From: Lampropedia aestuarii
GTDB lineage: Bacteria > Pseudomonadota > Gammaproteobacteria > Burkholderiales > Burkholderiaceae_C
NCBI RefSeq assembly: GCF_004803635.1
Contig: NZ_SSWX01000017.1
Location: forward strand, 33,209-97,208
Direction of reading: 5' to 3'
Length of the DNA: 64,000 nt
The notes below the pieces were generated by a model that did no database searches, was not told the origin of the DNA, and saw only the letters and a list, made by a program, of their open reading frames with translations. The stretch's first letter is position 1. Every line of letters starts with the position of its first letter. This document shows, in pieces, positions 1-64,000 of this stretch. The translations under genes were made by a program, and so were the position numbers.

Positions 1-84
1 TTCATTGAGCGGACATCTAGTGTGACAGTGAGTGACAGGTCACAAGCCTGTCCGACTAAAATTTTTTCATTTTCAATTAAATAT

Positions 85-363
85 TCAAAATATTATTTTA
101 TATATACATATCAGCACAAAAAATATTATTTGAATGGCATAGAAAAACAAATAAAGCAACTTTTTTTCAAGCAAAGCATTTTCTATTCCTATTTTGTATA
201 AAAGAGAAAAATAAACAAAGGAATAAGTTATTATTAAAAAATAAGATGGCTTGCTAATTATAATTCCCCGGTATATTACGGATGATAAAACAAGACAAGC
301 AAATGCAGATAGTTGATGCGAATATTTCTCAAGCAATTTTAGTGCAGACCCAATTTCAATCAC
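85..363 (-). CDS. Small AT-rich membrane protein, putative RHS immunity protein
   Basis: This 92-residue protein is strongly hydrophobic, with about three predicted membrane segments (around residues 17-35, 38-57 and 68-90). I recognise no family. It starts with GTG at 361-363, inside the last codons of the restored RHS toxin frame, whose TGA is at 356-358. The overlap implies translational coupling to the toxin tip. The gene is much richer in A and T than the RHS core, as is usual for exchangeable toxin/immunity cassettes. I infer an immunity protein that protects the inner membrane or binds the toxin there; nothing in its own sequence proves this. It could also be an unrelated small membrane protein. 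No further gene is visible between it and the window start; positions 1-84 hold only short inverted repeats. Confidence 0.6.
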   Translation of the reverse strand: MIEIGSALKLLEKYSHQLSAFACLVLSSVIYRGIIISKPSYFLIITYSFVYFSLLYKIGIENALLEKKLLYLFFYAIQIIFFVLICIYKIIF

Positions 364-624
364 GACTAATTTCCAATGCTGATTCTGTTATTGATTTTCC
401 TGATGAAAAGCCCTGAAAAGCATCTAACGCAAGTTGTTGCTTTTTTGTAAACATTGTGCTAACAGGTAGTCCCCAAGGCTTATCTATATCCATTCCCCAA
501 GTGAGAGGTAATTTTATTTTTGTGTCGATAGGAATTCTTCCACTGCCTAAATCAATGCTCATGTCTAAGATATCAGCTACGGCCATTGCTTCTGAAGAAC
601 AACTTATTGGAGAAATTAGTGCAC
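356..624 (-). pseudogene. Frameshifted C-terminal end of the RHS toxin tip
   Basis: This stretch continues the toxin tip in a different frame from the upstream RHS reading frame. The upstream frame runs through the residues SYDIPEDVLNAT and then into a short nonsense tail ending at 573. Shifting frame near 625, in a CGCG tract, restores an open stretch beginning RALISPISCSSEAMAVAD and ending with ITESALEISRD at 356. Two things support it as real coding sequence. It stays open to a stop that overlaps the GTG of the downstream membrane protein gene. It also has ordinary, non-repetitive composition, unlike the shadow frames of the RHS core. The tip counted from the DPLGL motif to this stop is about 168 residues. 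I do not recognise its fold. Confidence 0.55.
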
Positions 625-2450
625 GCGGTAGCGTTGAGTACATCCTCAGGGATGTCGTAGCTATCATCATCACTCCATGCCCTTGTGATCCCATACCAAC
701 TAGCGCCCCATCCGTACGTAGATTTAGACAAAACGACCGCTCCGCCAAATTTTGATAAAGTGGTAGGCTCTGGTGCTGCCAACAACGCGCTCCCTACAAT
801 CATGCCCGCTCCGGATGCGAGCATACCCAATGTATTGAGCGCGAGGCTACCCCATCGAACCAATCCAAGCGGATCACTGTCATTCGTCGGGTTGTTTGGA
901 TAACTGTAATGATTGAATCCACCAAACAACCCAATCGGATCCTGATTAATATAAGCCCCCAGCTGCGGGTCATAGTACCGATAGCGGTTGTAATACAAGC
1001 CCGTCACCCTGTCATGGTGCTGCCCCGGCATCCGAATATCCTGACGGATGGCATCAGGATCGGCGTTGTATTCATCTTGCAAATTGCCCCAAGGGTCGTA
1101 TTGCCCGGCCCAAATGATGTGGCCTTGCTCGTCGCTGAGCGCTAAAGGGGTGCCAATCTGGTTGCAGTGGTAGTAACGAATTTGCAGCGGGTTGGCGGCT
1201 GCTTCATCGTCGTGCCATTTGCCCAGGTGTTTGAGTTGGCGCTCCACTTCTTGCAGCACCGCGCTTTTGTGCCGCTGGATGTCCAGCGGTTTCATGTGCC
1301 CGCGCATGGCTTCAAACTGTTGATCAACCTGCTGCAAGAGGCGTTGTTGCTCGCTCAGCGTATCGCCTTGTTGGGGCTTGCGTTGGTAGAGCTGCAGCAG
1401 GGGTGTGAAGCTGCCGGGTTCGTAGATGGTGCTGGTGGTGCCGTGGGGGCTTTGGGTGCAGGTGAGGCGGTCGCCATCCCAGCCGTAGTAGGTGGTTTCT
1501 GGCTCGCTCAGCGGGTTTTCTTGCCCGTCAATGGCATCGCGCTGCACGGTTTGTGCCACGCGTCTGCCTAGGCTGTCGTAGCGGTAGAGGCTGATGCTGC
1601 TGCGCTGGCCTTGGGCGTTGAAGGTGGCCACAGCGGTGAGTTGGTTGCTGCTGTCGTAGTACAACTTTTGGCGGCTGCCATCGGCCAGTTGGACGCTGGC
1701 GGTGCGGTTGCCTTTGCCGTCGTAGCGGTACAGCGCCGCTTCGCTGTAGGCCACGCGGTTGTGCGGCCATTGGTGCACGGCTTCGTTCGGTTGCATTTGC
1801 CCTTGGCCCAGCGGGTTGAAGTGCGGGTTGCTCCATTGCGCGCGCACTTGTTCGGCCCAGTTGTCTTGCGCCTGGCGGTCATGGCCTAGGCTGGGCAGGC
1901 GGTTGCCTGCGGCATCAAAGCGCCAGTAGTGCGGCTGGCTTTGGCTGCGTTGCTGCGCGGCCGTTAAGCGGCCTTGGCTGTCGTAGCGGTAGTAGGTGTC
2001 GTAAGGGGTGTGCTGGCCGTGGGTGATGGCGCTGATTTGGCCCAGTGCGTCGTAGTGGTAGTGGCGCTGTTGGATCTGGCCGATGAGGGGCTCGGCCACG
2101 GTCAGGTTCTGTTGGGCGGGCAGTTGCCAGTGCTGTTGGTGCAACTGGCCCAGGGGGGTGTAGCTTTGCACTTGACTGGCGCCGTTGCCGTAGCGCCGCT
2201 GGGTTTCGCGGTGCAGGCTGTCGCGCTCAATGGCCAGCACTTCGTGCTGGCCTAAGTGGATGCCGTGCACGTGGCCTGCGCCGTAGAGCAGGTATTCGAT
2301 GGCGGGCAGCTGTGGGTGCCGGCTGCGTACGCGGTTGCCCAGCGCGTCGTATTGGTGGCGGATGTGGTATTCGTGCTCGGGTGGGTTTTGATTTTGGCGA
2401 GCTTGTGGTGAGGAGGTTCTGAGGGGGCCTCGCTGTCGGGTTGGGCCCAC
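573..2450 (-). CDS. RHS-repeat protein, C-terminal half with DPLGL tip boundary
   Basis: This frame carries the second half of an RHS/YD-repeat shell. Many YDxxGNR-type repeats are visible (for example RHQYDALGNRV, YYRYDSQGRL, LYRYDSLGRR). The conserved RHS-associated core end follows: a YYHCNQIGTPLALSD-like stretch, GQYDPWGN, then RMPGQHHDRVTGLYYNRYRYYDP. The shell closes at NDSDPLGL, encoded near 861, the usual boundary before the variable toxin. After that the tip has a glycine-rich hydrophobic segment (LGMLASGAGMIVGSALL) and KSTYGWGASWYG. Its first 20 or so codons are probably not translated in this frame, because homology joins the upstream frame near 2379-2395. Taken alone it would lack the PAAR and N-terminal RHS parts. 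It is best read with its neighbours as one broken gene of about 1,582 residues. Confidence 0.8.
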   Translation of the reverse strand: MGPTRQRGPLRTSSPQARQNQNPPEHEYHIRHQYDALGNRVRSRHPQLPAIEYLLYGAGHVHGIHLGQHEVLAIERDSLHRETQRRYGNGASQVQSYTPLGQLHQQHWQLPAQQNLTVAEPLIGQIQQRHYHYDALGQISAITHGQHTPYDTYYRYDSQGRLTAAQQRSQSQPHYWRFDAAGNRLPSLGHDRQAQDNWAEQVRAQWSNPHFNPLGQGQMQPNEAVHQWPHNRVAYSEAALYRYDGKGNRTASVQLADGSRQKLYYDSSNQLTAVATFNAQGQRSSISLYRYDSLGRRVAQTVQRDAIDGQENPLSEPETTYYGWDGDRLTCTQSPHGTTSTIYEPGSFTPLLQLYQRKPQQGDTLSEQQRLLQQVDQQFEAMRGHMKPLDIQRHKSAVLQEVERQLKHLGKWHDDEAAANPLQIRYYHCNQIGTPLALSDEQGHIIWAGQYDPWGNLQDEYNADPDAIRQDIRMPGQHHDRVTGLYYNRYRYYDPQLGAYINQDPIGLFGGFNHYSYPNNPTNDSDPLGLVRWGSLALNTLGMLASGAGMIVGSALLAAPEPTTLSKFGGAVVLSKSTYGWGASWYGITRAWSDDDSYDIPEDVLNATACTNFSNKLFFRSNGRS

Positions 2451-5104
2451 AGGCGTTGGATTTCGCCGCTGGTGCGTCCATACGGGTCGCGCTCTAGCAG
2501 GGTTTCGCTTTGCAGCCAGGGGTTGGCATCACCGGGCTGCTGCAGGTAGCTGCAGGCGCGGCTGAGCAACCCGGTGCTGTAGTGCAGCTCTTGCAGGCGC
2601 TGCACGGTGCCTTCTGCGCTGTGTTGGCTGCTGATGGCCTGCAGCAGTTGCCCGTCTGCGCTCCAGCGGTATTGGCTGTAGAGCCAGTGTTCTTTAGGGC
2701 TTTGGGCGTGGCCGTCGCGGTGGGCGCTGAGCTGGCCGGCTGCGTCGTACTGGTAGCGTTGGATGCGTCCGTCAAAGCCTTGCTCTTGGGTTTGGCGGTC
2801 CATCACGTCCCAGTCAAAGTAGCTGCTGGCACCGTTTTCGTTGATGAGCTCGATCAGGCGCCCGGCGCTGTCGTAGCGCATGTGCAGGCTGCTGGCACCT
2901 TGCTCGCGGTGGGTGAGGCGGCCCCAGAGGTCGTAGTGCAGTTGCACTACGGAGTCGGCGATGGCCTGGCCTTGACTGTCTTGCAGCCAGCTGCGGGTGA
3001 GCAGGCCCGCTTCGCTCCATTGGTTGCAGATGCGTTGGCCGTTGGCCAGCTCGGTGCCCAGCAGTTGGCCGGCTGCGTCGTAGTGGTGCTGTTGGCTGTG
3101 GCCTTGGGCGTCGCTGGTGCTGCTGAGCTGGCCCCAGGCGTCCCAGCTCCAGTAGGTGCTTTGGCCTGAGCAGTCGCTGTAGCGTGTTTGCTGGCCTGCG
3201 CTGTTGTAGCGCAGGTGTTTGTTGCCGCCACGCGCATCGGTGATGGTGGTGGGCAGGTGGGCGATCAGGGGCTCTTGCGTGGGGTCGGGGTAGTGGTAGC
3301 GCTGGGTGAGGGGCTCTTGCTCGCGCCCCATGCCCCGGGCGGTGGTGGTGGTGAGGACAAGGCGCCCGTAGCGGTCGTAGCTGTAGTCGGTGCGGATGCC
3401 TTGGGCGTCTTCGGTGTGGCTGAGTTGGCCCAGGGGGTTGTAGCGCACTTGGGTGTTCAGACCTTGGGCGCTTTGCGTGCCCATGACGCGCCCTTGTCCA
3501 TCGCGGCGGATGTAGCTGGTGTGCCCCAGGGCGTTGGTGGTGCTGCCCAGGTGGCCAAAGCCGTTGTAGGTGTGGGCGATGCTGGTGCCGTCGGCGCGGG
3601 TGTGGCGCGCCAGGCGTTTGAGTCCGCCCAGGCCGTGGTAGTCGTAGCGCTCTTGGCGCCCGAGGCTGTCGGTGACGAGGGTGCTGGTGCGTTTGGGGTC
3701 TAGCCGATCGTGCTGGTAGTCAAACTGCCAGCTCAGGCCTTGTTCGTTGGTGTGGATGCGCACGCGGGCGCCGGGCAGCGCGGGGCTGTGGTTTGCGCTG
3801 GCGTCTTCGCTTTCACTTTCATACACGTAGCGGTGCCAGGGGCCTTGGCGATGGCGGTGCGCGACCATGAGGTGGTTGGCGTATTGGAATTGGCGCACCA
3901 GCGCGCCGCTGCGGTCGTAGACGGCGCTGAGGTCGCCCTCTGCGCTGTAGGTGTAGCGCACCAAGGCAATGGGCTGGGTGGCGAGCGGGCTGTCGACTTG
4001 GGGGCTGTGTTCGAGCGTGATGCAGCTCAGGCGAATGCCACTGTCCATCTGCCAGCCCGCTTGGCCCCGGTGGCCTGTGCTGCAGTCCCACTCGGGGGGT
4101 GGCTGGTCGTTGGCCAGGGCGCGCTCGCGCGCTTGCTGGCGTTGCTGCCAGGCCGTGGCTGCGGCCGCGTTGCTGCAGTGGTAGTGCAATTGGTAGTGGC
4201 GACCTACCCCGTCTTCGATGGCCACCAGCATGTGCGCAGGCAGCGCCATGTCGCTGCTGTGGCCTTGGGCATCGAGCAGGCGGCGCTGGCCTTCGGGCAG
4301 GTGGGCGGCGTAGTGCAGGCGTTGCTGGCGACCAAGGGCGTCGCGCTTGCCGGTGAGCAGCCAGCGCTGCGCGGCCACCAAGGGGTGGGCAGTGGTTTTG
4401 GGCTCAAAGCACCACAGCACTTGGCCGTTGCCGCTGGTGGCAATGATGCAGTGGGGGTTGTCCACCCACTCAGCGGGGATGTGTTGCCAGCGCTGGTGGG
4501 CGCCCCAGTGGGCCGCGTCGGAGGCTTCGATGTAGTGCACAAAGCTGACGGGCTCGTCATGCGCTTGTGGGGTGGAAGCTGTGGGTGAGCGTGAGGGCGG
4601 TGTGATGGAGGGGCTTGAGGCAGCCCGAGGCTTGAAGGCGGGCACGGGCTGGCCCAGCATGCCCCCGCGCAGCAGCCAGATGTCTTCGCTGGGGCTGTAA
4701 AGGCTGGTGCCGGGCAGCAGGCGGTCTTCGAAGGTGATCACCCGCCCGCTGGTGTCAAAGAGTTGGGCCTGTGCGTCGACCAGCAGCAGTTGCAGCTCCA
4801 GCGGGCTTTTCCAGCCATAGCCAAACACACCGCAGGCGCCGCCGTGCTCGGCGTTGACGTAGCTGGAGTATTGGCGCTGCCAGGCCAGTGGCATGACCCC
4901 GGGCAGGGCAAAGTCCAAGTCGATGGTGCCCCAGAGGACTTTGGCGCCGAGCGAGACGCTGACGGGGCTGCCTTTGGCCACACCGCCAGGGCACTCTGAG
5001 CAGGCCACCCCACCTTGGCTGCCAATGAGCACGGTGCGGCTGCCCTGGATGATCTTGCTGCCTTTGACTGCATCGCCCAGGCGGGCGGCTGGTTGACCGC
5101 TCAT
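2252..5104 (-). CDS. PAAR/RHS polymorphic toxin, N-terminal part (frameshifted gene)
   Basis: The protein opens with a PAAR-like segment (residues about 3-55; ARLGDAVKGSKIIQGS, then a CSECPGG cluster). It then enters the N-terminal RHS domain (SPVSVSLGAKVLWGTIDLDFALPG) and long YD-repeats such as YSYDRYGRLVLTTT and YDAAGQLLGTELANG. PAAR-RHS proteins are type VI secretion effectors that sit on the spike and carry a C-terminal toxin in a shell. The start at 5104 is preceded by AGGAAAG. The frame is lost near 2379-2395, where one base appears missing in a CCCACCC tract; the last 40 or so residues of this frame (THPSTNTTSATNTT onward) are nonsense. Restoring that frame and the one near 625 gives a continuous gene 5104-356. 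No other T6SS gene is in the window. Confidence 0.85.
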   Translation of the reverse strand: MSGQPAARLGDAVKGSKIIQGSRTVLIGSQGGVACSECPGGVAKGSPVSVSLGAKVLWGTIDLDFALPGVMPLAWQRQYSSYVNAEHGGACGVFGYGWKSPLELQLLLVDAQAQLFDTSGRVITFEDRLLPGTSLYSPSEDIWLLRGGMLGQPVPAFKPRAASSPSITPPSRSPTASTPQAHDEPVSFVHYIEASDAAHWGAHQRWQHIPAEWVDNPHCIIATSGNGQVLWCFEPKTTAHPLVAAQRWLLTGKRDALGRQQRLHYAAHLPEGQRRLLDAQGHSSDMALPAHMLVAIEDGVGRHYQLHYHCSNAAAATAWQQRQQARERALANDQPPPEWDCSTGHRGQAGWQMDSGIRLSCITLEHSPQVDSPLATQPIALVRYTYSAEGDLSAVYDRSGALVRQFQYANHLMVAHRHRQGPWHRYVYESESEDASANHSPALPGARVRIHTNEQGLSWQFDYQHDRLDPKRTSTLVTDSLGRQERYDYHGLGGLKRLARHTRADGTSIAHTYNGFGHLGSTTNALGHTSYIRRDGQGRVMGTQSAQGLNTQVRYNPLGQLSHTEDAQGIRTDYSYDRYGRLVLTTTTARGMGREQEPLTQRYHYPDPTQEPLIAHLPTTITDARGGNKHLRYNSAGQQTRYSDCSGQSTYWSWDAWGQLSSTSDAQGHSQQHHYDAAGQLLGTELANGQRICNQWSEAGLLTRSWLQDSQGQAIADSVVQLHYDLWGRLTHREQGASSLHMRYDSAGRLIELINENGASSYFDWDVMDRQTQEQGFDGRIQRYQYDAAGQLSAHRDGHAQSPKEHWLYSQYRWSADGQLLQAISSQHSAEGTVQRLQELHYSTGLLSRACSYLQQPGDANPWLQSETLLERDPYGRTSGEIQRLWAQPDSEAPSEPPHHKLAKIKTHPSTNTTSATNTTRWATAYAAGTHSCPPSNTCSTAQATCTAST

Positions 5105-5281
5105 GCTTTCTTTCCTGCTCGTGGTGTTGTGTGGGAACGCGACGATGGCTGGATAGCCGCACTGACCGGGCAGATTCTAGGGAGCCAGGGGTGTTTAAGA
5201 AATGCTCTGAAGGTGAACGAGTGTGAATTTGAAGAGTGGGATTTACAGAGCTGAGAGTTTGAGGTTGTAGTGTTGCCGCTC

Positions 5282-5328
5282 AGAGCCTGTTCACACTCTT
5301 GACTGCGTGGGGGTGATGAACAGGCTCT
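5282..5328. repeat. Short member of the TGAACAGGCTCT repeat family
   Basis: AGAGCCTGTTCA (5282-5293) and TGAACAGGCTCT (5317-5328) form a perfect 12-bp inverted repeat around 23 bp. The same terminus occurs at 13193-13204 and 26315-26326, so this looks like an internally deleted copy of the dispersed element described there. Confidence 0.75.
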
Positions 5329-5420
5329 CAGGGGCGGTGCTGGAGGGGCGCCATTTATCGGGGGCGCAGCAAGGCGCACGTTTTAAAAAATGCATGGGGC
5401 GTGTCTTGCAATGCAGGGCT

Positions 5421-5444
5421 GCAGGTGCAGGTGCAGGTGCAGGT
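5421..5444. repeat. Four tandem copies of GCAGGT
   Basis: A perfect hexamer microsatellite lies between the RHS gene and the sigma-54 activator, about 220 bp before the activator start. A hexamer would not shift a reading frame. If variable it would only change promoter or leader spacing. Confidence 0.8.
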
Positions 5445-5662
5445 GCTGGTGGTGAGCGTCAAGGGCGGGCTCGATGCATAGCGTTCTTGGGGGCAAATCG
5501 TGCCTGCTCGGGTATAAGCACATGAATTAATTGTTGTTGTGCTGAGGTGCATTCCTTTTTGTAATGGTCTTTTATTGACCAGTTTGGGCTGGCGGCGTGG
5601 TGTTGGCCAAGCCATTGCATTGACGGCTGCCGGTTTGAACTCACCTGAGAAAGTCCGATTGC

Positions 5663-6826
5663 ATGCAACTGTCCACGTTTGATCTGCCAACGGCTGAGAC
5701 TGAGTCGATACGGGCCTGCGCATTGGTGTTTAGTGACCCGCAATCGCAGCAATTGCTTGACCATGTTGAGCATATTGCACCCAGCGAGGCCAGCGTTTTA
5801 ATGGTGGGGGAGACGGGCACCGGCAAAGAGTTGTTGGCGCGGCATATTCACAGGCTCAGCCATCGCGCAGATCAGGCGTTTGTGGCGGTCAATTGCGGGG
5901 CATTTTCTGAAACCTTGATCGAGTCGGAATTGTTCGGCCATGAAAAAGGTGCATTCACTGGGGCGATTTCCGCCAAAGCCGGGTGGTTTGAGGAGGCCAA
6001 TGGCGGCACGGTGTTTCTGGATGAAATAGGCGATTTGCCGCTGCCGCTGCAGGTCAAGTTGCTGCGGGTATTGCAGGAGCGGGAAGTAGTGCGCCTGGGC
6101 TCGCGCAAAAGCATCGCCTTGGATGTGAGGGTGATTGCTGCGACCAATGTGCACTTGGACGAGGCGATTGTGGCGGGCACTTTCCGTGAGGATTTGTTGT
6201 ACCGCCTGAATGTGGTGCATTTGCAGTTGTTGCCATTGCGTGAGCGCCGCGGCGATATTGTGCCATTGGCGCAGCATTTCATGGGTGTGTATTCGCGCCG
6301 TTTGCGTCGCCCCAGGGTGGCGTTGGATGAGTCGGCCAAGCACAAATTGTTGGCGCATGACTGGCGCGGCAATATTCGTGAGTTGGAGAATGTGATTCAC
6401 CACAGTTTGCTGCTGGTGCGGCACGGCCGAGCGCTTGGGGCCGATGATGTGCGTTTGGCTCCTGTCAGCACGCGGGCGAGTCCTGCGGCGGCTGCACAGG
6501 CGAGTTTGGCAGCTCCTAAGCAGGAGGCGCCCAGCGGTTTAGAGCCTTTGGAGCAAGTGCTGCTGCGTTTGCTGGAGGACGGGGTGGAGCATTTGCACGA
6601 GCGGGTCAATGCAGCGCTGCTGCACAAGGCGTATGAGTTTTGCCATCACAATCAAGTGCATACCGCGCAGGCGCTGGGAATGAGCCGCAATATGTTGCGC
6701 AGCCGCTTGATGGAGCTGGGGATGCTGGCGGGCAATCGCCGTCGCGGCGCTGGTATGGGGCAACAAGCCAATGCTGCGACGCACAGCGCGTTGGAGCGTG
6801 TCAACACTATCACTAGGGTGCAGTGA
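5663..6826 (+). CDS. Sigma-54-dependent activator, SfnR-like
   Basis: This 387-residue enhancer-binding protein has no receiver or other large sensory domain. The AAA+ domain begins almost at once: Walker A GETGTGKE at 49-56, the sigma-54 contact loop GAFTGA at 96-101 and Walker B GGTVFLDEIGD at 114-124. A Fis-type helix-turn-helix closes the protein (HTAQALGMSRNMLRSRLMELG). The short N-terminus, length and context match SfnR-type activators that switch on organosulfur monooxygenases in Pseudomonas. The adjacent monooxygenase genes carry two sequences matching -24/-12 promoters, which supports a regulatory link. It is convergent with the monooxygenase operon. Because no sensory domain is present, its activity is probably controlled by its amount; in known sfn systems the gene is under sulfur-starvation control. 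That last point is inference. Confidence 0.85.
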   Translation: MQLSTFDLPTAETESIRACALVFSDPQSQQLLDHVEHIAPSEASVLMVGETGTGKELLARHIHRLSHRADQAFVAVNCGAFSETLIESELFGHEKGAFTGAISAKAGWFEEANGGTVFLDEIGDLPLPLQVKLLRVLQEREVVRLGSRKSIALDVRVIAATNVHLDEAIVAGTFREDLLYRLNVVHLQLLPLRERRGDIVPLAQHFMGVYSRRLRRPRVALDESAKHKLLAHDWRGNIRELENVIHHSLLLVRHGRALGADDVRLAPVSTRASPAAAAQASLAAPKQEAPSGLEPLEQVLLRLLEDGVEHLHERVNAALLHKAYEFCHHNQVHTAQALGMSRNMLRSRLMELGMLAGNRRRGAGMGQQANAATHSALERVNTITRVQ

Positions 6827-6980
6827 GGCCGCACGCATGGTGCAATGCGGTGGTCATCCGGCTGCCCCACTTACGCCACCGGCCATGTCAGTTCAGGCAA
6901 TGGCATAAGAGCCGCTGATTGAGGCGCTGAGTGAGCACAAGAGCGGTGGCTGCTACAGCATTCAAAGGCATCAGCCGTGC

Positions 6981-7024
6981 CCTGGGAGGGGCGCAGTGCC
7001 AGGAGCGCAAGCGCCCCTCCCTGG
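6981..7024. terminator. Strong hairpin between convergent genes
   Basis: CCTGGGAGGGGCGC (6981-6994) pairs with GCGCCCCTCCCTGG (7011-7024), with one mismatch and a 16-nt loop. It lies between the activator and the convergent DszC-like gene. No T-run follows on either strand, so it is not a canonical intrinsic terminator. It could still stop or stabilise both transcripts. Confidence 0.55.
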
Positions 7025-7054
7025 AGACAGCAGTATGCCTTTTATCGGCCCTAT

Positions 7055-8254
7055 TCAAGCGTGGCGTACCCCGGCGCTCCATTGGTAGGGCAGCGGGTCA
7101 CCGTTGAGCAGGTTGGCTCCTAGCGAGCGCAGCTTGTAAGCCAGCGGGTTGTGGGTGGCGATGGTGCGGGCATTGCGCCAGTAGCGGTCGTGGCCATGGG
7201 CGCTGCCAACCAGCGAGGCGCCGCCCACTTCAAAGAAGCGGGTGCTGGCGTCGAGTGTGAGGCCAATGACCACGTCTTGCGCTTGGGCAGCTGCACGTTC
7301 AGCCTCGTCCAGTAGCGCCGGATCGCTGCCGCCCGCATCGATCACATGGTCCAGCACATCGGCCACAGCCAGCACGGCTGCGCGTGTGCCAAATGCGGCG
7401 GCACTGAGTTTGCCGATGGTCTCTTGCACCAGTGGATCGTGCTTGGGCAGGGCCGCAGGCGCATGGCTGAAGGTGCGCGTGCGCTGGCGCACCCAAGCAA
7501 TGGCGTCTTGCTCCACCCGTTGGGCAATGCCTGCCAGCGAGGCCAAGAGCACCAGCTGTAAATAAGCAGTGCCCCAGGTGGGGCCTGGCGAGCCGTAGCC
7601 GCCTGGGGCAATGTCTTCTTCGCGCACCGCGACATTGGCATAGGACGAGTGCCCGCTGGCGGTCAGGCGTTGGCCAAAGCCATCCCAGTCATCGCGCTGG
7701 CTCAGGCCGGGGGCATCGACGGGCACGACTACGCTGACGCGTTGGCCGTTGTGGTCGGCAGCGACTGCGATGTAGTCCGCGTAGAGGGAGCCGGTGCTGT
7801 AGTATTTTTCGCCATTGAGCCGCCAGCCCTCAGGCGTCTGGGTGACGGCGGTTTGGTAGCGCTTGGCCGCGCCTTCGCCCAATTCGGTGACCGCATTGCC
7901 AAAGAGTTTGCCCTCGACCACTTTCGCCAGCCACTGGCGGGCTTGGGCTTGGCCTTGGAGGGCTTGCAGGCGCTGGTCTTCGACAAACAACAAGTGCGAG
8001 CGAAAGGCCTGTGAGAGGTTGGAGTCGGCCGCGGCCAGAGCGATCAGGAGCTCAAAGGATTGGCGAATGCGCAGGCCTGCGCCGCCCCATTCTTGGGGCA
8101 CGCGCAGGGCACCAAAGCCCGCATGGAGCAGGGCTTTGACCTCATCATGGGCGAGTTGGCGTTGCGCCTCACGCGCTAGAGCGCCTTGGGCGATGTGTTC
8201 AAACAAGGGGGTGAGGCGCGCTTGCAATGCGGCGTAGTCGGTGTTGCTGCTCAT
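7055..8254 (-). CDS. DszC/SfnC-like flavin monooxygenase (acyl-CoA dehydrogenase fold)
   Basis: This 399-residue protein has the acyl-CoA dehydrogenase fold but resembles the group D flavin monooxygenases (DszC, SfnC type) that use reduced flavin from a separate reductase. Visible features are the N-terminal helical domain, the central GEKYYSTGSLYADYIAVAA strand region, and the C-terminal RYWRNARTIATHNPLAYKLR motif typical of this group. It lacks the IYEGT/IYGGTNEI motif of true acyl-CoA dehydrogenases. The start at 8254 overlaps the stop of the preceding FAD-monooxygenase gene by 4 bp, so it is the third gene of an operon running 11027 to 7055. I infer oxidation of a sulfur or other heteroatom substrate. 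The substrate is unknown. Confidence 0.8.
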   Translation of the reverse strand: MSSNTDYAALQARLTPLFEHIAQGALAREAQRQLAHDEVKALLHAGFGALRVPQEWGGAGLRIRQSFELLIALAAADSNLSQAFRSHLLFVEDQRLQALQGQAQARQWLAKVVEGKLFGNAVTELGEGAAKRYQTAVTQTPEGWRLNGEKYYSTGSLYADYIAVAADHNGQRVSVVVPVDAPGLSQRDDWDGFGQRLTASGHSSYANVAVREEDIAPGGYGSPGPTWGTAYLQLVLLASLAGIAQRVEQDAIAWVRQRTRTFSHAPAALPKHDPLVQETIGKLSAAAFGTRAAVLAVADVLDHVIDAGGSDPALLDEAERAAAQAQDVVIGLTLDASTRFFEVGGASLVGSAHGHDRYWRNARTIATHNPLAYKLRSLGANLLNGDPLPYQWSAGVRHA

Positions 8255-9606
8255 GCGGCTTCCTTGGTGGTAAAGCGGCTGGCGGGGGCAAAGCGCGCCA
8301 GCAGGCTCTCAATGGTTTGACCAGTTGCGGTTTCGATGTATTGCGCGCTGTCTTCTTTGGTGGGCTGACTCAGGAGGAGTGATGGCTCTGATAGAAAACG
8401 AAAGAAAGCGGCGCCTGCCTTGGCAGGCTCGACTGCGGCGGCGGGAAAGAACAGGCCGGCGTGGTCGGCGTATTTGGCATCGCCCAGGAACAGCCGAGTG
8501 ACTTCGGTGGCGCCGTGGCCGTGGCGTTGCCAGTGGGTGTCGAATTGCTGGGTGATCCAGTTGGCATCGAATGCGCCTTGGTGCGCTTTGGCTGCATCGA
8601 CCAAAGCGGCCACTTGTACAGAGATGTTTTGCGCGCCTTGGCCGGCAATGGGGTCGAAGCTGATGGCGGTATCACCCAGTGCAGCGATGGTATGGCCGCC
8701 GTGCGTGTAGCCCACCGGTTTGTGCACTGTGGGGACAACGGCGCCTTTGAGCCAGGTGTAGGGGTCGCTGTCAATGGTTTGCAGTTGGTTGATTTCGGCA
8801 CAATCTTCCGGAAAGTAGTCGTAGAAGATTTTTTTGAAAATGGCCAGTGCCGAGGCGCTGTCATGGGCTTGGCTAAAGCGCTGCTGCCAATCGCTGCCGG
8901 GCTTGGCAAAACCAAGAATCACCCAGCTGGGGATGCCGTCTTTGTGTAGCAGGGGGCCGGTGAAGATTTCGCCTTGTGTGGCATGGGTGGTGAACAGGTT
9001 GTGCTTCCAGCCCACCTCGCTGCGGTAGTCAAAAGTGCTGCGGTCGTAGGCCAGGCCGGTGACGTTGACGGTGAGTAAATGGCGCTGCGGCTCTGTGTAT
9101 ACCGTGCGCTCTTGGTCCACTTCAAAAAGGCTGCCCAAGCCTTTTTTGCCGGTCGCCACCAGGGTCAGGTCATGGCTGGCGGCAATGGCATTGAGTGTGT
9201 CGGGGGGGACGGCTTGCACGCGCAAGTCGCCGCCTTTTTCAATAAAACGGGCAAGCCGGTCATCGGTGCGCAGTCGCACATCAATGGCTTGGGCCCGGTA
9301 GTAGTGGTAGTCGGTATCAAAGGCCAAGAGCGGCGTGTGATCGGCGTTGTAGGCGCGCACGGAAAAGCCGTCGATGTAGTAATCATCGCCGTAGAGGTTT
9401 TCGATGATGTGTGCATCGGCATCTTGAGAGATTTGGCCAAAGTAAATGGCGGTGCCTGTGGCGGGGGCTTCGTCGCGCAAGGCTTGGCGTGATTTGTCGC
9501 TGTAGAGCGTGACGGCAAAGCCGGCATTCACAAAGGCCAGTGCAGCACTGGCGCCTGCCAAGCCTGCGCCGATGATGGCGACGGTTCTTTGTTGGGGCAT
9601 AGTCAA
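8251..9606 (-). CDS. Styrene/indole monooxygenase-like FAD-dependent monooxygenase
   Basis: This 451-residue flavoprotein starts with a Rossmann dinucleotide motif, GAGLAG at residues 13-18. Near the C-terminal third it carries GDTAISFDPIAGQGAQN, the GD...DP..GQG motif of class E monooxygenases such as StyA and indole monooxygenase. These enzymes epoxidise styrene or indole, or oxidise sulfides, with FADH2 supplied by a reductase (StyB). No StyB-like reductase lies next to it. It overlaps its neighbours by 4 bp on both sides, so it is co-transcribed with an NtaA-like and a DszC-like monooxygenase. A StyA-type enzyme between two sulfur-type monooxygenases suggests sulfoxidation, but indole or styrene chemistry cannot be excluded from sequence. 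Confidence 0.82.
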   Translation of the reverse strand: MTMPQQRTVAIIGAGLAGASAALAFVNAGFAVTLYSDKSRQALRDEAPATGTAIYFGQISQDADAHIIENLYGDDYYIDGFSVRAYNADHTPLLAFDTDYHYYRAQAIDVRLRTDDRLARFIEKGGDLRVQAVPPDTLNAIAASHDLTLVATGKKGLGSLFEVDQERTVYTEPQRHLLTVNVTGLAYDRSTFDYRSEVGWKHNLFTTHATQGEIFTGPLLHKDGIPSWVILGFAKPGSDWQQRFSQAHDSASALAIFKKIFYDYFPEDCAEINQLQTIDSDPYTWLKGAVVPTVHKPVGYTHGGHTIAALGDTAISFDPIAGQGAQNISVQVAALVDAAKAHQGAFDANWITQQFDTHWQRHGHGATEVTRLFLGDAKYADHAGLFFPAAAVEPAKAGAAFFRFLSEPSLLLSQPTKEDSAQYIETATGQTIESLLARFAPASRFTTKEAA

Positions 9607-11027
9607 GAATCCTTGTTGAGGGTGGGGCTCTGAGGCGCGTTTGGGTGGGCGTTTGCGCGTTTGTAGGCTTCGATATCGCGGTACTGCGCGGCTGGATGGT
9701 TTTCGGGCAGCAAGGGGCCTTTACCGAACAGCTTGTCGCGCAGCGTGCCTGGGCGGTATTGCGTGGGGTAGACGCCGCGGCGTTGCAGCTCGGGCACGAG
9801 GTGCTCAACCACATCAGCAAAGGTTTCGTGGGCGACCGCGTAGGCAAGGTTGAAGCCGTCCAGGTCGGTGGCTTCAATCCATTGCTGCAATTGGTCGGCG
9901 ACGGTGGCCGCTGAGCCGACAAACAGCGGGCCCAGGCCGCCAATGCTGGCCCATTGGGCGAGCTCTTGCACGGTCCAGGTTTTGCTGCCTTCGGCCAAGG
10001 CCTCGACGGCGGAGATGATGGCGTTGGTCTCGACTTTTTTGACGCTGTCACCCGGCGCGTAGCGGCCAAAGTCGATGCCCGTCCAGCCCGAGGTCAGCAC
10101 CAAGGCCCCGTCGTAGCTGGCGTATTGCTGGTACTCTTTGAGTTTGGCGTGGGCTTTGGTGTCGCTCTCATCCACCACCAGGGTGACCAAGGCGTAAATG
10201 AGCAGCTTTTTAGGGTCCCGCCCCGCCAGCGCAGCACGGCGGCGTATGTCGTGGACGTAGGCGCGGGTCGTCGCTTGCGTGGGAGTGGAGATAAACACCA
10301 GCTCCGCATGGTGGGCCGCAAAATCTTTGCCCGCATGGGAGGCGCCGGCCTGGAATAACACCGGTGTGCGCTGTGGCGAAGGCTCGCAAAGGTGGTAGCC
10401 GGGCACCTCGAAATACTGGCCTTTGTGGCCGATTTCGTGGATTTTCTCGGGAATGGCGAAGAGGCCTCTCTCCCGATCGCGCACGACGGCACCGTCCTCC
10501 CAGCTGCCTTCCCAGAGTTTGTAGAGCACCTCCAAGTACTCGGCGGCGACCTCGTAGCGGTTGTCGTGGCGTTTGAGGCCGCCTTGGCCAATGTTTTTGG
10601 CTCCGCTTTCGAGGTAAGAGGTCACAATATTCCAGCCCACCCGGCCTTTGGTGTGGTGGTCAGCGGTGGAGAGGCGGCGTGCAAAGGTGTAGGGGTGTTC
10701 GAACGAGGTCGAGGCGGTGATGCCAATGCCCAGGTGCTGGGTGACCGACGCAATCGGGTTGGCTAGCTGCAGCGGGTCGTTGACTGGGATTTGCACGCCC
10801 CCCAGGAAGGCGTGGTCGTTGTTGCCTTTGTAGACGTCATAGTAGCCAATGACGTCGGCGATGAAGATGGCATCGAAAATACCGCGCTCCAAAATCTGCG
10901 CCAGATCGCTCCAATACGCGACATCTTTGTACTGCCAGGAGCGGTCACGCGGGTGGCGCCACAGACCGGGCGATTGGTGGGCGACGCAATTCATTTCAAA
11001 GGCATTGAAGCGGATGGGTTTGCTCAT
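9603..11027 (-). CDS. NtaA/SnaA/DszA-family FMNH2-dependent monooxygenase (first gene of operon)
   Basis: This 474-residue luciferase-like monooxygenase belongs to the family that includes nitrilotriacetate monooxygenase, DszA and dimethylsulfide monooxygenase DmoA. Family motifs visible are the opening IRFNAFEMNCVAHQSPGLWRH, TKGRVGWNIVTSYL, and PSPQRTPVLFQAGAS. The fold is a TIM barrel that binds FMNH2 from a separate reductase. It is the same length as its paralogue at 11392-12816 and similar throughout, so the pair probably arose by duplication. A sigma-54 promoter match lies 119 bp upstream. Its stop overlaps the StyA-like start, placing it first in a three-gene operon. Substrate is unknown; a sulfone, sulfide or chelated amine would fit the family. 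Confidence 0.88.
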   Translation of the reverse strand: MSKPIRFNAFEMNCVAHQSPGLWRHPRDRSWQYKDVAYWSDLAQILERGIFDAIFIADVIGYYDVYKGNNDHAFLGGVQIPVNDPLQLANPIASVTQHLGIGITASTSFEHPYTFARRLSTADHHTKGRVGWNIVTSYLESGAKNIGQGGLKRHDNRYEVAAEYLEVLYKLWEGSWEDGAVVRDRERGLFAIPEKIHEIGHKGQYFEVPGYHLCEPSPQRTPVLFQAGASHAGKDFAAHHAELVFISTPTQATTRAYVHDIRRRAALAGRDPKKLLIYALVTLVVDESDTKAHAKLKEYQQYASYDGALVLTSGWTGIDFGRYAPGDSVKKVETNAIISAVEALAEGSKTWTVQELAQWASIGGLGPLFVGSAATVADQLQQWIEATDLDGFNLAYAVAHETFADVVEHLVPELQRRGVYPTQYRPGTLRDKLFGKGPLLPENHPAAQYRDIEAYKRANAHPNAPQSPTLNKDS

Positions 11028-11145
11028 TGGAAGTTGGAGAAGATCAGATGCAATGACAGGGGAGCCGAGTCGCTTGACAGGGCCTGCAGAAAAACGCGAC
11101 GTTGGTAGAGCCTGCGCCTGCGTTCAGCACGTTCATAGAGCCTGT

Positions 11146-11161
11146 AGCATGAGTTGTGCCA
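11146..11161 (-). promoter_or_regulatory. Sigma-54 (-24/-12) promoter of the monooxygenase operon
   Basis: Read on the minus strand the sequence is TGGCACAACTCATGCT. It matches TGGCAC at -24 and TGC at -12 with the correct 16-nt frame. It lies 119 bp before the start at 11027, nearly the same spacing as the site before the paralogue. Confidence 0.75.
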
Positions 11162-11214
11162 AATAATTGGTTATTTAAATTCAATAACTTATGTGAATTT
11201 TTTGGTGTTTGCGT

Positions 11215-11231
11215 GCTGTCCGGTGGACAGC
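11215..11231. promoter_or_regulatory. Palindrome GCTGTCC-GGT-GGACAGC
   Basis: Perfect 7-bp arms surround a 3-bp spacer about 55 bp upstream of the -24 element. The position and symmetry fit an enhancer site for a sigma-54 activator. It could instead be a terminator stem for the upstream gene, although no T-run follows. Confidence 0.4.
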
Positions 11232-11391
11232 TTGTTGCCGGTTTGACTGCTGTGCAACAGCTGGACCCATGTGCTTATCCCCTTGGGTCATGAAGCCGTG
11301 CGGGGGGATAGGTGCTATCGCATTGCGCCAGAGCCGGTCCGGTGATTGGCTGCTGCTGATGGCCGAGTGGCTAAACAGGCTAAAGAGGCTC

Positions 11392-12816
11392 TTAAGCCCA
11401 GGAAGCGGCTGGGCCACTCGCATCGGCCACGCTTTCCTGGCCCACGTAGTGCTGGCGCCAGTGGCTGGCCGGGTGAGAGGCGCGGGTTTGACCACCCGCG
11501 TCGCCCAGCAGCTTTTCGCGCAGCGTGCCCGGACGGTAAGCGGTTTGCACGCGACCGCGTTGGCGCAGCTCTGGCACCACGAAGTCGATGAAATCGGTCG
11601 TGGAGGCCGGTGTGACGGCATACGCCAGGTTAAAGCCATCGACACCGCCCTCGTCCACCCAGCGCTCTAACGCGTCGGCGATTGTCTGCGGCCCGCCAAC
11701 CAGCACGGGGCCTAAGCCCCCGATGGAGCGCTGGCGAATCACCTCGCGCACGGTCCATTGTTGGCCATCAGCGACCAAGGATTCCAGCGTGGTGCGCAAG
11801 CTGTCGTTCTCCACGGCCTCGAGCGGTGCGTCAGGGTCGAGTGAGGCAAAGTCCAGCCCCGTCCACCCCCCATAGAGCGCCAACATGCCAGTGGGGCTGG
11901 CGTAGGAGAGGTATTCCTCATGCTTGCGCCGTGCGGCTTCGTCATCGGGGCCGGTGATGATGGTCAGCAAGGTGAAGATTTTGAGCGCATCTGGCTCGCG
12001 CCCGGCAGCCGCCACTTCGGCGCGGATTGTGTCGGTCAGGGCACGAGCCGATTCTGGGCTGGTGGCCAAAATAAACATCGACTCGGCATGGCGCGCCGCA
12101 AAAGCCCGGCCTGCGGTGGAGGCGCCGGCTTGAAAAATCACCGGTGTGCGCTGGGGTGAAGGCTCGGTCAGATGAAAGCCGGGCACTTTGAAATATTGGC
12201 CTTCGTGCTTGATGGGGTGGACCTTGCTGGCATCGGTGAAAACACCGCGCTCTTTGTCGCGCAGCACGGCCCCTTCTTCCCAGCTGCCTTCCCAGAGTTT
12301 GTAGACCACCTCCATGTATTCTTCGGCAAGGTCATAGCGCGCATCGTGCGCAATTTGCTTTTCCATGCCGATGTTGCGCGCCGCTGAGTCGAGGTAGGAC
12401 GACACCACGTTCCAGGCGACTCGGCCTTTGGTCAGATGGTCCAGCGTGGACAGGCGCCGCGCCAGCAGGTAGGGGTGCTCAAACGTGACGGCTGCAGTGA
12501 TGCCAAAGCCCACGTGCTGGGTGACCGCGGCCATGGCGGAAATGGCGCCAAAGGGGTCGTTGACTGGCACCTGCGCCGCATCGTGCAATGCGCCCTCCGC
12601 CGAGCCACGGTAGACGTCGTATACGCCCACAACATCGGCAATGAACAAGGTGTCAAAGCAGCCTCGTTCAAGCTCCATGGCCAGTTGGGTCCAGTATTCC
12701 AAATCGTTGTAGCGCGATGCTTGGCTGCTGGGGTGCCGCCAAGTGCCGGCGGCTTGGTGGCCGACGCAGCTCATGTCGAAGGCATTCAAAATAATGCGTT
12801 TTTTTGTTGTGCTCAC
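11392..12816 (-). CDS. NtaA/SnaA/DszA-family FMNH2-dependent monooxygenase
   Basis: This is the paralogue of the 9603-11027 enzyme and is also 474 residues. Family motifs are RIILNAFDMSCVGHQAAGTWRHP, LTKGRVAWNVVSSYLDSAARN and PSPQRTPVIFQAGAS. The start is GTG at 12814-12816, preceded by GAGG. It is transcribed alone from its own sigma-54 promoter match 124 bp upstream and ends 364 bp before the next gene. Both paralogues keep the luciferase-like core, so they probably act on related substrates. Candidates are alkyl sulfides or sulfones, by analogy with DmoA and DszA. No flavin reductase accompanies it. Confidence 0.87.
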   Translation of the reverse strand: MSTTKKRIILNAFDMSCVGHQAAGTWRHPSSQASRYNDLEYWTQLAMELERGCFDTLFIADVVGVYDVYRGSAEGALHDAAQVPVNDPFGAISAMAAVTQHVGFGITAAVTFEHPYLLARRLSTLDHLTKGRVAWNVVSSYLDSAARNIGMEKQIAHDARYDLAEEYMEVVYKLWEGSWEEGAVLRDKERGVFTDASKVHPIKHEGQYFKVPGFHLTEPSPQRTPVIFQAGASTAGRAFAARHAESMFILATSPESARALTDTIRAEVAAAGREPDALKIFTLLTIITGPDDEAARRKHEEYLSYASPTGMLALYGGWTGLDFASLDPDAPLEAVENDSLRTTLESLVADGQQWTVREVIRQRSIGGLGPVLVGGPQTIADALERWVDEGGVDGFNLAYAVTPASTTDFIDFVVPELRQRGRVQTAYRPGTLREKLLGDAGGQTRASHPASHWRQHYVGQESVADASGPAASWA

Positions 12817-12939
12817 AGGTTCAGTGCCTCAAAACAATGACAAGTTGCCAAGTTGGATGGTGTGCGGGGCATCCAGTGCACAGACAGGGCCTGATGGCGG
12901 CAATTGCGGTGGGTCTGCACACGGAACACAGTGCAACCA

Positions 12940-12955
12940 TGCAATTTGCAAGCCA
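12940..12955 (-). promoter_or_regulatory. Sigma-54 (-24/-12) promoter
   Basis: On the minus strand it reads TGGCTTGCAAATTGCA, matching TGGC at -24 and TTGCA at -12 with exact spacing. It lies 124 bp before the GTG at 12816. Confidence 0.75.
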
Positions 12956-13059
12956 GTAAAAATATTGATTAAAATCAATTGGTTATATATTTTAGAATGT
13001 TTTGATGTGATGGAGCTCAGGCATTGTGTTGCGTCGCTGTTGCCGAGCAAACACTGCCA

Positions 13060-13206
13060 GGCATGAGCTTATGCCTGCGAAGGATGAGGTGCTTGTTGCT
13101 GCTCCTGCGTCTTGATGGGCACAACGGGCAACGCCGCAATGCGTTTTTTTGTGCCTTGTCTTTTGGGCTGCCACGCGGCTGCGTGGAGATGATGAACAGG
13201 CTCTAA
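13060..13206. repeat. Dispersed intergenic repeat (MITE-like), one clear end
   Basis: The right end is TGAACAGGCTCTAAG at 13193-13207. Inward it shares with the 26062 and 29076 copies a core including GGGCAACGCCGCAATGCG and a T-rich tract next to GTGCCTTG. No matching left terminus is visible, so this copy is truncated or the left end has diverged. Confidence 0.65.
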
Positions 13207-13317
13207 GGTAGCAAAGGGACGACGAAACCGTCCGAACCGACGAGGACAGCAGCAGCGCTCGCGCCAAAAATACCCCTATCGAATCTGAAACTCTTGATGA
13301 CTGATAGGTGGTAGACA

Positions 13318-14496
13318 ATGTCCCAAGCATATATTGTGCAGGCGGTGCGCACGGCCGGTGGCCGTCGCAATGGCAAACTCTCTGGTTGGCACCCGGTCGA
13401 TTTGGCCGCTCAGGTGCTCAACGCCTTGGTCGAGCGCAGCGACATAGACCCAGCGCAGGTCGACGATGTGTTCATGGGCTGCGTCAGCCAGGTCGGCGAG
13501 CAAGCAACCAATGTGGCGCGCAATGCGGTGCTGGCCTCGCGCCTGCCTGAGTCTGTGCCAGGCACCTCGATTGACCGCCAGTGCGGCTCATCGCAACAAG
13601 CCGTGCATTTCGCTGCGCAAGCGGTGATGTCGGGTGTGATGGATGTGGTGATTGCCGCTGGTGTTGAGTCCATGAGCCGCGTGCCGATGTTTTCGCCGAA
13701 TGCGCTGGCGCAAAAAGCCGGCATGGGCTATTACCAAAGCCCAGCGATGAACAAGCGCTACAACGGCATTGAGTTCAGCCAGTTCATGGGCGCTGAGATG
13801 ATTGCCAAAAAATACGGCCTGAGCAAGCTGCAACTGGACGAGTATTCGCTGCAAAGCCACCAGCGCGGTATTGCGGCCAGCCAGGCGGGCGTATTCAAAG
13901 ACGAAATCCTGCCGATTGAAATTCGCAATGCCGAAGGTGAGGGCACGGGGGAGTGGCACACAGTCGACGAAGGCATCCGCTTTGATGCGACGCTCGAAGG
14001 CATTCAAAACGTCAAGCTTTTGCAAGAAGGCGGTGTGATCACGGCGGCCAATGCCAGCCAGGTCTGCGATGGCGCCACCGGCGTCATGATCGTCAGTGAA
14101 AAAGCGCTCAAAGCCCTGGGCCTGAAGCCACTGGCGCGCATTCACCACATGACGATGATTGGCCATGATCCGGTGATCATGCTTGAAGCACCGCTGCCAG
14201 CGACTGAGCGGGCGCTGAAAAAAGCCGGCATGCAGATCGATGACATCGACTTGTACGAAGTGAATGAGGCGTTTGCACCGGTGCCGCTGGCCTGGCTGCA
14301 AGCGCTGCATGCCGACCCGGCCAAAATCAACGTCCATGGTGGTGCGATTGCGCTGGGGCACCCGTTGGGGGCCTCGGGCACGAAGCTGATGACCACGCTG
14401 GTCCATGCACTGGGCCAGCGCGGCAAACGCTGGGGCCTGCAAACCATGTGCGAAGGCGGCGGCATGGCGAACGTGACGATTATTGAGCGCTTGTAA
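13318..14496 (+). CDS. Acetyl-CoA C-acyltransferase (thiolase)
   Basis: This 392-residue thiolase has all catalytic residues: nucleophile Cys89 in SIDRQCGSSQQ, His348 in GHPLGASG and Cys378 in MCEGGGMAN. It cleaves 3-ketoacyl-CoA with CoA to acetyl-CoA (or propionyl-CoA for 2-methyl substrates) plus the shortened chain, the last step of beta-oxidation. The start at 13318 follows a GGTGG ribosome site. It is first in a run of plus-strand genes leading into an ABC importer, ligase, racemase and dehydrogenase. I therefore assign it to that pathway, not to PHB synthesis. It could also work in the biosynthetic direction. Two CGACGA half-sites lie about 80-100 bp upstream and may be a degenerate form of the island operator. 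Confidence 0.9.
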   Translation: MSQAYIVQAVRTAGGRRNGKLSGWHPVDLAAQVLNALVERSDIDPAQVDDVFMGCVSQVGEQATNVARNAVLASRLPESVPGTSIDRQCGSSQQAVHFAAQAVMSGVMDVVIAAGVESMSRVPMFSPNALAQKAGMGYYQSPAMNKRYNGIEFSQFMGAEMIAKKYGLSKLQLDEYSLQSHQRGIAASQAGVFKDEILPIEIRNAEGEGTGEWHTVDEGIRFDATLEGIQNVKLLQEGGVITAANASQVCDGATGVMIVSEKALKALGLKPLARIHHMTMIGHDPVIMLEAPLPATERALKKAGMQIDDIDLYEVNEAFAPVPLAWLQALHADPAKINVHGGAIALGHPLGASGTKLMTTLVHALGQRGKRWGLQTMCEGGGMANVTIIERL

Positions 14497-14646
14497 AGCG
14501 CCTGGGCCACCGAGGCACACAAGCGCTGTCGGTGGCTGCTTGCATGGCTAGAGAGAAAAAATAACAACGTCCATGCCTGCTGGCTTGGGCGATGCAGCAC
14601 AGATCGGGGCTGAGGAGCAACAGCCTGCACACAAAAAAGGGGACCT

Positions 14647-15456
14647 ATGAGCCACCCAACTAGACGATCAGAAGAGCCAGAGCGTTTGCTGTCGGTGCGC
14701 GATGTGACCGTGCGCTTTGGCGGTATTGTCGCGCTCGATGGCGTCACTTTCGATGTCTACAGCGGCGAGATTTGTGCCTTGATTGGCCCGAACGGCGCAG
14801 GCAAAAGCACGCTGTTTAACTGCCTCTCGCGTTTGTACGACTGCAATAGCGGCTCCATCACGTTTCGCGGCAAAGAAACGCATCGCATGGCCCGCCACCA
14901 GATGGCAGAAATGGGTCTGGGCCGCACGTTTCAGAACGTTGCCTTGTTTGCCAGCATGAGCGTGCGAGAAAATATTCTGGTGGGCTGCCACAGCCGCCAG
15001 CATGCAGGCTTTTTGCGCAATACCTTTCGCTTTGGCGGGGCCGCGCGCATTGAGCGCCACGCGCAGGCCAAGGCCGACGAGCTGCTGGCCTATTTGGAGC
15101 TGGAAGACGTGCAAGATCGCATCGTCTCTGACCTGCCATTTGGCACACAAAAGCGTGTTGAGCTGGGCCGCGCCTTGGCGGCTGAGCCGCATTTGCTGCT
15201 GCTGGACGAGCCTGCCTGCGGCCTGAACCACGAAGAGCTGCATGCCTTGGGCGCGATGATCCAGGACATCCGCGACCGCTGGCGCGTGACGGTCTTGCTG
15301 GTTGAACACAATATGAGCCTGGTGATGGGCATTTCCGACCGCGTCGTGGCGATGAATTTTGGCCGCAAGATTGCTGAAGGCCTGCCGACGCAAGTGCGCC
15401 AGGACCCCGAAGTGATTCGGGCCTATTTGGGAGAACCACAGGAGGTGCTGGTATGA
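14647..15456 (+). CDS. livG: Liv-type ABC transporter ATP-binding protein (LivG-like)
   Basis: This 269-residue ATPase has Walker A GPNGAGKS, the LivG-type linker LGRTFQNVALFASMSVREN, a signature segment DLPFGTQKRVELGRAL and Walker B LLLLDEPACGL. LivG proteins pair with LivF to power branched-chain amino-acid-type importers, many of which carry aromatic or fatty acids instead. The start follows AAAGGGG. Its last four bases overlap the livF-like ATG. The complete importer (LivG, LivF, LivH, LivM and two binding proteins) sits among acyl-CoA catabolic genes, so I infer that it imports the carboxylic acid degraded here, not leucine. Confidence 0.9.
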   Translation: MSHPTRRSEEPERLLSVRDVTVRFGGIVALDGVTFDVYSGEICALIGPNGAGKSTLFNCLSRLYDCNSGSITFRGKETHRMARHQMAEMGLGRTFQNVALFASMSVRENILVGCHSRQHAGFLRNTFRFGGAARIERHAQAKADELLAYLELEDVQDRIVSDLPFGTQKRVELGRALAAEPHLLLLDEPACGLNHEELHALGAMIQDIRDRWRVTVLLVEHNMSLVMGISDRVVAMNFGRKIAEGLPTQVRQDPEVIRAYLGEPQEVLV

Positions 15457-16172
15457 GTGCAGCGATGTTGGAATTGCGCGGCCTGCATGCCCGCTATGGC
15501 AATACCAAGGTACTGAACGGCATCGACCTGGATGTGGCGCAGGGCCAGATCACTGTGGTGCTGGGCGCCAACGGCGCAGGCAAGACCACCACGCTGCGCA
15601 GCATTTGCCAAATGGTGGCGCAAACGACAGGCAGCATCACGTTTAATGGCCAGCGCATCGATGGCCAAAGTACCGAGAACATTGCGCGCGCTGGTGTTGG
15701 CCACGTACCCGATGGACGTGGCACCTTCATGGGCTTGACCACCGAAGAAAACCTGCGTTTGGGCACCTATGCAAGGCCAAGCCGCGCTGGTGTGGAAGAG
15801 GATTTGGAGCGCATCTACCAGTACTTTCCCAGGCTCAAAGAACGCTTGCACCAGCAAGCGGGCACCTTATCAGGCGGTGAGCAGCAAATGCTGGCGATTG
15901 GCCGGGCGCTGATGGGCAAGCCGCGTTTGTTGCTGCTGGATGAGCCCTCGTTTGGCCTGGCCCCGTTGGTCGTGCGCGATATTTTCTCGATCATGCAACG
16001 CATCAACCAGGAAGAGAGGGTTGCGATTTTATTGGTTGAGCAAAACGCCCAGCTGGCGCTGGAGCTGGCCGATTACGCGTTCTTGTTGGAGACCGGCAGC
16101 ATTGTGTTGTCGGGCACGGCTGCTGAGATGCGCAGCAACGATGCGGTGCGCCGCGCCTACCTCGGTGATTGA
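15453..16172 (+). CDS. livF: Liv-type ABC transporter ATP-binding protein (LivF-like)
   Basis: This 239-residue ATPase has Walker A GANGAGKT, signature LSGGEQQML and Walker B LLLLDEPSFGL, and ends in the typical LivF C-terminus (AEMRSNDAVRRAYLGD). The start overlaps the livG-like stop in an ATGA, so the two subunits are translated together. It is followed 13 bp later by the LivH-like permease. Cytoplasmic partner of the importer. Confidence 0.92.
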   Translation: MSAAMLELRGLHARYGNTKVLNGIDLDVAQGQITVVLGANGAGKTTTLRSICQMVAQTTGSITFNGQRIDGQSTENIARAGVGHVPDGRGTFMGLTTEENLRLGTYARPSRAGVEEDLERIYQYFPRLKERLHQQAGTLSGGEQQMLAIGRALMGKPRLLLLDEPSFGLAPLVVRDIFSIMQRINQEERVAILLVEQNAQLALELADYAFLLETGSIVLSGTAAEMRSNDAVRRAYLGD

Positions 16173-16185
16173 AGGAGCTGCCAAC

Positions 16186-17058
16186 ATGACTGAATTTCTG
16201 CACCAACTGCTGGCAGGTTTATCGACCGGCGGTATCTACGCCTGCGTGGCCTTGGCGCTGGTGATGATTTACCAGGCCACGCACCACATCAACTTCGCCC
16301 AAGGCGAGATGGCGATGTTCTCGACCTTTTTGGCCTGGATGATGATCAATGCCGGCATCCCTTACTGGCTGGCCTTTGTGCTGACCGTGGTCGTGTCGTT
16401 TGTGATTGCTGCGGCAGTGGAGCTGGTGATTGTGCGGCCGATGCAAAAAGCCCCCGAGCTGTCGATTGTCGTGGTCTTTATTGGTCTGCTGGTGATTTTT
16501 CACAGCCTGGCTGGCTGGTTGTTTGGCTACACGATCAAGCAGTTTCCCAGCCCGTTTCCGCAAGATGCCTGGTATGGCTCGGCACTGATGTCGGCGCATG
16601 AAGTCGGCACCATTTTTGTCGCGCTGGCGATGGTCGCACTGCTGTTTGCCTTTTTCCAGTGGACACCGCTGGGTCTGTCGCTGCGCGCTGCAGCACAAAA
16701 CCCCGCATCGGCCAAGCTGGTGGGTATCAACGTCGGCCGCATGCTGATGCTTGGCTGGGGCCTGGCGGGGGCGATTGGTGCAGTGGCCGGCATGATGGTA
16801 GCACCGGTGGTGTTCCTCGATCCGCAAATGATGATTGGCGTGCTGCTCTACGCTTTTGCCGGTGCCCTGATTGGCGGCATTGACAGCCCCATTGGCGCGG
16901 TCATTGGCGGTTTCATTGTCGGCGTGCTCGAGAACCTGATGGGCAGCTACGTTGTGGGCACGGAGCTCAAACTCTCGGTCGCCTTGATCCTGATTGTGGG
17001 TGTTCTGATTGTGCGGCCGCAAGGCTTGATGGGCCGTCGCATTGTCAAACGGGTTTGA
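16186..17058 (+). CDS. livH: Liv-type ABC transporter permease (LivH-like)
   Basis: An inner-membrane permease of 290 residues with about eight hydrophobic segments. It opens with the typical MTEFLHQLLAGLSTGGIYACVALALVMIY and includes the LivH hallmark HHINFAQGEMAM. The start at 16186 is chosen because GAAGGAG precedes it and it follows the livF stop by 13 bp; longer upstream reading would overlap livF. The transmembrane pore pairs with the LivM-like subunit encoded next. Confidence 0.9.
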   Translation: MTEFLHQLLAGLSTGGIYACVALALVMIYQATHHINFAQGEMAMFSTFLAWMMINAGIPYWLAFVLTVVVSFVIAAAVELVIVRPMQKAPELSIVVVFIGLLVIFHSLAGWLFGYTIKQFPSPFPQDAWYGSALMSAHEVGTIFVALAMVALLFAFFQWTPLGLSLRAAAQNPASAKLVGINVGRMLMLGWGLAGAIGAVAGMMVAPVVFLDPQMMIGVLLYAFAGALIGGIDSPIGAVIGGFIVGVLENLMGSYVVGTELKLSVALILIVGVLIVRPQGLMGRRIVKRV

Positions 17059-17074
17059 ACAAGGAAGCACCAGC

Positions 17075-18139
17075 ATGAGCAATTCACTACCAACTTCTAT
17101 GGCACGCACAGGTGTTGCTGTGCCAGTGGCGCAAGCCGTGACTCCATCGCCTAGCGAGCCTGCCCGCCCAGCGCCGCGCCATGCCAGCGCGTGGCTGCGC
17201 TGGGGCCTGCCCTTGCTGCTGACCGTGCTTGCCGTCGCCTTGGCTTTTTTGCTCAAAGGCTACCAGTTGTTTCAGGGCACGATGGTGCTGGCCTATGCAA
17301 TCGCACTGCTGGGGCTGAATATTTTGACTGGCTATAACGGCCAGATTTCGCTGGGCCACGGCGCGTTTTTTGCGCTGGGTGCCTATTCGACTGGCGTGTT
17401 GATGGAGCATGCGAGTGCGCCGTATTGGGCGACGATTCCAGCCGCTGGTGTTGTCTGCCTGGTGGTTGGCTATTTGTTTGGCCGCCCGGCGCTCAAGCTC
17501 GAGGGCCTGTACCTGGCGCTGGCGACTTTTGCGCTGGGCATTGCGATGCCGCAATTGCTCAAATACAAGCACCTGGAGCAGTGGACCGGGGGCGTGCAAG
17601 GCATTGTGCTGATGAAGCCCGATGCGCCCTGGGGATTGCCGCTGACGCAAGACCAATGGGTGTATCTGTTTGCGGTGATCGTCACCGTGGTCATGTTCGC
17701 TTTGGGCCGCAATCTGATTGCCAGCGGCAGTGGCCGGGCGCTGCGCGCAATTCGTGACCAGCCTTTGGCTGCGCAGGCTTTGGGGGTGAACAGCAGCCAC
17801 TACAAATCGGTCGCGTTTGGTATTTCGGCGGCCTACACCGGGGTGGCCGGTGCCTTGTTTGCGATTGCCGTGCAGTTTGTCTCGCCCGACTCGTTCACGA
17901 TGTTCTTGTCCATCTCTTTCCTGGTGGGCATTGTGGTGGGCGGCGTCGGCACCGTTTACGGTGCGTTGTTTGGTGCGGTATTCATCATGTTTGTGCCGAA
18001 TGTGGCCGAGCAGATCTCCAAAGCCGCGCCTTGGGCTGTGTATGGCGTGGTGCTGATTCTGATCATGTTTGTGATGCCAGGCGGGGTGATGGGCTTGCTG
18101 CGCACCCTCCAGACACGTTTGCAAAAGGACACGCGATGA
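17075..18139 (+). CDS. livM: Liv-type ABC transporter permease (LivM-like)
   Basis: A 354-residue membrane protein with the LivM core LTGYNGQISLGHGAFFALGAYS and the cytoplasmic-loop motif LRAIRDQPLAAQALGVN. The first 40 or so residues are polar and proline-rich before the first membrane helix. The start at 17075 follows AAGGAAG, 16 bp after the LivH-like stop. It closes the permease part of the operon. About 160 bp separate it from the enoyl-CoA hydratase gene. Confidence 0.9.
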   Translation: MSNSLPTSMARTGVAVPVAQAVTPSPSEPARPAPRHASAWLRWGLPLLLTVLAVALAFLLKGYQLFQGTMVLAYAIALLGLNILTGYNGQISLGHGAFFALGAYSTGVLMEHASAPYWATIPAAGVVCLVVGYLFGRPALKLEGLYLALATFALGIAMPQLLKYKHLEQWTGGVQGIVLMKPDAPWGLPLTQDQWVYLFAVIVTVVMFALGRNLIASGSGRALRAIRDQPLAAQALGVNSSHYKSVAFGISAAYTGVAGALFAIAVQFVSPDSFTMFLSISFLVGIVVGGVGTVYGALFGAVFIMFVPNVAEQISKAAPWAVYGVVLILIMFVMPGGVMGLLRTLQTRLQKDTR

Positions 18140-18302
18140 CAGCCCACACAGTCGTGCAACCGATTCGACCTTGCATTCAAGCCCATTGGTTGGCAGCCGA
18201 TGGCGGCGTCACTGCGGTGACCGGAGCCTGAGTGGGCCGCGCCTACTATGAATGCAGCGAACGATCCCCCCTATTGCCATATCTACCTACTCTGATTTGA
18301 AC

Positions 18303-19103
18303 ATGACACCAGCTAGCCCCACTTCCTTGCTGCAATTGGAGCGTCAAGGCGCGATTGCGATCCTGCGCTTGAACGACGCCAAGCGCCTGAACCCGCTCAG
18401 TACGCCCTTGCAGCAGGAATTGCTGGCGGCTTTGCAGACGTTGGCCAGCGACACCAGCGTGCGTTGTTTGGTGCTGACCGGTGAAGGACGCGGCTTTTGC
18501 GTGGGTGCGGATTTGTCTGGCATGCAAGCGCCAGAAGGCCAAAGCCTTGGTGCGCACACTGGGCATGTGATGCGCACGCAATCGAACCCGGTGATTGAGC
18601 TGCTGCAAAGCATGCCGTTTCCAGTGCTGACCTCGGTCAATGGCCCCAGCGCTGGCGCTGGCGTGGGCCTGGCTTTGGCTGGCGATATCTGCGTGGCGGC
18701 CGAGTCGGCCTATTTTGTGCTGACTTTTATGCCGCGCCTTGGCATTGTGCCGGACCTGGGCATTACCTGGTGGCTCGAGCGCTTGCTGGGCCGTGCGCGC
18801 GCGATGGGCATGGCCTTGCTCGGTGAGCGCCTGAGCGCAGCCGATGCCAAACACATGGGCCTGATCTGGGACTGCGTGCCCGATGCGCAACTGGCCGAGC
18901 ACACGCTGGCACTGGCTGCGCGGCTGGCGGCGTTGCCCAAACATGCGGCGCTGGAATTGCGCGCTGCCTATGCGCATGCGGCCAAGCAGGATTTGCCCGC
19001 GCAACTGGCTTACGAGGCCCAGCGCCAGCAGGACTTGATTGACCGGCCCGAGTTCAGCGAAGGCGTGGCGGCCTTTTTGGAGAAGCGCGAGCCGCGTTTT
19101 TAA
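18303..19103 (+). CDS. Enoyl-CoA hydratase/isomerase, PaaG-like
   Basis: A crotonase-fold protein of about 266 residues. The oxyanion-hole segments are GRGFCVGADL and GPSAGAGVGLALAGDI. The active-site loop is RLGIVPDLGITWWL, where an aspartate (VPD.G) stands at the position of one hydratase glutamate, as in PaaG-type isomerases. It may thus isomerise a double bond instead of, or as well as, adding water. The start is uncertain: 18303 gives the conventional N-terminus, but an in-frame ATG at 18252 would add 17 residues. A clear hairpin terminator follows at 19163. It is probably the last gene of the thiolase-importer transcript. Confidence 0.85.
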   Translation: MTPASPTSLLQLERQGAIAILRLNDAKRLNPLSTPLQQELLAALQTLASDTSVRCLVLTGEGRGFCVGADLSGMQAPEGQSLGAHTGHVMRTQSNPVIELLQSMPFPVLTSVNGPSAGAGVGLALAGDICVAAESAYFVLTFMPRLGIVPDLGITWWLERLLGRARAMGMALLGERLSAADAKHMGLIWDCVPDAQLAEHTLALAARLAALPKHAALELRAAYAHAAKQDLPAQLAYEAQRQQDLIDRPEFSEGVAAFLEKREPRF

Positions 19104-19162
19104 GAACGTAAACACGTTCTGAGAGCCAGGTCCATGTGCTGCACTGCAATGCAGCCGCTACG

Positions 19163-19193
19163 AAAAAAAAGGCAGCGCAAGGCTGCTTTTTTT
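19163..19193 (+). terminator. Rho-independent terminator, A-tract/T-tract type
   Basis: GCAGC (19172-19176) and GCTGC (19182-19186) form a stem around GCAAG, flanked by eight A and followed by seven T. It can act on both strands. It separates the hydratase transcript from the binding-protein transcript. Confidence 0.8.
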
Positions 19194-19227
19194 GTGTGCG
19201 CTTGTTGCGTGCATTTGGTGGCATTTT

Positions 19228-19243
19228 TCGTCGCTTCAGACGA
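19228..19243. promoter_or_regulatory. Island operator copy A: TCGTC-GCTTCA-GACGA
   Basis: A 16-bp palindrome with 5-bp arms (TCGTC/GACGA). It lies 110 bp before the binding-protein start at 19354 and just after the terminator. The pattern TCGTCGnnnCAGACGA recurs at 32307 and 33265. Confidence 0.65.
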
Positions 19244-19353
19244 CGATCATCGCGCTCCAAAGCCCTAGCATGGCTTGCATAACGAGACAACGGTTTGTAC
19301 CAGCCTGCCGTGGTGGCAGAGTCTGGCGACACAGGCTGAAACAGAGGATGACT

Positions 19354-20556
19354 ATGCACTACACACGCCGCACCATCGCTGTGGGCTTATTGGCTCTGGG
19401 CCTGGCTGGGTTGCCTGCCTGGGCGCAAAAGCAATACGATCAGGGTGCCAGCGATAGCGAGATCAAGCTGGGCAATCTGGTGCCGTACTCGGGTCCGGCC
19501 TCGGCCTATGGTGCAGCAGGCAAAGCGATGCAAGCCTACTTTGAGCGTGTGAACGAGAAAGGCGGCATCAATGGCCGCAAGATTGTCTTTATCACGTTGG
19601 ACGATGCCTACAACCCGGCCAAATCGGTCGAGCAAACCCGTAAGCTGGTCGAGCAGGACGGTGTGCTGGCGATGGTCGGCTCGCTGGGCAGTGCGCAAAA
19701 TCTCGCGGTGCAAAAATACCTCAATGCACGCAAAGTGCCGCAGCTGTTTGTGAATGCCGGCACAACCCGCTGGGGCGACCCGAAAAATTTCTACTGGACC
19801 ATGGGCTGGCAACCTTCGTACCAGTCTGAGGCACGCGCTTACGCCAAGCACATTCTGAGCACCAAGCCCGATGCCAAAATTGCTATCTTGCAGCAGAACG
19901 ATGAATTTGGCCGTGACTACCTGCGCGGCTTTCAAGAGGCGATGGGCGAGCAGTTCAAAAAGCAAGTGGTCTCGCACCTGACCTACGAAATCTCTGACCC
20001 CACGATTGACAGCCAGATGGTGTCCTTCAAATCGTCTGGGGCCGATGTGTTTGTGAACATCACCACCCCCAAATTTGCTGCGCAAGCGATTCGCAAGGCC
20101 AAAGAGATGGACTGGCAGCCGCAGCACTATTTGGTCGCGGTGTCACAGTCCAAAGAGGCCGTACTGCGCGCAGCCGGTTTTGACAATGCCAAGGACATTG
20201 TCTCCAGCACCTATGTGATGATTCCTGGCGATGCCCAGGCCCAGGGCCATCCCGAGGTGGCTGAATACATCGAAACCCTGGCCAGGTATGCACCAGGGGC
20301 AGATCCAAACGATTCACTCAATGCGATTGGTTATGCGACCGCCGCGACGATGGCCAAAGTGCTGGAGCAGGCTGGCGATGAACTCACGCGCGAGAACATC
20401 ATGAAGCAAGCGGCCAGTCTGGACTTTGTTCCTCCAATGCTGTATCCGGGGGTAGATGTCAAAACCAGCGCTGACGATTACTTTCCGATTCAGAAGAAAA
20501 CCCTGATCCAGTTCGATGGCGAGAACTACATCGCGCTGGGCGATTTGTACGACTGA
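19354..20556 (+). CDS. Liv-type periplasmic substrate-binding protein 1
   Basis: A 400-residue type 1 periplasmic binding protein with a signal peptide MHYTRRTIAVGLLALGLAGL ending AWA-Q. The mature protein begins QYDQGASDSEIKLGNLVPYSGPASAYG, typical of the LivK/HAAT family that binds amino acids, aromatic acids or fatty acids. The start at 19354 is chosen for its AGAGG at 6-bp spacing; an ATG two codons earlier is too close. It shares its opening and much of its body with the next gene, so the two are tandem paralogues. A copy of the island operator lies 110 bp upstream. It should deliver the substrate to the LivHM permease. Confidence 0.9.
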   Translation: MHYTRRTIAVGLLALGLAGLPAWAQKQYDQGASDSEIKLGNLVPYSGPASAYGAAGKAMQAYFERVNEKGGINGRKIVFITLDDAYNPAKSVEQTRKLVEQDGVLAMVGSLGSAQNLAVQKYLNARKVPQLFVNAGTTRWGDPKNFYWTMGWQPSYQSEARAYAKHILSTKPDAKIAILQQNDEFGRDYLRGFQEAMGEQFKKQVVSHLTYEISDPTIDSQMVSFKSSGADVFVNITTPKFAAQAIRKAKEMDWQPQHYLVAVSQSKEAVLRAAGFDNAKDIVSSTYVMIPGDAQAQGHPEVAEYIETLARYAPGADPNDSLNAIGYATAATMAKVLEQAGDELTRENIMKQAASLDFVPPMLYPGVDVKTSADDYFPIQKKTLIQFDGENYIALGDLYD

Positions 20557-20655
20557 GCCTGTGCGCGGCCATCCTCTGCGGTGGCCTACAGATAAGAGGG
20601 AAGTTCTGCAAAGCGTCCCTAGAACCAAGACAAGAGACAAGCAGCCAAGGAAAGG

Positions 20656-21882
20656 ATGCATATGACAATCAGCCGCAGAGAGGCAATGGGCTGGCTGGCC
20701 GCCAGCGCCAGCCTGTGGGCCAGCCGCAGTGCCTGGGCCCAGCAATACGACCAGGGCGCAAGCGACAGCGTGATCAAAATTGGCATGCCCGCACCTTACA
20801 GCGGTCCAGCCTCATCCTACGGCATCATTGGCAAGATCAATGAGGCCTATTTCAAGATGCGCAACGACCAGGGTGGCATCAATGGCCGCAAGGTCGAGTT
20901 TGTCACCTACGACGACCAGTACAACCCAGCGCGCTCCACAGAAGTTGTGCGCCGCATGGTCGAGCAAGATGGTGTGCTGGCAGTCTATGGAAATTTGGGC
21001 TCGGCCGCCAATGCGGCGGTGATGCGCTATATGAACATGCGCAAAGTACCTCATATCTTTTTGGCCGTGGGCGCTGAGCGCTTTGCCGAGCCTGAGAAGT
21101 CGCCCTGGACCATGCCCTTCATGCCCAGCTACCAGGACGAGGGCCGCACCTATGCGCAGCACATTCTGAAGACCCACCCGAGTGCAAAAATAGCGGTGCT
21201 CTACCAGAACGACGACTTTGGCAAAGACCTGCTGCAAGGTCTGCGTGATGGCCTGGGTGACAAGGCCAAGGACCTGCTGGTGGCGACTGCTTCGTTCGAG
21301 GTCAGCGACCCGACAGTGGACTCACAAATCATCAGCCTGCATGCGTCGGGGGCGGATGTGTTTGTGAATTTTGCCACCGCACGTTTTGCCGCGCAGGCGA
21401 TTCGCAAGATTTGGGACATTGGCTGGCGGCCGCAGCAGCAATACCTGACCTATGTATCGGCCTACGTGAAGATGACCCTGGAGCCTGCCGGTCTGGAGAA
21501 ATCCAATGGCATTTTGGCGATTGCATTTTTCAAAGATGCCATACAACAGCGCTGGGCAGGCGATGCTGAAACGCAGCGTTTTCTGGCTTTTATGCAGCAG
21601 TACGCACCCAACGAAGACATCCACAACTCGTCGGCTGTGTATGGCTACTGCGTCTCACAAACCATGGCCCATGTGCTTGAGCAATGTGGCGATGTACTGA
21701 CCCGTGACAACGTGATCAAGCAAGCGGCCTCATTGCAGAACTACCGCCCTGAAATGCTGCTGCCTGGCATCGCGCTCAATACATCCGCGACCAACTACTG
21801 GCCGATTCAGTCACTGCAAATGGTGCAGTTCAATGGTGTGGAGTTTGAGCCGGTGGGGGACACGGTGCAATTGGGGGCTTGA
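20656..21882 (+). CDS. Liv-type periplasmic substrate-binding protein 2 (paralogue)
   Basis: A 408-residue LivK-family protein whose mature start, QYDQGASDSVIKIGMPAPYSGP, closely matches the preceding gene. The exported N-terminus has SRREAMGWLAASASLWASR; the paired arginines could indicate Tat export but the motif is weak. Start is ambiguous between 20656 and 20662. It follows the first binding protein by 99 bp and precedes the ligase by about 70 bp, so it is probably in the same transcript. Two binding proteins with one permease set suggest two related ligands, such as acids of different length or stereochemistry. Confidence 0.88.
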   Translation: MHMTISRREAMGWLAASASLWASRSAWAQQYDQGASDSVIKIGMPAPYSGPASSYGIIGKINEAYFKMRNDQGGINGRKVEFVTYDDQYNPARSTEVVRRMVEQDGVLAVYGNLGSAANAAVMRYMNMRKVPHIFLAVGAERFAEPEKSPWTMPFMPSYQDEGRTYAQHILKTHPSAKIAVLYQNDDFGKDLLQGLRDGLGDKAKDLLVATASFEVSDPTVDSQIISLHASGADVFVNFATARFAAQAIRKIWDIGWRPQQQYLTYVSAYVKMTLEPAGLEKSNGILAIAFFKDAIQQRWAGDAETQRFLAFMQQYAPNEDIHNSSAVYGYCVSQTMAHVLEQCGDVLTRDNVIKQAASLQNYRPEMLLPGIALNTSATNYWPIQSLQMVQFNGVEFEPVGDTVQLGA

Positions 21883-21953
21883 TGCCGTGTTGGCTCCAGA
21901 CCCAATTAAGCGCGTTTTTAGAATCCGTGAAATTCAATCCTATGGGAGACACT

Positions 21954-23594
21954 ATGTTGCAAGGTCTGATGCAGGATCGCCCGCTGTTGATCTCGTCTTT
22001 GGTCGAGCATGCCGCACGCTTTCATCCCGAGGCCGAGATCGTCTCGCGTTTGCCAGAAGGCGGCATGCACCGCACGAACTGGCGTGGCATTCAGCGGGGT
22101 GCCAAGCAAGTCGCCAACGCCTTGCAAACGTTGGGTGTCAAGCCCAGCGACCGCATTGGCACGCTGGCCTGGAATTCCTATCGCCACCTGATGCTGTACT
22201 ACGGTGTCTCGGGCAGCGGCGCGGTCTTGCACACGGTCAATCCGCGTTTGTTTCCTGAGCAGATCGAATACATCGTCAACCACGCTGAAGACCAGGTGCT
22301 GTTTTTTGATGTGACGTTTGCGCCGCTGGTCGAGCAGTTGGCCGCCAAATTCACCACCGTGAAGCACTTTGTGTTGATGGCTTCGCGCGCGCATTGCCCG
22401 CAACTCAATATCCCGAATTTGCTGTACTGGGACGAACTGATCGACACGCAAAGCACAGACTACGACTGGCCCGAGTTTGATGAGAAAAGCGCCTCGTCGC
22501 TGTGCTACACCTCGGGCACAACCGGCAACCCCAAAGGCGTGCTCTACAGCCACCGCTCGACGGTGCTCCACACCTTGATGGAACTGGCGCCCGACACCTT
22601 TGGCATCAGCTCCAACGAAACCTTGCTGCTGGTCGTGCCGATGTTCCATGCGAATGCCTGGGGCTCACCGTATGCGGCAGCGATGGTCGGAGCCAAGATG
22701 GTGTTACCTGGACAGCATTTGGATGGGGCGAGCATTTACAGCCTGATGCGCGATGAAAAAGTCACCTTCTCGCAAGGCGTGCCGACGGTGTGGATGATGC
22801 TGTTCCAGTACCTGGATGCGAACCCACAGCTTGACCCCAGCGAGCTGGGGGTCAAGCGCGTGGGCATTGGCGGCGCCGCCGTGGCCCAGTCGATGCTGGA
22901 GCGTTTTGAAAACGAGTTTCAGGCCGAGGTCGTGCAAGGCTGGGGCATGACTGAGACCAGCCCGATTGGTGTGGTCAGCAAACTGCTGCCCAAGCACGCG
23001 GGCTGGTCGGCCCAGGAGTTGCTGCCAGTCAAGCTCAAACAAGGCCGCGGCGTCTGGGGGGTGGATTTGAAAATCGTCGGCCCAGACGGGCAGGTACAGC
23101 CTTGGGATGGCGTGGCCTCAGGGGCTTTGCATGTGCGCGGGCCCTGGATTGCCAGTGGTTATTTCCGCGCCGAAGGCGGTGCGGCGCTGGACGACGAAGG
23201 CTACTTTGACACTGGCGATGTGGCGACCATCTCGCCCGATGGTTATCTGCAATTGGTGGACCGCTCCAAAGACGTGATCAAGTCTGGTGGTGAGTGGATT
23301 TCTTCGATTGATTTGGAAAACACGGCGACCACGCACCCAGCGGTCGCCGAAGCTGCCGTGATTGGCGTGCAGCACCCCAAATGGCAGGAGCGACCGTTGT
23401 TGATTGCCGTGGTGAAAGACGGCCAGCAAGTGGACAAGCAAGAGCTGTTGGACTTTTTGGGCGAACGCGTAGCCAAATGGTGGGTGCCCGACGACGTGGT
23501 GTTTGTCGATAGCCTGCCGCATACCGCGACAGGCAAATTACTCAAGGTGCAATTGCGCGAACAGTTTGGTGCACACCGTTTGCCCACGCTGTAA
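21954..23594 (+). CDS. Acyl-CoA ligase, DmdB-like (medium/branched acid)
   Basis: A 546-residue AMP-forming ligase. The ATP motif is YTSGTTGNPKGV; the acyl pocket and adenylation motifs include WGMTETSP, GYFDTGDVATI and DRSKDVIKSGGEW. Its N-terminal half (PLLISSLVEHAARFHP, LFPEQIEYIVNHAEDQVLFFD) closely resembles the subfamily containing DmdB, the 3-methylthiopropionate-CoA ligase, and many medium-chain fatty-acid ligases. The start at 21954 has GGGAG at good spacing; ATGs at 21879 and 21942 lack one. The family cannot distinguish sulfur-containing from plain acids. In this setting it activates the imported acid for beta-oxidation. Confidence 0.88.
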   Translation: MLQGLMQDRPLLISSLVEHAARFHPEAEIVSRLPEGGMHRTNWRGIQRGAKQVANALQTLGVKPSDRIGTLAWNSYRHLMLYYGVSGSGAVLHTVNPRLFPEQIEYIVNHAEDQVLFFDVTFAPLVEQLAAKFTTVKHFVLMASRAHCPQLNIPNLLYWDELIDTQSTDYDWPEFDEKSASSLCYTSGTTGNPKGVLYSHRSTVLHTLMELAPDTFGISSNETLLLVVPMFHANAWGSPYAAAMVGAKMVLPGQHLDGASIYSLMRDEKVTFSQGVPTVWMMLFQYLDANPQLDPSELGVKRVGIGGAAVAQSMLERFENEFQAEVVQGWGMTETSPIGVVSKLLPKHAGWSAQELLPVKLKQGRGVWGVDLKIVGPDGQVQPWDGVASGALHVRGPWIASGYFRAEGGAALDDEGYFDTGDVATISPDGYLQLVDRSKDVIKSGGEWISSIDLENTATTHPAVAEAAVIGVQHPKWQERPLLIAVVKDGQQVDKQELLDFLGERVAKWWVPDDVVFVDSLPHTATGKLLKVQLREQFGAHRLPTL

Positions 23595-23638
23595 CGCGGC
23601 GCTGTATTACAGGCCTATTCTAGAGAGTGGAGGACACT

Positions 23639-24739
23639 ATGGCAGGACCATTGCAAGGCTTGAGAGTGGTGGAGATGATGGGCATAGGCCCTGGCCCGTT
23701 TTGCGCGATGATGCTGGCCGATATGGGCGCCCAGGTGCTGCGCATCAGCCGGCCCGGCACGCAGGTCGATCCCACGGATGTGCTGGCCAGAGGTCGCACC
23801 ACGCTGGAGTTGGACCTCAGAGCGCCAGGCGCTGCTGAGCAGGTCTTGGCGATGATCGCACGTGCCGATGTGCTGATTGAAGGCTACCGTCCCGGCGTGA
23901 TGGAGCGCCTGGGTCTGGGCCCCGACGCGTGTTTGGCACGCAACCCTGGCTTGGTTTACGGGCGCATGACTGGCTGGGGCCAGCATGGGCCTTTGGCCAA
24001 AGCGGCAGGGCACGATATCAACTACATCGCCATTACAGGCGCTTTGAACGCCGTAGGGCGAGCGGGCAGCGCGCCAGTGCCGCCACTCAATTACGTGGGC
24101 GATTTTGGCGGCGGCGCGATGATGCTGGCCTTTGGCATCGTCTGTGCGTTGCAGGAGCGACAACGCTCAGGCAAGGGGCAGGTGATTGATGCGGCCATGA
24201 CCGATGGCGCGGCCTTGCTGTCGGCGATGATGTACGGCTTTCATGCCAAAGGGCAGTGGAGCAACGAGCGCGGCGACAACCTGCTCGATGGCGCCGCGCA
24301 TTTCTACGACACTTATGTGTGCGCCGATGGCAAGTTTGTCGCGATTGGTGCGATTGAGCCGCAGTTCTACGCCTTGCTGCGCGAGCACTGCGGTCTGGTC
24401 GATGACGAGGCCTTTGACCAGCAAATGGACCCTCGCGCGTGGCCATTTTTGAAAAGCCGGCTGGCTGAAGTGTTCCGCTCGAAAACCCGCCAGGAGTGGT
24501 GCCAGATGATGGAGGGCACGGATGTCTGCTTTGCGCCGGTACTCGATTGGGATGAAGCGCCGACTCACCCGCACAACCTCAGCCGCCAGACGTTTTATAC
24601 CGAAGCGGGCGTGACTCAGCCCTCACCTGCGCCACGCTTTAGCCGCACACCGGCAGCGCAGCCGACGGCCGTGGCGGCTCAAACGCCAGAAGCATTGCTC
24701 AAACAATGGGGGGTGGCTGGCACCTTTTTGGCCGCTTGA
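23639..24739 (+). CDS. Alpha-methylacyl-CoA racemase (CaiB/BaiF family)
   Basis: A 366-residue class III CoA-transferase-fold protein. It has the two racemase signatures: AGHDINYIA carrying the catalytic histidine, and [13 protein letters not shown] carrying the catalytic aspartate. These mark alpha-methylacyl-CoA racemase, which interconverts (2R)- and (2S)-2-methylacyl-CoA so that the S form can enter beta-oxidation. The start at 23639 follows GTGGAGGA; a GTG four codons upstream lies inside that ribosome site. It sits between the ligase (45 bp before) and the acyl-CoA dehydrogenase (63 bp after). Its presence is the best evidence that the substrate is methyl-branched. Confidence 0.9.
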
Positions 24740-24802
24740 GTGGTTGCCTGCGCGCAGTGGCCAGCAAACGATTTTTTGAATTCATGACACCAGGTTTTCC
24801 TT

Positions 24803-25951
24803 ATGCCAATTTCATTTGAACGCAGTTGGATGGATGCCGATTTGGCACTCTACCAAGACACAGTGGTGCGCTTTATCGAGCAAGAAATGCAGCCCCATGA
24901 CGAAGCAGCCCGCAAGCGCGGCCATGTCGGCCAGGAGATCTGGCGCAAAGCGGGGGCGCTGGGCTTGCTGTGCAGCGATATTCCCGAAACCTACGGTGGC
25001 GGTGGCGGTGATTTTCGCTACGAAGCCGTGCTTTACGAAGCCATGGCCCGCCGAGGCTTGAGCGGCATGAACAGCTCGGTGCATAGCATCGTTGCGCATT
25101 ACTTTCTCAACCACGGCACAGAGCAGCAAAAAGCCTATTACCTGCCCAAAATGGCCAGCGGCGAGCTGGTGGGCGCCATTGCCATGACCGAGCCGGGCGC
25201 GGGCTCCGACTTGCAAGGCATTCGCACCACGGCCATCGCCCAGGACGGCGGCTACCGTATCAATGGCTCTAAAACTTTTATCTCGAACGGCTTTTTGGCA
25301 GGCGTTGTGCTGGTGGTCTGCAAAACCGACCCCAGCCAAGGCGCGCGCGGCACCTCGATCCTGATCGTTGAAACACAGGATTGCCCCGGCTTTCAGGTCG
25401 GCCGGGTGCTGGACAAAATGGGCATGAAAGCGCAGGACACCTCGGAGCTGTTTTTTGACAATGTCCAGGTGCCGGCTGGGCAATTGCTCGGCGGTGTCGA
25501 GGGGCAAGGATTCTTCCAGCTGATGGCCGATTTGCCGTATGAGCGCACCATCATCGGCGTGTCCGGCCTGGCCGCGATGGAAGGCGCGTATGAAGCGGCT
25601 CTGGCCTATACGCGTGAGCGCCAGGCGTTTGGCAAGAGCGTGTTTGATTTCCAAAATACCCGATTCAAACTGGCTGAGGTGGCCACGCAGATTGCCGTTG
25701 GCCGGGCGTTTGTCGACCAATGTGTTCAGCGCCTGGTCGATGGCAGCCTGGACACGGCAACGGCTTCAATGGCCAAGCTGTGGGTCTCTGAGACACAAGG
25801 CAAGGTGATTGACGAGTGCTTGCAGCTCTTTGGTGGCTACGGCTATATGAACGAGTACCTGGTCGCGCGGCTGTATACCGATGCACGCATACAGCGCATT
25901 TATGGCGGCACGAACGAAATCATGAAAGAAGTGATTGCGCGCAACCTATGA
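24803..25951 (+). CDS. Acyl-CoA dehydrogenase, long-chain (LCAD) type
   Basis: A 382-residue acyl-CoA dehydrogenase. FAD and substrate motifs include AIAMTEPGAGSDLQGI and RQAFGKSV, and it ends QRIYGGTNEIMKEVIARNL. In MCAD-type enzymes the catalytic glutamate is in IYEGT; here that position is glycine. Glu247, in LPYERTIIG, takes the helix-G position used by LCAD and isovaleryl-CoA dehydrogenases. The enzyme is therefore expected to be active, with a site that tolerates long or branched chains. It introduces the 2,3-double bond and ends the plus-strand operon that starts at the binding proteins. A dispersed repeat follows. Confidence 0.9.
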   Translation: MPISFERSWMDADLALYQDTVVRFIEQEMQPHDEAARKRGHVGQEIWRKAGALGLLCSDIPETYGGGGGDFRYEAVLYEAMARRGLSGMNSSVHSIVAHYFLNHGTEQQKAYYLPKMASGELVGAIAMTEPGAGSDLQGIRTTAIAQDGGYRINGSKTFISNGFLAGVVLVVCKTDPSQGARGTSILIVETQDCPGFQVGRVLDKMGMKAQDTSELFFDNVQVPAGQLLGGVEGQGFFQLMADLPYERTIIGVSGLAAMEGAYEAALAYTRERQAFGKSVFDFQNTRFKLAEVATQIAVGRAFVDQCVQRLVDGSLDTATASMAKLWVSETQGKVIDECLQLFGGYGYMNEYLVARLYTDARIQRIYGGTNEIMKEVIARNL

Positions 25952-26325
25952 GTTCCGTGTGGGCCGCCAGCAGGTTCTTTCATAAGCCCAACCAGTGGGG
26001 CGCGATAGCCGACAGCGTTGTGCCGATACGGAAAGAGCGGGCAGATGGTAAACACGTTCTTGGAGCCTGTTCAAAGTCTCCACGCAGACCGCGTTGGAGC
26101 CCAAAAGGATACGCTGCGCGGCAAAAAACGCAGTCGGGCTATCTGCCCGGCGAGGATTTTTAACAAGGCAGCGTGCCTTTTGGGCGCCAACCTGAAGGGC
26201 AAGGCACAAAAAAGCGCATGACTGCGTTGCCCGTTGTGCTCATACAGACGCATGAGCTGCAACAGGCGGCTTGTACTGCCTCTTTTTGTGCCTTGCGCGA
26301 CTGTGTCGAGGCATTGAACAGGCTC
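25952..26325. other. Noncoding gap filled mainly by a repeat element
   Basis: This gap between convergent genes contains the 265-bp repeat at 26062-26326. Just before it, at 26049-26060, is a GTAAACACGTTCTT tag like the alternative element terminus at 29223-29234. I see no gene. Confidence 0.6.
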
Positions 26326-26326
26326 T
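26062..26326. repeat. Full-length dispersed element with inverted ends
   Basis: The left end GAGCCTGTTCA (26063-26073) and right end TGAACAGGCTCT (26315-26326) are inverted repeats. Inside are segments shared with the 13060 and 29076 copies: TCTCCACGCAG, GCGTTGCCCGTTGTGCTCAT and ATGAGCTGCAACAGGC, plus GTGCCTTGCGCGACTG shared with the 29076 copy. Its size and lack of coding potential fit a MITE-like element. Its right edge abuts and contributes to the TAA stop of the LuxR gene at 26326-26328. Confidence 0.75.
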
Positions 26327-29049
26327 TAGGGCACCAAACCCAGCTTGCGGGCAAAGGCCACCGCTTGGGTGCGGTTTCCGGCGTTCAGCTTGGTGTTGAT
26401 ATTGCGCAAATGCGTGCGCACCGTGCTGTCGGAGACAAACAGCTTTTCTGCCATTGCGCTGTTGGAATAGCCCTCGGCCAACAGCGTCAGCACGCGCGCT
26501 TCTTTGCGGGTCAGGGCTTCGAGCAAAATGGCGTCGTTGGCAGCGCTGGGGGCTTCAGGCTCTTCAGGCAGTGGGCCAAAGGCTTGCAGCAAGCGCGCCA
26601 GGTACTCTTGCATGAGTGGGCTGCTATGGTGTTTGTCCTGTTGCAGCGTCTGGTAGCGGCGCACCAGCACGCCCAGCTCCGGGCCTTCGTCCAGCAGCAA
26701 GCGCATAAAACCTTCCTCGGCCAAGGCGCTCAATTGCTGGCCTAGCACCGCCATCGCATTGGTGAGATCGCCTTGTTTGGCCAGTGCCATGCTGCGCAAC
26801 AATTGCAGCAGGTGCATGCGCGGCTGGCGGCGCGTGTGCGTGGCCAGCGCCAGTTGCTCATCAATGCGCTGCAGCGCCAGAGCGGGTTGGCCAAAATGCA
26901 CTTCCCAGCGGGCCATGCCAAGGCCATAGGATTCGGTTTCATGTGCAAACATGCGCTCATGGCTTTCGCGCGCCCAAACCTCGGGCAAATTGGCTTTGAG
27001 CAGCTCGCTCTTGGCCGCCTGCGCATTGCGCTGCAGCGTGTAAAACCGTGCCCGCTCCAGGTTGCCTGCGGCGACAACGCGGGGAATTTTGCGGCGGTGA
27101 CCGACAAACTCCAACTCGGTCAGCAGCGCCAGTGCGGTATCGACATCGCCGCGCCAGAATGCAATGCGCGCGCGCATTGCATGGCTCAGGATCATGTGGT
27201 CAGGCAGGCCAACATCGCGGGCCATTGGCAGGTAAACGTTGAGCAAATGCTCGGCTTGTTCGAGCTGATTGACTTCGTAGACCACATAGGCAAAAAACAC
27301 CCCGGCCCAGGCATTGCCATGCGTGTGGTTGTAGCGCAGTGAATGGGTCGAGTCGACTGCCAGGCGAAACCGCGCAGCCGCTTGGCGCAGCCGGCCTTCT
27401 TGCATGTCCAGCAAGCCCTCTGTCGTTTCGGTGTACATGTGCTGGAAGGTGCTGGTGCTGCGGCTTTGCTCGCGCGCCGCTTGCAGCAAGGCGCGCGCTT
27501 CACTGGGCTGGCCCATGATGGTGGTGATGTGCGCCATCGCCGTCAGCAAGGTGTTGTCCGCAAAGTGCAGTCCGGTGGGTGGGCGTTGCAGTGCGCTTTT
27601 GCCCACGGTCTGGCCTTCGGCAGTGCGGTCCTGCATTGCCAGCAGCATTGGCCAAATGCAGTCGGCATGGGCTTCAATCGCCGCATCACCGGCGTGTTGT
27701 TGCAAGGCTTCGCGCAGCATGGTTTCGGCCTGCCACGGGCCATAGGTAAAGCAAATGGCCCAGACGGCGGCCATTTGCAGTTCGGGGCGCTCGTGCAACA
27801 AGCCGCCCGGCAGACTGGCAAACCAGCGCGCCAGCAAGCGCATGCGTCCGCGCTGCAAAAACTCTTCGGCATGTGCGCTCAGCATGTCCAGTCCGTACGG
27901 GAAATCGCCGCCTTCAAACGCGTGGTCAATTGCGGGTACCGGCCGGCCTTGCGCTTCAAACCATGAGGCGGCTGCCAGGTGCAGGCGGGCGGCTTCTTCG
28001 GGCATGCGCGCGTGCAGCTCGCGCTTGAGGTAGTCGGAAAACAGGCTGTGGTAGCGCCAGGCCTGGCGCTCGCTGGCCAGTGGAATGAGAAACAGCGCCG
28101 AGTCATTGAGCCGCTCCAGCAAGGCGTTGCTGTCCAGTCGCGGCAGCAAGGCTGCGCATACTGAGGCATCGAGCTGGCGCAGGATGCTGGTTTTGAGCAG
28201 AAAGTCCTGCATTTCAGGACTTTCGCGGTAGACGACTTCTTCGGCCAGGTAGTCGGCAATGTCGCGGTGAGAGCCAGAGAAGCGTTCGACGAAGGCGGCT
28301 TTGTCAGCCTGGCGGCTGAGCGCCAGCGAAGCCAGCCACAAGGCGGCGACCCAGCCCTCAGTGCGCTCATGCAGGGTTTGCACCAGCGACGGGCTCACGC
28401 CATCGCCGCTGGTTTCGCGCAGAAATTGCTGGGTTTCTTCCAGCGTAAAGCGCAGGCGCTCGCCGTCGAGCTCTTCGAGCATATCGCGGCTGCGCAGTCT
28501 GGCAATGCCCAATTGCGGTAGCGTACGCGTGCCGATGATCAGGTAGCAGCGCCTGGGCAATTGCGCGATGATTTCGCGCACAATGCCCAGCACTGTGTGC
28601 TCGTGCACGTTTTCAAAATCATCCAAAAACAAGGCGTAAGGCGTAGTGGCCTGCTGCCAGGGCAGGGCGGCGTCCAGCGGCGTGGAGCGTTGCTGGTCCC
28701 ACAGGCCCAGGCTGCAGGCAGCGTGATCCAGGCAGTGGCAAAAGCGCGAGGCGTCGTTGTCAGAGCGGTCCAGACTGATCCAGGCCGTGGCAATGCCTTT
28801 GTCTTCCAGCATCAATCGCGCCTGGTTCATGATCGTGCTTTTGCCAAAACCGGCCGGTGCCCGCACCAGAGTCAGCTTGCCTGCGCTGGCGGCAATCAGA
28901 TCCCGCAGACTGGCCCGCAGCACTTGCTTTGAGTGTGCGGCCGGTGGCGCCAATTTGGACTCGGCCCAGTAGGTGGCCGGGTGCAGACGAGTTGACACTG
29001 TGGCTGGTGGTGACGCGGACGGCGTGGGCAGTTCGGGGGTGGCTGGCAC
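26326..29049 (-). CDS. MalT/AlkS-type LuxR-family transcriptional regulator
   Basis: A 907-residue STAND regulator. The N-terminal NTPase has Walker A RAPAGFGKST (around residues 62-71). A long helical TPR-like middle follows, and the C-terminal LuxR HTH reads LTRKEARVLTLLAEGYSNSAMAEKLFVSDSTVRTHLRNI. MalT-type proteins bind an inducer and ATP, multimerise and activate catabolic operons. The start is GTG at 29047-29049 with AAGGA at 7-bp spacing. It lies in the middle of the acyl-CoA island and is the only regulator inside it, so it is the leading candidate activator. I cannot show that it reads the TCGTCGnnnCAGACGA sites. Its stop codon falls at the edge of a dispersed repeat. Confidence 0.88.
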   Translation of the reverse strand: MPATPELPTPSASPPATVSTRLHPATYWAESKLAPPAAHSKQVLRASLRDLIAASAGKLTLVRAPAGFGKSTIMNQARLMLEDKGIATAWISLDRSDNDASRFCHCLDHAACSLGLWDQQRSTPLDAALPWQQATTPYALFLDDFENVHEHTVLGIVREIIAQLPRRCYLIIGTRTLPQLGIARLRSRDMLEELDGERLRFTLEETQQFLRETSGDGVSPSLVQTLHERTEGWVAALWLASLALSRQADKAAFVERFSGSHRDIADYLAEEVVYRESPEMQDFLLKTSILRQLDASVCAALLPRLDSNALLERLNDSALFLIPLASERQAWRYHSLFSDYLKRELHARMPEEAARLHLAAASWFEAQGRPVPAIDHAFEGGDFPYGLDMLSAHAEEFLQRGRMRLLARWFASLPGGLLHERPELQMAAVWAICFTYGPWQAETMLREALQQHAGDAAIEAHADCIWPMLLAMQDRTAEGQTVGKSALQRPPTGLHFADNTLLTAMAHITTIMGQPSEARALLQAAREQSRSTSTFQHMYTETTEGLLDMQEGRLRQAAARFRLAVDSTHSLRYNHTHGNAWAGVFFAYVVYEVNQLEQAEHLLNVYLPMARDVGLPDHMILSHAMRARIAFWRGDVDTALALLTELEFVGHRRKIPRVVAAGNLERARFYTLQRNAQAAKSELLKANLPEVWARESHERMFAHETESYGLGMARWEVHFGQPALALQRIDEQLALATHTRRQPRMHLLQLLRSMALAKQGDLTNAMAVLGQQLSALAEEGFMRLLLDEGPELGVLVRRYQTLQQDKHHSSPLMQEYLARLLQAFGPLPEEPEAPSAANDAILLEALTRKEARVLTLLAEGYSNSAMAEKLFVSDSTVRTHLRNINTKLNAGNRTQAVAFARKLGLVP

Positions 29050-29368
29050 AGAAGCATCCTTGAAAGATCACTGCTTAAAACGTGTTTGCGATCTTTTTGC
29101 AGTCGCGCAAGGCACACAAAAGCGGCAGTGCAAGGTGCCTGTTGCAGCTCATACGTCTATATGAACACAACGGGCAACGCCGCAATGCGTTTTTTGAGCA
29201 CCAACGCGGCTGCGTGTAGATGGTGAACACGTTCTAAGGCGCTAGGGGCAGCAGGCGGGCATGTGGCTCGGTGCTGCATTCTCGCATTCTGTGCGCCGCT
29301 ATTCAGTCGAGTGCATGACAGCGCTGTAGAGCGTGTGCGGCATTACGCGATTTTGCGCGTGTGCGGCA
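29050..29368. other. Noncoding gap with repeat element and tandem duplication
   Basis: The gap separates two minus-strand genes. It contains the dispersed element at 29076-29237 and part of the 26-bp tandem repeat starting at 29331. The LuxR-gene promoter should lie close to or within the element. No gene is seen. Confidence 0.6.
29076..29237. repeat. Dispersed element, variant with TGAACACGTTCT end
   Basis: The right end is GTGAACACGTTCTAAG (29223-29238) and the left end TTAAAACGTGTTTGCGATC is its imperfect inverted partner. The interior shares ACAACGGGCAACGCCGCAATGCG, CCAACGCGGCTGCGTG and CTTTTTGCAGTCGCGCAAGGCAC-type segments with the other copies. It lies immediately upstream of the LuxR gene. 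Confidence 0.7.
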
Positions 29369-29390
29369 TTACGCGATTTTGCGCGTGTGG
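29331..29390. repeat. 26-bp tandem duplication spanning the ligase stop codon
   Basis: Two perfect 26-bp units (29331-29356 and 29357-29382), each beginning GCGTGTGCGGCATTACGCG, are followed by a partial third. The TAA of the minus-strand ligase lies in the second unit (29369-29371). Confidence 0.8.
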
Positions 29391-30931
29391 TTCGCCCAAT
29401 AAGGCGCACGCAGCTGGAATTTTTGCAGCTTGCCTGCGGCTGACAAAGGCAACTCGCTGCGAAACTCGACGCTGCGCGGGCATTTGTAGCTGGCGATCAG
29501 GGTTTTGCAATGGGTGATTACTTGCTCTTCGGTCAGCTCATGGCCAGGGCGCAACTGGATTACCGCATGCACACTCTCACCGTAGACGGCATCTGGGATG
29601 CCGATTACGGCCGACATCAGCACGGCCGGTAGTTCGGCCAGCGCATTTTCGACTTCGGCCGAATAGACGTTTTCACCTCCGGTGATGATCATGTCTTTGA
29701 CGCGGTCGACCACATAGAGGTAGCCGGCTTCGTCCTGGTAGGCGCCATCGCCGGTGTGCATCCAGCCCTGTGCCAAACTGCTGGCCGTGGCCGCTGGCTG
29801 ATTCCAGTAGCCTTGCATCACATGCGGGCCGCGCACTTGTAGCTCGCCAACCTGGCCGCGTGGCAATTCCTGGTTTTCAGTATCGGCAATGCGCACATGT
29901 GAGATGGCCACTGGCCGCCCGGCTGAGCGCAGGCGCGCCGGCTGGCCTGCTTGGGGCAAGTGGTCTTCGTGCGCGAGGATGCTGGTGACCGGCGCGCACT
30001 CGGTCATGCCGTAGGCCTGGTAAAAACGCGCATTCGTGAACGCGCGCATTGCTTGCAGCAGCAGGCTCTCATCAATCGCTGCTGCGCCATAAATCAGCGT
30101 GGCGATGCTGCCCATGTCGTGCTGGGCAAACTCGGGGTGTTCCATCAGCATTTTGAGCATCGTCGGCACCAGGAACATTTCGGTGGCACGCTGTGTGGTG
30201 ATGGCCTGCAAGACGGTTTGCGGGTTGAACATGGGCAGCATCACCAGCGTGCTTAAGCTGTGCAGGCTTTGCAATACCATACCCCAGCCCCCAATATGGA
30301 AAATGGGCGCGCACACTAGCGCAATGGCGCTACTGGAGCGTGGCACGGCAATCAGCACGCTCAGCGCATTGCTGAGCAGGTTGCGGTGGCTGAGCATCAC
30401 GCCCTTTGGCTTGCCGGTCGTGCCGCCGGTGTACATGATGGCTGCCAGGTCATCGCCTTGGCGCTGCGCGTCGGCCGCTGGGCTTGCGCCAGCCAATAGC
30501 TCTTCGTAGCTCGGCAGATCTGGTGGTGCTGTGCCATTGCCTGCATAAATGACGGTGCGCAGTGCGCGTGAATGTTGGCGGATCTCGGGCAATAGCGGCA
30601 GAAATTGGTCATCTACCAGCAAGACCTGGGTGTCGCAGTCGTCCAGCGAATAAGCGATTTCTCGTGCGCTCCAGCGGATGTTGACCGGGTTGACGACTGC
30701 GCCTGCCCACCATGTGCCAAAGTAAAACTCGACAAAACGGTGAGAATTGAGTGCCAGCATGCCAACGCGGTCATTCGCGCCAACGCCATGCTGGTGCAGC
30801 ACTTGCGCGAGTTTGGCTACGCGCTGCGTGAACGCTTCGTAGCTGAAGTCCTGGCCAGCATAATGCAGTGCGCGTTGCTGTGGGCATTGCGAGGCGGCTT
30901 TGTGCAGAATCAAAGTGAGTTGCAGGTCCAT
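29369..30931 (-). CDS. AMP-forming acyl-CoA ligase (second)
   Basis: A 520-residue ligase with ATP motif YTGGTTGKPKGV, the adenylation motif YQAYGMTECAP, and GWMHTGDGAYQ and DRVKDMIITGGENVYSAEVE. The C-terminal catalytic lysine region is present (LPLSAAGKLQKFQLR). The start at 30931 (MDLQLTL) is chosen because it gives the standard N-terminus and follows GAGG; a longer upstream reading would overlap the SDR gene. It is third in the minus-strand set NTF2-like, SDR, ligase. It belongs to a different subfamily from the DmdB-like ligase, so the pathway may activate two acids, for example the substrate and a shortened product. The C-terminal codons fall in a tandem duplication. Confidence 0.87.
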   Translation of the reverse strand: MDLQLTLILHKAASQCPQQRALHYAGQDFSYEAFTQRVAKLAQVLHQHGVGANDRVGMLALNSHRFVEFYFGTWWAGAVVNPVNIRWSAREIAYSLDDCDTQVLLVDDQFLPLLPEIRQHSRALRTVIYAGNGTAPPDLPSYEELLAGASPAADAQRQGDDLAAIMYTGGTTGKPKGVMLSHRNLLSNALSVLIAVPRSSSAIALVCAPIFHIGGWGMVLQSLHSLSTLVMLPMFNPQTVLQAITTQRATEMFLVPTMLKMLMEHPEFAQHDMGSIATLIYGAAAIDESLLLQAMRAFTNARFYQAYGMTECAPVTSILAHEDHLPQAGQPARLRSAGRPVAISHVRIADTENQELPRGQVGELQVRGPHVMQGYWNQPAATASSLAQGWMHTGDGAYQDEAGYLYVVDRVKDMIITGGENVYSAEVENALAELPAVLMSAVIGIPDAVYGESVHAVIQLRPGHELTEEQVITHCKTLIASYKCPRSVEFRSELPLSAAGKLQKFQLRAPYWANHTRKIA

Positions 30932-30978
30932 GAAACGGGTCCTCAAAGTATGGGATAACTGGGTGTGGGGTTTGGTGG

Positions 30979-31773
30979 TTAGGCAGGGGGGCGCATTGCG
31001 GCTGTAATGGCGCTCGAGCCCCCCAAGGCGAGACCTCCATCGACGGGCAAGACCACGCCATTGATGTAGGACGCTTGTGATGAGCAGAGCCACATGGCGG
31101 CCTGGGCGATGTCTTGCAAAGTGCCCAAGCGCTGCAATGGCACGGCTTCGGTCCAGGCTTGTAGCGAGGCTGCATGGGGGGCCAGTCTGGCCATGCCTTC
31201 GGTGCCTGCAATTGGGCCGGGTGCGATCGAGTTCACGCGCACCCCACTTGGCCCCCATTCCAGTGCAGTCGTGCGGGTGATCTGGTCAATGCCGGCTTTG
31301 GCCGCGCAGACATGCACCTGCATGGGCATCGGCAACCAGCTTTGCGCGGCGCTGATGTTCAACACCGCAGCGCCGGGCTTGCGCAGATGCGGCCAGGCTG
31401 CGCGCAATACATTGAACGTGCCTTGCAGGTCAATCTCCATGACGGTTCTGAAACCGTTGGCTGACAAGTTGGCCGCAGCGGCAAGAAAGTTGCCGGCTGC
31501 GCCCGAGACCAGCACATCGATCGCCCCATGGGCTGCGGCCGCTTGCGCCAACGCGGCGGCAACCGCATCGTATTGCCGTACATCGGCTGCAAAGCCGCTG
31601 ACGGCTGCGGCGCCCGCAGCGCGCAATTGCTGCACTGCCGCTTCAATGTTGTCCGGGTTGCGACTGAGGATGCTGACGCGGGCGCCGCTCTGCGCAAAGG
31701 CCGTTGCAATCCCCAGATTGATGCCACTGCTGCCGCCTGCAACGAACAGGTGTTTGCCTGCAAATTCCTGCAT
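30979..31773 (-). CDS. SDR of the peroxisomal 2,4-dienoyl-CoA reductase type
   Basis: A 264-residue short-chain dehydrogenase. The cofactor motif is GGSSGINLGIA. The usual YxxxK is replaced: the segment reads QVHVCAAKAGIDQ, with valine at the tyrosine position. The following ALEWGPSGVRVNSIAPGPIAGTEGMARL closely matches peroxisomal 2,4-dienoyl-CoA reductases, in which the tyrosine is also absent, so the change is a family trait and not damage. The predicted reaction is NADPH reduction of 2,4-dienoyl-CoA to 3-enoyl-CoA, needed for unsaturated chains. The start at 31773 has AAGGAG. It lies 23 bp after the NTF2-like gene and 47 bp before the second ligase. Confidence 0.85.
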   Translation of the reverse strand: MQEFAGKHLFVAGGSSGINLGIATAFAQSGARVSILSRNPDNIEAAVQQLRAAGAAAVSGFAADVRQYDAVAAALAQAAAAHGAIDVLVSGAAGNFLAAAANLSANGFRTVMEIDLQGTFNVLRAAWPHLRKPGAAVLNISAAQSWLPMPMQVHVCAAKAGIDQITRTTALEWGPSGVRVNSIAPGPIAGTEGMARLAPHAASLQAWTEAVPLQRLGTLQDIAQAAMWLCSSQASYINGVVLPVDGGLALGGSSAITAAMRPPA

Positions 31774-31796
31774 AAAGCTCCTTGAAGGGGCGCGCT

Positions 31797-32195
31797 TTAA
31801 GGCTGTGCGCTCGGTGGTGCGGTGAGTTGCGCGCCCATGTGCGCAACCAGCGTTTGCAGTGCTTTGAGGGGGCGCACCATCACAGTAAAACGGGTGATGC
31901 GGCCATCCGTATCCCAGTCGATCAGGTCGACACCGTTGATGGCGATGCCATCGATCTGGGCGGTGAACTCCAGCACCGCCGATTGCGCACCCCGCCATTC
32001 GCGCTCGTAGCGAAACTGTGCAGGTCCCAGCACGGCCAAGGCCGCCAGCAAATACTGCTGTGTTTTGGCTACGCCCACTTGCGGTGTGTGCATCGCAGGG
32101 GACTGGAACACCACATCAGTGTGCAACAGCGCACGCAGTTGATCGGCATCGCGGTTGCGCACTATCTCGTGCCACTGGGCAATCGGGTCGGTCAT
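31797..32195 (-). CDS. NTF2/SnoaL-like protein
   Basis: A 132-residue protein of the NTF2-like cone fold: MTDPIAQWHEIVRNRDADQLRALLHTDVVF, then PQVGVAKTQQYL and DWDTDGRITRFTVMVRPLKAL. The family includes steroid isomerases, cyclases and noncatalytic proteins, so function is open. The start at 32195 follows AGGAG; a longer reading to 32336 would run through the operator at 32307. It is the first gene of the minus-strand NTF2-SDR-ligase operon. A role in isomerising an unsaturated or cyclic intermediate is possible but inferred only from its neighbours. Confidence 0.78.
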   Translation of the reverse strand: MTDPIAQWHEIVRNRDADQLRALLHTDVVFQSPAMHTPQVGVAKTQQYLLAALAVLGPAQFRYEREWRGAQSAVLEFTAQIDGIAINGVDLIDWDTDGRITRFTVMVRPLKALQTLVAHMGAQLTAPPSAQP

Positions 32196-32306
32196 GGTGT
32201 GTCTCCTAAGGCTTGTCGTTGTTGCCTGCAGCCGCCCTCTGGTGCAGTGCGTGCTGCAAGGTGGGTATCTGATGATTGAATGTAGTGGGCCGCAGCGTGG
32301 CTGGAA

Positions 32307-32322
32307 TCGTCGTAACAGACGA
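32307..32322. promoter_or_regulatory. Island operator copy C: TCGTC-GTAACA-GACGA
   Basis: The palindrome extends to 9-bp arms, GGAATCGTC (32303-32311) and GACGATTCC (32318-32326). It lies 111 bp upstream of the NTF2-like start at 32195 and downstream of the hydratase stop. Confidence 0.7.
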
Positions 32323-32354
32323 TTCCAAAGGCGCACAGTGCGGCGTAGCCGGTG

Positions 32355-33176
32355 TCAGCGGCCGGTAAACACCGGTGCTCTTTTTTCTGCAAAGGCGCGC
32401 ATGCCTTCGGCGCAGTCCTGCGTTAGCAAACCCAGAATCTGCGCGCGGTTTTCCAGCTCTATGGCCTCGTCCAGGCTGGAGGCATCCAGCGAGCGCCACA
32501 TGATTTGTTTGGTGTGCTTGGTCGCAAACGGACTGTTGGAGAGAACCATTTGCGCACGCTCCAGGCACAGCTGCTCCAGCGTTTCAGGCGCGGTGAGTGC
32601 GGCCACCAGGCCACAGCGCTCGGCTTCTTCGGCCAGCACCGGGCGGCCAGTCAGCATGATGTCGAATGCACGCGTGCTGCCGACGGTGCGCGGCAAGTGG
32701 TAGCTGATGCCGCATTCACCGGCGCTCAAGCCAATTTTGATGGCCCCGACATGGAAGCTCGCAGCATGGCTGGCATAGCGAATATCAGCGGCCAGCGCCA
32801 GACCAAAACCAGCTCCAACGGCCGCGCCATGTACGCCAGCGATGATGGTTTTGTCCGAGCGCCTCAAACGCTGCATCAGGCTCGCAAAGGTTTCTTGTAG
32901 CGCATAGGCCTGCGTAACATCGGTGTGCATCTGGCCTTGCGCATCGAGCATGGATTGGATGTCCAAGCCTGCGCAAAAGCCCGCGCCATTGGCCGTAAAC
33001 AGCACGACACGAATCGCGTCTGCGGCCAGCACCGGGTCCAGTAATTGGTGCAGCGCCTGCATGTCGCACAGCCGCAAGGCATTGCGTTGCCTGGGGCGAT
33101 TGAGGGTGATGTGGGCCAAGCCGGGCACTGGGTAGTGCAATACACAGCTGTCGTGCTTGGCGGTGTGGTCGGTCAT
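32355..33176 (-). CDS. Enoyl-CoA hydratase/isomerase
   Basis: A crotonase-family protein of 273 residues. The oxyanion hole segments are GAGFCAGLDI and HGAAVGAGFGLALAADI. The active-site loop is IGLSAGECGISYHLPR, with a glutamate at the hydratase position. It should hydrate a 2-enoyl-CoA or isomerise 3-enoyl-CoA. The start at 33176 has AGGAG at 8 bp; the ATG two codons earlier is only 2 bp from it. It is divergent from the SDR at 33385 and shares with it a region containing operator copy B. Together with the PaaG-like enzyme it gives the island two crotonase-type enzymes, as expected for unsaturated substrates. Confidence 0.87.
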   Translation of the reverse strand: MTDHTAKHDSCVLHYPVPGLAHITLNRPRQRNALRLCDMQALHQLLDPVLAADAIRVVLFTANGAGFCAGLDIQSMLDAQGQMHTDVTQAYALQETFASLMQRLRRSDKTIIAGVHGAAVGAGFGLALAADIRYASHAASFHVGAIKIGLSAGECGISYHLPRTVGSTRAFDIMLTGRPVLAEEAERCGLVAALTAPETLEQLCLERAQMVLSNSPFATKHTKQIMWRSLDASSLDEAIELENRAQILGLLTQDCAEGMRAFAEKRAPVFTGR

Positions 33177-33264
33177 GCGCATCTCTCCTGCGTAGGGGCT
33201 GGTGTTTTTCTTCAGGCCAGCATAACCAGCGCAGCGCGCGAGGGCAATTCGGGTGGGCTTGATT

Positions 33265-33280
33265 TCGTCGTTTCAGACGA
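33265..33280. promoter_or_regulatory. Island operator copy B: TCGTC-GTTTCA-GACGA
   Basis: The 16-bp palindrome lies between two divergent catabolic genes, 89 bp from the hydratase start and 105 bp from the SDR start, so one site could control both. Confidence 0.7.
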
Positions 33281-33384
33281 TGCCGCGGGCTTAAGGCGCT
33301 CTCTACACTTTCAAACTATGCACAGTGCCGAGCGGTGCTGCACGGGCAGACCAACACCACGGCAATACAACAAAGGAGTGCTGC

Positions 33385-34167
33385 ATGCAATTGGATCACA
33401 GTGTTGCGGCCGTCGTGACTGGCGGCGCTTCTGGACTGGGCGCGGCGATGGCGCGGCGATTGGCTCGCCACGGCGTCAAAGTCGCTATTTTTGACTTCAA
33501 CGAAACGGCCGGAGAAGCCCTGGCCAAAGAGTTGGGAGGGGTGTTCTGCAAGGTCGATGTGACCTCTGAAGAGCAGGTCGATGCCGGCTTTGCCAAAGCC
33601 CGCCAAGCCCATGGGCAAGAGCGGGTGCTGGTCAATTGCGCCGGTACCGGCAATGCAGTGAAAACCGCCAGCCGCGACAAGGCAACAGGCGAGGTTCGGC
33701 ATTTCCCGCTGGCCAATTTCGACCGCATCATTCAGATCAACCTGGTTGGCACTTTCCGCTGCATTGCCAAATCCGCCGCAGGCATGCTGGCGCTTGAACC
33801 CTTGCAGGACGGTGAGCGCGGCGCGATTGTCAATACCGCCTCGGTGGCTGCGCAAGATGGGCAAATGGGCCAGGCGGCGTACTCGGCCTCTAAGGCAGGT
33901 GTGGTCGGCATTACTTTGCCCATTGCACGTGATTTGATGGCCGAGGGCATCCGCGTCAACACCATCATGCCCGGCATTTTCAATACACCACTGATGCAGG
34001 CCGCGCCCGATGCGGTGAAGGAGGCGTTGGCCGCTTCCGTGCCATTTCCCAAACGCTTGGGTGCCCCCGATGAATTTGCGCAATTGGCCGAATTGATGAT
34101 CACCAACGGCTATTTCAATGGCGAGAGCGTGCGCCTCGATGGTGCGATTCGGATGGCGCCGCGTTGA
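33385..34167 (+). CDS. 3-hydroxyacyl-CoA dehydrogenase, HSD10-type SDR
   Basis: A 260-residue SDR with NAD motif GGASGLGAA, followed by DFNETAGE (an Asp that selects NAD), NTASVAAQDGQMGQAAYSASK carrying Ser, Tyr and Lys of the catalytic site, and RVNTIMPGIFNTPLM. This pattern is typical of type II 3-hydroxyacyl-CoA dehydrogenase (HSD17B10), which in isoleucine breakdown acts on 2-methyl-3-hydroxyacyl-CoA. The start at 33385 follows AAAGGAG. It supplies the dehydrogenase step between hydratase and thiolase in the island. A strong hairpin terminator follows at 34215. Confidence 0.88.
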   Translation: MQLDHSVAAVVTGGASGLGAAMARRLARHGVKVAIFDFNETAGEALAKELGGVFCKVDVTSEEQVDAGFAKARQAHGQERVLVNCAGTGNAVKTASRDKATGEVRHFPLANFDRIIQINLVGTFRCIAKSAAGMLALEPLQDGERGAIVNTASVAAQDGQMGQAAYSASKAGVVGITLPIARDLMAEGIRVNTIMPGIFNTPLMQAAPDAVKEALAASVPFPKRLGAPDEFAQLAELMITNGYFNGESVRLDGAIRMAPR

Positions 34168-34214
34168 TGCTGCGCTTGGCGACAAGCACTTGTAGCTATT
34201 TGTCATGACCGCTT

Positions 34215-34246
34215 GGATAACGCCGCTTTTGCGGCGTTTATCTTTT
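34215..34246 (+). terminator. Rho-independent terminator
   Basis: AACGCCGC (34219-34226) pairs with GCGGCGTT (34231-34238) around TTTT and is followed by TATCTTTTT. It ends the HSD10-like gene and separates the catabolic island from the convergent TetR gene. Confidence 0.85.
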
Positions 34247-34294
34247 TAGGCGCGTAGCATGGCAGCAGCTGGTGCAGTTAGCGCCTACACGTTC

Positions 34295-34903
34295 TTAGGA
34301 TGTCAAACCCGAAAAGCACACAGACAACATGTGCTTGACGATGTCATCGTCGCTCATCTTGGCATAGAGGCGCAAATACTCGACCGCAGGATCGCAGGTG
34401 CGGGCGTAGAAGCTGTAGAGAATCACATCCGCTGGTAATTCTTTGCGCAGTTCGCCGGCCTTTTGCCCTTGCTGGACGATTTTCTTCAAGCGGCTATTGA
34501 GCTTGATGGCGGCTGCCACGTAGCGGATATTGCGCGTGAGCATGCTGCGGATGTGCGGGCTGGTCGACGGCAAAAATGGCAAGCCCCCGGCCAAGCGTAC
34601 GCGCATCGCCCACTCCAGCAAGGCGCTGAGTGTGGCGGTCGGACCCAGGCCTTGGTCCAGACCATCCAAAAAACCTTCCGCCTCGTGCAGCAGCCGCAGC
34701 ATCGCAGCGGCGGCCAAATCGTCTTTGGACTTGAAATGCTTGTACAGGCTGGGCTTGGAGATGCCCACTGCCAAGGCCACATCGTCCATGGTCATCAAGT
34801 CAAAGCCCTTGTTGGCAAAGAGCTGGGTGGTCGCATCCAAGATAGCTGTCTCACGCAGTCGGAATGCCTGGTCTTTAAAGCTTAATTTATTGAAGATACT
34901 CAT
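34295..34903 (-). CDS. TetR-family regulator of the lipid operon
   Basis: A 202-residue TetR regulator with the N-terminal HTH at about residues 25-65 (FANKGFDLMTMDDVALAVGISKPSLYKHFKSKDDLAAAAM) and a helical ligand domain. It is divergent from the FAD-oxidoreductase gene, with 84 bp between the starts. That gap contains a candidate operator (34930-34947). The arrangement suggests autoregulation plus control of the lipid operon. It could also influence the acyl-CoA island on its other side, but no TCGTCGnnnCAGACGA site occurs near its own promoter. The ACGTTCTTAG just before its stop resembles the variant terminus of the dispersed repeat. Confidence 0.85.
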   Translation of the reverse strand: MSIFNKLSFKDQAFRLRETAILDATTQLFANKGFDLMTMDDVALAVGISKPSLYKHFKSKDDLAAAAMLRLLHEAEGFLDGLDQGLGPTATLSALLEWAMRVRLAGGLPFLPSTSPHIRSMLTRNIRYVAAAIKLNSRLKKIVQQGQKAGELRKELPADVILYSFYARTCDPAVEYLRLYAKMSDDDIVKHMLSVCFSGLTS

Positions 34904-34929
34904 TGGTATTTTTTTCTACTGTGTAGTAA

Positions 34930-34947
34930 ACTAAGTTTCCGATTAGT
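34930..34947. promoter_or_regulatory. Candidate TetR operator ACTAA-N8-TTAGT
   Basis: ACTAAGTTTCCGATTAGT is an inverted repeat with 5-bp arms in the AT-rich divergent promoter region. It overlaps a second palindrome, TAGTAAACTA (34924-34933). Nested palindromes here are typical of TetR autoregulation. Confidence 0.5.
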
Positions 34948-34987
34948 AAATGTAATTGATAGACCGCCACAATTCAATGGAGCTTGA

Positions 34988-36298
34988 ATGCCTGATTCTT
35001 TGCGTCAACCACTTGCAGCCGATTTTCAGCCATTGCGGCGTGTGGCGGTGATTGGTTCGGGCATAGCCGGTTTGTCCTGCGCCTATTTGCTCAGCGAGCA
35101 TTGCGAGGTGACGCTGTTCGAGGCGGATAACCGCCTGGGTGGCCATGCACATACGGTTGATGTGCATTTGGACGGCCTCAGTGCACCGGTCGATACCGGC
35201 TTTCTGGTGTTCAACAACAAGACTTACCCCAATTTATTGGGGTTGTTTGCGGCGCTGGGTGTGCAGCGCATTGCCAGCGATATGTCATTCGGTGTCTCGC
35301 TCGATAGTGGCCGCTTGGAATGGGCTGGCACCAATTTGCAAACCGTGTTTGCCCAGCGCAGCAATCTGTTGTCGTGGCGGTTTTGGGGCATGCTCAAGGA
35401 CATCATGCGCTTTAACCGCAGTGCCCCCCAGTCGCTGCAAGAGAGTCTGGCCAATGGCCAGACCCTGGGAGAGTTGCTGGCCAAGCACCGCTACAGCACC
35501 AGTTTTAAAGAGCAGTACCTGTTGCCCATGGCGGCGGCGATTTGGTCGAGCGCTCCCGGTGATATTCTGGATTTTCCAGCTGAGACATTCCTGCGTTTTT
35601 GCATCAACCACGGTTTGTTGCAAATAGCAAACCGGCCACAGTGGTACACGGTAGCCGGTGGCTCACGCAGCTACGTCAATGCGATTGCCAGTTATGTGCA
35701 AGATATTCGACTCGGTTGCGCCGTGCAGCAGGTCACACGCACTCCTAGCGGGGTGCACATCACCACGGCCTCCGGTTTAGAGCGGTTTGATGGCGTGGTG
35801 CTGGCCACGCATGCGCCGCAGTCCTTGGCGATGCTCAGCGATGCCTGTGATTTGGAGCGCCAGGTGCTGGGCGCGGTGCGCTACCAAAGCAACCAGGTGG
35901 TTTTGCATACCGACGAGGCTTTGCTGCCGCGCAGGTTGCAAGTGCGCTCGGCCTGGAATTACTTGCGGCAGTCAGCCCAGGATGGGCGCTCGCCGGTGTG
36001 CGTCAGCTATTTGATCAACCAGTTGCAGCCTGTGCCATTCAAGCAGCCGGTGGTTGTCACGCTCAACCCGGACAAGGAGCCTGCCAGCGGCAAGGTGCTG
36101 GGGCGTTATGTGTATGAGCATCCGCTATTTGATACGGCTGCGATTGCGGCGCAGAAGCAATTGCCGCTGCTGCAAGGTAAGCGTCGCACCTGGTTTGCCG
36201 GAGCATGGACGCGCTACGGCTTTCATGAAGATGGCCTGCTGTCGGCCTTGCATGTCGCCAGTGACTTTGGCATCTTGCCGGACTGGGCTGAGCTATGA
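34988..36298 (+). CDS. FAD-dependent amine-oxidase-like oxidoreductase (COG2907 type)
   Basis: A 436-residue flavoprotein with dinucleotide motif GSGIAGLS at residues 23-30, then LFEADNRLGGHAHTV and VDTGFLVFNNKTYPNL. Near the end is TWFAGAWTRYGFHEDGLLSA. It belongs to the phytoene-desaturase/amine-oxidase superfamily group regularly found beside DUF1365 and Cfa genes. In such clusters it is thought to oxidise or desaturate a modified acyl chain. It starts the operon and its last four bases overlap the DUF1365 start. Substrate is not established from sequence. Confidence 0.87.
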   Translation: MPDSLRQPLAADFQPLRRVAVIGSGIAGLSCAYLLSEHCEVTLFEADNRLGGHAHTVDVHLDGLSAPVDTGFLVFNNKTYPNLLGLFAALGVQRIASDMSFGVSLDSGRLEWAGTNLQTVFAQRSNLLSWRFWGMLKDIMRFNRSAPQSLQESLANGQTLGELLAKHRYSTSFKEQYLLPMAAAIWSSAPGDILDFPAETFLRFCINHGLLQIANRPQWYTVAGGSRSYVNAIASYVQDIRLGCAVQQVTRTPSGVHITTASGLERFDGVVLATHAPQSLAMLSDACDLERQVLGAVRYQSNQVVLHTDEALLPRRLQVRSAWNYLRQSAQDGRSPVCVSYLINQLQPVPFKQPVVVTLNPDKEPASGKVLGRYVYEHPLFDTAAIAAQKQLPLLQGKRRTWFAGAWTRYGFHEDGLLSALHVASDFGILPDWAEL

Positions 36299-37110
36299 AA
36301 GACGCCGCGCAAATCATTGTGGGTCATGTGATGCATGCGCGCCTTAGGCCACGCAAACACGCATTCGTCTACCCGGTGTTTTGCTTGCGGGTCAACGTCG
36401 CACGGCTGCCAGAGCTCAATAACGCCTGGTTTGGCATTGACAAGCCGAGGCCAATGGGTCTGCGCAGCAAAGATTTTGGCCCCCGCGATGGCTCGTGCTT
36501 GCTCAGCTGGATTCGCGCCTTGCTGCAAGAGGCAGGACTGCCCTGCGATGGCGAGGTGCACTTGCAAACCTTTCCTCGCGTGCTGGGCTATGGCTTTAAT
36601 CCGGTGAGTTTTTGGTATTGCCACGATGCACAGGGTGCACTGCGCAGTGTTCTGGCCGAGGTCAACAACACCTTTGGCGAGCACCATATGTATTTGCTGC
36701 AGGCCGCAGGTGCCCAGCCGATCACAGCCCGCACCAAGTTGCAGACCACCAAGGTTTTTCATGTCTCGCCGTTTTGCAAGGTCGAGGGGCATTACGAATT
36801 CAGCTTCCGCGACGGTGAGTTCAGCCGCTTTGCGGGCATCAACTACCACGACAGTGAAGGCTTGTTGATGCGCACCAGCATCAGTGGCACTAGTCGGCCT
36901 TTCAGCGCGGCACAGTTGCGGCGCTGTTTCTTCAGGCAACCTGTGCTGACCGCTGGCGTGATGGCCCGAATCCATTGGCAGGCCTTGCTGCTATGGCTTG
37001 GCAAAGTGCCTTTTCACCGCAAGCCCGAACCGCCACAGACCAGCCTCAGCCATGAACTTCCCCCCCACATGCGAGCGCGCACACCCAGGAGCCCTTATGA
37101 ACCAAAGTGA
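36295..37110 (+). CDS. DUF1365 family protein
   Basis: A 271-residue DUF1365 protein: GHVMHARLRPRKHAFVYPVF, LQTFPRVLGYGFNPVSFWYC, EVNNTFGEHHMYLL and KVFHVSPFCKVEGHYEF are the conserved blocks. The biochemical role is unknown; it is almost always linked to a Cfa-type methyltransferase and the flavoprotein encoded just upstream. The start overlaps the upstream stop by ATGA, and its own end overlaps the cfa-like gene by 14 bp, so the three are translated as a unit. Confidence 0.9.
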   Translation: MKDAAQIIVGHVMHARLRPRKHAFVYPVFCLRVNVARLPELNNAWFGIDKPRPMGLRSKDFGPRDGSCLLSWIRALLQEAGLPCDGEVHLQTFPRVLGYGFNPVSFWYCHDAQGALRSVLAEVNNTFGEHHMYLLQAAGAQPITARTKLQTTKVFHVSPFCKVEGHYEFSFRDGEFSRFAGINYHDSEGLLMRTSISGTSRPFSAAQLRRCFFRQPVLTAGVMARIHWQALLLWLGKVPFHRKPEPPQTSLSHELPPHMRARTPRSPYEPK

Positions 37111-38311
37111 CACCCTTGCACTGGCCAATGCGCCGGTGGATATGCCTTCCAGCGGGCGCATTTTGATGGCGCTGCTCGCTCGCCTGCAACACGGCCATTT
37201 GGTGGTGCGCACGCCCGACGGTGCGCATTTGGAGTTTGGCCCAGCCGACAGTGATTTGCGGGCTGACTTGAGCATCCATGACTGGCGCGCGTGCCAGCAA
37301 ATTTTTTCGGCTGGCGATATTGGCCTGGCGCACGCCTGGCGCCAGCAATGGCTGGGCAGCCATGACCTGACGGCCTTGCTGCGCCTGGCACTGCGCAACC
37401 AGGCCGCAATCCAGCGTTTGATCTCGGGCTCGATGCTCACACGCTGCTGGTTTTGGCTGCAACACCAGTTGCGCCCCAATTCACGCAAAGGCAGCCGAGA
37501 AAACATCCATTCCCACTACGACCTAGGCAACCATTTTTACGAGTTATGGCTGGACGGGTCGATGACCTATTCTGCCGCCCTGTTTGAGGGCAATTACAAC
37601 CAAAGCCTGGAAGCTGCGCAACACGCCAAATACCAGCGCATCCTCGACCAGTTGGGCGTATTGCCAGGCCAAAGTATTTTGGAGGTGGGCTGCGGCTGGG
37701 GTGGTTTTGCGGTGTATGCAGCCACACAAGGCATTCGCGTGCACAGCATCACGATTTCAGCGGCCCAGCTGGAGTGGGCACAAAGGCGCGTGGCGCAATT
37801 GCAGTTGCAGGACTGGGTCAGGCTGGAGCTGCGCGATTACCGCGATCTCAGTGGCCAATACGATGCCATTGTCTCAATCGAAATGTTTGAAGCCGTTGGC
37901 CAGCGCTATTGGCCCGGCTATTTTCGCTGCCTGCAAGAGCGTTTGAAACCCGGTGGTAAAGCCCTGGTGCAATCGATCACGATTGACGAGTCTTATTTCA
38001 AGCAATACCAGCGCAGCAGCGACTTTATTCGTGAATACATCTTCCCTGGAGGCATGCTGCCCAGCCCCGAGCGGTTTGTTGCTGCGGCCCAGCAGCAAGG
38101 CCTGCAGCACCTGGACTCGTACGCGTTTGGCCGCGATTATGCCGAGACCCTGCGCCGCTGGCGGCATGCGTTTGGTGCGCACAGCGAGGCGGTGCAGGCC
38201 CAGGGTTTTGATGCGGCATTTCAGCGCACCTGGCATATGTACCTGTGCTATTGCGAAGCCGGCTTTGACGAAGGCCGCACCGATGTCTACCAATTCCTGC
38301 TGCAAGCCTAG
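37097..38311 (+). CDS. Cyclopropane-fatty-acyl-phospholipid synthase family methyltransferase
   Basis: A 404-residue SAM-dependent enzyme. The motifs are HYDLGNHFYELWLD at 140-153, MTYSAALF at 156-163, SAM-binding EVGCGWGGF at 196-204, and the C-terminal MYLCYCEAGFDEG block with a cysteine pair. Family members methylenate or methylate the double bond of membrane acyl chains. The start at 37097 has AGGAG at 6 bp; in-frame ATGs at 36998 and 37052 lack one and lie deep in DUF1365. Next to a flavin oxidase, it may begin a route to methyl-branched, cyclopropane or furan fatty acids; which one cannot be told here. Confidence 0.9.
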   Translation: MNQSDTLALANAPVDMPSSGRILMALLARLQHGHLVVRTPDGAHLEFGPADSDLRADLSIHDWRACQQIFSAGDIGLAHAWRQQWLGSHDLTALLRLALRNQAAIQRLISGSMLTRCWFWLQHQLRPNSRKGSRENIHSHYDLGNHFYELWLDGSMTYSAALFEGNYNQSLEAAQHAKYQRILDQLGVLPGQSILEVGCGWGGFAVYAATQGIRVHSITISAAQLEWAQRRVAQLQLQDWVRLELRDYRDLSGQYDAIVSIEMFEAVGQRYWPGYFRCLQERLKPGGKALVQSITIDESYFKQYQRSSDFIREYIFPGGMLPSPERFVAAAQQQGLQHLDSYAFGRDYAETLRRWRHAFGAHSEAVQAQGFDAAFQRTWHMYLCYCEAGFDEGRTDVYQFLLQA

Positions 38312-38320
38312 GAGCACTGT

Positions 38321-38908
38321 ATGCACAGACGCCAATTGCTCGCTTGTGTACCTGCTTTGGCGCTGCTTGGCCAGCAGGTATTTGCGAGCCAGGAGCTCGC
38401 TAGCCAACAAAACGCTGCGCCTGTTTGGGCTGCCAATTTGCCGCAGGCCAGATTGCTGGGTGAGGGCGATTTTCGCTGGTTTGGCATGCGCATTTACCGT
38501 GCGCAACTGTGGGTCAGCCCCAGCTGGCCCACAGCGCCTGCAAGCAGCGCCTCGCCTGCCTGGCAGCAACAGCCGCTGGTGTTGCATATTGCGTATTACC
38601 GCACGATTGAGCGCGCGCAGTTTGTGCAGGCGACCATGCAGGAAATTGAGCGCCTGTATGGTGAGCAATTTTCTGACCAGCGGCTGGCCGAATGGGCCTC
38701 TGCTTTAACGGCAGTGTGGCGCGATGTGCAGCAAGGCGATGTGCTCAGTGCCTGGTACCAACCGGGGGACGGCTGCCGCTTTTACGACCAGCACGTGCCC
38801 CTGGGCGAACTGGCCGATGCCGAGTTTGCCGACGCCTTTTTCTCGATTTGGCTGCACCCGCAGGCGCGCGATGGCCGCTTGCGCCGCCAGTTATTGGGGC
38901 TGGCATGA
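38321..38908 (+). CDS. Chalcone isomerase-like periplasmic protein
   Basis: A 195-residue protein with a signal peptide (MHRRQLLACVPALALLGQQVFA). The mature domain has GEGDFRWFGMRIYRAQLWVSP, LHIAYYRTIERAQFV and a C-terminal FADAFFSIWL. This matches the chalcone-isomerase-like family found in Cfa/DUF1365 clusters, whose members probably bind fatty acids and do not isomerise flavonoids. It starts 9 bp after the Cfa gene and its stop overlaps the next ATG. Confidence 0.82.
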   Translation: MHRRQLLACVPALALLGQQVFASQELASQQNAAPVWAANLPQARLLGEGDFRWFGMRIYRAQLWVSPSWPTAPASSASPAWQQQPLVLHIAYYRTIERAQFVQATMQEIERLYGEQFSDQRLAEWASALTAVWRDVQQGDVLSAWYQPGDGCRFYDQHVPLGELADAEFADAFFSIWLHPQARDGRLRRQLLGLA

Positions 38909-40188
38909 CTGGCGCCGTTATCCAGTGCATCACCAGGCCACCCCGTGCCGCCTTGCTGTGCTATGGCATGCTGGGCTTGCCATTGGCGATGGTGGCACTG
39001 CCCATTTATGTGCAAGCGCCCACCTACTACAGCGAACAACTGGGAGCGCCCTTGGCCTTGATTGGCGCGGTCTTGTTTGCCGCCCGGCTGGTCGATACTG
39101 TGCAAGACCCTTTTATTGGCCAATGGCTGGACCGCCTGGCGCAGCGCCAGCAACTGCCTTGGGCACTGTGGCTGGCCGCTGTCGTGCTGGCGCTGGCGTT
39201 TGCTGGCATCTGGCTGCCACCGGCAGATCTGGGTGCCTGGGGCTTGAGCGCTTGGTTGGGCGCGATGCTGATGCTGGCCTACAGCGCCCATAGTGTGTTG
39301 CAAATCGCTTACCTGGCATGGGGCGCACGCCTGGCCGGGCTGGCGCTGCAGCAGCGTGCCGCCGCCTGGCGTGAGGCCTTGGGGCTGGCTGGTGTGGTGC
39401 TGGCCAGCACGGCAGGGGTGGTCTTGCTGCAAGCAGATGCCACTGCGCTGCAGGGCATGGCAAGCAATCGCCTGTATGTGCTGCTGTTTGCTGCGCTGCT
39501 GGTCGTTGGCTTGGTGGCCTTGCTGCGTGGCGCGCCTGTGTGGCAGGGGCAAAGCGCAGACCGTGGGGGCGACTGGCTTGGTGCCTGGCACACACCCGCA
39601 TTCAGGCGCGCTTTGGTGCCATTTTTTCTCAATGCGCTGGCGATGGCCTTGCCCGCGACCTTGGTGATGTTTTTCATCGCCGACCGTTTGGCTGCGCAGG
39701 TCTGGACCGCGGCTTTTCTGGCCAGCTATTTTGTGGCTGCTGCACTGAGTTTGCCGAGCTGGAATGTGCTGGCGGGCAAGCTTGGCATGGTGCGGGCCTG
39801 GCGCTTGTCGATGCTGCTGGCCGTGGCTGGTTTTGCCATCACGCCGTGGCTGGGGCCAGAGAGCGCCTGGGTGTTTGGCGCAGTGTGTCTGGTTACTGGC
39901 TGGGCCTTGGGCGCTGACTTGGTGATTGTGCCGGTTTGGCTGGGCAGCCATATACCTGCGCACGCCCAGGCCGCTGGCTACTACGGCCTGAGCTCCTTGC
40001 TGGGCAAGCTGGCGCTGGCGTCGTCGGCCTTGGCTTTGCCATTGCTGGCAGTTGTGGGCTACGAGCCAGGCCTGGGCGGCGCGCACGCGTTGTGGCTGGG
40101 ATGTTTGTATGCCGGTTTTCCGTGTGTGTTCAAACTGCTTGCGTGGCACCAGCTGCGCCACTCGCCAAGCGCCAAGGAGTCTGTATGA
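38905..40188 (+). CDS. MFS/GPH-type transporter
   Basis: A 427-residue membrane protein with about 12 hydrophobic segments. The GPH-type (glycoside-pentoside-hexuronide) fold is suggested by the opening LLCYGMLGLPLAMVALPIYVQAPTYYSEQLG and by VDTVQDPFIGQWLD, the loop 2-3 motif. The start at 38905 overlaps the previous stop as ATGA, and its own stop overlaps the DUF3833 start the same way. In this lipid cluster it may move a lipid or its precursor, not a sugar. That is inference. Confidence 0.83.
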   Translation: MTGAVIQCITRPPRAALLCYGMLGLPLAMVALPIYVQAPTYYSEQLGAPLALIGAVLFAARLVDTVQDPFIGQWLDRLAQRQQLPWALWLAAVVLALAFAGIWLPPADLGAWGLSAWLGAMLMLAYSAHSVLQIAYLAWGARLAGLALQQRAAAWREALGLAGVVLASTAGVVLLQADATALQGMASNRLYVLLFAALLVVGLVALLRGAPVWQGQSADRGGDWLGAWHTPAFRRALVPFFLNALAMALPATLVMFFIADRLAAQVWTAAFLASYFVAAALSLPSWNVLAGKLGMVRAWRLSMLLAVAGFAITPWLGPESAWVFGAVCLVTGWALGADLVIVPVWLGSHIPAHAQAAGYYGLSSLLGKLALASSALALPLLAVVGYEPGLGGAHALWLGCLYAGFPCVFKLLAWHQLRHSPSAKESV

Positions 40189-40790
40189 AACGTCGACATA
40201 TCGCATTGACCGTGGCCGCAGTGGCCCTTATAGGCGCGGCCTTGCAGGGCTGTAGCAGCCCCAAGCTGGCCGATTATGCGGACCGAGAGCCCAAGCTCGA
40301 CCTGGCGGAATTTTTTGCTGGGCGCAGCCAGGCCTGGGGTCTGGTGCAGCAACGCGGCGGCATGGTGCTGCGCCATTTTTATGCCAGTATCGAGGGCCGC
40401 ATGGACGGTGACAAACTCATTTTGGACGAGCAGTTTGTTTTTGACGATGGCGAAAAACAAAGCCGCGTTTGGACCTTCACACCGGTGGCACCGCAGCGCT
40501 GGACCGGCGTAGCCCATGATGTGGTGGGCACGGCCGATTTGCAAACCGCAGGCAATGCCGTGCACCTGCGCTACACGCTGCAAGTGCCCGTCAGTGGCCG
40601 CGTGATTGACATGCGCATGGACGACTGGATGTTCCAGCTCGATGACAAGACGCTGGTCAACCGCACCTCCATGCGCAAATGGGGGGTGGAGCTGGGCGAA
40701 TTGACCGTTTTTTTCCGCAAGCAAGACGCTGGCGCTGACAAGCAGCTTGGCCATACAGGCCATACAGCCCATGCACCAAGCACCCAATAG
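40185..40790 (+). CDS. DUF3833 lipoprotein
   Basis: A 201-residue lipoprotein: signal peptide with lipobox LQGC and Cys23 as the lipidated residue. The body (KLDLAEFFAGRSQAWGLVQQRGGMVLRHF, then GVAHDVVGTADL and DDWMFQLDDKTLVNRTSMRKWGVELGELTVFF) matches DUF3833, a beta-rich family of unknown function constantly linked to Cfa and DUF1365. The start overlaps the transporter stop. It is likely anchored in the inner or outer membrane facing the periplasm. Confidence 0.88.
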   Translation: MKRRHIALTVAAVALIGAALQGCSSPKLADYADREPKLDLAEFFAGRSQAWGLVQQRGGMVLRHFYASIEGRMDGDKLILDEQFVFDDGEKQSRVWTFTPVAPQRWTGVAHDVVGTADLQTAGNAVHLRYTLQVPVSGRVIDMRMDDWMFQLDDKTLVNRTSMRKWGVELGELTVFFRKQDAGADKQLGHTGHTAHAPSTQ

Positions 40791-40799
40791 GGAGGTCTT

Positions 40800-41582
40800 A
40801 TGTTTGCAGCACTGAATCCTCAAATCAGACAGTGGCAGGGCAAAAAGGTCTGGATCGTTGGCGCCTCCAGTGGCATTGGTGCGGCGCTGGCCAAAGAGCT
40901 GTTGAGCCTGGGGGCCGAGCTGGCCTTGAGTGCCAGGTCAGAGGGGGGCTTGCAGAAGACGGCCCAAGGCCATGTGAATGCCCTGGTCTTGCCGATGGAT
41001 GCGACGCACGCCTACGAGTGGCGCCAGGCCCATGCCCGCCTCAAAAGCCATTGGGGCGATAGCCCGTATTGGGTGGTTTTTTGCGCAGGCGTGTATCGTC
41101 CCGAGCACAGCTGGGAGTTGTCGAGCGCGAGCACGCAGAATACCTTGCAAACCAATTTGGCCAGCGTCTTCTTTGGCATCGAGGCGGTGCTGCCTGGTAT
41201 GCTGCAGCGCCAAGAGGGTGGTTTGGTACTGGTGGCGAGTGTGGCCGGCTACATGGGCCTGCCGAATGCGACCGTGTACGGCCCTAGTAAAGCCGCGTTG
41301 ATCAACTTGGCCGAGCTGCTCTATGCCGAGCTGCACCCGCGTGGCTTGGGCGTGTACCTGGTCAACCCCGGTTTTGTCAAAACCCGCCTCACCGAGCGCA
41401 ACGATTTTCCCATGCCCGCACTGCAAAGCCCGGAGCAAGCGGCCCGAGCGATTGTGGCCGGGCTTGCGCGTGGGCAGTTTGAAATCAGCTTTCCCAAACG
41501 TTTTACCTGGTGGCTGCAGTTGGTTCGACTATTGCCTCAACGCTGGCGTTTTGCCGTCATCTCCCATACCACCAAGCCCTGA
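40800..41582 (+). CDS. Short-chain dehydrogenase/reductase
   Basis: A 260-residue SDR with cofactor motif GASSGIGAALA and catalytic ASVAGYMGLPNATVYGPSK (Ser, Tyr, Lys present). LVNPGFVKTRLTERNDFPMP follows. The start has GGGAGG. It lies 9 bp after the DUF3833 gene and 8 bp before the NTF2-like gene. In related clusters this gene is a conserved member. It may reduce or oxidise an oxygenated acyl product. Confidence 0.88.
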   Translation: MFAALNPQIRQWQGKKVWIVGASSGIGAALAKELLSLGAELALSARSEGGLQKTAQGHVNALVLPMDATHAYEWRQAHARLKSHWGDSPYWVVFCAGVYRPEHSWELSSASTQNTLQTNLASVFFGIEAVLPGMLQRQEGGLVLVASVAGYMGLPNATVYGPSKAALINLAELLYAELHPRGLGVYLVNPGFVKTRLTERNDFPMPALQSPEQAARAIVAGLARGQFEISFPKRFTWWLQLVRLLPQRWRFAVISHTTKP

Positions 41583-41590
41583 GGGAACAC

Positions 41591-42004
41591 ATGGACAAAC
41601 TGATTGCCTGGTATACGCAGCTGAGCCCAGAGAGCCTGGCGCAGATCAACCAGATCTACTGCGCAGATGCCCACTTCAAAGACCCGTTCAATGAAGTGCA
41701 AGGCACGGCTGCGATTGAGCGGATTTTCAGGCACATGTTTGAGGCCATGCAAGCGCCTCGTTTTGTCGTCGATGAATGCGTACAACAGGGCTGCGTGGCA
41801 TATGTGCGCTGGGATTTCCATTTCTTGCTGCGCCAACGTGCCTATTGCATCCACGGCACAAGCCGTTTCGAGTTGGCCGCCGATGGGCGTGTGCAAGACC
41901 ACCGAGACTATTGGGACACGGGGCAAGAGCTGCTGCAGAAGCTGCCGTTTGTGGGCGTGATCTTCAGGCAGTTGGGCAAGCGCTTTGCCACGCCGCAGGT
42001 GTAG
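41591..42004 (+). CDS. NTF2/SnoaL-like protein
   Basis: A 137-residue NTF2-fold protein (LAQINQIYCADAHFKDPFNEVQG, then YCIHGTSRFELAADGRVQDHRDYWDTGQEL). The start at 41591 follows GAGGGA and is 8 bp after the SDR stop, so it closes the lipid operon. Similar small proteins end many Cfa/DUF1365 operons. The catalytic role is unknown. Confidence 0.83.
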   Translation: MDKLIAWYTQLSPESLAQINQIYCADAHFKDPFNEVQGTAAIERIFRHMFEAMQAPRFVVDECVQQGCVAYVRWDFHFLLRQRAYCIHGTSRFELAADGRVQDHRDYWDTGQELLQKLPFVGVIFRQLGKRFATPQV

Positions 42005-42245
42005 CAGAGTTAGCGGCAGAGGGGCCTTGGCAGGTCAGCGGGACAATGCCTGTTTGCGTTGGCAGTGAGCGGGGCGTAACTAACCCGACGCAACGATCTT
42101 TCGGTCTTCATGATGGGGTAGGGGACGCAAGCACGCTGTTGAGTCCATTGCGGGTGTGGCAGATATTGGCAAGATCGGTATTTGTGTGCAGCAAAGCCGC
42201 CCATGCGGCATTGCTACAGAAGCCCCTCTGCGTGCGGCAGCCGGT

Positions 42246-43328
42246 TTATTCCCTATTGAACTGCCTCGAATCCTTGAGCCAGGCTTTGAACGCGCTGGTG
42301 TCTTGGCTGAATACTTTCAGTTGCATGCCCAGCACTGTGAGGTTGTGTTTTCTGGCTGCGACTTCGGCAGCCAGCATCGGTCTGAGTTTTTTGGGTGCCA
42401 GCTTGTCACGTGGCGAAAGGCCAAAGCAGGCCTTCAAACTGTTTTCTATCGATGCAACTTCCTGTTTGATCTCACGCAATTGCTCTTTGAGTACCTGGCT
42501 GTAGTGCTTGAGCCGCTCATTGCTCAATCCGGCCATGTGCGTGGCATCGATTTGCTCGACCTCCAGCTGCAGCTCCAAGAGTTGCAGCAGTTGCCCGGCT
42601 GCATAAGCCTGGTTGGCGCGTTGCATCAACACGGTTTTGCGCTCGCGCTCTAGCGGGTCTGGTTCGCGGTCGGGGTGCAGGCTGCTGGCCAGCTTGCGGT
42701 AAACCGCCCGCACCGATTGGCTGGCCTCTTTGTCTGCCTCTTGCTGCTTGCGGGCTTTGGCGGCGTCTTGTCTTTGGGCCTTGCCTTTGGCACGCGCGGC
42801 TTCAGCGGCCTGGTGACGCGCTTCTTGTTCGTCGGCCGCTTGCTGGAATTGCGCTAGCAGTTCCTCAGGCGATGCTTGGGTATCGCTATTGGACTGCAAT
42901 CCATCCGTTTGCTGCGTCTTGTCTCGCTGCAAGGAGGCGTGCTGCGGCAGCGTGTCATCCATCTCAGCGTGGCGGTTGAAAATGGCTTGGAGCTCGGCTG
43001 ATTTGGCTTTGTTTTGCACTGATGCCAGCACTTCATCGACGTAATGGCAAATCAGCTGGTCCAAATGCGCCTGATCCGCCTTGGCCAGTTTCTGGTCAGA
43101 GAGCCGGTCAAACAAGCGCAGCAACTGCTCTTTCAGCGCCAGGTCTTGTTGCTGTAGCGGCACGATCTCGGCCATATAACGCTGGTGAAACAGCGCCGTC
43201 GCCGCCTCCCATTCACGCAGCAACTCACGCTGTTGCTCGATCTGCTGCATCAGCGTATTGAATGTGGCCTGCTGCGGCGAGCATGTTTGTACTGCGCCAG
43301 CGAGCACTTGAAGAGAGGATTGGGACAT
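42246..43328 (-). CDS. J-domain-like protein with coiled-coil N-terminus
   Basis: A 360-residue protein, mostly helical and rich in Gln, Glu and Lys. Around residues 205-250 lies SVRAVYRKLASSLHPDREPDPLERERKTVLMQRANQAY: an HPD tripeptide between two helices, the hallmark of a J-domain. The rest predicts coiled coils, with no glycine/phenylalanine or zinc-finger regions. It may recruit a DnaK-type chaperone to a specific client. The 241-bp gap before it (42005-42245) holds nothing I recognise. The ribosome site at its start is weak. Confidence 0.75.
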   Translation of the reverse strand: MSQSSLQVLAGAVQTCSPQQATFNTLMQQIEQQRELLREWEAATALFHQRYMAEIVPLQQQDLALKEQLLRLFDRLSDQKLAKADQAHLDQLICHYVDEVLASVQNKAKSAELQAIFNRHAEMDDTLPQHASLQRDKTQQTDGLQSNSDTQASPEELLAQFQQAADEQEARHQAAEAARAKGKAQRQDAAKARKQQEADKEASQSVRAVYRKLASSLHPDREPDPLERERKTVLMQRANQAYAAGQLLQLLELQLEVEQIDATHMAGLSNERLKHYSQVLKEQLREIKQEVASIENSLKACFGLSPRDKLAPKKLRPMLAAEVAARKHNLTVLGMQLKVFSQDTSAFKAWLKDSRQFNRE

Positions 43329-43404
43329 AGGCGTGCATTATCGCCAACAAGCGCTTGTCATCCCTCCAGCGCGCTGCTTGTCCTGTATGTTTTGTTATTC
43401 ATTT

Positions 43405-43438
43405 ATCTATTCATTAAATTATTCACTTTGCATACAAT
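43405..43438 (+). promoter_or_regulatory. AT-rich promoter with ATTCATT repeats
   Basis: TACAAT at 43433-43438 is a good -10; TTCATT at 43410-43415 is a weak -35 at 17 bp. The predicted transcript start falls at about 43445, the ATG itself, and no ribosome site exists. ATCTATTCATTA (43405-43416) is repeated exactly inside the gene at 43609-43620. Confidence 0.55.
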
Positions 43439-43444
43439 GGCGGT

Positions 43445-44797
43445 ATGGCATCTACACAATCCTCGCATGCTCGCAGTATTGAGAAGCTCCTTAACTCCGG
43501 GCCTCTTACCAGTAATATGCTGTGTGAATCACTGGGCCTCAGCCAGCCAACGGTTTCTCGTGCTCTCAAAAGCATGGGGGCGGACGTACTTAGATTCAAC
43601 ATTCATAAATCTATTCATTATCTGCTCAGAGACCATGCACGTGGCCACCTGATCGCCCCTATTGCGCGCGTCACGAAAGATGGTCAATTGCAGCGGCTTG
43701 GCGTTTTGGAGCCTGTTCGACCAGAAGGGTTCGTGTTGCTTGGCGCTACCGGTCAGGACAGTTATTCAGAAGGGCTGCCATGGTGGCTGTTTGACATGCG
43801 GCCACAAGGCTATTTGGGCCGTGCTTTCGTGCACAAGAATGCCAAGCAGTGGGAGTTGCCTGAGCGCTTGGTTGACTGGAGCGATACGAACGTGCTGCAA
43901 GCACTGCACCTGTATGGGGATGATTTGCCAGGCAATGTGCTTGTCGGTGAGCGCTCGGAGCAAGTGTTTATCAACCAGCCAATGCCGACTCCACTGGGAT
44001 TGGATGGGCGCGGCCAGGCTTATGCGACGCTATCGGCCAAGGCCGATGCAGGTGACATCGCTGGATCATCTGCCGGTGGCGAGCAGCCCAAATTCACGGC
44101 TTATGTGCAAACAGAAGACGGTCCAGCACATGTAATCGTCAAGTTCACTGCGCGCGATAACAATGCGATTTCTGAACGCTGGCGTGATCTGTTGCGGGCA
44201 GAGCACCATGCGCTGGAGGTGCTGCGCCAAGCGGGTGTACCTGCAGCCAAGACGCAGATCGTAGACAGTCAAGGCCAGCGTTTCCTGGAGGTCGTGCGTT
44301 TTGATCGCATTGGCGCTTTGGGGCGCGCCGCCTTGCTATCACTGAGTGCGCTGGATGCAGAGTTTGTTGGAATCGGCAGTTCCTGGTATGCGATCACGCG
44401 TGCACTGGTACAAGCGCAATGCGTCGTGCCTGAGGCAGCACAAGGCGCCGATTTGCTGTGGGCGTATGGCACATTGATCGGCAACACCGATATGCATGCG
44501 GGCAATCTTTCTTTCACCACGGACAGTGGCCGTCCCTACGCATTGGCCCCAGCCTATGACATGACTCCCATGGCCTTTGCACCTAAAGCCAGCGGAGCGA
44601 TAGCCAGTACATTGGCGCCCGCCACAATCGTGGCAGCCATCAGTGGTGAGATATGGCGCAAAGCGTATGTTTTGGCAGTGTCTTTTGCAGCGCGGCTGCG
44701 CAATGATGCTCAACTGAGTGAGCGGTTTGCCCCTTGCATCGCTGCGCTTGACGAGCATTTAGACATCGCCAAACAGCGCATTGACCGTATTGCTTAA
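43445..44797 (+). CDS. yjjJ: HipA-family kinase YjjJ/HipH with built-in DNA-binding domain
   Basis: A 450-residue HipA-like serine/threonine kinase. Residues 12-45 form a winged-helix HTH (LTSNMLCESLGLSQPTVSRALKSMG), replacing the separate HipB antitoxin. The kinase has the glycine-rich SSAGGEQPKF at 208-217, the catalytic loop GNTDMHAGNLSF at 346-357 and the metal motif YDMTPM at 371-376. Length and layout match E. coli YjjJ (HipH). Some HipA-family kinases inactivate glutamyl-tRNA synthetase; the target here is unknown. The fused HTH suggests autorepression, and the promoter carries repeated ATTCATT motifs. It stands alone. Confidence 0.92.
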   Translation: MASTQSSHARSIEKLLNSGPLTSNMLCESLGLSQPTVSRALKSMGADVLRFNIHKSIHYLLRDHARGHLIAPIARVTKDGQLQRLGVLEPVRPEGFVLLGATGQDSYSEGLPWWLFDMRPQGYLGRAFVHKNAKQWELPERLVDWSDTNVLQALHLYGDDLPGNVLVGERSEQVFINQPMPTPLGLDGRGQAYATLSAKADAGDIAGSSAGGEQPKFTAYVQTEDGPAHVIVKFTARDNNAISERWRDLLRAEHHALEVLRQAGVPAAKTQIVDSQGQRFLEVVRFDRIGALGRAALLSLSALDAEFVGIGSSWYAITRALVQAQCVVPEAAQGADLLWAYGTLIGNTDMHAGNLSFTTDSGRPYALAPAYDMTPMAFAPKASGAIASTLAPATIVAAISGEIWRKAYVLAVSFAARLRNDAQLSERFAPCIAALDEHLDIAKQRIDRIA

Positions 44798-45118
44798 GCC
44801 CGCTCAAGGCCTTGTTCAGCCACTTTGGGGCAATGCAAGTGGTCGTGGGACGTAGGGTGGCGCAGCTTCGCTGCCCACATCAGCTGCAGTTGAGTGTTTC
44901 TGAGCTGCAAGCGGCTTCTGACAGACGTTGCTGTTTCTTTTTGATCTGGTACTTTTTTGCGCAAGCAATAGACCCGTCCAAACTACCTTACTCCTCGCGA
45001 GTGAGATCTGTGTTTTTATAAGCTTTTGTTTCGCCTGTGAAAAATCCTTTTAAATGGTGTGTAATCATGCAGTGCTAACCTTGAATCATCACAGTTACCA
45101 ACACTGAGGAGAAGGTTC
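44798..45118. other. Noncoding gap before the M15 peptidase gene
   Basis: No gene is supported. A GTGGCGCAGC/GCTGCCCAC hairpin lies around 44857-44878, without a T-run. The second half becomes AT-rich and should hold the promoter of the peptidase gene, which has GAGGAGAAGG just before its ATG. Confidence 0.5.
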
Positions 45119-45691
45119 ATGGCTATAAATAGCGGAGCATATTGGGTTCGATGGGCGAAAGATAATATTCCAGACAGTTCGCAAATCATTGATCTTAGGC
45201 TCGGGTTTAGAGAGAGTGTGCAAGCATTTATTGATGCACTGGAGGCAGCTAATGCAACTGTCCTCATTGAATCCACCCGAAGAAGCGTAAAGCGCGCCTA
45301 TTTGTTCCATTGGTCTTGGCGGATTGCAACTGAAGATGTTAGAGCATCAGAGGCAATAGAAATGGATGGTGTCGACATCCAGTGGGATCATGGCAATGAT
45401 GCTGAGAGTAAGAATGGGGCATTGGAGATGGTACGTGGCTTTCGTCTAGCTCTTCCGCCAAGAAGTACAGTTGCACCATCGATGACGAGCAATCATATTA
45501 GGGGAGAAGCCATTGATATGAAAATTTGTTGGCTTGGCGATATGTCGGTTCAAGACGCAGACGGCAATATGCGGACAGTACCTTTCAAAACGAATGTCAA
45601 TACCAACAAAGAATTGCACAAAGTCGGAGCGAGTTACGGTGTCATGAAGCATCTCAATGATGCTCCTCACTGGTCGCTTAATGGGAGATAA
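45119..45691 (+). CDS. M15-type peptidoglycan peptidase without signal peptide
   Basis: A 190-residue protein with the M15/VanY zinc-peptidase signature SNHIRGEAID at 124-133 (His126 and Asp133 as metal ligands) and the second motif HW at 184-185. Family enzymes cut D-Ala or peptide crosslinks in cell walls. There is no signal peptide or membrane segment, so it needs another route to the periplasm: phage lysis, or delivery as a contact-dependent effector. Two base pairs after its stop comes a lipoprotein gene. No holin, spanin or other phage gene is nearby, which favours an effector/immunity reading over an endolysin. This is inference. The bulk of residues 1-110 does not match a domain I know. 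Confidence 0.7.
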   Translation: MAINSGAYWVRWAKDNIPDSSQIIDLRLGFRESVQAFIDALEAANATVLIESTRRSVKRAYLFHWSWRIATEDVRASEAIEMDGVDIQWDHGNDAESKNGALEMVRGFRLALPPRSTVAPSMTSNHIRGEAIDMKICWLGDMSVQDADGNMRTVPFKTNVNTNKELHKVGASYGVMKHLNDAPHWSLNGR

Positions 45692-45693
45692 AC

Positions 45694-46206
45694 ATGTCTC
45701 AATGCTTGTTTGTGATAGGTGCAACGCTAATAAGCTTAGTTGGATGCGCTGTTCAGACGCAATCCACGGCAGGTCAGCAAGAAAACACTTTTGGCGTTCA
45801 AGAAAATATCGGTTGGACAGACGCCGCGTGCTTAGCCATCAAAAATGCCACGCTTGTGCCAGCGCAAACAGTGTGGTGGCTGGAAACCAATCAGCTACGC
45901 CCTGCACGTCGCCTTCAAGTGGTTGCGCAATCGGCTGACCCCGATGTATGCGCTGCCTTGTCGCCAGGACGCGCTGAAGTGAATCAAGGGGCCGGTTATT
46001 CTTTCTATGCGTTGTCGGCCAATGCGGCAGAGCTGGATTTCGGCATTGCTTTTTTGGAGCAGGCTGCCAGTGCGCAATACGAAGCCACTTCTTGCGTTAC
46101 ATCGGAAGGCGTTGCTTTTGAGGCAAAAACTCACAATCGCTCCGAGGAGCCGTGGAGCGGTTATTACTATTTGGGCTATGATGTGGAAAGCACTTGTCCT
46201 GAATAG
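45694..46206 (+). CDS. Lipoprotein of unknown function, possible immunity partner
   Basis: A 170-residue protein with a lipoprotein signal peptide and lipobox LVGC (Cys18). The mature part has several cysteines and no family I recognise. The gene starts 2 bp after the M15 peptidase stop, and its ribosome site lies inside that gene, so the two are coupled. A periplasm-facing lipoprotein next to an unexported cell-wall peptidase is the arrangement expected of an immunity protein. It could also be a cofactor or a simple envelope protein. Confidence 0.72.
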   Translation: MSQCLFVIGATLISLVGCAVQTQSTAGQQENTFGVQENIGWTDAACLAIKNATLVPAQTVWWLETNQLRPARRLQVVAQSADPDVCAALSPGRAEVNQGAGYSFYALSANAAELDFGIAFLEQAASAQYEATSCVTSEGVAFEAKTHNRSEEPWSGYYYLGYDVESTCPE

Positions 46207-46342
46207 GCAGCCTGCTTTTGATGTTTTGAAGAACATGCCAGCGGCCTTTGAGACATCCCACGTTGCAATGCATGCCTAAAAATAGCCACTGCATTGCGTT
46301 AACCAGTCACATCCGCACGGGCATCAAGCTACCAAAGCCCAC

Positions 46343-46810
46343 TCAAAGCCCCAACTGAGACAAGCCAGGATGCCCATCCGGCCGGCGTCCAAGCGGCCAA
46401 TGGAATTGGCGCTCCGACTCTTTGATCGGCATGTCGTTGATGCACGCAAAGCGCCGCTGCATCAGCCCATTGGCCTCAAACTCCCAGTTTTCATTGCCGT
46501 ACGAGCGAAACCAATTGCCAGCGTCGTCGTGCCACTCATACGCATAGCGAACCGCAATGCGGTTTTCCCCAAATAGCCACAGCTCTTTGATCAAGCGGTA
46601 GTCCAGCTCCTTGTTCCACTTCCGTTCTAGGAAGGCTTGGGCTTCGGCGCGGTTATTGGCGAACTCTGCTCGGTTGCGCCATTTCGTATCTGGCGTATAG
46701 GCCAGTGCGACCTTGGCCGCATCGCGTGTGTTCCAAGCGTCTTCAGCCAAGCGGACTTTCTGGATAGCGGTTTCAAGTGTGAATGGGGGCAGTGGCGGGC
46801 GAGTTTCCAT
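46343..46810 (-). CDS. DUF1348/NTF2-like protein
   Basis: A 155-residue DUF1348 protein: [58 protein letters not shown] and [25 protein letters not shown] are the conserved blocks. The fold is NTF2-like; the function is unknown. The start at 46810 follows GAGG; the in-frame ATG seven codons earlier runs into the operator. It is divergent from a TetR regulator, and two palindromic operators sit between them, so it is the likely target of that repressor. Confidence 0.87.
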
Positions 46811-46832
46811 GATTAGCCTCATTAAAATCAAT

Positions 46833-46850
46833 GTAGAACGATCTGTCTAC
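46833..46850. promoter_or_regulatory. TetR operator O1: GTAGA-N8-TCTAC
   Basis: GTAGAACGATCTGTCTAC lies 22 bp upstream of the DUF1348 start and is nearly identical to O2, 37 bp away. Confidence 0.8.
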
Positions 46851-46868
46851 GTTGCGAATTCTAGCCAA

Positions 46869-46888
46869 TGTAGAACGACTTGTCTACA
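46869..46888. promoter_or_regulatory. TetR operator O2: TGTAGA-N8-TCTACA
   Basis: TGTAGAACGACTTGTCTACA is a 20-bp palindrome that overlaps the likely -10 (TACAAT, 46885-46890) of the tetR gene, so binding would block its transcription. Confidence 0.82.
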
Positions 46889-46896
46889 ATATGCGC

Positions 46897-47466
46897 ATGC
46901 ACACTTCAACACAAGCATTGGACGCGCTGCCGCCAAGAGAGCGCATCCTGCTCGCCGCCCATCAACTTTTTTACAGCGAGGGCATACGAGCGACTGGGGT
47001 GGACAAAATCATTGAGCGCGCATCGGTGAGCAAGGTCACGTTCTACCGGCAATACCCGAGCAAGGACGATTTGATTCTGGCCTACCTGGATTACCGGCAT
47101 GGCATGTGGATGGAATGGTTCACCGCCAGCCTGGCGCAAGAGGCGGCGGAGGGCGCATCGGCGGCAGATGCGCTGCTCAGTACGCTTGAGAACTGGTTTG
47201 GCCAGCCCGACTTCAGGGGCTGTGCGTTTCTGAATGCAGCCGCTGAGCTGGGTTCTGCTGAGCCCGCAATACTGGAAGTCGTGCGCAGTCACAAGCAAGA
47301 CATGGCCGAAGTATTGGATGCCTTCTTCAGCGCAGACCGTGCGTCTGCAGGGCAGGTGCTTGAATTGACGATTGATGGCGCAATAGTCCATGCCCAAATG
47401 GGGCAGCCGCTGGATGCGGTGATCGCGAGTGTCAAAGCCTCTGTTGAAGGTATTTTGTGCCGCTAG
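46897..47466 (+). CDS. TetR-family repressor
   Basis: A 189-residue TetR regulator. The HTH is LFYSEGIRATGVDKIIERASVSKVTFYRQYPSKDDLI, and the C-terminal domain carries FRGCAFLNAAAELG, seen in TetR proteins that repress reductase or NTF2-type detoxification genes. ATGs exist at 46891 and 46897; the -10 at 46885-46890 places the transcript start at about 46897, so a leaderless start there is likely. Operators O1 and O2 lie between it and the divergent DUF1348 gene. The inducer is unknown. Confidence 0.87.
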   Translation: MHTSTQALDALPPRERILLAAHQLFYSEGIRATGVDKIIERASVSKVTFYRQYPSKDDLILAYLDYRHGMWMEWFTASLAQEAAEGASAADALLSTLENWFGQPDFRGCAFLNAAAELGSAEPAILEVVRSHKQDMAEVLDAFFSADRASAGQVLELTIDGAIVHAQMGQPLDAVIASVKASVEGILCR

Positions 47467-47589
47467 CAAGGCGCTCACTGCCTGGTCTAAACCAATATGT
47501 TTGGCGCGCAAAACGCCATCGGCCACGACAAAATCTGCCACGACATCGGCGCGCACACCACGCCAGCAATGTCAGTTGCTTGCGTGCAA

Positions 47590-48495
47590 CTATCCGAGTC
47601 GGTAAACACCGCCATCGGCCATTGCCACACGCCCATTGCAAAGCAGCTCTTCCAGGTGCCTGAGGATGGTCCGCGCTTCGACCATCCGCACCCACGGTGC
47701 ATCAAAACCCGGTGGGTACAGCAGCCGTTTCTCGACCAGTTGCTCAAGGGTTTGAGGGCCCTCTGCCAGCAGTGAGAGCAGGCGCTGCCCGCGCTCATCC
47801 AACTTATCCGTGTAGGCGGCCAGATCACGCATGAAGATGTCCCGGTCGGTATAGACACCACGATGGTGTGACGTGATCCAGACGCTCGCTGGTATGTCTG
47901 GCAGGCGCGCCAAGCTAGCTCGGAAATCTTGCAGACTGGAGCCAGGATCGCCGTAATAAGGGCCGAATCCGGTCAAATCGATATCGCCAATAAAAGCAAT
48001 ACCGTGCGGCTCGATCACAAGTACGGAGTGACCAGCGGTGTGACCTGGCATGTGGATGGCGCGGATTTGTGTGCCACCGAGCTCCCAGCAGGCGCCATCT
48101 TCATAGCCTTGCGCATCGGGTCTTGGGGTATAGAAAAAGTCCCGTTGAAACTGCCCCTGCACTTGGGCTTGCTGGTCCTGCTCTTGCATTCCCATGGTGG
48201 TGGCAAAGCCATCCCAGCTTTGTACAGCAGGCAGGTCAGCCACTGGTGCATACACGCGTGCGCCAGGCAGGCGGTGCAAGCCCGCCATGTGGTCCTCATG
48301 GGCGTGGCCCAGCACGACGAGCTCGGTCGCATCCAATTCAGCGCCGATATGGTTTGACACAATGGGCGTATCCAGTGCAGCCAGGGTGTCTGCGCCACGA
48401 ATGAGCACTTGATTGCCGTCCGGGTACTTGCCGTTCTTTTCGCCAAGAAAAACGGCAACTGGGCCGAAATCGACACGTTCGATGTGCTTATTCAA
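47590..48495 (-). CDS. Metallo-beta-lactamase-fold hydrolase
   Basis: A protein of about 301 residues with all five metal motifs: HAHEDH at 64-69, then HMPGHTAGHS, GDIDL and TSHHRG. The C-terminal part (LLSLLAEGPQTLEQLVEKRLLYPPGF) looks like a winged-helix extension found in RNase-LACTB2-like and related hydrolases. The start is assigned to TTG at 48495 because AAGGAG lies 7 bp before it; earlier in-frame ATGs lack a ribosome site. It is convergent with the TetR gene. The substrate (thioester, lactone or other) is undetermined. Confidence 0.82.
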   Translation of the reverse strand: MNKHIERVDFGPVAVFLGEKNGKYPDGNQVLIRGADTLAALDTPIVSNHIGAELDATELVVLGHAHEDHMAGLHRLPGARVYAPVADLPAVQSWDGFATTMGMQEQDQQAQVQGQFQRDFFYTPRPDAQGYEDGACWELGGTQIRAIHMPGHTAGHSVLVIEPHGIAFIGDIDLTGFGPYYGDPGSSLQDFRASLARLPDIPASVWITSHHRGVYTDRDIFMRDLAAYTDKLDERGQRLLSLLAEGPQTLEQLVEKRLLYPPGFDAPWVRMVEARTILRHLEELLCNGRVAMADGGVYRLG

Positions 48496-49172
48496 GTGCG
48501 TACTCCTTGTAGATTTTCTGGGATGGCTCATGCCGTTGCACACAAGACTGGCGCATAGCCTGTAGCCCCAAAAAAGGGCTGATGATTTAAATCCCATCGG
48601 AGAATGCCATCCGATAGGATTTTGCATTGTCCCACTTGGGACTATGCAAGGCGATCTGCTGCAGGCCGCACATGCCGCACATGCGTATGTGTCAAACGGG
48701 CCAACGCCGCAAGGCAGCTTTTGTTGCGCTCGCTACTGAAACAGATGTTGAACATGGATTTTGGAGCTGAAAGCCTCTCACTGGTGCCTCTGTATCACAG
48801 GAGCATACTGCCTAGTGCGGCAAGCTGATGCTGCAAAGCGCCTTGTATAAATAGGAACACGATGGCTGCTTTGAGTGGACTTCATATGGGTTTGGAGAGG
48901 TTGGCCAATAGATCTAAATGCAAACAAACCAAAACTAACACTCCAATTTCCGCTAAAAATGCCCTTTGCATGGCGTGTGTATCTTCCAGCGTTTATGGGG
49001 TTCCCACTGTTGCAGATGGCTGCAGTTTTTCAGAGACTTTTGACATGGATTGCGGCTGGAACAGCAACGCCTCAAACCCAAGGCGAAGAAAATCATGTTC
49101 TTAAATGGTAGTACATTGCAGGTTTTTTGGATTTCTCTGGTTGAATTATTTCAGTGTCAAGGATGACAATTT
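48496..49172. other. Long noncoding gap upstream of putP
   Basis: No gene is convincingly supported. A weak hydrophobic frame at 48875-49111 has no clear ribosome site and overlaps another open frame. Around 48640-48760, reversed, there are faint matches to the dispersed repeat core (GCCAACGCCGCAAGGCAGC). The 80 bp before 49173 are AT-rich and probably carry the putP promoter. Confidence 0.4.
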
Positions 49173-50768
49173 ATGAATGCATTGCAGCCCATACATATTA
49201 CTTTTTTTATTTATATCATCGCGATGATTGGCATCGGATTTTACGCGTACAAGTCCACGCAAAATCTCTCTGACTACATCCTGGGTGGACGCAGCCTTGG
49301 CAGCGTGGTCACTGCGTTATCTGCCGGAGCATCGGATATGAGCGGTTGGTTGTTGATGGGCTTGCCTGGTGCTATTTTTATTGCTGGTATCTCTGAGTCC
49401 TGGATTGCCATTGGCCTTACCTTGGGGGCTTATCTCAATTGGCTTTTTGTAGCGGGTAGACTGCGCTTGTTTACTGAGAAAGCCAATGATGCCTTGACGC
49501 TTCCTGATTACTTTCAAGGACGCTTTGAAGACAATAGCCGTTTATTGAAGATTTTCGCTGCAATCATTATTTTATTTTTCTTTGTTATTTACTGCGCATC
49601 GGGTGTAGTTGCAAGTGCCAGACTTTTTGAGTCTACGTTTTCAATGAATTACGACACTGCAATCTGGGTTGGGGCATTTGCAACGATTGCCTATGTGTTT
49701 ATTGGCGGATTCTTGGCTGTCAGCTGGACGGATACGGTTCAGGCCACACTGATGATTTTTGCATTGCTGTTGGTGCCGGTGGTTATTCTCTTGAATATGA
49801 ATAATTTTTCAGGGTTAGATGCCACGGCGGTGATTGAGACCATCCGCCAAGCCAGCCCAGAGCACCTGAATTTCACGCATGGCCTTTCATGGATCGCTAT
49901 TGTTTCGTTGATGGCCTGGGGGCTGGGGTATTGTGGTCAGCCGCATATTCTTGTGCGCTTCATGGCCGCCGATTCGGTGAAAACCATCCCTCGTGCGCGC
50001 CGAATTTCCATTGCATGGATGGCTCTGTGCCTGTTGGGTGCAGTCCTGGTGGGCTTCTTTGGTTATGCGTACTTTCTGCACAACCCACAAGCAGGAATTC
50101 AAGTAGTGGGCGGTGTGAATGCAGCGGGCGAGGTGGTCAAAGGCAATCCCGAGACGGTTTTTATGGAGCTGGCAAAAATACTGTTTAACCCATGGATTGC
50201 AGGCATCGTGCTGTCAGGCGTGTTGGCTGCAGTCATGAGCACATTGAGTTGCCAACTGCTGGTGTCATCCAGTGCACTGACTGAGGATTTGTACAAAGGT
50301 TTTTTGCGAAAAAAAGCATCGGAAGCCGAGCTGGTATGGGTGGGGCGCATCATGGTATTTATTGTTGCCGCGCTGGCTATCTACATCGCCTACGACCCTA
50401 ATAGCAAAGTCTTGAGCCTGGTTTCCTACGCTTGGGCAGGCTTTGGCGCAGCCTTCGGCCCGGTGGTGATTTTCTCCATTTTCTGGAAGAAAACGACACG
50501 CAATGGCGCACTGGCAGGCATGCTTGTCGGTGCTTTGACGGTGATTGTTTTTCCAGAAATTAAAAAATGGCTGGCAGCCAGTGCAAACATTGACGTCTCT
50601 GAAGTGTTGGCGCAATTTCCGCTGCTGGGAGTGTATGAAATTGTCCCCGGTTTCATACTGTCTTGTTTGGCCATCGTGCTTGTCAGCCTCTTAGGCAAAC
50701 CATCGCAATCCATGGTTGTGCAATTTGAAAAGACAACTGACGAATACAAGAAAGCCATGCAGTCATAA
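49173..50768 (+). CDS. putP: Sodium/proline symporter PutP
   Basis: A 531-residue member of the sodium-solute symporter family with about 13 membrane helices. Diagnostic stretches are YILGGRSLGSVVTALSAGASDMSGWLLMGLPGAIF in the second and third helices and WGLGYCGQPHILVRFMAADS in the middle. These are typical of PutP itself, not of pantothenate or acetate symporters. It imports L-proline with sodium. The 50-bp leader is AT-rich, and a clear terminator follows at 50800. No putA lies in the window. Confidence 0.93.
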   Translation: MNALQPIHITFFIYIIAMIGIGFYAYKSTQNLSDYILGGRSLGSVVTALSAGASDMSGWLLMGLPGAIFIAGISESWIAIGLTLGAYLNWLFVAGRLRLFTEKANDALTLPDYFQGRFEDNSRLLKIFAAIIILFFFVIYCASGVVASARLFESTFSMNYDTAIWVGAFATIAYVFIGGFLAVSWTDTVQATLMIFALLLVPVVILLNMNNFSGLDATAVIETIRQASPEHLNFTHGLSWIAIVSLMAWGLGYCGQPHILVRFMAADSVKTIPRARRISIAWMALCLLGAVLVGFFGYAYFLHNPQAGIQVVGGVNAAGEVVKGNPETVFMELAKILFNPWIAGIVLSGVLAAVMSTLSCQLLVSSSALTEDLYKGFLRKKASEAELVWVGRIMVFIVAALAIYIAYDPNSKVLSLVSYAWAGFGAAFGPVVIFSIFWKKTTRNGALAGMLVGALTVIVFPEIKKWLAASANIDVSEVLAQFPLLGVYEIVPGFILSCLAIVLVSLLGKPSQSMVVQFEKTTDEYKKAMQS

Positions 50769-50799
50769 GGCATTGGCATCCAATGTCTTTCAAATAGGA

Positions 50800-50830
50800 A
50801 GCCTGATGCTTAATGCCTCAGGCTTTTTTA
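50800..50830 (+). terminator. Rho-independent terminator of putP
   Basis: AGCCTGA (50800-50806) pairs with TCAGGCT (50818-50824), followed by six T. Confidence 0.88.
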
Positions 50831-51338
50831 GAATGATTGGCATCGTCCGCACGGATTTGAGTGCATGCTGTGGAGTTTTTTGGTAAAAGGTTTTTATATG
50901 CTGTCACCAGTTTAAGAAGCGGTTGCTTGGACAGACACCGCTTGCTTGGTGTATTTGTTTCCACAAATATGCATTGGCTTGCCTTCAGATCGGCAGTCGC
51001 GCAGCCATACGGCTGTGTGCTGCGCAGTTTGGCATGGACGCTAATAGGCTGGGTGGGAGGGGGCTACTAACAGGGGCGGTTTGCGTAAACGACCGATAGC
51101 CGCTCTCACCCCTAGCCCCAAAAATCATAAACATACAAGCAGCTCTTAAGGCTTGATAGGTGTTTTTATTTGCTGCAAGATGAAAGAGCAAAAAATCGTT
51201 AAGGATTTTTACTGTACCAAAGAATGCTTGGAGAAAATCAGCCATGGATGAGGATGTGCCGTATGCGAGTTACTATTAGGAGTTGTTAATTCGCCGCAGG
51301 GGTAAGGTTGTTAATAGTGTTAAATACGGAGATGTTGG
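50831..51338. other. Noncoding gap after putP
   Basis: I see no gene. The last 130 bp are AT-rich and lead into the orphan gene at 51339. A stretch around 51110-51175 (ATAAACATACAAGCAGCTC, then GGCTTGATAGG) resembles intergenic sequence common in Comamonadaceae; this is recollection, not a search. Confidence 0.4.
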
Positions 51339-51800
51339 ATGAATGATTTTTCAAATAATTTTTGTTGTTATTTATCGGGTGCACTTGATTCTGGGTATTT
51401 TTGTTGTAAGGAGCTTGTTGATTGGGCTGATCGAAAAATTCTTCAGTGTGAAGTCCCCAAAATTTGGCTTGTTAATTTATCATTGGTTAAATGTACCGGA
51501 TGTTTTTACTCCTTGGAGGAAGAGGGTGATTCGGATTTGCGAGCATCTTTGAATAAGGAATGCCTAAATGGCTGTAGTGATGAAGGTTATGAGGGCTTTT
51601 TGTTTCTCAAATATTTAGAGGGGAGAGTGGATGAGGCTGGTGTTTTAAGTAGCTATGGAGAGAAAACGACTTTTGATGATGTTGCATGGAGTGATTTGCT
51701 GCCAGAAATGAAGAGGCAAGGTCCATTGGCTGAGAATTTTTTGAAATTTATGAGGAGAGATGATTTGTATGAAGTCGCTCCGGAAATATTCAATGCCTAA
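51339..51800 (+). CDS. AT-rich orphan protein, unknown function
   Basis: A 153-residue acidic, cysteine-containing protein with no signal peptide or membrane segment. I recognise no family. It is far richer in A and T than its neighbours. It has CGGAGA before its ATG and a coherent, non-repetitive sequence (MKRQGPLAENFLKFMRRDDLYEVAPEIF at the end). Acidic, AT-rich, stand-alone genes of this size are often orphan immunity proteins of polymorphic toxins, but no toxin lies next to it. It is convergent with pbpC, with a gap of about 60 bp. Recent transfer is likely. Confidence 0.65.
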   Translation: MNDFSNNFCCYLSGALDSGYFCCKELVDWADRKILQCEVPKIWLVNLSLVKCTGCFYSLEEEGDSDLRASLNKECLNGCSDEGYEGFLFLKYLEGRVDEAGVLSSYGEKTTFDDVAWSDLLPEMKRQGPLAENFLKFMRRDDLYEVAPEIFNA

Positions 51801-51862
51801 GATTAAATATAGATTGTTTTCCTTTGCGGACAAAATCATTAAAAAGAATGTTGCTCAGCGAA

Positions 51863-54436
51863 TCAAGACCCAGCCTTCAAACTAGCCCCCCGCACCTCAA
51901 TCCTTACCTGATCAAACACAGTCTTCCCATCCGCACTGCGCAACTCCAAGGTGAATTGCCCCGGCTGCGGCGGCCAATACCAATGGCTGGGGTCGCGTAA
52001 GTCTGTCACACGGGTATTGTTCATCCACCAATGCAGTTGCTTGGCCGGAGCGCTAGATGCAATGCGCAGCATTTGGTTATGGGGCGGAATATCCGGATCC
52101 AGTGCCAAAATCGTGCCGTTCAAGGGCTGGCTGATGCGCGGCTGCACACTGGTGGCATCGGCGTTGCGTTGGGATTCGGTGGAGCTTGCTGCGTTAGGGG
52201 CGGGCGCGGCGGCGCTCAGTACAAACAGGCTTTGCTCGGTGCCGGGCACAAACCATTCGTCTCTGGCCGTTTCCACCAGCTGCGCACGGTTGCGGCGCGG
52301 GTTGGGGGTTTCGGCCCCTTGTTGGTCTGGCTCGTCATAGGTGTAGCGCACGGCTTGGCGCACCAGGTCTGCAGGTGCCTTGGGCGTTGGAGCCGGGTCG
52401 ATTTGGTGCAGCCAGGCGGCCATGCTGGCCCACACGGGCGCCGCGCCCGAGATGCCGCTGACGTCTTGCATGGGCGAGCCATCGGCATTACCGACCCAGA
52501 CTCCAATCGTGAAATGCGGCGTATAGCCCATCGCCCAGTTGTCGCGCATGTCTTTGCTGGTGCCGGTTTTGACCGCGCTCCAAAAGCGCGTGGCCAGTTG
52601 GCTGTCGGTGCCAAAGGTGAGCAAGCGCGCATGGCGGTCGGACAACATGTCGCCGACGATGTAGGCGACATTGGCAGGCAGGATACGGGTGTGGTCTGCT
52701 GCCAGTGACTCACTTGCAAGGGCTGTCTTGTCTGAAGTGGTGCTGTTCGTATCCATCGTTTCAGCAGCAACGGCTGGCGCAGCAGTGCGGGCGATGCGCT
52801 GGGTGGCGACCGGGCTGCTCACGCCGGCATTGGCCAGTGTGCGGTAGGCGTTGGTGAGTTGCAGCAGGGTAACATCAACGCCACCCAATGCCAGGCTGTA
52901 GCCGTAGTAGCCCGCCGGTTCTGGCAGCGCAAAGCCCAGGGCGCGCAGCTGCGCGGCAAACCGCTCGGGCGTGACCATCAGCAAGGTGCGCACAGCCGGA
53001 ATATTCAAGGAGCTGCCTAGCGCCTGGCGCACCGAGACCCAGCCTTTGTAGCCCTGGTCGTAGTTTTCCGGGGCGTAGATGCCGTATTGCGTCGGAATTT
53101 TGGCGGGGGAGTCGTGCAGCAGCGAGGCGGCGGTCAGGCGCCGCTCGGCAATCGCCTGGGCGTACAAAAAGGGCTTGAGGGTCGAGCCGGGCTGGCGCAG
53201 CGCGACTACCGCGTCGACCTGGTCGGCCTGGCTCAGGGCTTGGCCTGAAGAGCCCACCCAGGCGAGGATTTCGCCGCTGGCATTGTCCAGCACCAAGACG
53301 GCGCCGTCTTGCACGTTTTTGCCTTGCAGCGCGCCCAGGTGCAATTGCAGCGTTTGCTGGGCATGCAATTGGATGCGCCGATCCAGACTGCTGGGCAGTT
53401 GTTCGGGCAGGGCGGTGTGTGGGTTCTGGCTGCGCCATTGCTGCATCGCGTAGCGGGCAAAATGCGGCGCTGGGCCACTGACGGGCTCAAAGTGGCGGTT
53501 GCGCAACGCGGCCGAGGTATACAAATTCAGGGCTTTGCAGTCTTCGCCCCAAGGCGATTGGGCTTGTTGCAGGATCTGGCAGGCTCGCTCACTGACCCTG
53601 GCGGCTGGCGCGTTGGGTGCGCGCAGCAAGGCGGCGGCAATCGCGGCTTCGCGCTGGTCCAAGCCGTGCGGGGCTTTGCCAAACAGGCTACGTGAGAGTG
53701 CGTCAATGCCGATGATCTCGCCCCGAAAGGGCACGAGGTTCAGGTAGGCTTCAAGGATTTCGGCTTTGCTCCAGCCCGCTTCCAGTTCGCGCGAAGCCCA
53801 GAGCTGGCGCCATTTTTGCCCCCAGCTGCGGCCACCAGAGCGTGAGCGCAGGCTCTCGTTGAGCAAGCCAGCCAGTTGCATCGTGATGGTCGAGGCACCA
53901 CGGGTGCGTTCGTTCCAGAGATTGGCCCAGGCGGCTGCGCCCACGGCCGACCAGTCAACGCCGCTGTGCTCGTAGAAATTTTTGTCTTCGGTGAGCAAGA
54001 CGGCGTGCAGCAAGGCTGGCGAGACGTCGGCCAGGCCGACCCAGTCGCCTTTTCTGGCCGTGAAGTCGGTGCGGATGCGCTGTAGGCGTTGGCCATTGCG
54101 GTCCAGCAGCCAATGCTCGCTGCTGCGGTAGTCGCTGTGCACTTGCGCAAAACTGGGCAGTTCTGCGTCATCGCCTGTTTCAGCATTTGCTTGCGCGGCT
54201 GCACTGGGTGCGGCCTGCGTGGTGGTTTGTGCCATGGCGGGTTGGGCCAGCAGGCAGGCGAGCGCCAAGCCCAGGCTGCGCCAGCCGCCCAGCAGTGCGC
54301 GGGCGATTGGCGTGTCAATTGGCGTGACAGGGGTGAGCGGGGCGGCGTTCATGGCCTGCAAAGATGCCAGCGGCCCGAATGGGTGGCTTGCGCTGCTCCA
54401 TTCGGTCTGGCGGCTGCCCCAGCGGTTGCGCTTCAA
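51863..54436 (-). CDS. pbpC: Penicillin-binding protein 1C
   Basis: A bifunctional peptidoglycan synthase of 857 residues. A signal or anchor segment comes first (SLGLALACLLAQPAMAQ). The GT51 transglycosylase follows, with AVLLTEDKNFYEHSGVDW and GASTITMQLAGLL. The transpeptidase has SxxK in RQPGSTLKPF, SxN in SSLNIPA and KTG in VKTGTSKDMRDNWAMGYT. A C-terminal PBP1C-specific beta domain closes it. It starts with TTG at 54434-54436, overlapping the stop of the alpha-2-macroglobulin gene. PBP1C and that inhibitor are co-encoded in many proteobacteria and are thought to repair the wall and trap attacking proteases together. Confidence 0.93.
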   Translation of the reverse strand: MKRNRWGSRQTEWSSASHPFGPLASLQAMNAAPLTPVTPIDTPIARALLGGWRSLGLALACLLAQPAMAQTTTQAAPSAAAQANAETGDDAELPSFAQVHSDYRSSEHWLLDRNGQRLQRIRTDFTARKGDWVGLADVSPALLHAVLLTEDKNFYEHSGVDWSAVGAAAWANLWNERTRGASTITMQLAGLLNESLRSRSGGRSWGQKWRQLWASRELEAGWSKAEILEAYLNLVPFRGEIIGIDALSRSLFGKAPHGLDQREAAIAAALLRAPNAPAARVSERACQILQQAQSPWGEDCKALNLYTSAALRNRHFEPVSGPAPHFARYAMQQWRSQNPHTALPEQLPSSLDRRIQLHAQQTLQLHLGALQGKNVQDGAVLVLDNASGEILAWVGSSGQALSQADQVDAVVALRQPGSTLKPFLYAQAIAERRLTAASLLHDSPAKIPTQYGIYAPENYDQGYKGWVSVRQALGSSLNIPAVRTLLMVTPERFAAQLRALGFALPEPAGYYGYSLALGGVDVTLLQLTNAYRTLANAGVSSPVATQRIARTAAPAVAAETMDTNSTTSDKTALASESLAADHTRILPANVAYIVGDMLSDRHARLLTFGTDSQLATRFWSAVKTGTSKDMRDNWAMGYTPHFTIGVWVGNADGSPMQDVSGISGAAPVWASMAAWLHQIDPAPTPKAPADLVRQAVRYTYDEPDQQGAETPNPRRNRAQLVETARDEWFVPGTEQSLFVLSAAAPAPNAASSTESQRNADATSVQPRISQPLNGTILALDPDIPPHNQMLRIASSAPAKQLHWWMNNTRVTDLRDPSHWYWPPQPGQFTLELRSADGKTVFDQVRIEVRGASLKAGS

Positions 54437-57400
54437 CGGGGCAGGTCTCCAATGGTCATGGCCTGGTTGGGCGTTTCAGCAAACACTTGCGGCATGTACA
54501 GGGCTTCGGCCCGCGTGGGCGGCAGGAAGAAGCTGCCCGGCTGGTTCAGGCGCACCGTGTACTGGTAGCGGGTCGCGCCTTGTGGCAGGCCGTAGTAGTA
54601 CACGCGCATCACATCCATTTTGCGCTCTTCCCAGGCAATGCTCCAGCGGTTCGTGTTGTTCTCGTCCTCGTCCTTATTGGTCGATGTGGCAATGCTGGCA
54701 TCGCGCCCCAGGCCGCTGCCCAGGATGGTACTGCCGCTAGGGATGGGGTCGGTCAGCGCGGTCATGCCGACTTCGACGTTGCTGTGCACAGTCAGTGTGA
54801 CACGGTAGATATCGCCTTGCTGCCAGACACCAGCTTGCGCTTGCTGGATCGGCGTAATGGTTTTTTCCACACGCAGACCAGACGAGACGGGCTCGGTAAT
54901 CGGCACGGCAGCCAGCGCACTGATGGTTACCCACGGCTTGCCCATGCCGAACTGCTCGATGGACAAGGTGGTGGTGCTTTGGCTGTCACCTAGCAGGGCA
55001 ATCGCATCAGGCCATGCAAAGTCCATGCGCAGCTTGTCGGTGCTGGTGTTGACTGGGCGGCTGGCGGCGTTGCCGCTGGCTGCAGGCTGTGGGGCCCAGG
55101 CGCGTTCTTGTTTGTCGCCTGCGTAGCTGGCTTCAAGCTGGCCGGTGACTGGCTCCGATTCGTGCAGTTGCGCAAAGGTGCGCAGTGCCAGTTGGCCCCA
55201 GATGTTGGCCGTGGTCGTGCCCCAGTTGCCGTTTTTCTGGCGCGCCAGCAAGCCGCTGGCCAAGCCGCCCATGTCGTCGTGCCAGCTTGGCAGATCGGCC
55301 GTCAGCAGCAGCAAGCGTGCGGCGTTGGAGTCGCCATTTTGCATCATCCACCACCAGTTGTCGTTTTTCTCCGTGGTAAAGAGAATTGCGCCACCGGTCA
55401 GCATGAGGCGGCTGCGCAGTTCTTGCTCAACCACTTGCAGATGCTGCGCGCGCTGGGCAATGCCAGGCAGGTTTTTCAAGATTTGCAGCCAGTCCAGCAG
55501 TGCATGTGTGGGCAGGCGTTGCGGGGTGATTTGCATGCTCTCGAGCATGCTGGGGCTGGCGGCATCTTGCGCGCTGAGGGCGGCAATGACAAACAAGCGG
55601 TCAACGGTGCGGTTGTTGCGCACGGATTCGTATGGGCGCTCCAGGCGGCCTTCGACCACATTGGTCAGGGCTTCGATCATTGTGCTGCGTGAGGCCTCAT
55701 CCATGCGCATGCTGTCTTCATCCAGGGATTGCATGACCGCATCGAGGGCGAGCAGGTGCGCAGTCAGGTAGATGCTGCCGGAATCCGGGCGACGCGGTGG
55801 GAAGAACGAGGCCAGGCCTTGGCTGTCCAGATAGCTGGGCAGATCGGCTTCGGCGATGTCGAACAGGTCCTGGTCCATCAAACCAATCGCTTTGCTGTAG
55901 CGCTGCTCCAGGCAGGTGTACGGGTACCAATTCCACCAGCGTTGCAGGCCAGGCAGGATGTCGCCAGCCAGCGAGGCCTGGGCATCAATTTGCAGGTGGC
56001 CACTGCCTTCGACGGCACCGGCAGGCACGCTGGCTTGCACTTGCAGCGGCGCTGTCAGCTGGCGCAGACTGGCTTGTCGTACCGTGACAGGCACAGCAGG
56101 CAGCAGGGTTTGGGTGATTTTCAGGCTGTCGCTGAATGCTGGGCCGCTGCCTTGGGTGTCAGCCTGCAGCTCCCAAACAATCGCGCCTTGCGGCGCGGCC
56201 GAATGCAAGGCGGGCGCTGTGACGCGCCATTGCACGGTCTGTGCACCGCCCGATGGAATCTCCACCGTGCTGGCTGCCAGTGATGCCTCGTTCTGCTGGC
56301 CGCTGACTTGCACAGTCATGGCCTTGTCGCTGCTGTTGCGGATGGTAAAGCGCGCATCGTAGGCGTCACCAGCGCGCACCACCGGCGGCAGGCCGCTGAT
56401 GATTTGCAGGTCTTGGGAGACGACCAGCTCGCTGCTGCCCGAGCCAAAGAATTGCTCGCCTTCGCTGGCAATCGCTTGCGCGTGGAAGGTGGTCAGGCTG
56501 TCGTTGAGTTTCACATCGACCACGGCCTTGCCGTTGGCATCGAGCTGGATACGCGGCTGCCAGCTGACCAGCGTGTCAAACAGTTCGCGGGTGGTGCCGT
56601 CAGCACCACTGCCACCGCCACCACCAGCGGGGGCGGATTTGCGGCCGTAGTGGCGCCTGCCCAGCACTTCCATTTGCGCGGTCGAGGTGACCACGCCCCA
56701 GCCGCGCGTTTGCATCATCGCTGACAGCAAGTCCCAGGTCGGGTTGGCCGACAGCTCTAGCAGGGCTTTGTCGACCACGGCCAGGGCGACTTCGGCGTTG
56801 GCCGCTGGCTTGCCGTTCGGCAGGCGCGCTTCAATCGTCAGCTTGGCAGTATCGCGTATCGCGTATTTGTCTTTGTCGGCTTTGACGCTGACCTGGATGC
56901 GGTGGCCTTCGTAGCCGACCTTGATGGCGGCGACGCCAAAGCGGTGGCTAGGTTTGCTCAGGTCGACCATCGCAGTTGGTGCGACGGCTTCGCCGGTGTC
57001 GTTGCGCCAGGCTTGCCACCACACTATGGGAGAGCGGAAGCCCCAGGTGAAGAAGCTGTACCAGGGCACATCACGCAGCCGGCCGCGCACAGCCAGCACG
57101 CTGACGTACATATTCGGGGCCCAGGCTTCGCCAACTTTGAGGGTAAAGCTTGGGTCCTGGCCACTCAGCTCGATGACGTGGGTCTCCAGAATGCCTTCAC
57201 GCTCGACTGCGACCAGCGCTTGTGCTTTGCGGTAGGGCATGCGCACCTGGAAGCGAGCGGTTTCGCCAGGTTCGTAATTGGGCTTTTCGGGCAAGATGTC
57301 CATGCGGTCCGAGGCTTCGCTGTCAAACCACATCTCGCCTTCGCGTGTGACCCAGACTTGGGTGGCGGCAGCAAAGGTCTGTTTGGCGCTGTCTTGAACT

Positions 57401-60400
57401 TGTGCGACCAGCTCAATCTGGCCGGGCTCTTGCAGGTTGGCGGTACAGGCAAAGCGGCCGCTGGCATCACTCGTGCCTTGGCAGACGGTGCCTAGGTCCT
57501 TGCTCTCGTAGTGGTGCTCGTATTTGTAGAAGCCGCCGACCATGCGTTTGCGCGTGGTCAGTGTGGTGTGGGCCAGGGCGCGCACGGTCACCGGGGTATT
57601 GGCGCGTGGGCTGCCATCGGGGCTCAGCACAATGGTGCGCACAAGCAGTGGTTTTTTGACCGAAATCCAGCTGTCGGTCGCAATGCCCACCAAGGTGTCG
57701 CTAGGCCACCAAGGGCGCACGCTGGTGATGGTTTGCATCTCGCCGTTCGGGTCTTCAAAGGTCGCTTCAACGCGCAGATTGGAGAGGCCGTTGCTGCCGT
57801 CTTGCGCCGTGGGTTTCAAGCCATTAATGGTGAAGGTGGCGCTGCCTTCCTTATTCAGGCGCAGGGCCTTTTTATCCAGCAGCAGGTGTTTGCGTTGGGC
57901 ATCGAGTTGAGTTGATGCGTTATTGTCCGCGGCGTCGTCCTGTTCGCTGTTGCTGGGGTTCGGGGCGTCAAAGCTGTAGCTGGGGTAGTTGTCAAAGCGC
58001 AGCGTGCGCGGCTCCAGCATCGCTGAGATTTGCACTGGCCAATCGGCTGCAGCGCCGCCGCTGACATAGCCCAGCTGCACATTCATGTCGACGCTGTCGA
58101 CGCCGACCAGCGTGGCATTGCCCACCGGTGTCATGCTGCCTTCAAACACCGGCAGCCTGAATTCTTCCACGCGGAAGCTGCTGGTGCTGTAGCTATTGGT
58201 GTAGCGTTCGCCTTGCAGCGTGACCATGTACTGGCCCAGCGCCGCAGATTGAGGCAGCTTTAATTCAGAAACGGCGCTGGCCGTGCTGTTGCCAGCGGTA
58301 TTCCACTCCAGCTCTTGTTCGTATTCCTTGCCGCTGCCGATATGGCGCACGACCATTTTGGCGGGTAACTCGTCTTGTGCGGGAGCGGCAAAGCCGTTGA
58401 GGGTTTGCGCACGCACGAAGTGCTTCATCGAGACGGTTTCTCCAGCGCGCAGCAGGCTGCGGTCCAGCACGGTATGGGCGACTGATTCGTGCGCGCTGTA
58501 GTAGGGTGAGCTGGTCGGCACGTTGAAGCGCCACGGCTCTATGCCGCGGGTCCAGTCACTCCAGACCAGGCCCATGTCTTCGCCATCTGCCGAGCGGGCC
58601 GAAATCATATAGGCGCGGGAATTCCAATAATTGCCATCGCGGCGGCATTCGCTCGGCGGGCCTTTGATCTCGTCAAAACGGGCAATGCCCTCGGAGTCGG
58701 TCGTGGCGTTGGCGACCACGCTGCCATCGCAGCGGTTGATCTGGACTTTGGCATTGGCCACTGGCAGGCCGCTGTCCAGTGAAGTCACCCAGGCCAGGGA
58801 GTTTTCCCCGCCGAGCTTGAAGTGCACGGCCAAATTCGTGACCAGCACGCTGGTGCGCGCATACAGCACGCGGGCGCTGGCGTAATCAGGATCGAGCAAG
58901 GCCTGTCCCAGCGCGGGCGAGGCGGCTTCGACGACTTGGAAGCCTGGTTTCAAAGGAATGCCGACAACTTCCGTGGCCGCACGGTCTTTGTTGTTGGAGC
59001 TGGCGGGAATGGTTTGTTTTTCTGTGCCAGCGACGCCGTTCAGCAGGGAAATCGCGCGTGCCTCAATGTAGGAGGGCTCGCGCTCGTCGGCTTCCTTTTT
59101 ATTCATGATCGGCAAATCACGGATGCCAGCTTCTTCAGCGAAGGTGCGACTGACAAAATTGCCTGGGCTAAAGCGCTCGGTCAGGAACATCCATTCGATG
59201 ATCTCGGCATCGGACTGCACTGGCAAGATCGTGATTGGCAGTGGCGCTTCGACACGGCGCAAGGTGATCGGCAGCAGCGCACGCTCGTGGTAGCCCTCGG
59301 CAAACGGCTCGATGATGGCGAAATTGCCGGTGGGGAATTTTGCCAGCGCCGGGGCGTTGCCCGTCTTGACGGTCAGCGGGTACGCTGCGGCGTTCTCTAG
59401 GGGGCGACCGGCTTCGTCTTGCAGGCCTTCTGGCAGGCTCAGGCTCAGCTGTGCTTGCTCAGGGAATGGGCCTTCAAATACGACGGTGTTAAAGGCCTGA
59501 CCTTGGTATGCGACTGGATTGTCCTGCCATTGCGACAGTGTGATGGATTGGCCATCGCTATAGCCCCATTCGTCGCGGATTTGGACGCTAGGCTGCCAGC
59601 TTTGCTTGTCGTGTTGCAATTGGAACTGCTCGATCCAGCGCATATCGACATCGGCGCTCAAACGCAGCTCAAACGGCAACACCGGGATGCAAGGCTCGCT
59701 GGCTTGCTCGCGCTGGCAGGAGAAGGTGGCCTCAAACGGTGCACGCACTGTGTATTCAAAGGTTTGTGCTTCTTCGGTTTTGAGGCCATTCGGCGCAGCA
59801 ATGCCTTTACCCCAGACCAGCGTCATATCGGTGCCGGCGGTCAGGCGGCGCTGGCAGGCCAGTGCGACGGTGTTCTTGTCATTGGCTTGTGCATCGCCGT
59901 CGTAGCGCGAATCAACCAACTCCAGCAAGGTGCTGCGTTCGGCCTCGCTGAGTATGCGCACGGGAATGCGCTCGCCCACATCTTTGGTTTGGCACCAGCT
60001 GCGCGAGGCAATTGAGGCCAGATCCACTGGACTGTTGAGATAGAGCAGAAATTGCTGTTCCTCGTCAATCGCACCATCCCAGCGGTAGGGCAGAATATGC
60101 TCAACAGCTGGGCCGCCGGTATTGAAGTTGTGTGCCTTGGTAGCAGCCAGGCCGGCCCCATCCAAGTCTTTGAAGGCGGCGTTGCTTTGTACACTGCACA
60201 ACTCACCACCGCCTATTGGTTTGGTAAAGTCAAAGACCCAGCGGCGCTCGTCAATCCAGCGGCCACTGCCTGCGGCCTCTTGGCCATTGCAATGAACTTG
60301 TACTGGCGCAGTCGCAGTTGGCTGGCCAAGCGGCACAGCGGCTTTTTGCATGGTCACAACCACTTGCACGGCATCTGAGACACGCCCGGATGGTGTGATG

Positions 60401-60492
60401 GACTGGATCGTGGCAGCCTGGCTCAGACCAGCGTAGAGTACGCTGAGGCCAACTGCCAATTTGCGAGTGGAGGGATGAAGTGAAAAAGCCAT
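54433..60492 (-). CDS. yfhM: Bacterial alpha-2-macroglobulin (YfhM-like), thioester type
   Basis: A 2,019-residue protease-trapping protein. A signal peptide (MAFSLHPSTRKLAVGLSVLYAGLSQA) leads into MG domains. The thioester motif YTCLEQRYS has the reactive Cys at about residue 1527. A glycine-rich bait-side loop (SAPAGGGGGSGADG) precedes LFDTLVSWQP. The ending SFFLPPTRAEALYMPQVFAE is typical. Unlike E. coli YfhM, no lipobox cysteine follows the signal peptide, so it appears to be soluble in the periplasm. It lies 25 bp after ruvA and overlaps pbpC by 4 bp. Confidence 0.93.
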   Translation of the reverse strand: MAFSLHPSTRKLAVGLSVLYAGLSQAATIQSITPSGRVSDAVQVVVTMQKAAVPLGQPTATAPVQVHCNGQEAAGSGRWIDERRWVFDFTKPIGGGELCSVQSNAAFKDLDGAGLAATKAHNFNTGGPAVEHILPYRWDGAIDEEQQFLLYLNSPVDLASIASRSWCQTKDVGERIPVRILSEAERSTLLELVDSRYDGDAQANDKNTVALACQRRLTAGTDMTLVWGKGIAAPNGLKTEEAQTFEYTVRAPFEATFSCQREQASEPCIPVLPFELRLSADVDMRWIEQFQLQHDKQSWQPSVQIRDEWGYSDGQSITLSQWQDNPVAYQGQAFNTVVFEGPFPEQAQLSLSLPEGLQDEAGRPLENAAAYPLTVKTGNAPALAKFPTGNFAIIEPFAEGYHERALLPITLRRVEAPLPITILPVQSDAEIIEWMFLTERFSPGNFVSRTFAEEAGIRDLPIMNKKEADEREPSYIEARAISLLNGVAGTEKQTIPASSNNKDRAATEVVGIPLKPGFQVVEAASPALGQALLDPDYASARVLYARTSVLVTNLAVHFKLGGENSLAWVTSLDSGLPVANAKVQINRCDGSVVANATTDSEGIARFDEIKGPPSECRRDGNYWNSRAYMISARSADGEDMGLVWSDWTRGIEPWRFNVPTSSPYYSAHESVAHTVLDRSLLRAGETVSMKHFVRAQTLNGFAAPAQDELPAKMVVRHIGSGKEYEQELEWNTAGNSTASAVSELKLPQSAALGQYMVTLQGERYTNSYSTSSFRVEEFRLPVFEGSMTPVGNATLVGVDSVDMNVQLGYVSGGAAADWPVQISAMLEPRTLRFDNYPSYSFDAPNPSNSEQDDAADNNASTQLDAQRKHLLLDKKALRLNKEGSATFTINGLKPTAQDGSNGLSNLRVEATFEDPNGEMQTITSVRPWWPSDTLVGIATDSWISVKKPLLVRTIVLSPDGSPRANTPVTVRALAHTTLTTRKRMVGGFYKYEHHYESKDLGTVCQGTSDASGRFACTANLQEPGQIELVAQVQDSAKQTFAAATQVWVTREGEMWFDSEASDRMDILPEKPNYEPGETARFQVRMPYRKAQALVAVEREGILETHVIELSGQDPSFTLKVGEAWAPNMYVSVLAVRGRLRDVPWYSFFTWGFRSPIVWWQAWRNDTGEAVAPTAMVDLSKPSHRFGVAAIKVGYEGHRIQVSVKADKDKYAIRDTAKLTIEARLPNGKPAANAEVALAVVDKALLELSANPTWDLLSAMMQTRGWGVVTSTAQMEVLGRRHYGRKSAPAGGGGGSGADGTTRELFDTLVSWQPRIQLDANGKAVVDVKLNDSLTTFHAQAIASEGEQFFGSGSSELVVSQDLQIISGLPPVVRAGDAYDARFTIRNSSDKAMTVQVSGQQNEASLAASTVEIPSGGAQTVQWRVTAPALHSAAPQGAIVWELQADTQGSGPAFSDSLKITQTLLPAVPVTVRQASLRQLTAPLQVQASVPAGAVEGSGHLQIDAQASLAGDILPGLQRWWNWYPYTCLEQRYSKAIGLMDQDLFDIAEADLPSYLDSQGLASFFPPRRPDSGSIYLTAHLLALDAVMQSLDEDSMRMDEASRSTMIEALTNVVEGRLERPYESVRNNRTVDRLFVIAALSAQDAASPSMLESMQITPQRLPTHALLDWLQILKNLPGIAQRAQHLQVVEQELRSRLMLTGGAILFTTEKNDNWWWMMQNGDSNAARLLLLTADLPSWHDDMGGLASGLLARQKNGNWGTTTANIWGQLALRTFAQLHESEPVTGQLEASYAGDKQERAWAPQPAASGNAASRPVNTSTDKLRMDFAWPDAIALLGDSQSTTTLSIEQFGMGKPWVTISALAAVPITEPVSSGLRVEKTITPIQQAQAGVWQQGDIYRVTLTVHSNVEVGMTALTDPIPSGSTILGSGLGRDASIATSTNKDEDENNTNRWSIAWEERKMDVMRVYYYGLPQGATRYQYTVRLNQPGSFFLPPTRAEALYMPQVFAETPNQAMTIGDLPR

Positions 60493-60517
60493 GGTCTTCC
60501 CTTGTGGTGCCTGGTGT

Positions 60518-61093
60518 TTATTTCGCTAAAGAACGCAGTGCTTGTCGAATACCTTCGCTCGTGCCAATGTCAGCTGGCAGCGTTTTGAGCGTCTGTTGTG
60601 CCTCTTTGTCGGAGTAGCCCAAGGCCAGCAAGGCCTGCAAAATATCGGCGTGGTGGTGCTGGCCCGTTGTCGCTGCGCTGGCGCCAGGCACTTCACCGAT
60701 TTTGCCTTTGAGCTCGAGCAGCATGCGCTCAGCGGTTTTTTTGCCAATGCCGGGCACACGTGTGAGCAAACCCAGCTCTTGTTGGGCAATCGCGCTGGCC
60801 AAATCACTAATCGTCATACCCGACAAAATGCTCAGAGCGGTTTTGGGCCCCAGACCCGTGACTTTGATCAACTCGCGAAAGCTGGCGCGCTCCTCCGTGC
60901 TGCCAAAACCATACAGCAAATGGGCGTCTTCGCGCACAATCATATGGGTCAGCACGCTGCAGGCCTCACCCAATTGCGGCAGGTTGTAGAAGGTGTTCAT
61001 CGACACCAAGACCTCGTAACCGACGCCGTGGCAGTCGATCACCACCAATGGAGGGGCTTTCTCCACTAACTTGCCGCTGAGTTTTCCTATCAT
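60518..61093 (-). CDS. ruvA: Holliday junction branch-migration protein RuvA
   Basis: A 191-residue RuvA, with the N-terminal OB domain ([30 protein letters not shown]), two helix-hairpin-helix motifs ([18 protein letters not shown] and [22 protein letters not shown]) and the flexible linker plus domain III ([22 protein letters not shown]). The start at 61093 gives the standard N-terminus. The usual partner ruvB does not follow; instead the alpha-2-macroglobulin gene begins 25 bp downstream. It is divergent from phoH. Confidence 0.96.
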
Positions 61094-61267
61094 GCTGCTT
61101 CCAAGTATTGCGATAATGCGATTAAGCCAAAGGCTATTGCATAAAGACTGAATTATTACCGCCAAAGTATGTGGTGTCAGTCGATCCGCAGGTGATGCTC
61201 ATTGTTTCGAGACAAATCAAGCGCACCCTGTCGGTTATTGTCTTGATTGTCTCGATAGGATTCTGAT

Positions 61268-62269
61268 TTGTCAGTGATTGTGCGCCATTCTTTTATTCCT
61301 GTGAGCAATTCGCGTCTGGCTAATTTGGTGGGGCCGATGGACTCTCACATCCGCACGATTGAAGCCGCCACGCAAACCACCATTTCACGCCGTGAGGAAA
61401 CCTTCAAGGCTGAGGGCAGCAAACGCAATGCCGAGCGTGCGATCGAAGTGCTGCAGGCACTGTATGAAATTGCCCATAAAAGCATCTCTGGCGACCATTT
61501 GCAATTGATGTTGGCTGGCGACGGTCCGGTGTTGGAGGGCGCAGACGGCTCGGCGCGGCTGTCTACACGCAGAAGCGACTTGCGCGCGCGCACACCCAAC
61601 CAGACGGTTTACCTGAACCATATTGCCGACCACGACATCACCTTCGGTATTGGTCCAGCGGGTACCGGCAAGACTTATTTGGCCGTGGCTTGCGCGGTCG
61701 ATGCGCTAGAGCGCAACGCCGTGCAGCGCATTGTGCTGACCCGCCCGGCGGTTGAGGCCGGTGAGCGCCTAGGCTTTTTGCCGGGCGATTTGACGCAAAA
61801 AGTCGACCCTTACCTGCGCCCCTTGTATGACGCGCTCTATGAATTGATGGGCTTTGAACGCGTGCAGAAGGCATTTGAGCGCAATGCCTTAGAGATTGCG
61901 CCATTGGCGTTTATGCGCGGGCGCACCCTGAACAATGCGTTTGTGATTCTGGATGAGGCGCAAAACACCACGCCGGAGCAGATGAAAATGTTCCTCACTC
62001 GCATTGGCTTTGGCGCCAAGGCAGTGATCACTGGCGACGTGAGTCAGATTGACTTACCGAAAGGTACGGGCAGTGGCTTGCTGGATGCGCGGCATATTCT
62101 CAAACGCGTCAAAGGCATTGCTTTCACTGAGTTTGACAGTGGTGACGTGGTACGCCATCCGTTGGTCGCGCGCATTGTCGACGCCTACGATGCGGCTACC
62201 CCCCCGGACTACAGCAGCAGGCCTACACCTGAGGTCGGCACCAAAGCAAGGAAAAAGAACGATGACTAA
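61268..62269 (+). CDS. ybeZ: PhoH-like ATPase (YbeZ)
   Basis: A 333-residue PhoH-family protein. It has Walker A GPAGTGKT at 129-136, RIVLTRPAVEAGERLGFLPGD, and Walker B AFVILDEAQNTTPEQMKMFLTR with GFGAKAVITGD. In E. coli YbeZ interacts with the rRNA endonuclease YbeY, and the gene order here agrees. The start is TTG at 61268-61270 (MSVIVRHSF); the preceding AGGA is at acceptable spacing. It overlaps a lipoprotein gene that separates it from ybeY. Confidence 0.93.
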   Translation: MSVIVRHSFIPVSNSRLANLVGPMDSHIRTIEAATQTTISRREETFKAEGSKRNAERAIEVLQALYEIAHKSISGDHLQLMLAGDGPVLEGADGSARLSTRRSDLRARTPNQTVYLNHIADHDITFGIGPAGTGKTYLAVACAVDALERNAVQRIVLTRPAVEAGERLGFLPGDLTQKVDPYLRPLYDALYELMGFERVQKAFERNALEIAPLAFMRGRTLNNAFVILDEAQNTTPEQMKMFLTRIGFGAKAVITGDVSQIDLPKGTGSGLLDARHILKRVKGIAFTEFDSGDVVRHPLVARIVDAYDAATPPDYSSRPTPEVGTKARKKNDD

Positions 62270-62768
62270 GCGATTCCTGACCTTTCGCCGCTGTGGCAGT
62301 TTGTGGGCGCCATCGCTTGTCGCGGCCCTGCTAACGGGCTGCGGTGCGGGCCAGCCTGCGAACACGCCACAAGCCGCTTTGCCGGCTAGCAACACGCAAG
62401 CAGTTGCGCCCCGCGTACAAACACCACAGCCAGCAGCGGCAATGCCACCTCCGGCGGTAACCAGTAGCGCCAGAGTGCAATGGCGCTACCAGTGCCCAAG
62501 CCCTAAAGGAGGCGAGTGGCTAGTCGCCACCTACCATGGCCAATCGCCAGAAACAGCCACAGCGCTGACATTACAGCGCGGCGAATCGCAGACGCAATTC
62601 AACCGGGCGCGCTTGCCTGGTAATCCGGTTTTTCTGGCCAATGATGAGCGCAACGACTACCGCTGGCTATTAGAGGCCAATGGCTCTGGTTCATTGCGTG
62701 TGCGTGCCCCGAACCGCACAGCGGTAGAAACGCCGGTGTTGACTGGCTGTCAACCAGTCCAATCTTGA
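62262..62768 (+). CDS. Lipoprotein inserted between phoH and ybeY
   Basis: A 168-residue lipoprotein with lipobox LLTGC (Cys27). The mature protein has a proline/alanine/glutamine-rich linker and a C-terminal domain ([24 protein letters not shown]...[27 protein letters not shown]). I do not recognise the family with certainty. The start at 62262 overlaps the phoH end by 8 bp, so it is coupled. A lysozyme-inhibitor-like (MliC-type) fold is conceivable from the two cysteines and the WRYxC motif, but this is a guess. Confidence 0.75.
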
Positions 62769-62805
62769 TAAGAACACCAAGAACAACTACAAGGATGCAT
62801 GCACC

Positions 62806-63267
62806 ATGGCATTGCCTACGCTGAATCTGTCACTGCAATTTGGCCAATTGGCCAACGCGGCTGTGCACCGTGATGTACTCAAGCGCCACAAAGTCATCCG
62901 TTGGCTGCGCCATGCGCTGGCCTCGGACGGCGAAATCACCGTGCGCATCGTCGATGCCGAAGAGGGCCAGGCGCTGAACCGCGACTACCGCCACAAAGAC
63001 TACGCGACCAATGTGCTGACTTTTGACTACGCGGCAGAACCCGTGGTCATGGCGGATTTGGTCTTGTGCGCGCCAGTGGTCGAGCGCGAGGCCCAGGAGC
63101 TGGGCAAAAGCCTGGAGGAGCACTACGCCCATCTGTTAGTGCATGGCGCTTTGCATGCCCAAGGCTGGGACCATGAGACCAGCGAAGCAGATGCGCAAGA
63201 AATGGAAGCCTATGAGACCGAGATCATGCTGGAGTTGGGGTACAGCAACCCGTATGCGGTTGAGTAA
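62806..63267 (+). CDS. ybeY: Endoribonuclease YbeY
   Basis: A 153-residue YbeY with the zinc motif [12 protein letters not shown] (His113, His117 and His123) and the core [20 protein letters not shown]. It processes 16S rRNA ends and takes part in ribosome quality control. It follows the lipoprotein gene by 37 bp in the phoH operon. Confidence 0.96.
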
Positions 63268-63369
63268 GTCTGTGTGACCAGGCTTGTCTGGTAGGGGGGG
63301 CTGGAGCCAAGTTTTTGGTGATGGCACGTTTGTTTATTCTTATCTGGCAATTCTTTGAAGGCGGTCCGC

Positions 63370-64000
63370 ATGCACATAGAGTCACTCCAAGACGTGCCCA
63401 ATGCAGATCTGCATTGCCACTCGACCGCTTCTGACGGTGTGCTGGAGCCACGGATGTTGGCCTTAAGAGCGCACCACAATGGGGTACAGATATGGTCGCT
63501 GACAGACCACGACACTTTGCAAGGCCAGTTGGAAGCAGCGACGGCTGCTACAGAACTTGGAATTGACTACGTCTCAGGGGTAGAAATATCGACCTTATTT
63601 GCGGGGCGCACGATTCACATCGTTGGTCTGGGCTTTGATGTAACAGACATTGGGTTGAACCGCCTATTGGACGACAACCGTGCGCTGCGTGACGAACGTG
63701 CCAAGCTGATGGCGCAAAAACTTGAAACCCAAGGGTTTACAGGCGTCCTGGAAGGCGCTTTGCGTGTGGCAGGCTCACCCACCAATTTGGCGCGACCGCA
63801 CTTTGCCCGCTATTTGGTGGAGAGTGGCCAGGCCGATACAGTCCAGGGCGTGTTTGAGCGCTGGCTAGGCGATGGCAAAAGCTGTTTTATTGCGACCGAC
63901 TGGGTCAGTATGGGAGCGGCCATTGCCGCCATACGCGCCGCAGGTGGCACAGCGGTATTGGCCCACCCGTTGGCTTATGGTTTGAAACCTTGGGAGTTGG
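63370..64000 (+). CDS. PHP-domain phosphoesterase, truncated by window end
   Basis: The first 210 codons of a PHP-domain protein, open to the window edge. Visible metal motifs are DLHCHSTASDG (HxH) and LTDHD, then GVEISTLFAGRTIHIVGLGFD and the later AGGTAVLAHPLAY. This matches the family of YciV (RNase AM, a 5'-3' exoribonuclease and 3',5'-nucleotide bisphosphate phosphatase). The start at 63370 follows GAAGG. Its C-terminus, which would separate it from other PHP enzymes, lies outside the window. Confidence 0.88.
   Translation, partial: MHIESLQDVPNADLHCHSTASDGVLEPRMLALRAHHNGVQIWSLTDHDTLQGQLEAATAATELGIDYVSGVEISTLFAGRTIHIVGLGFDVTDIGLNRLLDDNRALRDERAKLMAQKLETQGFTGVLEGALRVAGSPTNLARPHFARYLVESGQADTVQGVFERWLGDGKSCFIATDWVSMGAAIAAIRAAGGTAVLAHPLAYGLKPWEL

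Follow-up and report, generated by a model that had tools for sequence, protein, structure and literature searches.

Which function is served by a gene pair in which a putative cell wall peptidase, devoid of an export signal, is immediately followed by a lipoprotein? Such a pair is located in a stretch of 64,000 nucleotides of the Lampropedia aestuarii genome that was analyzed as a whole and is further called the window (Table 1). A sequence-only reading of this window had proposed a secreted peptidoglycan-cutting effector, coupled to its periplasmic immunity protein. Both ORFs are indeed present, with 2 bp between the stop codon of the first and the start codon of the second. The N-terminus of the first protein is not hydrophobic, as judged by eye without a signal-peptide program, and the zinc motif is complete (SNHIRGEAID ... 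DAPHW), in agreement with that reading. The second protein starts with MSQCLFVIGATLISLVGC, in which the lipobox was likewise recognized by eye without a signal-peptide program; its cysteine is invariant in five of the five close homologues, the window copy counted. The position of a Shine-Dalgarno-like motif inside the 3' end of the effector gene suggests that translation of the lipoprotein is coupled to that of the effector. Overall, a protein without Sec signal followed by a protein with an export signal (both by eye) is the layout sought in a T6SS effector-immunity pair.

Table 1. Features of the gene pair, its surroundings and related loci; positions refer to the window unless another locus is named.
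Feature	Position	Strand	Description
Shine-Dalgarno-like motif	45106..45115	+	GAGGAGAAGG; precedes the effector start; read by eye
Predicted effector ORF	45119..45691	+	190 aa; ATG start; single-domain M15_C-like zinc peptidase without signal peptide
Shine-Dalgarno-like motif	45683..45687	+	GGGAG; within the effector 3' end, ahead of the lipoprotein start; read by eye
Predicted cognate immunity ORF (family immA)	45694..46206	+	170 aa; ATG start; lipobox LVGC, A after the Cys
HipA-like kinase gene	43445-44797	+	immediately precedes the pair; has an N-terminal HTH of its own
Rhs gene	2252-5104	-	short PAAR-like start, DUF6531, RHS repeats
Rhs second frame	573-2450	-	RHS_repeat and RHS
Fused secreted ORF (G910)	L123 9162-9965	-	distant-immA half and immB half; beside the hcp-vgrG-effector group
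Aspzincin_M35 protein (G238)	L027 185-664	+	small zinc peptidase without signal peptide; just ahead of the pair
Amidase_2 and caspase-like (Peptidase_C14) protein (G538)	L115 10599-13577	+	993 aa; directly after the effector homologue
Effector and immB	L046 7989-8853		inserted in a prophage tail operon; similar loci exist

Neither protein gave a match above cut-off in scans against Pfam, PHROGs and NCBIfam (an F_bP_aldolase match with an E-value of 0.11 was discarded as chance). The identified neighbors encode a HipA-like protein, a DnaJ-like protein, DUF1348, TetR, a metallo-beta-lactamase-fold protein, an SSF transporter and an SDR. The HipA-like kinase carries its own HTH domain. No phage gene, phage lysis gene or holin is found among these identified neighbors, as the sequence-only reading had stated for lysis genes. 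The G+C content amounts to 45.7% for the effector gene and 51.9% for the lipoprotein gene, compared to 58.5% for the window. Because the effector is absent from the nine other genomes of the genus (0/9), the pair is accessory and has probably been acquired; the flanking DUF1348 gene is missing from these nine genomes as well.

Despite its lack of sequence matches, the first protein can be placed by its predicted structure. The AlphaFold2 model, computed from a 20-row alignment of the window protein and related loci, has a mean pLDDT of 94.8. Its best PDB matches by Foldseek are Ply500 (E-value of 1.4e-4), LysB4 and VanY. VIA-align returned Ply500 (Z-score of 7.9 over 112 residues), LysECD7 (7.0) and ChiX (6.4), all Z-scores of the effector being below 8 and therefore middling by the tool's own note, yet the list is uniform: 50/50 of the matches listed are M15-type enzymes or Hedgehog domains. 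VanX is also among the matches of these searches. The predicted fold is thus of the M15 type, with a structural-alignment identity of 11-16% to M15_C endolysins and ChiX, and PDB sequence searches returned only matches judged spurious.

The putative zinc ligands are H126, D133 and H184, with D181 as putative catalytic residue. The three ligands are invariant in 38/38 aligned homologues and the motif is therefore not a chance pattern; position 181 is an aspartate in 37 and a glutamate in one of the 38. In the residues published for the M15_C enzymes EndoT5 (H66, D73, H133 and catalytic D130; PMC10487532) and ChiX (H68, D75, H123 and catalytic D120; PMC5778951), the corresponding intervals are 7 and 3 positions long, as they are for H126-D133 and D181-H184, so that the M15_C arrangement (H-x6-D ... 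H, with an Asp three residues ahead of the second His) is present in the window protein. A candidate substrate-site arginine, R55, is located 71 residues ahead of the first zinc histidine, whereas the corresponding distance in ChiX is 21 residues. Judging from this difference, some 50 additional residues, including a conserved GVxIxW, seem to separate the arginine from the zinc motif in the effector family. The Pfam M15 models PF13539 and PF02557 do not match the window protein at E-values up to 1. Among the 20 aligned rows three match VanY and one M15_4, with best E-values of 0.02 and 0.014, and the G039 homologue matches M15_4 with an E-value of 0.0075. Since the Pfam M15 models stay under the cut-off, we consider the predicted enzyme a diverged M15 zinc peptidase that is M15_C-like rather than a member of M15_C. 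By analogy of the active site, L-Ala-D-Glu endopeptidase is its likeliest activity because of the M15_C-type aspartate. A delivery or otherwise separate domain in the first 110 residues, as had been suggested, is rejected: the fold alignments begin at residue 14 or 21, in a single case at 9, and end at 188-190, which makes these residues part of the peptidase fold.

The surroundings of homologues give an indication of how such an enzyme may be used. Searches of 60, 369, 399 and 398 genomes, in samples that overlap, yielded a full-length homologue in 16 genomes, our own genome (G000) counted. Dropped before this count were weak matches in G325, G261 and G214 (E-values of 1e-9 to 1e-11), fragments or weak matches in G404, G298, G136, G056, G527, G048, G582 and G506, the second matches of G256 and G475, and a second copy on contig C6 of our own genome. 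T6SS structural genes are present in the fetched stretch in 8/16 genomes, a count made without a random-locus control. G039 and G457 have vgrG along with tss genes, a PAAR gene is located directly upstream of the homologue in G492, G511, G512 and G625, hcp adjoins the homologue in G475, and in G910 the order is hcp-vgrG-effector-immunity-DUF4123. In three of these eight T6SS-linked genomes vgrG is part of the stretch, and the hcp, vgrG, PAAR and DUF4123 genes beside homologues pass Pfam. No T6SS gene occurs in the stretches of the other eight (G000, G238, G256, G478, G538, G661, G668 and G1011), three of which (G238, G478 and G661) have contigs of only 3 to 7 kb. This includes the nearest relatives, G238 and G256, with the G238 stretch being a 4.1-kb contig.

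The ORF after the effector encodes a secreted protein or a lipoprotein in 13/16 genomes, the export signals being read by eye. G457 is the fourteenth, with only a weak tblastn match to the secreted/lipoprotein ORF of G039, and the stretches of G538 and G1011 hold no candidate immunity ORF. The Aspzincin_M35 protein ahead of the G238 pair is possibly a second effector, and in G538 the large protein with Amidase_2 and Peptidase_C14 domains directly succeeds the effector homologue.

The linkage extends to T6SS clusters of two further organisms. In strain AR_0077 of E. coli, tssH and tssB flank the homologue, a 96-aa ORF begins 2 bp after it, and genes for Tae4/Tai4 and Tlde1 are found near it. 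Counted separately, the effector and the 96-aa ORF each occur in 111/5426 E. coli genomes, with a coverage of at least 80% in 105 and 110 of the matches, respectively. In Rahnella HX2 the domain forms the C-terminus of a 1162-aa protein encoded two genes past vgrG in a T6SS cluster. The check suggested by the sequence-only reading, whether homologous pairs are found next to vgrG, hcp or PAAR genes, is thus answered positively by half of the 16 genomes and by the T6SS clusters of these two organisms.

Genomes that carry the effector are also enriched in T6SS genes as such. In the order, 90/379 genomes have tssC, compared to 11/12 of those with a full-length homologue; the exception, G625, is absent from the tssC matches, but its inclusion in the 379-genome sample is not shown. 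Leaving out our own genome, tssC is present in 10/11, for which a binomial computed by hand, without regard to relatedness and genome size, gives a probability of about 5e-6. Eight carriers were tested separately and six of them have tssC. No match was obtained for G256, in which both effector loci are damaged, and for G1011, the next branch after G238 and G256, which lacks a candidate immunity gene as well. In G404 tssC is present though the effector is truncated.

Within our own genome, contig C21 gives matches to tssH, G, F, M, L, K, J, C, B, A, hcp and vgrG, and contig C15 carries an hcp-vgrG-PAAR group. The window pair is located on contig C9, apart from the tss genes on C21, in a genome that encodes a T6SS. 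Near the pair there is no T6SS structural gene, the sole candidate being the two-frame Rhs gene 40 kb off. The PAAR-RHS protein that had been reported for the window holds in part: an Rhs gene with a short PAAR-like start is present, but the Pfam PAAR model matches in this genome only on contigs C37 and C15. This Rhs gene (573-5104, minus strand) is probably frame-broken or misassembled near 2250-2450, since it is spread over two overlapping frames. The second copy of the pair, on C6, has an intact lipoprotein of 175 aa (55% identity) and a broken effector with a frameshift, an in-frame stop and a 5' part that is missing at an assembly N. Near position 1471 of this locus (L003) about 40 bp are repeated on either side of the single N, which resembles an assembly join; repeat and N coincide with the loss of the 5' part of this effector copy.

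The association with T6SS genes would also fit a rather different function. TagX of Acinetobacter is an M15-type L,D-endopeptidase required for T6SS biogenesis (PMC5061870), and an enzyme of this kind, or a housekeeping enzyme for growth, could remodel the wall with the lipoprotein as its partner or regulator. The location of the E. coli homologue between tssH and tssB and the presence of T6SS among carriers agree with this explanation. TagX, however, is described with two predicted transmembrane segments (PMC5061870), while no hydrophobic segment is visible by eye in the window protein, which also lacks an export signal and is encoded on another contig than the tss genes. Moreover, the gene is accessory, both in the genus and in E. 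coli, and an enzyme for biogenesis would not leave its partner alone at damaged loci, nor in G256 where tssC gives no match. A TagX-like or housekeeping role is therefore most improbable.

Two other explanations come from the phage side of the family, with names immA for the lipoprotein type of the window and immB for the E. coli type. A scan of viral contigs gave 35 homologue loci, of which 18 have immB, one has a distant immA-like protein (L077, with a truncated enzyme) and 16 have neither. Several of these 16 look like endolysins, and the small membrane ORFs that follow several viral-contig enzymes resemble holins by eye. At L058 two upstream ORFs match phage tail proteins, and the single ORF tested at L063 has no PHROG match. 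From such loci the window pair could be read as a phage-derived lysis cassette, i.e., a prophage remnant with an M15 endolysin and a spanin-like lipoprotein, and another branch of the family does approach the holin-endolysin layout. The window pair itself differs from it. Its identified neighbors comprise no phage genes, a scan of the viral contigs with a pattern and with tblastn did not detect close immA (the distant relative in L077 apart), and 50,697 phage records contain no homologue of the window protein at an E-value of 1e-5. The homologues of L046 and L058 have no counterpart in the phage records either. The tree places the window effector together with G238 and G256 (support of 100/99), beside G1011 (94/90) and outside the phage rows; the tree labels are clustered, with 8 changes versus a shuffled mean of 20.2, a contrast that is inflated by near relatives. 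A lysis cassette is thus a very unlikely origin of the window pair, and homologues are not always confined to prophages with holins, although one branch adjoins holin-like ORFs in viral contigs.

In addition, at least two of the immB loci are parts of tail operons. At L045 the pair is found in a prophage tail operon with PAAR directly upstream (Pfam E-value of 1e-24) and a tail sheath gene nearby, and at L046 in a prophage tail operon with tape measure and baseplate genes. At L046 and similar loci, effector and immB appear as an insertion in the operon. An effector-immunity pair could accordingly be delivered by a tailocin, a prophage tail or a type IV killing system instead of a T6SS. Weighed against the T6SS clusters and the PAAR, Hcp and VgrG genes that adjoin homologues in many species, and against the T6SS genes of our own genome, we regard such delivery as quite unlikely for the window pair.

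The distribution of the lipoprotein bears on its predicted function in immunity. A close immA gene follows the effector or its remnant on C6 and in G238 (29% identity), G256 (27%) and G404 (34%). A profile of five close immA sequences detected 10 places in 8/369 genomes, six of them strong. As five of the six strong loci had come through the effector search, only G256 C66 is independent evidence for the pairing; this locus, outside the building set of the profile, also adjoins an effector remnant. For three weak relatives, all from one genus, the stretch contains no effector, and the remaining place is in G098 (E-value of 7e-4). The three (L089, L090 and L091) are secreted immA-like proteins, and at L089 and L090 the gene directly follows pyrB-pyrC-like genes, as seen by eye. 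At four of the six strong loci (C6, G404, G256 C42 and G256 C66) the effector is damaged and the lipoprotein is open, some of which could be accounted for by errors in draft assemblies. Retention of the lipoprotein beside a damaged effector is what is expected of a protective protein and not of a mere partner subunit.

The lipoprotein also resembles, at a distance, immunity candidates next to T6SS genes. A C-terminal pattern is common to immA and the secreted proteins of Rahnella and G910 (both T6SS-linked) and of L077 (truncated enzyme). With a profile of six close immA sequences the Rahnella, G910 and L077 proteins score E-values of 0.009-0.02, compared to 0.17 for the best of 260 shuffled controls, and this close-immA profile misses L006. 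The reverse profile recovers the window lipoprotein at 2.2e-4, and the profile-profile probability between immA and the Rahnella/G910/L077 candidates is 92% over 79 columns. These sequence comparisons point to a distant and weak tie. A broad immA profile gives E-values of 5.6e-8 for the Rahnella gene and 4e-15 for the first half of the G910 ORF, values that are not independent since L077, L006 and G478 were in the profile. The first half of the G910 ORF is similar to the L077 protein (36%) and its second half matches immB (E-value of 2e-18), suggesting that two types of immunity have been fused against one effector. None of the tested members of the immunity families has a Pfam match above cut-off, and the model of the lipoprotein alone has a pLDDT of only 35.6.

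Taken together, the T6SS linkage of relatives and the over-representation of T6SS among carriers support the effector-immunity reading, and we propose that the window pair is probably an orphan ('auxiliary') T6SS effector-immunity module. In the mechanism that we infer, the first protein, which has no export signal, would be synthesized in the cytoplasm and become a small cargo effector of the T6SS of its own genome. The T6SS would deliver it to the periplasm of a neighboring Gram-negative cell, where cleavage at the predicted site would be toxic. The lipoprotein would be exported, anchored facing the periplasm, and would bind and inhibit the enzyme, thereby shielding its owner and kin. Extending this to the whole family is more tentative. 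Possibly, a single M15_C-like lineage, marked by its roughly 50 extra residues, has moved between lysis cassettes of phages, tail operons of prophages and operons of T6SS, and has been met in T6SS hosts by several periplasmic immunity families (immA and its distant kin, immB and others). These families may swap and fuse, and may outlive their effectors as orphan shields, even without tssC. The window pair would then be one such module.

If this holds true, an effector that cleaves L-Ala-D-Glu and is paired with an immunity lipoprotein would add a target bond to the T6SS repertoire; the characterized wall-cutting T6SS effectors of Salmonella, Tae2, Tae4, Tge2 and Tlde1, are reported to cut other bonds. 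It would also assign a function to mostly hypothetical proteins (14/15 of the E. coli rows listed, of 111 carrying genomes). The fused G910 ORF, finally, allows a direct test of how immunity against one toxin may arise twice.

The concept of an M15-type T6SS effector is already in print as a prediction. M15 domains have been assigned by sequence in the WHIX effectors (PMC12135965), in Tpe14 of A. baumannii (PMC6833914) and in LysM/M15 proteins of Neisseria (PMC10210955). In the accessible text of the literature outside subscription journals and preprints, M15-type or L-Ala-D-Glu T6SS effectors appear only as predictions. The effector family of the window, its extra stretch and its immunity families were not found in the literature searched, with subscription journals and preprints outside the scope. 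Similar to the window family, the WHIX and Neisseria effectors have an M15-type domain, in their case assigned by sequence, and putative immunity genes nearby, according to the accessible text of the reports. They differ as WHIX- or LysM-fused proteins (Neisseria also has an M15-only form) with a predicted M15 activity. TagX shares the M15-type L,D-endopeptidase nature, the tie to T6SS and a Ply500-like active site, yet it is an inner-membrane protein with two predicted transmembrane segments that is needed for T6SS assembly, and the accessible part of its report describes no immunity partner (PMC5061870). Ply500, LysB4, EndoT5 and ChiX have in common with the window effector the predicted fold and the H-x6-D and D-x2-H arrangement, whereas in the window family an additional segment separates the candidate arginine from the zinc motif. 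A close parallel by location is the VR1 ORF of Salmonella SPI-6, reported in 18/60 genomes (PMC10469887) and predicted to be an effector that acts as an L-Ala-D-Glu endopeptidase, next to an immunity ORF with a signal peptide. It has the same position between tssH and tssB as the E. coli homologue, the same predicted bond and an immunity ORF that follows. By its description, this Salmonella ORF has 32 aa and an identity of 30% to ChiX; the window family differs in the lack of a Pfam M15 match above cut-off, in some 50 additional residues and in its immunity candidates.
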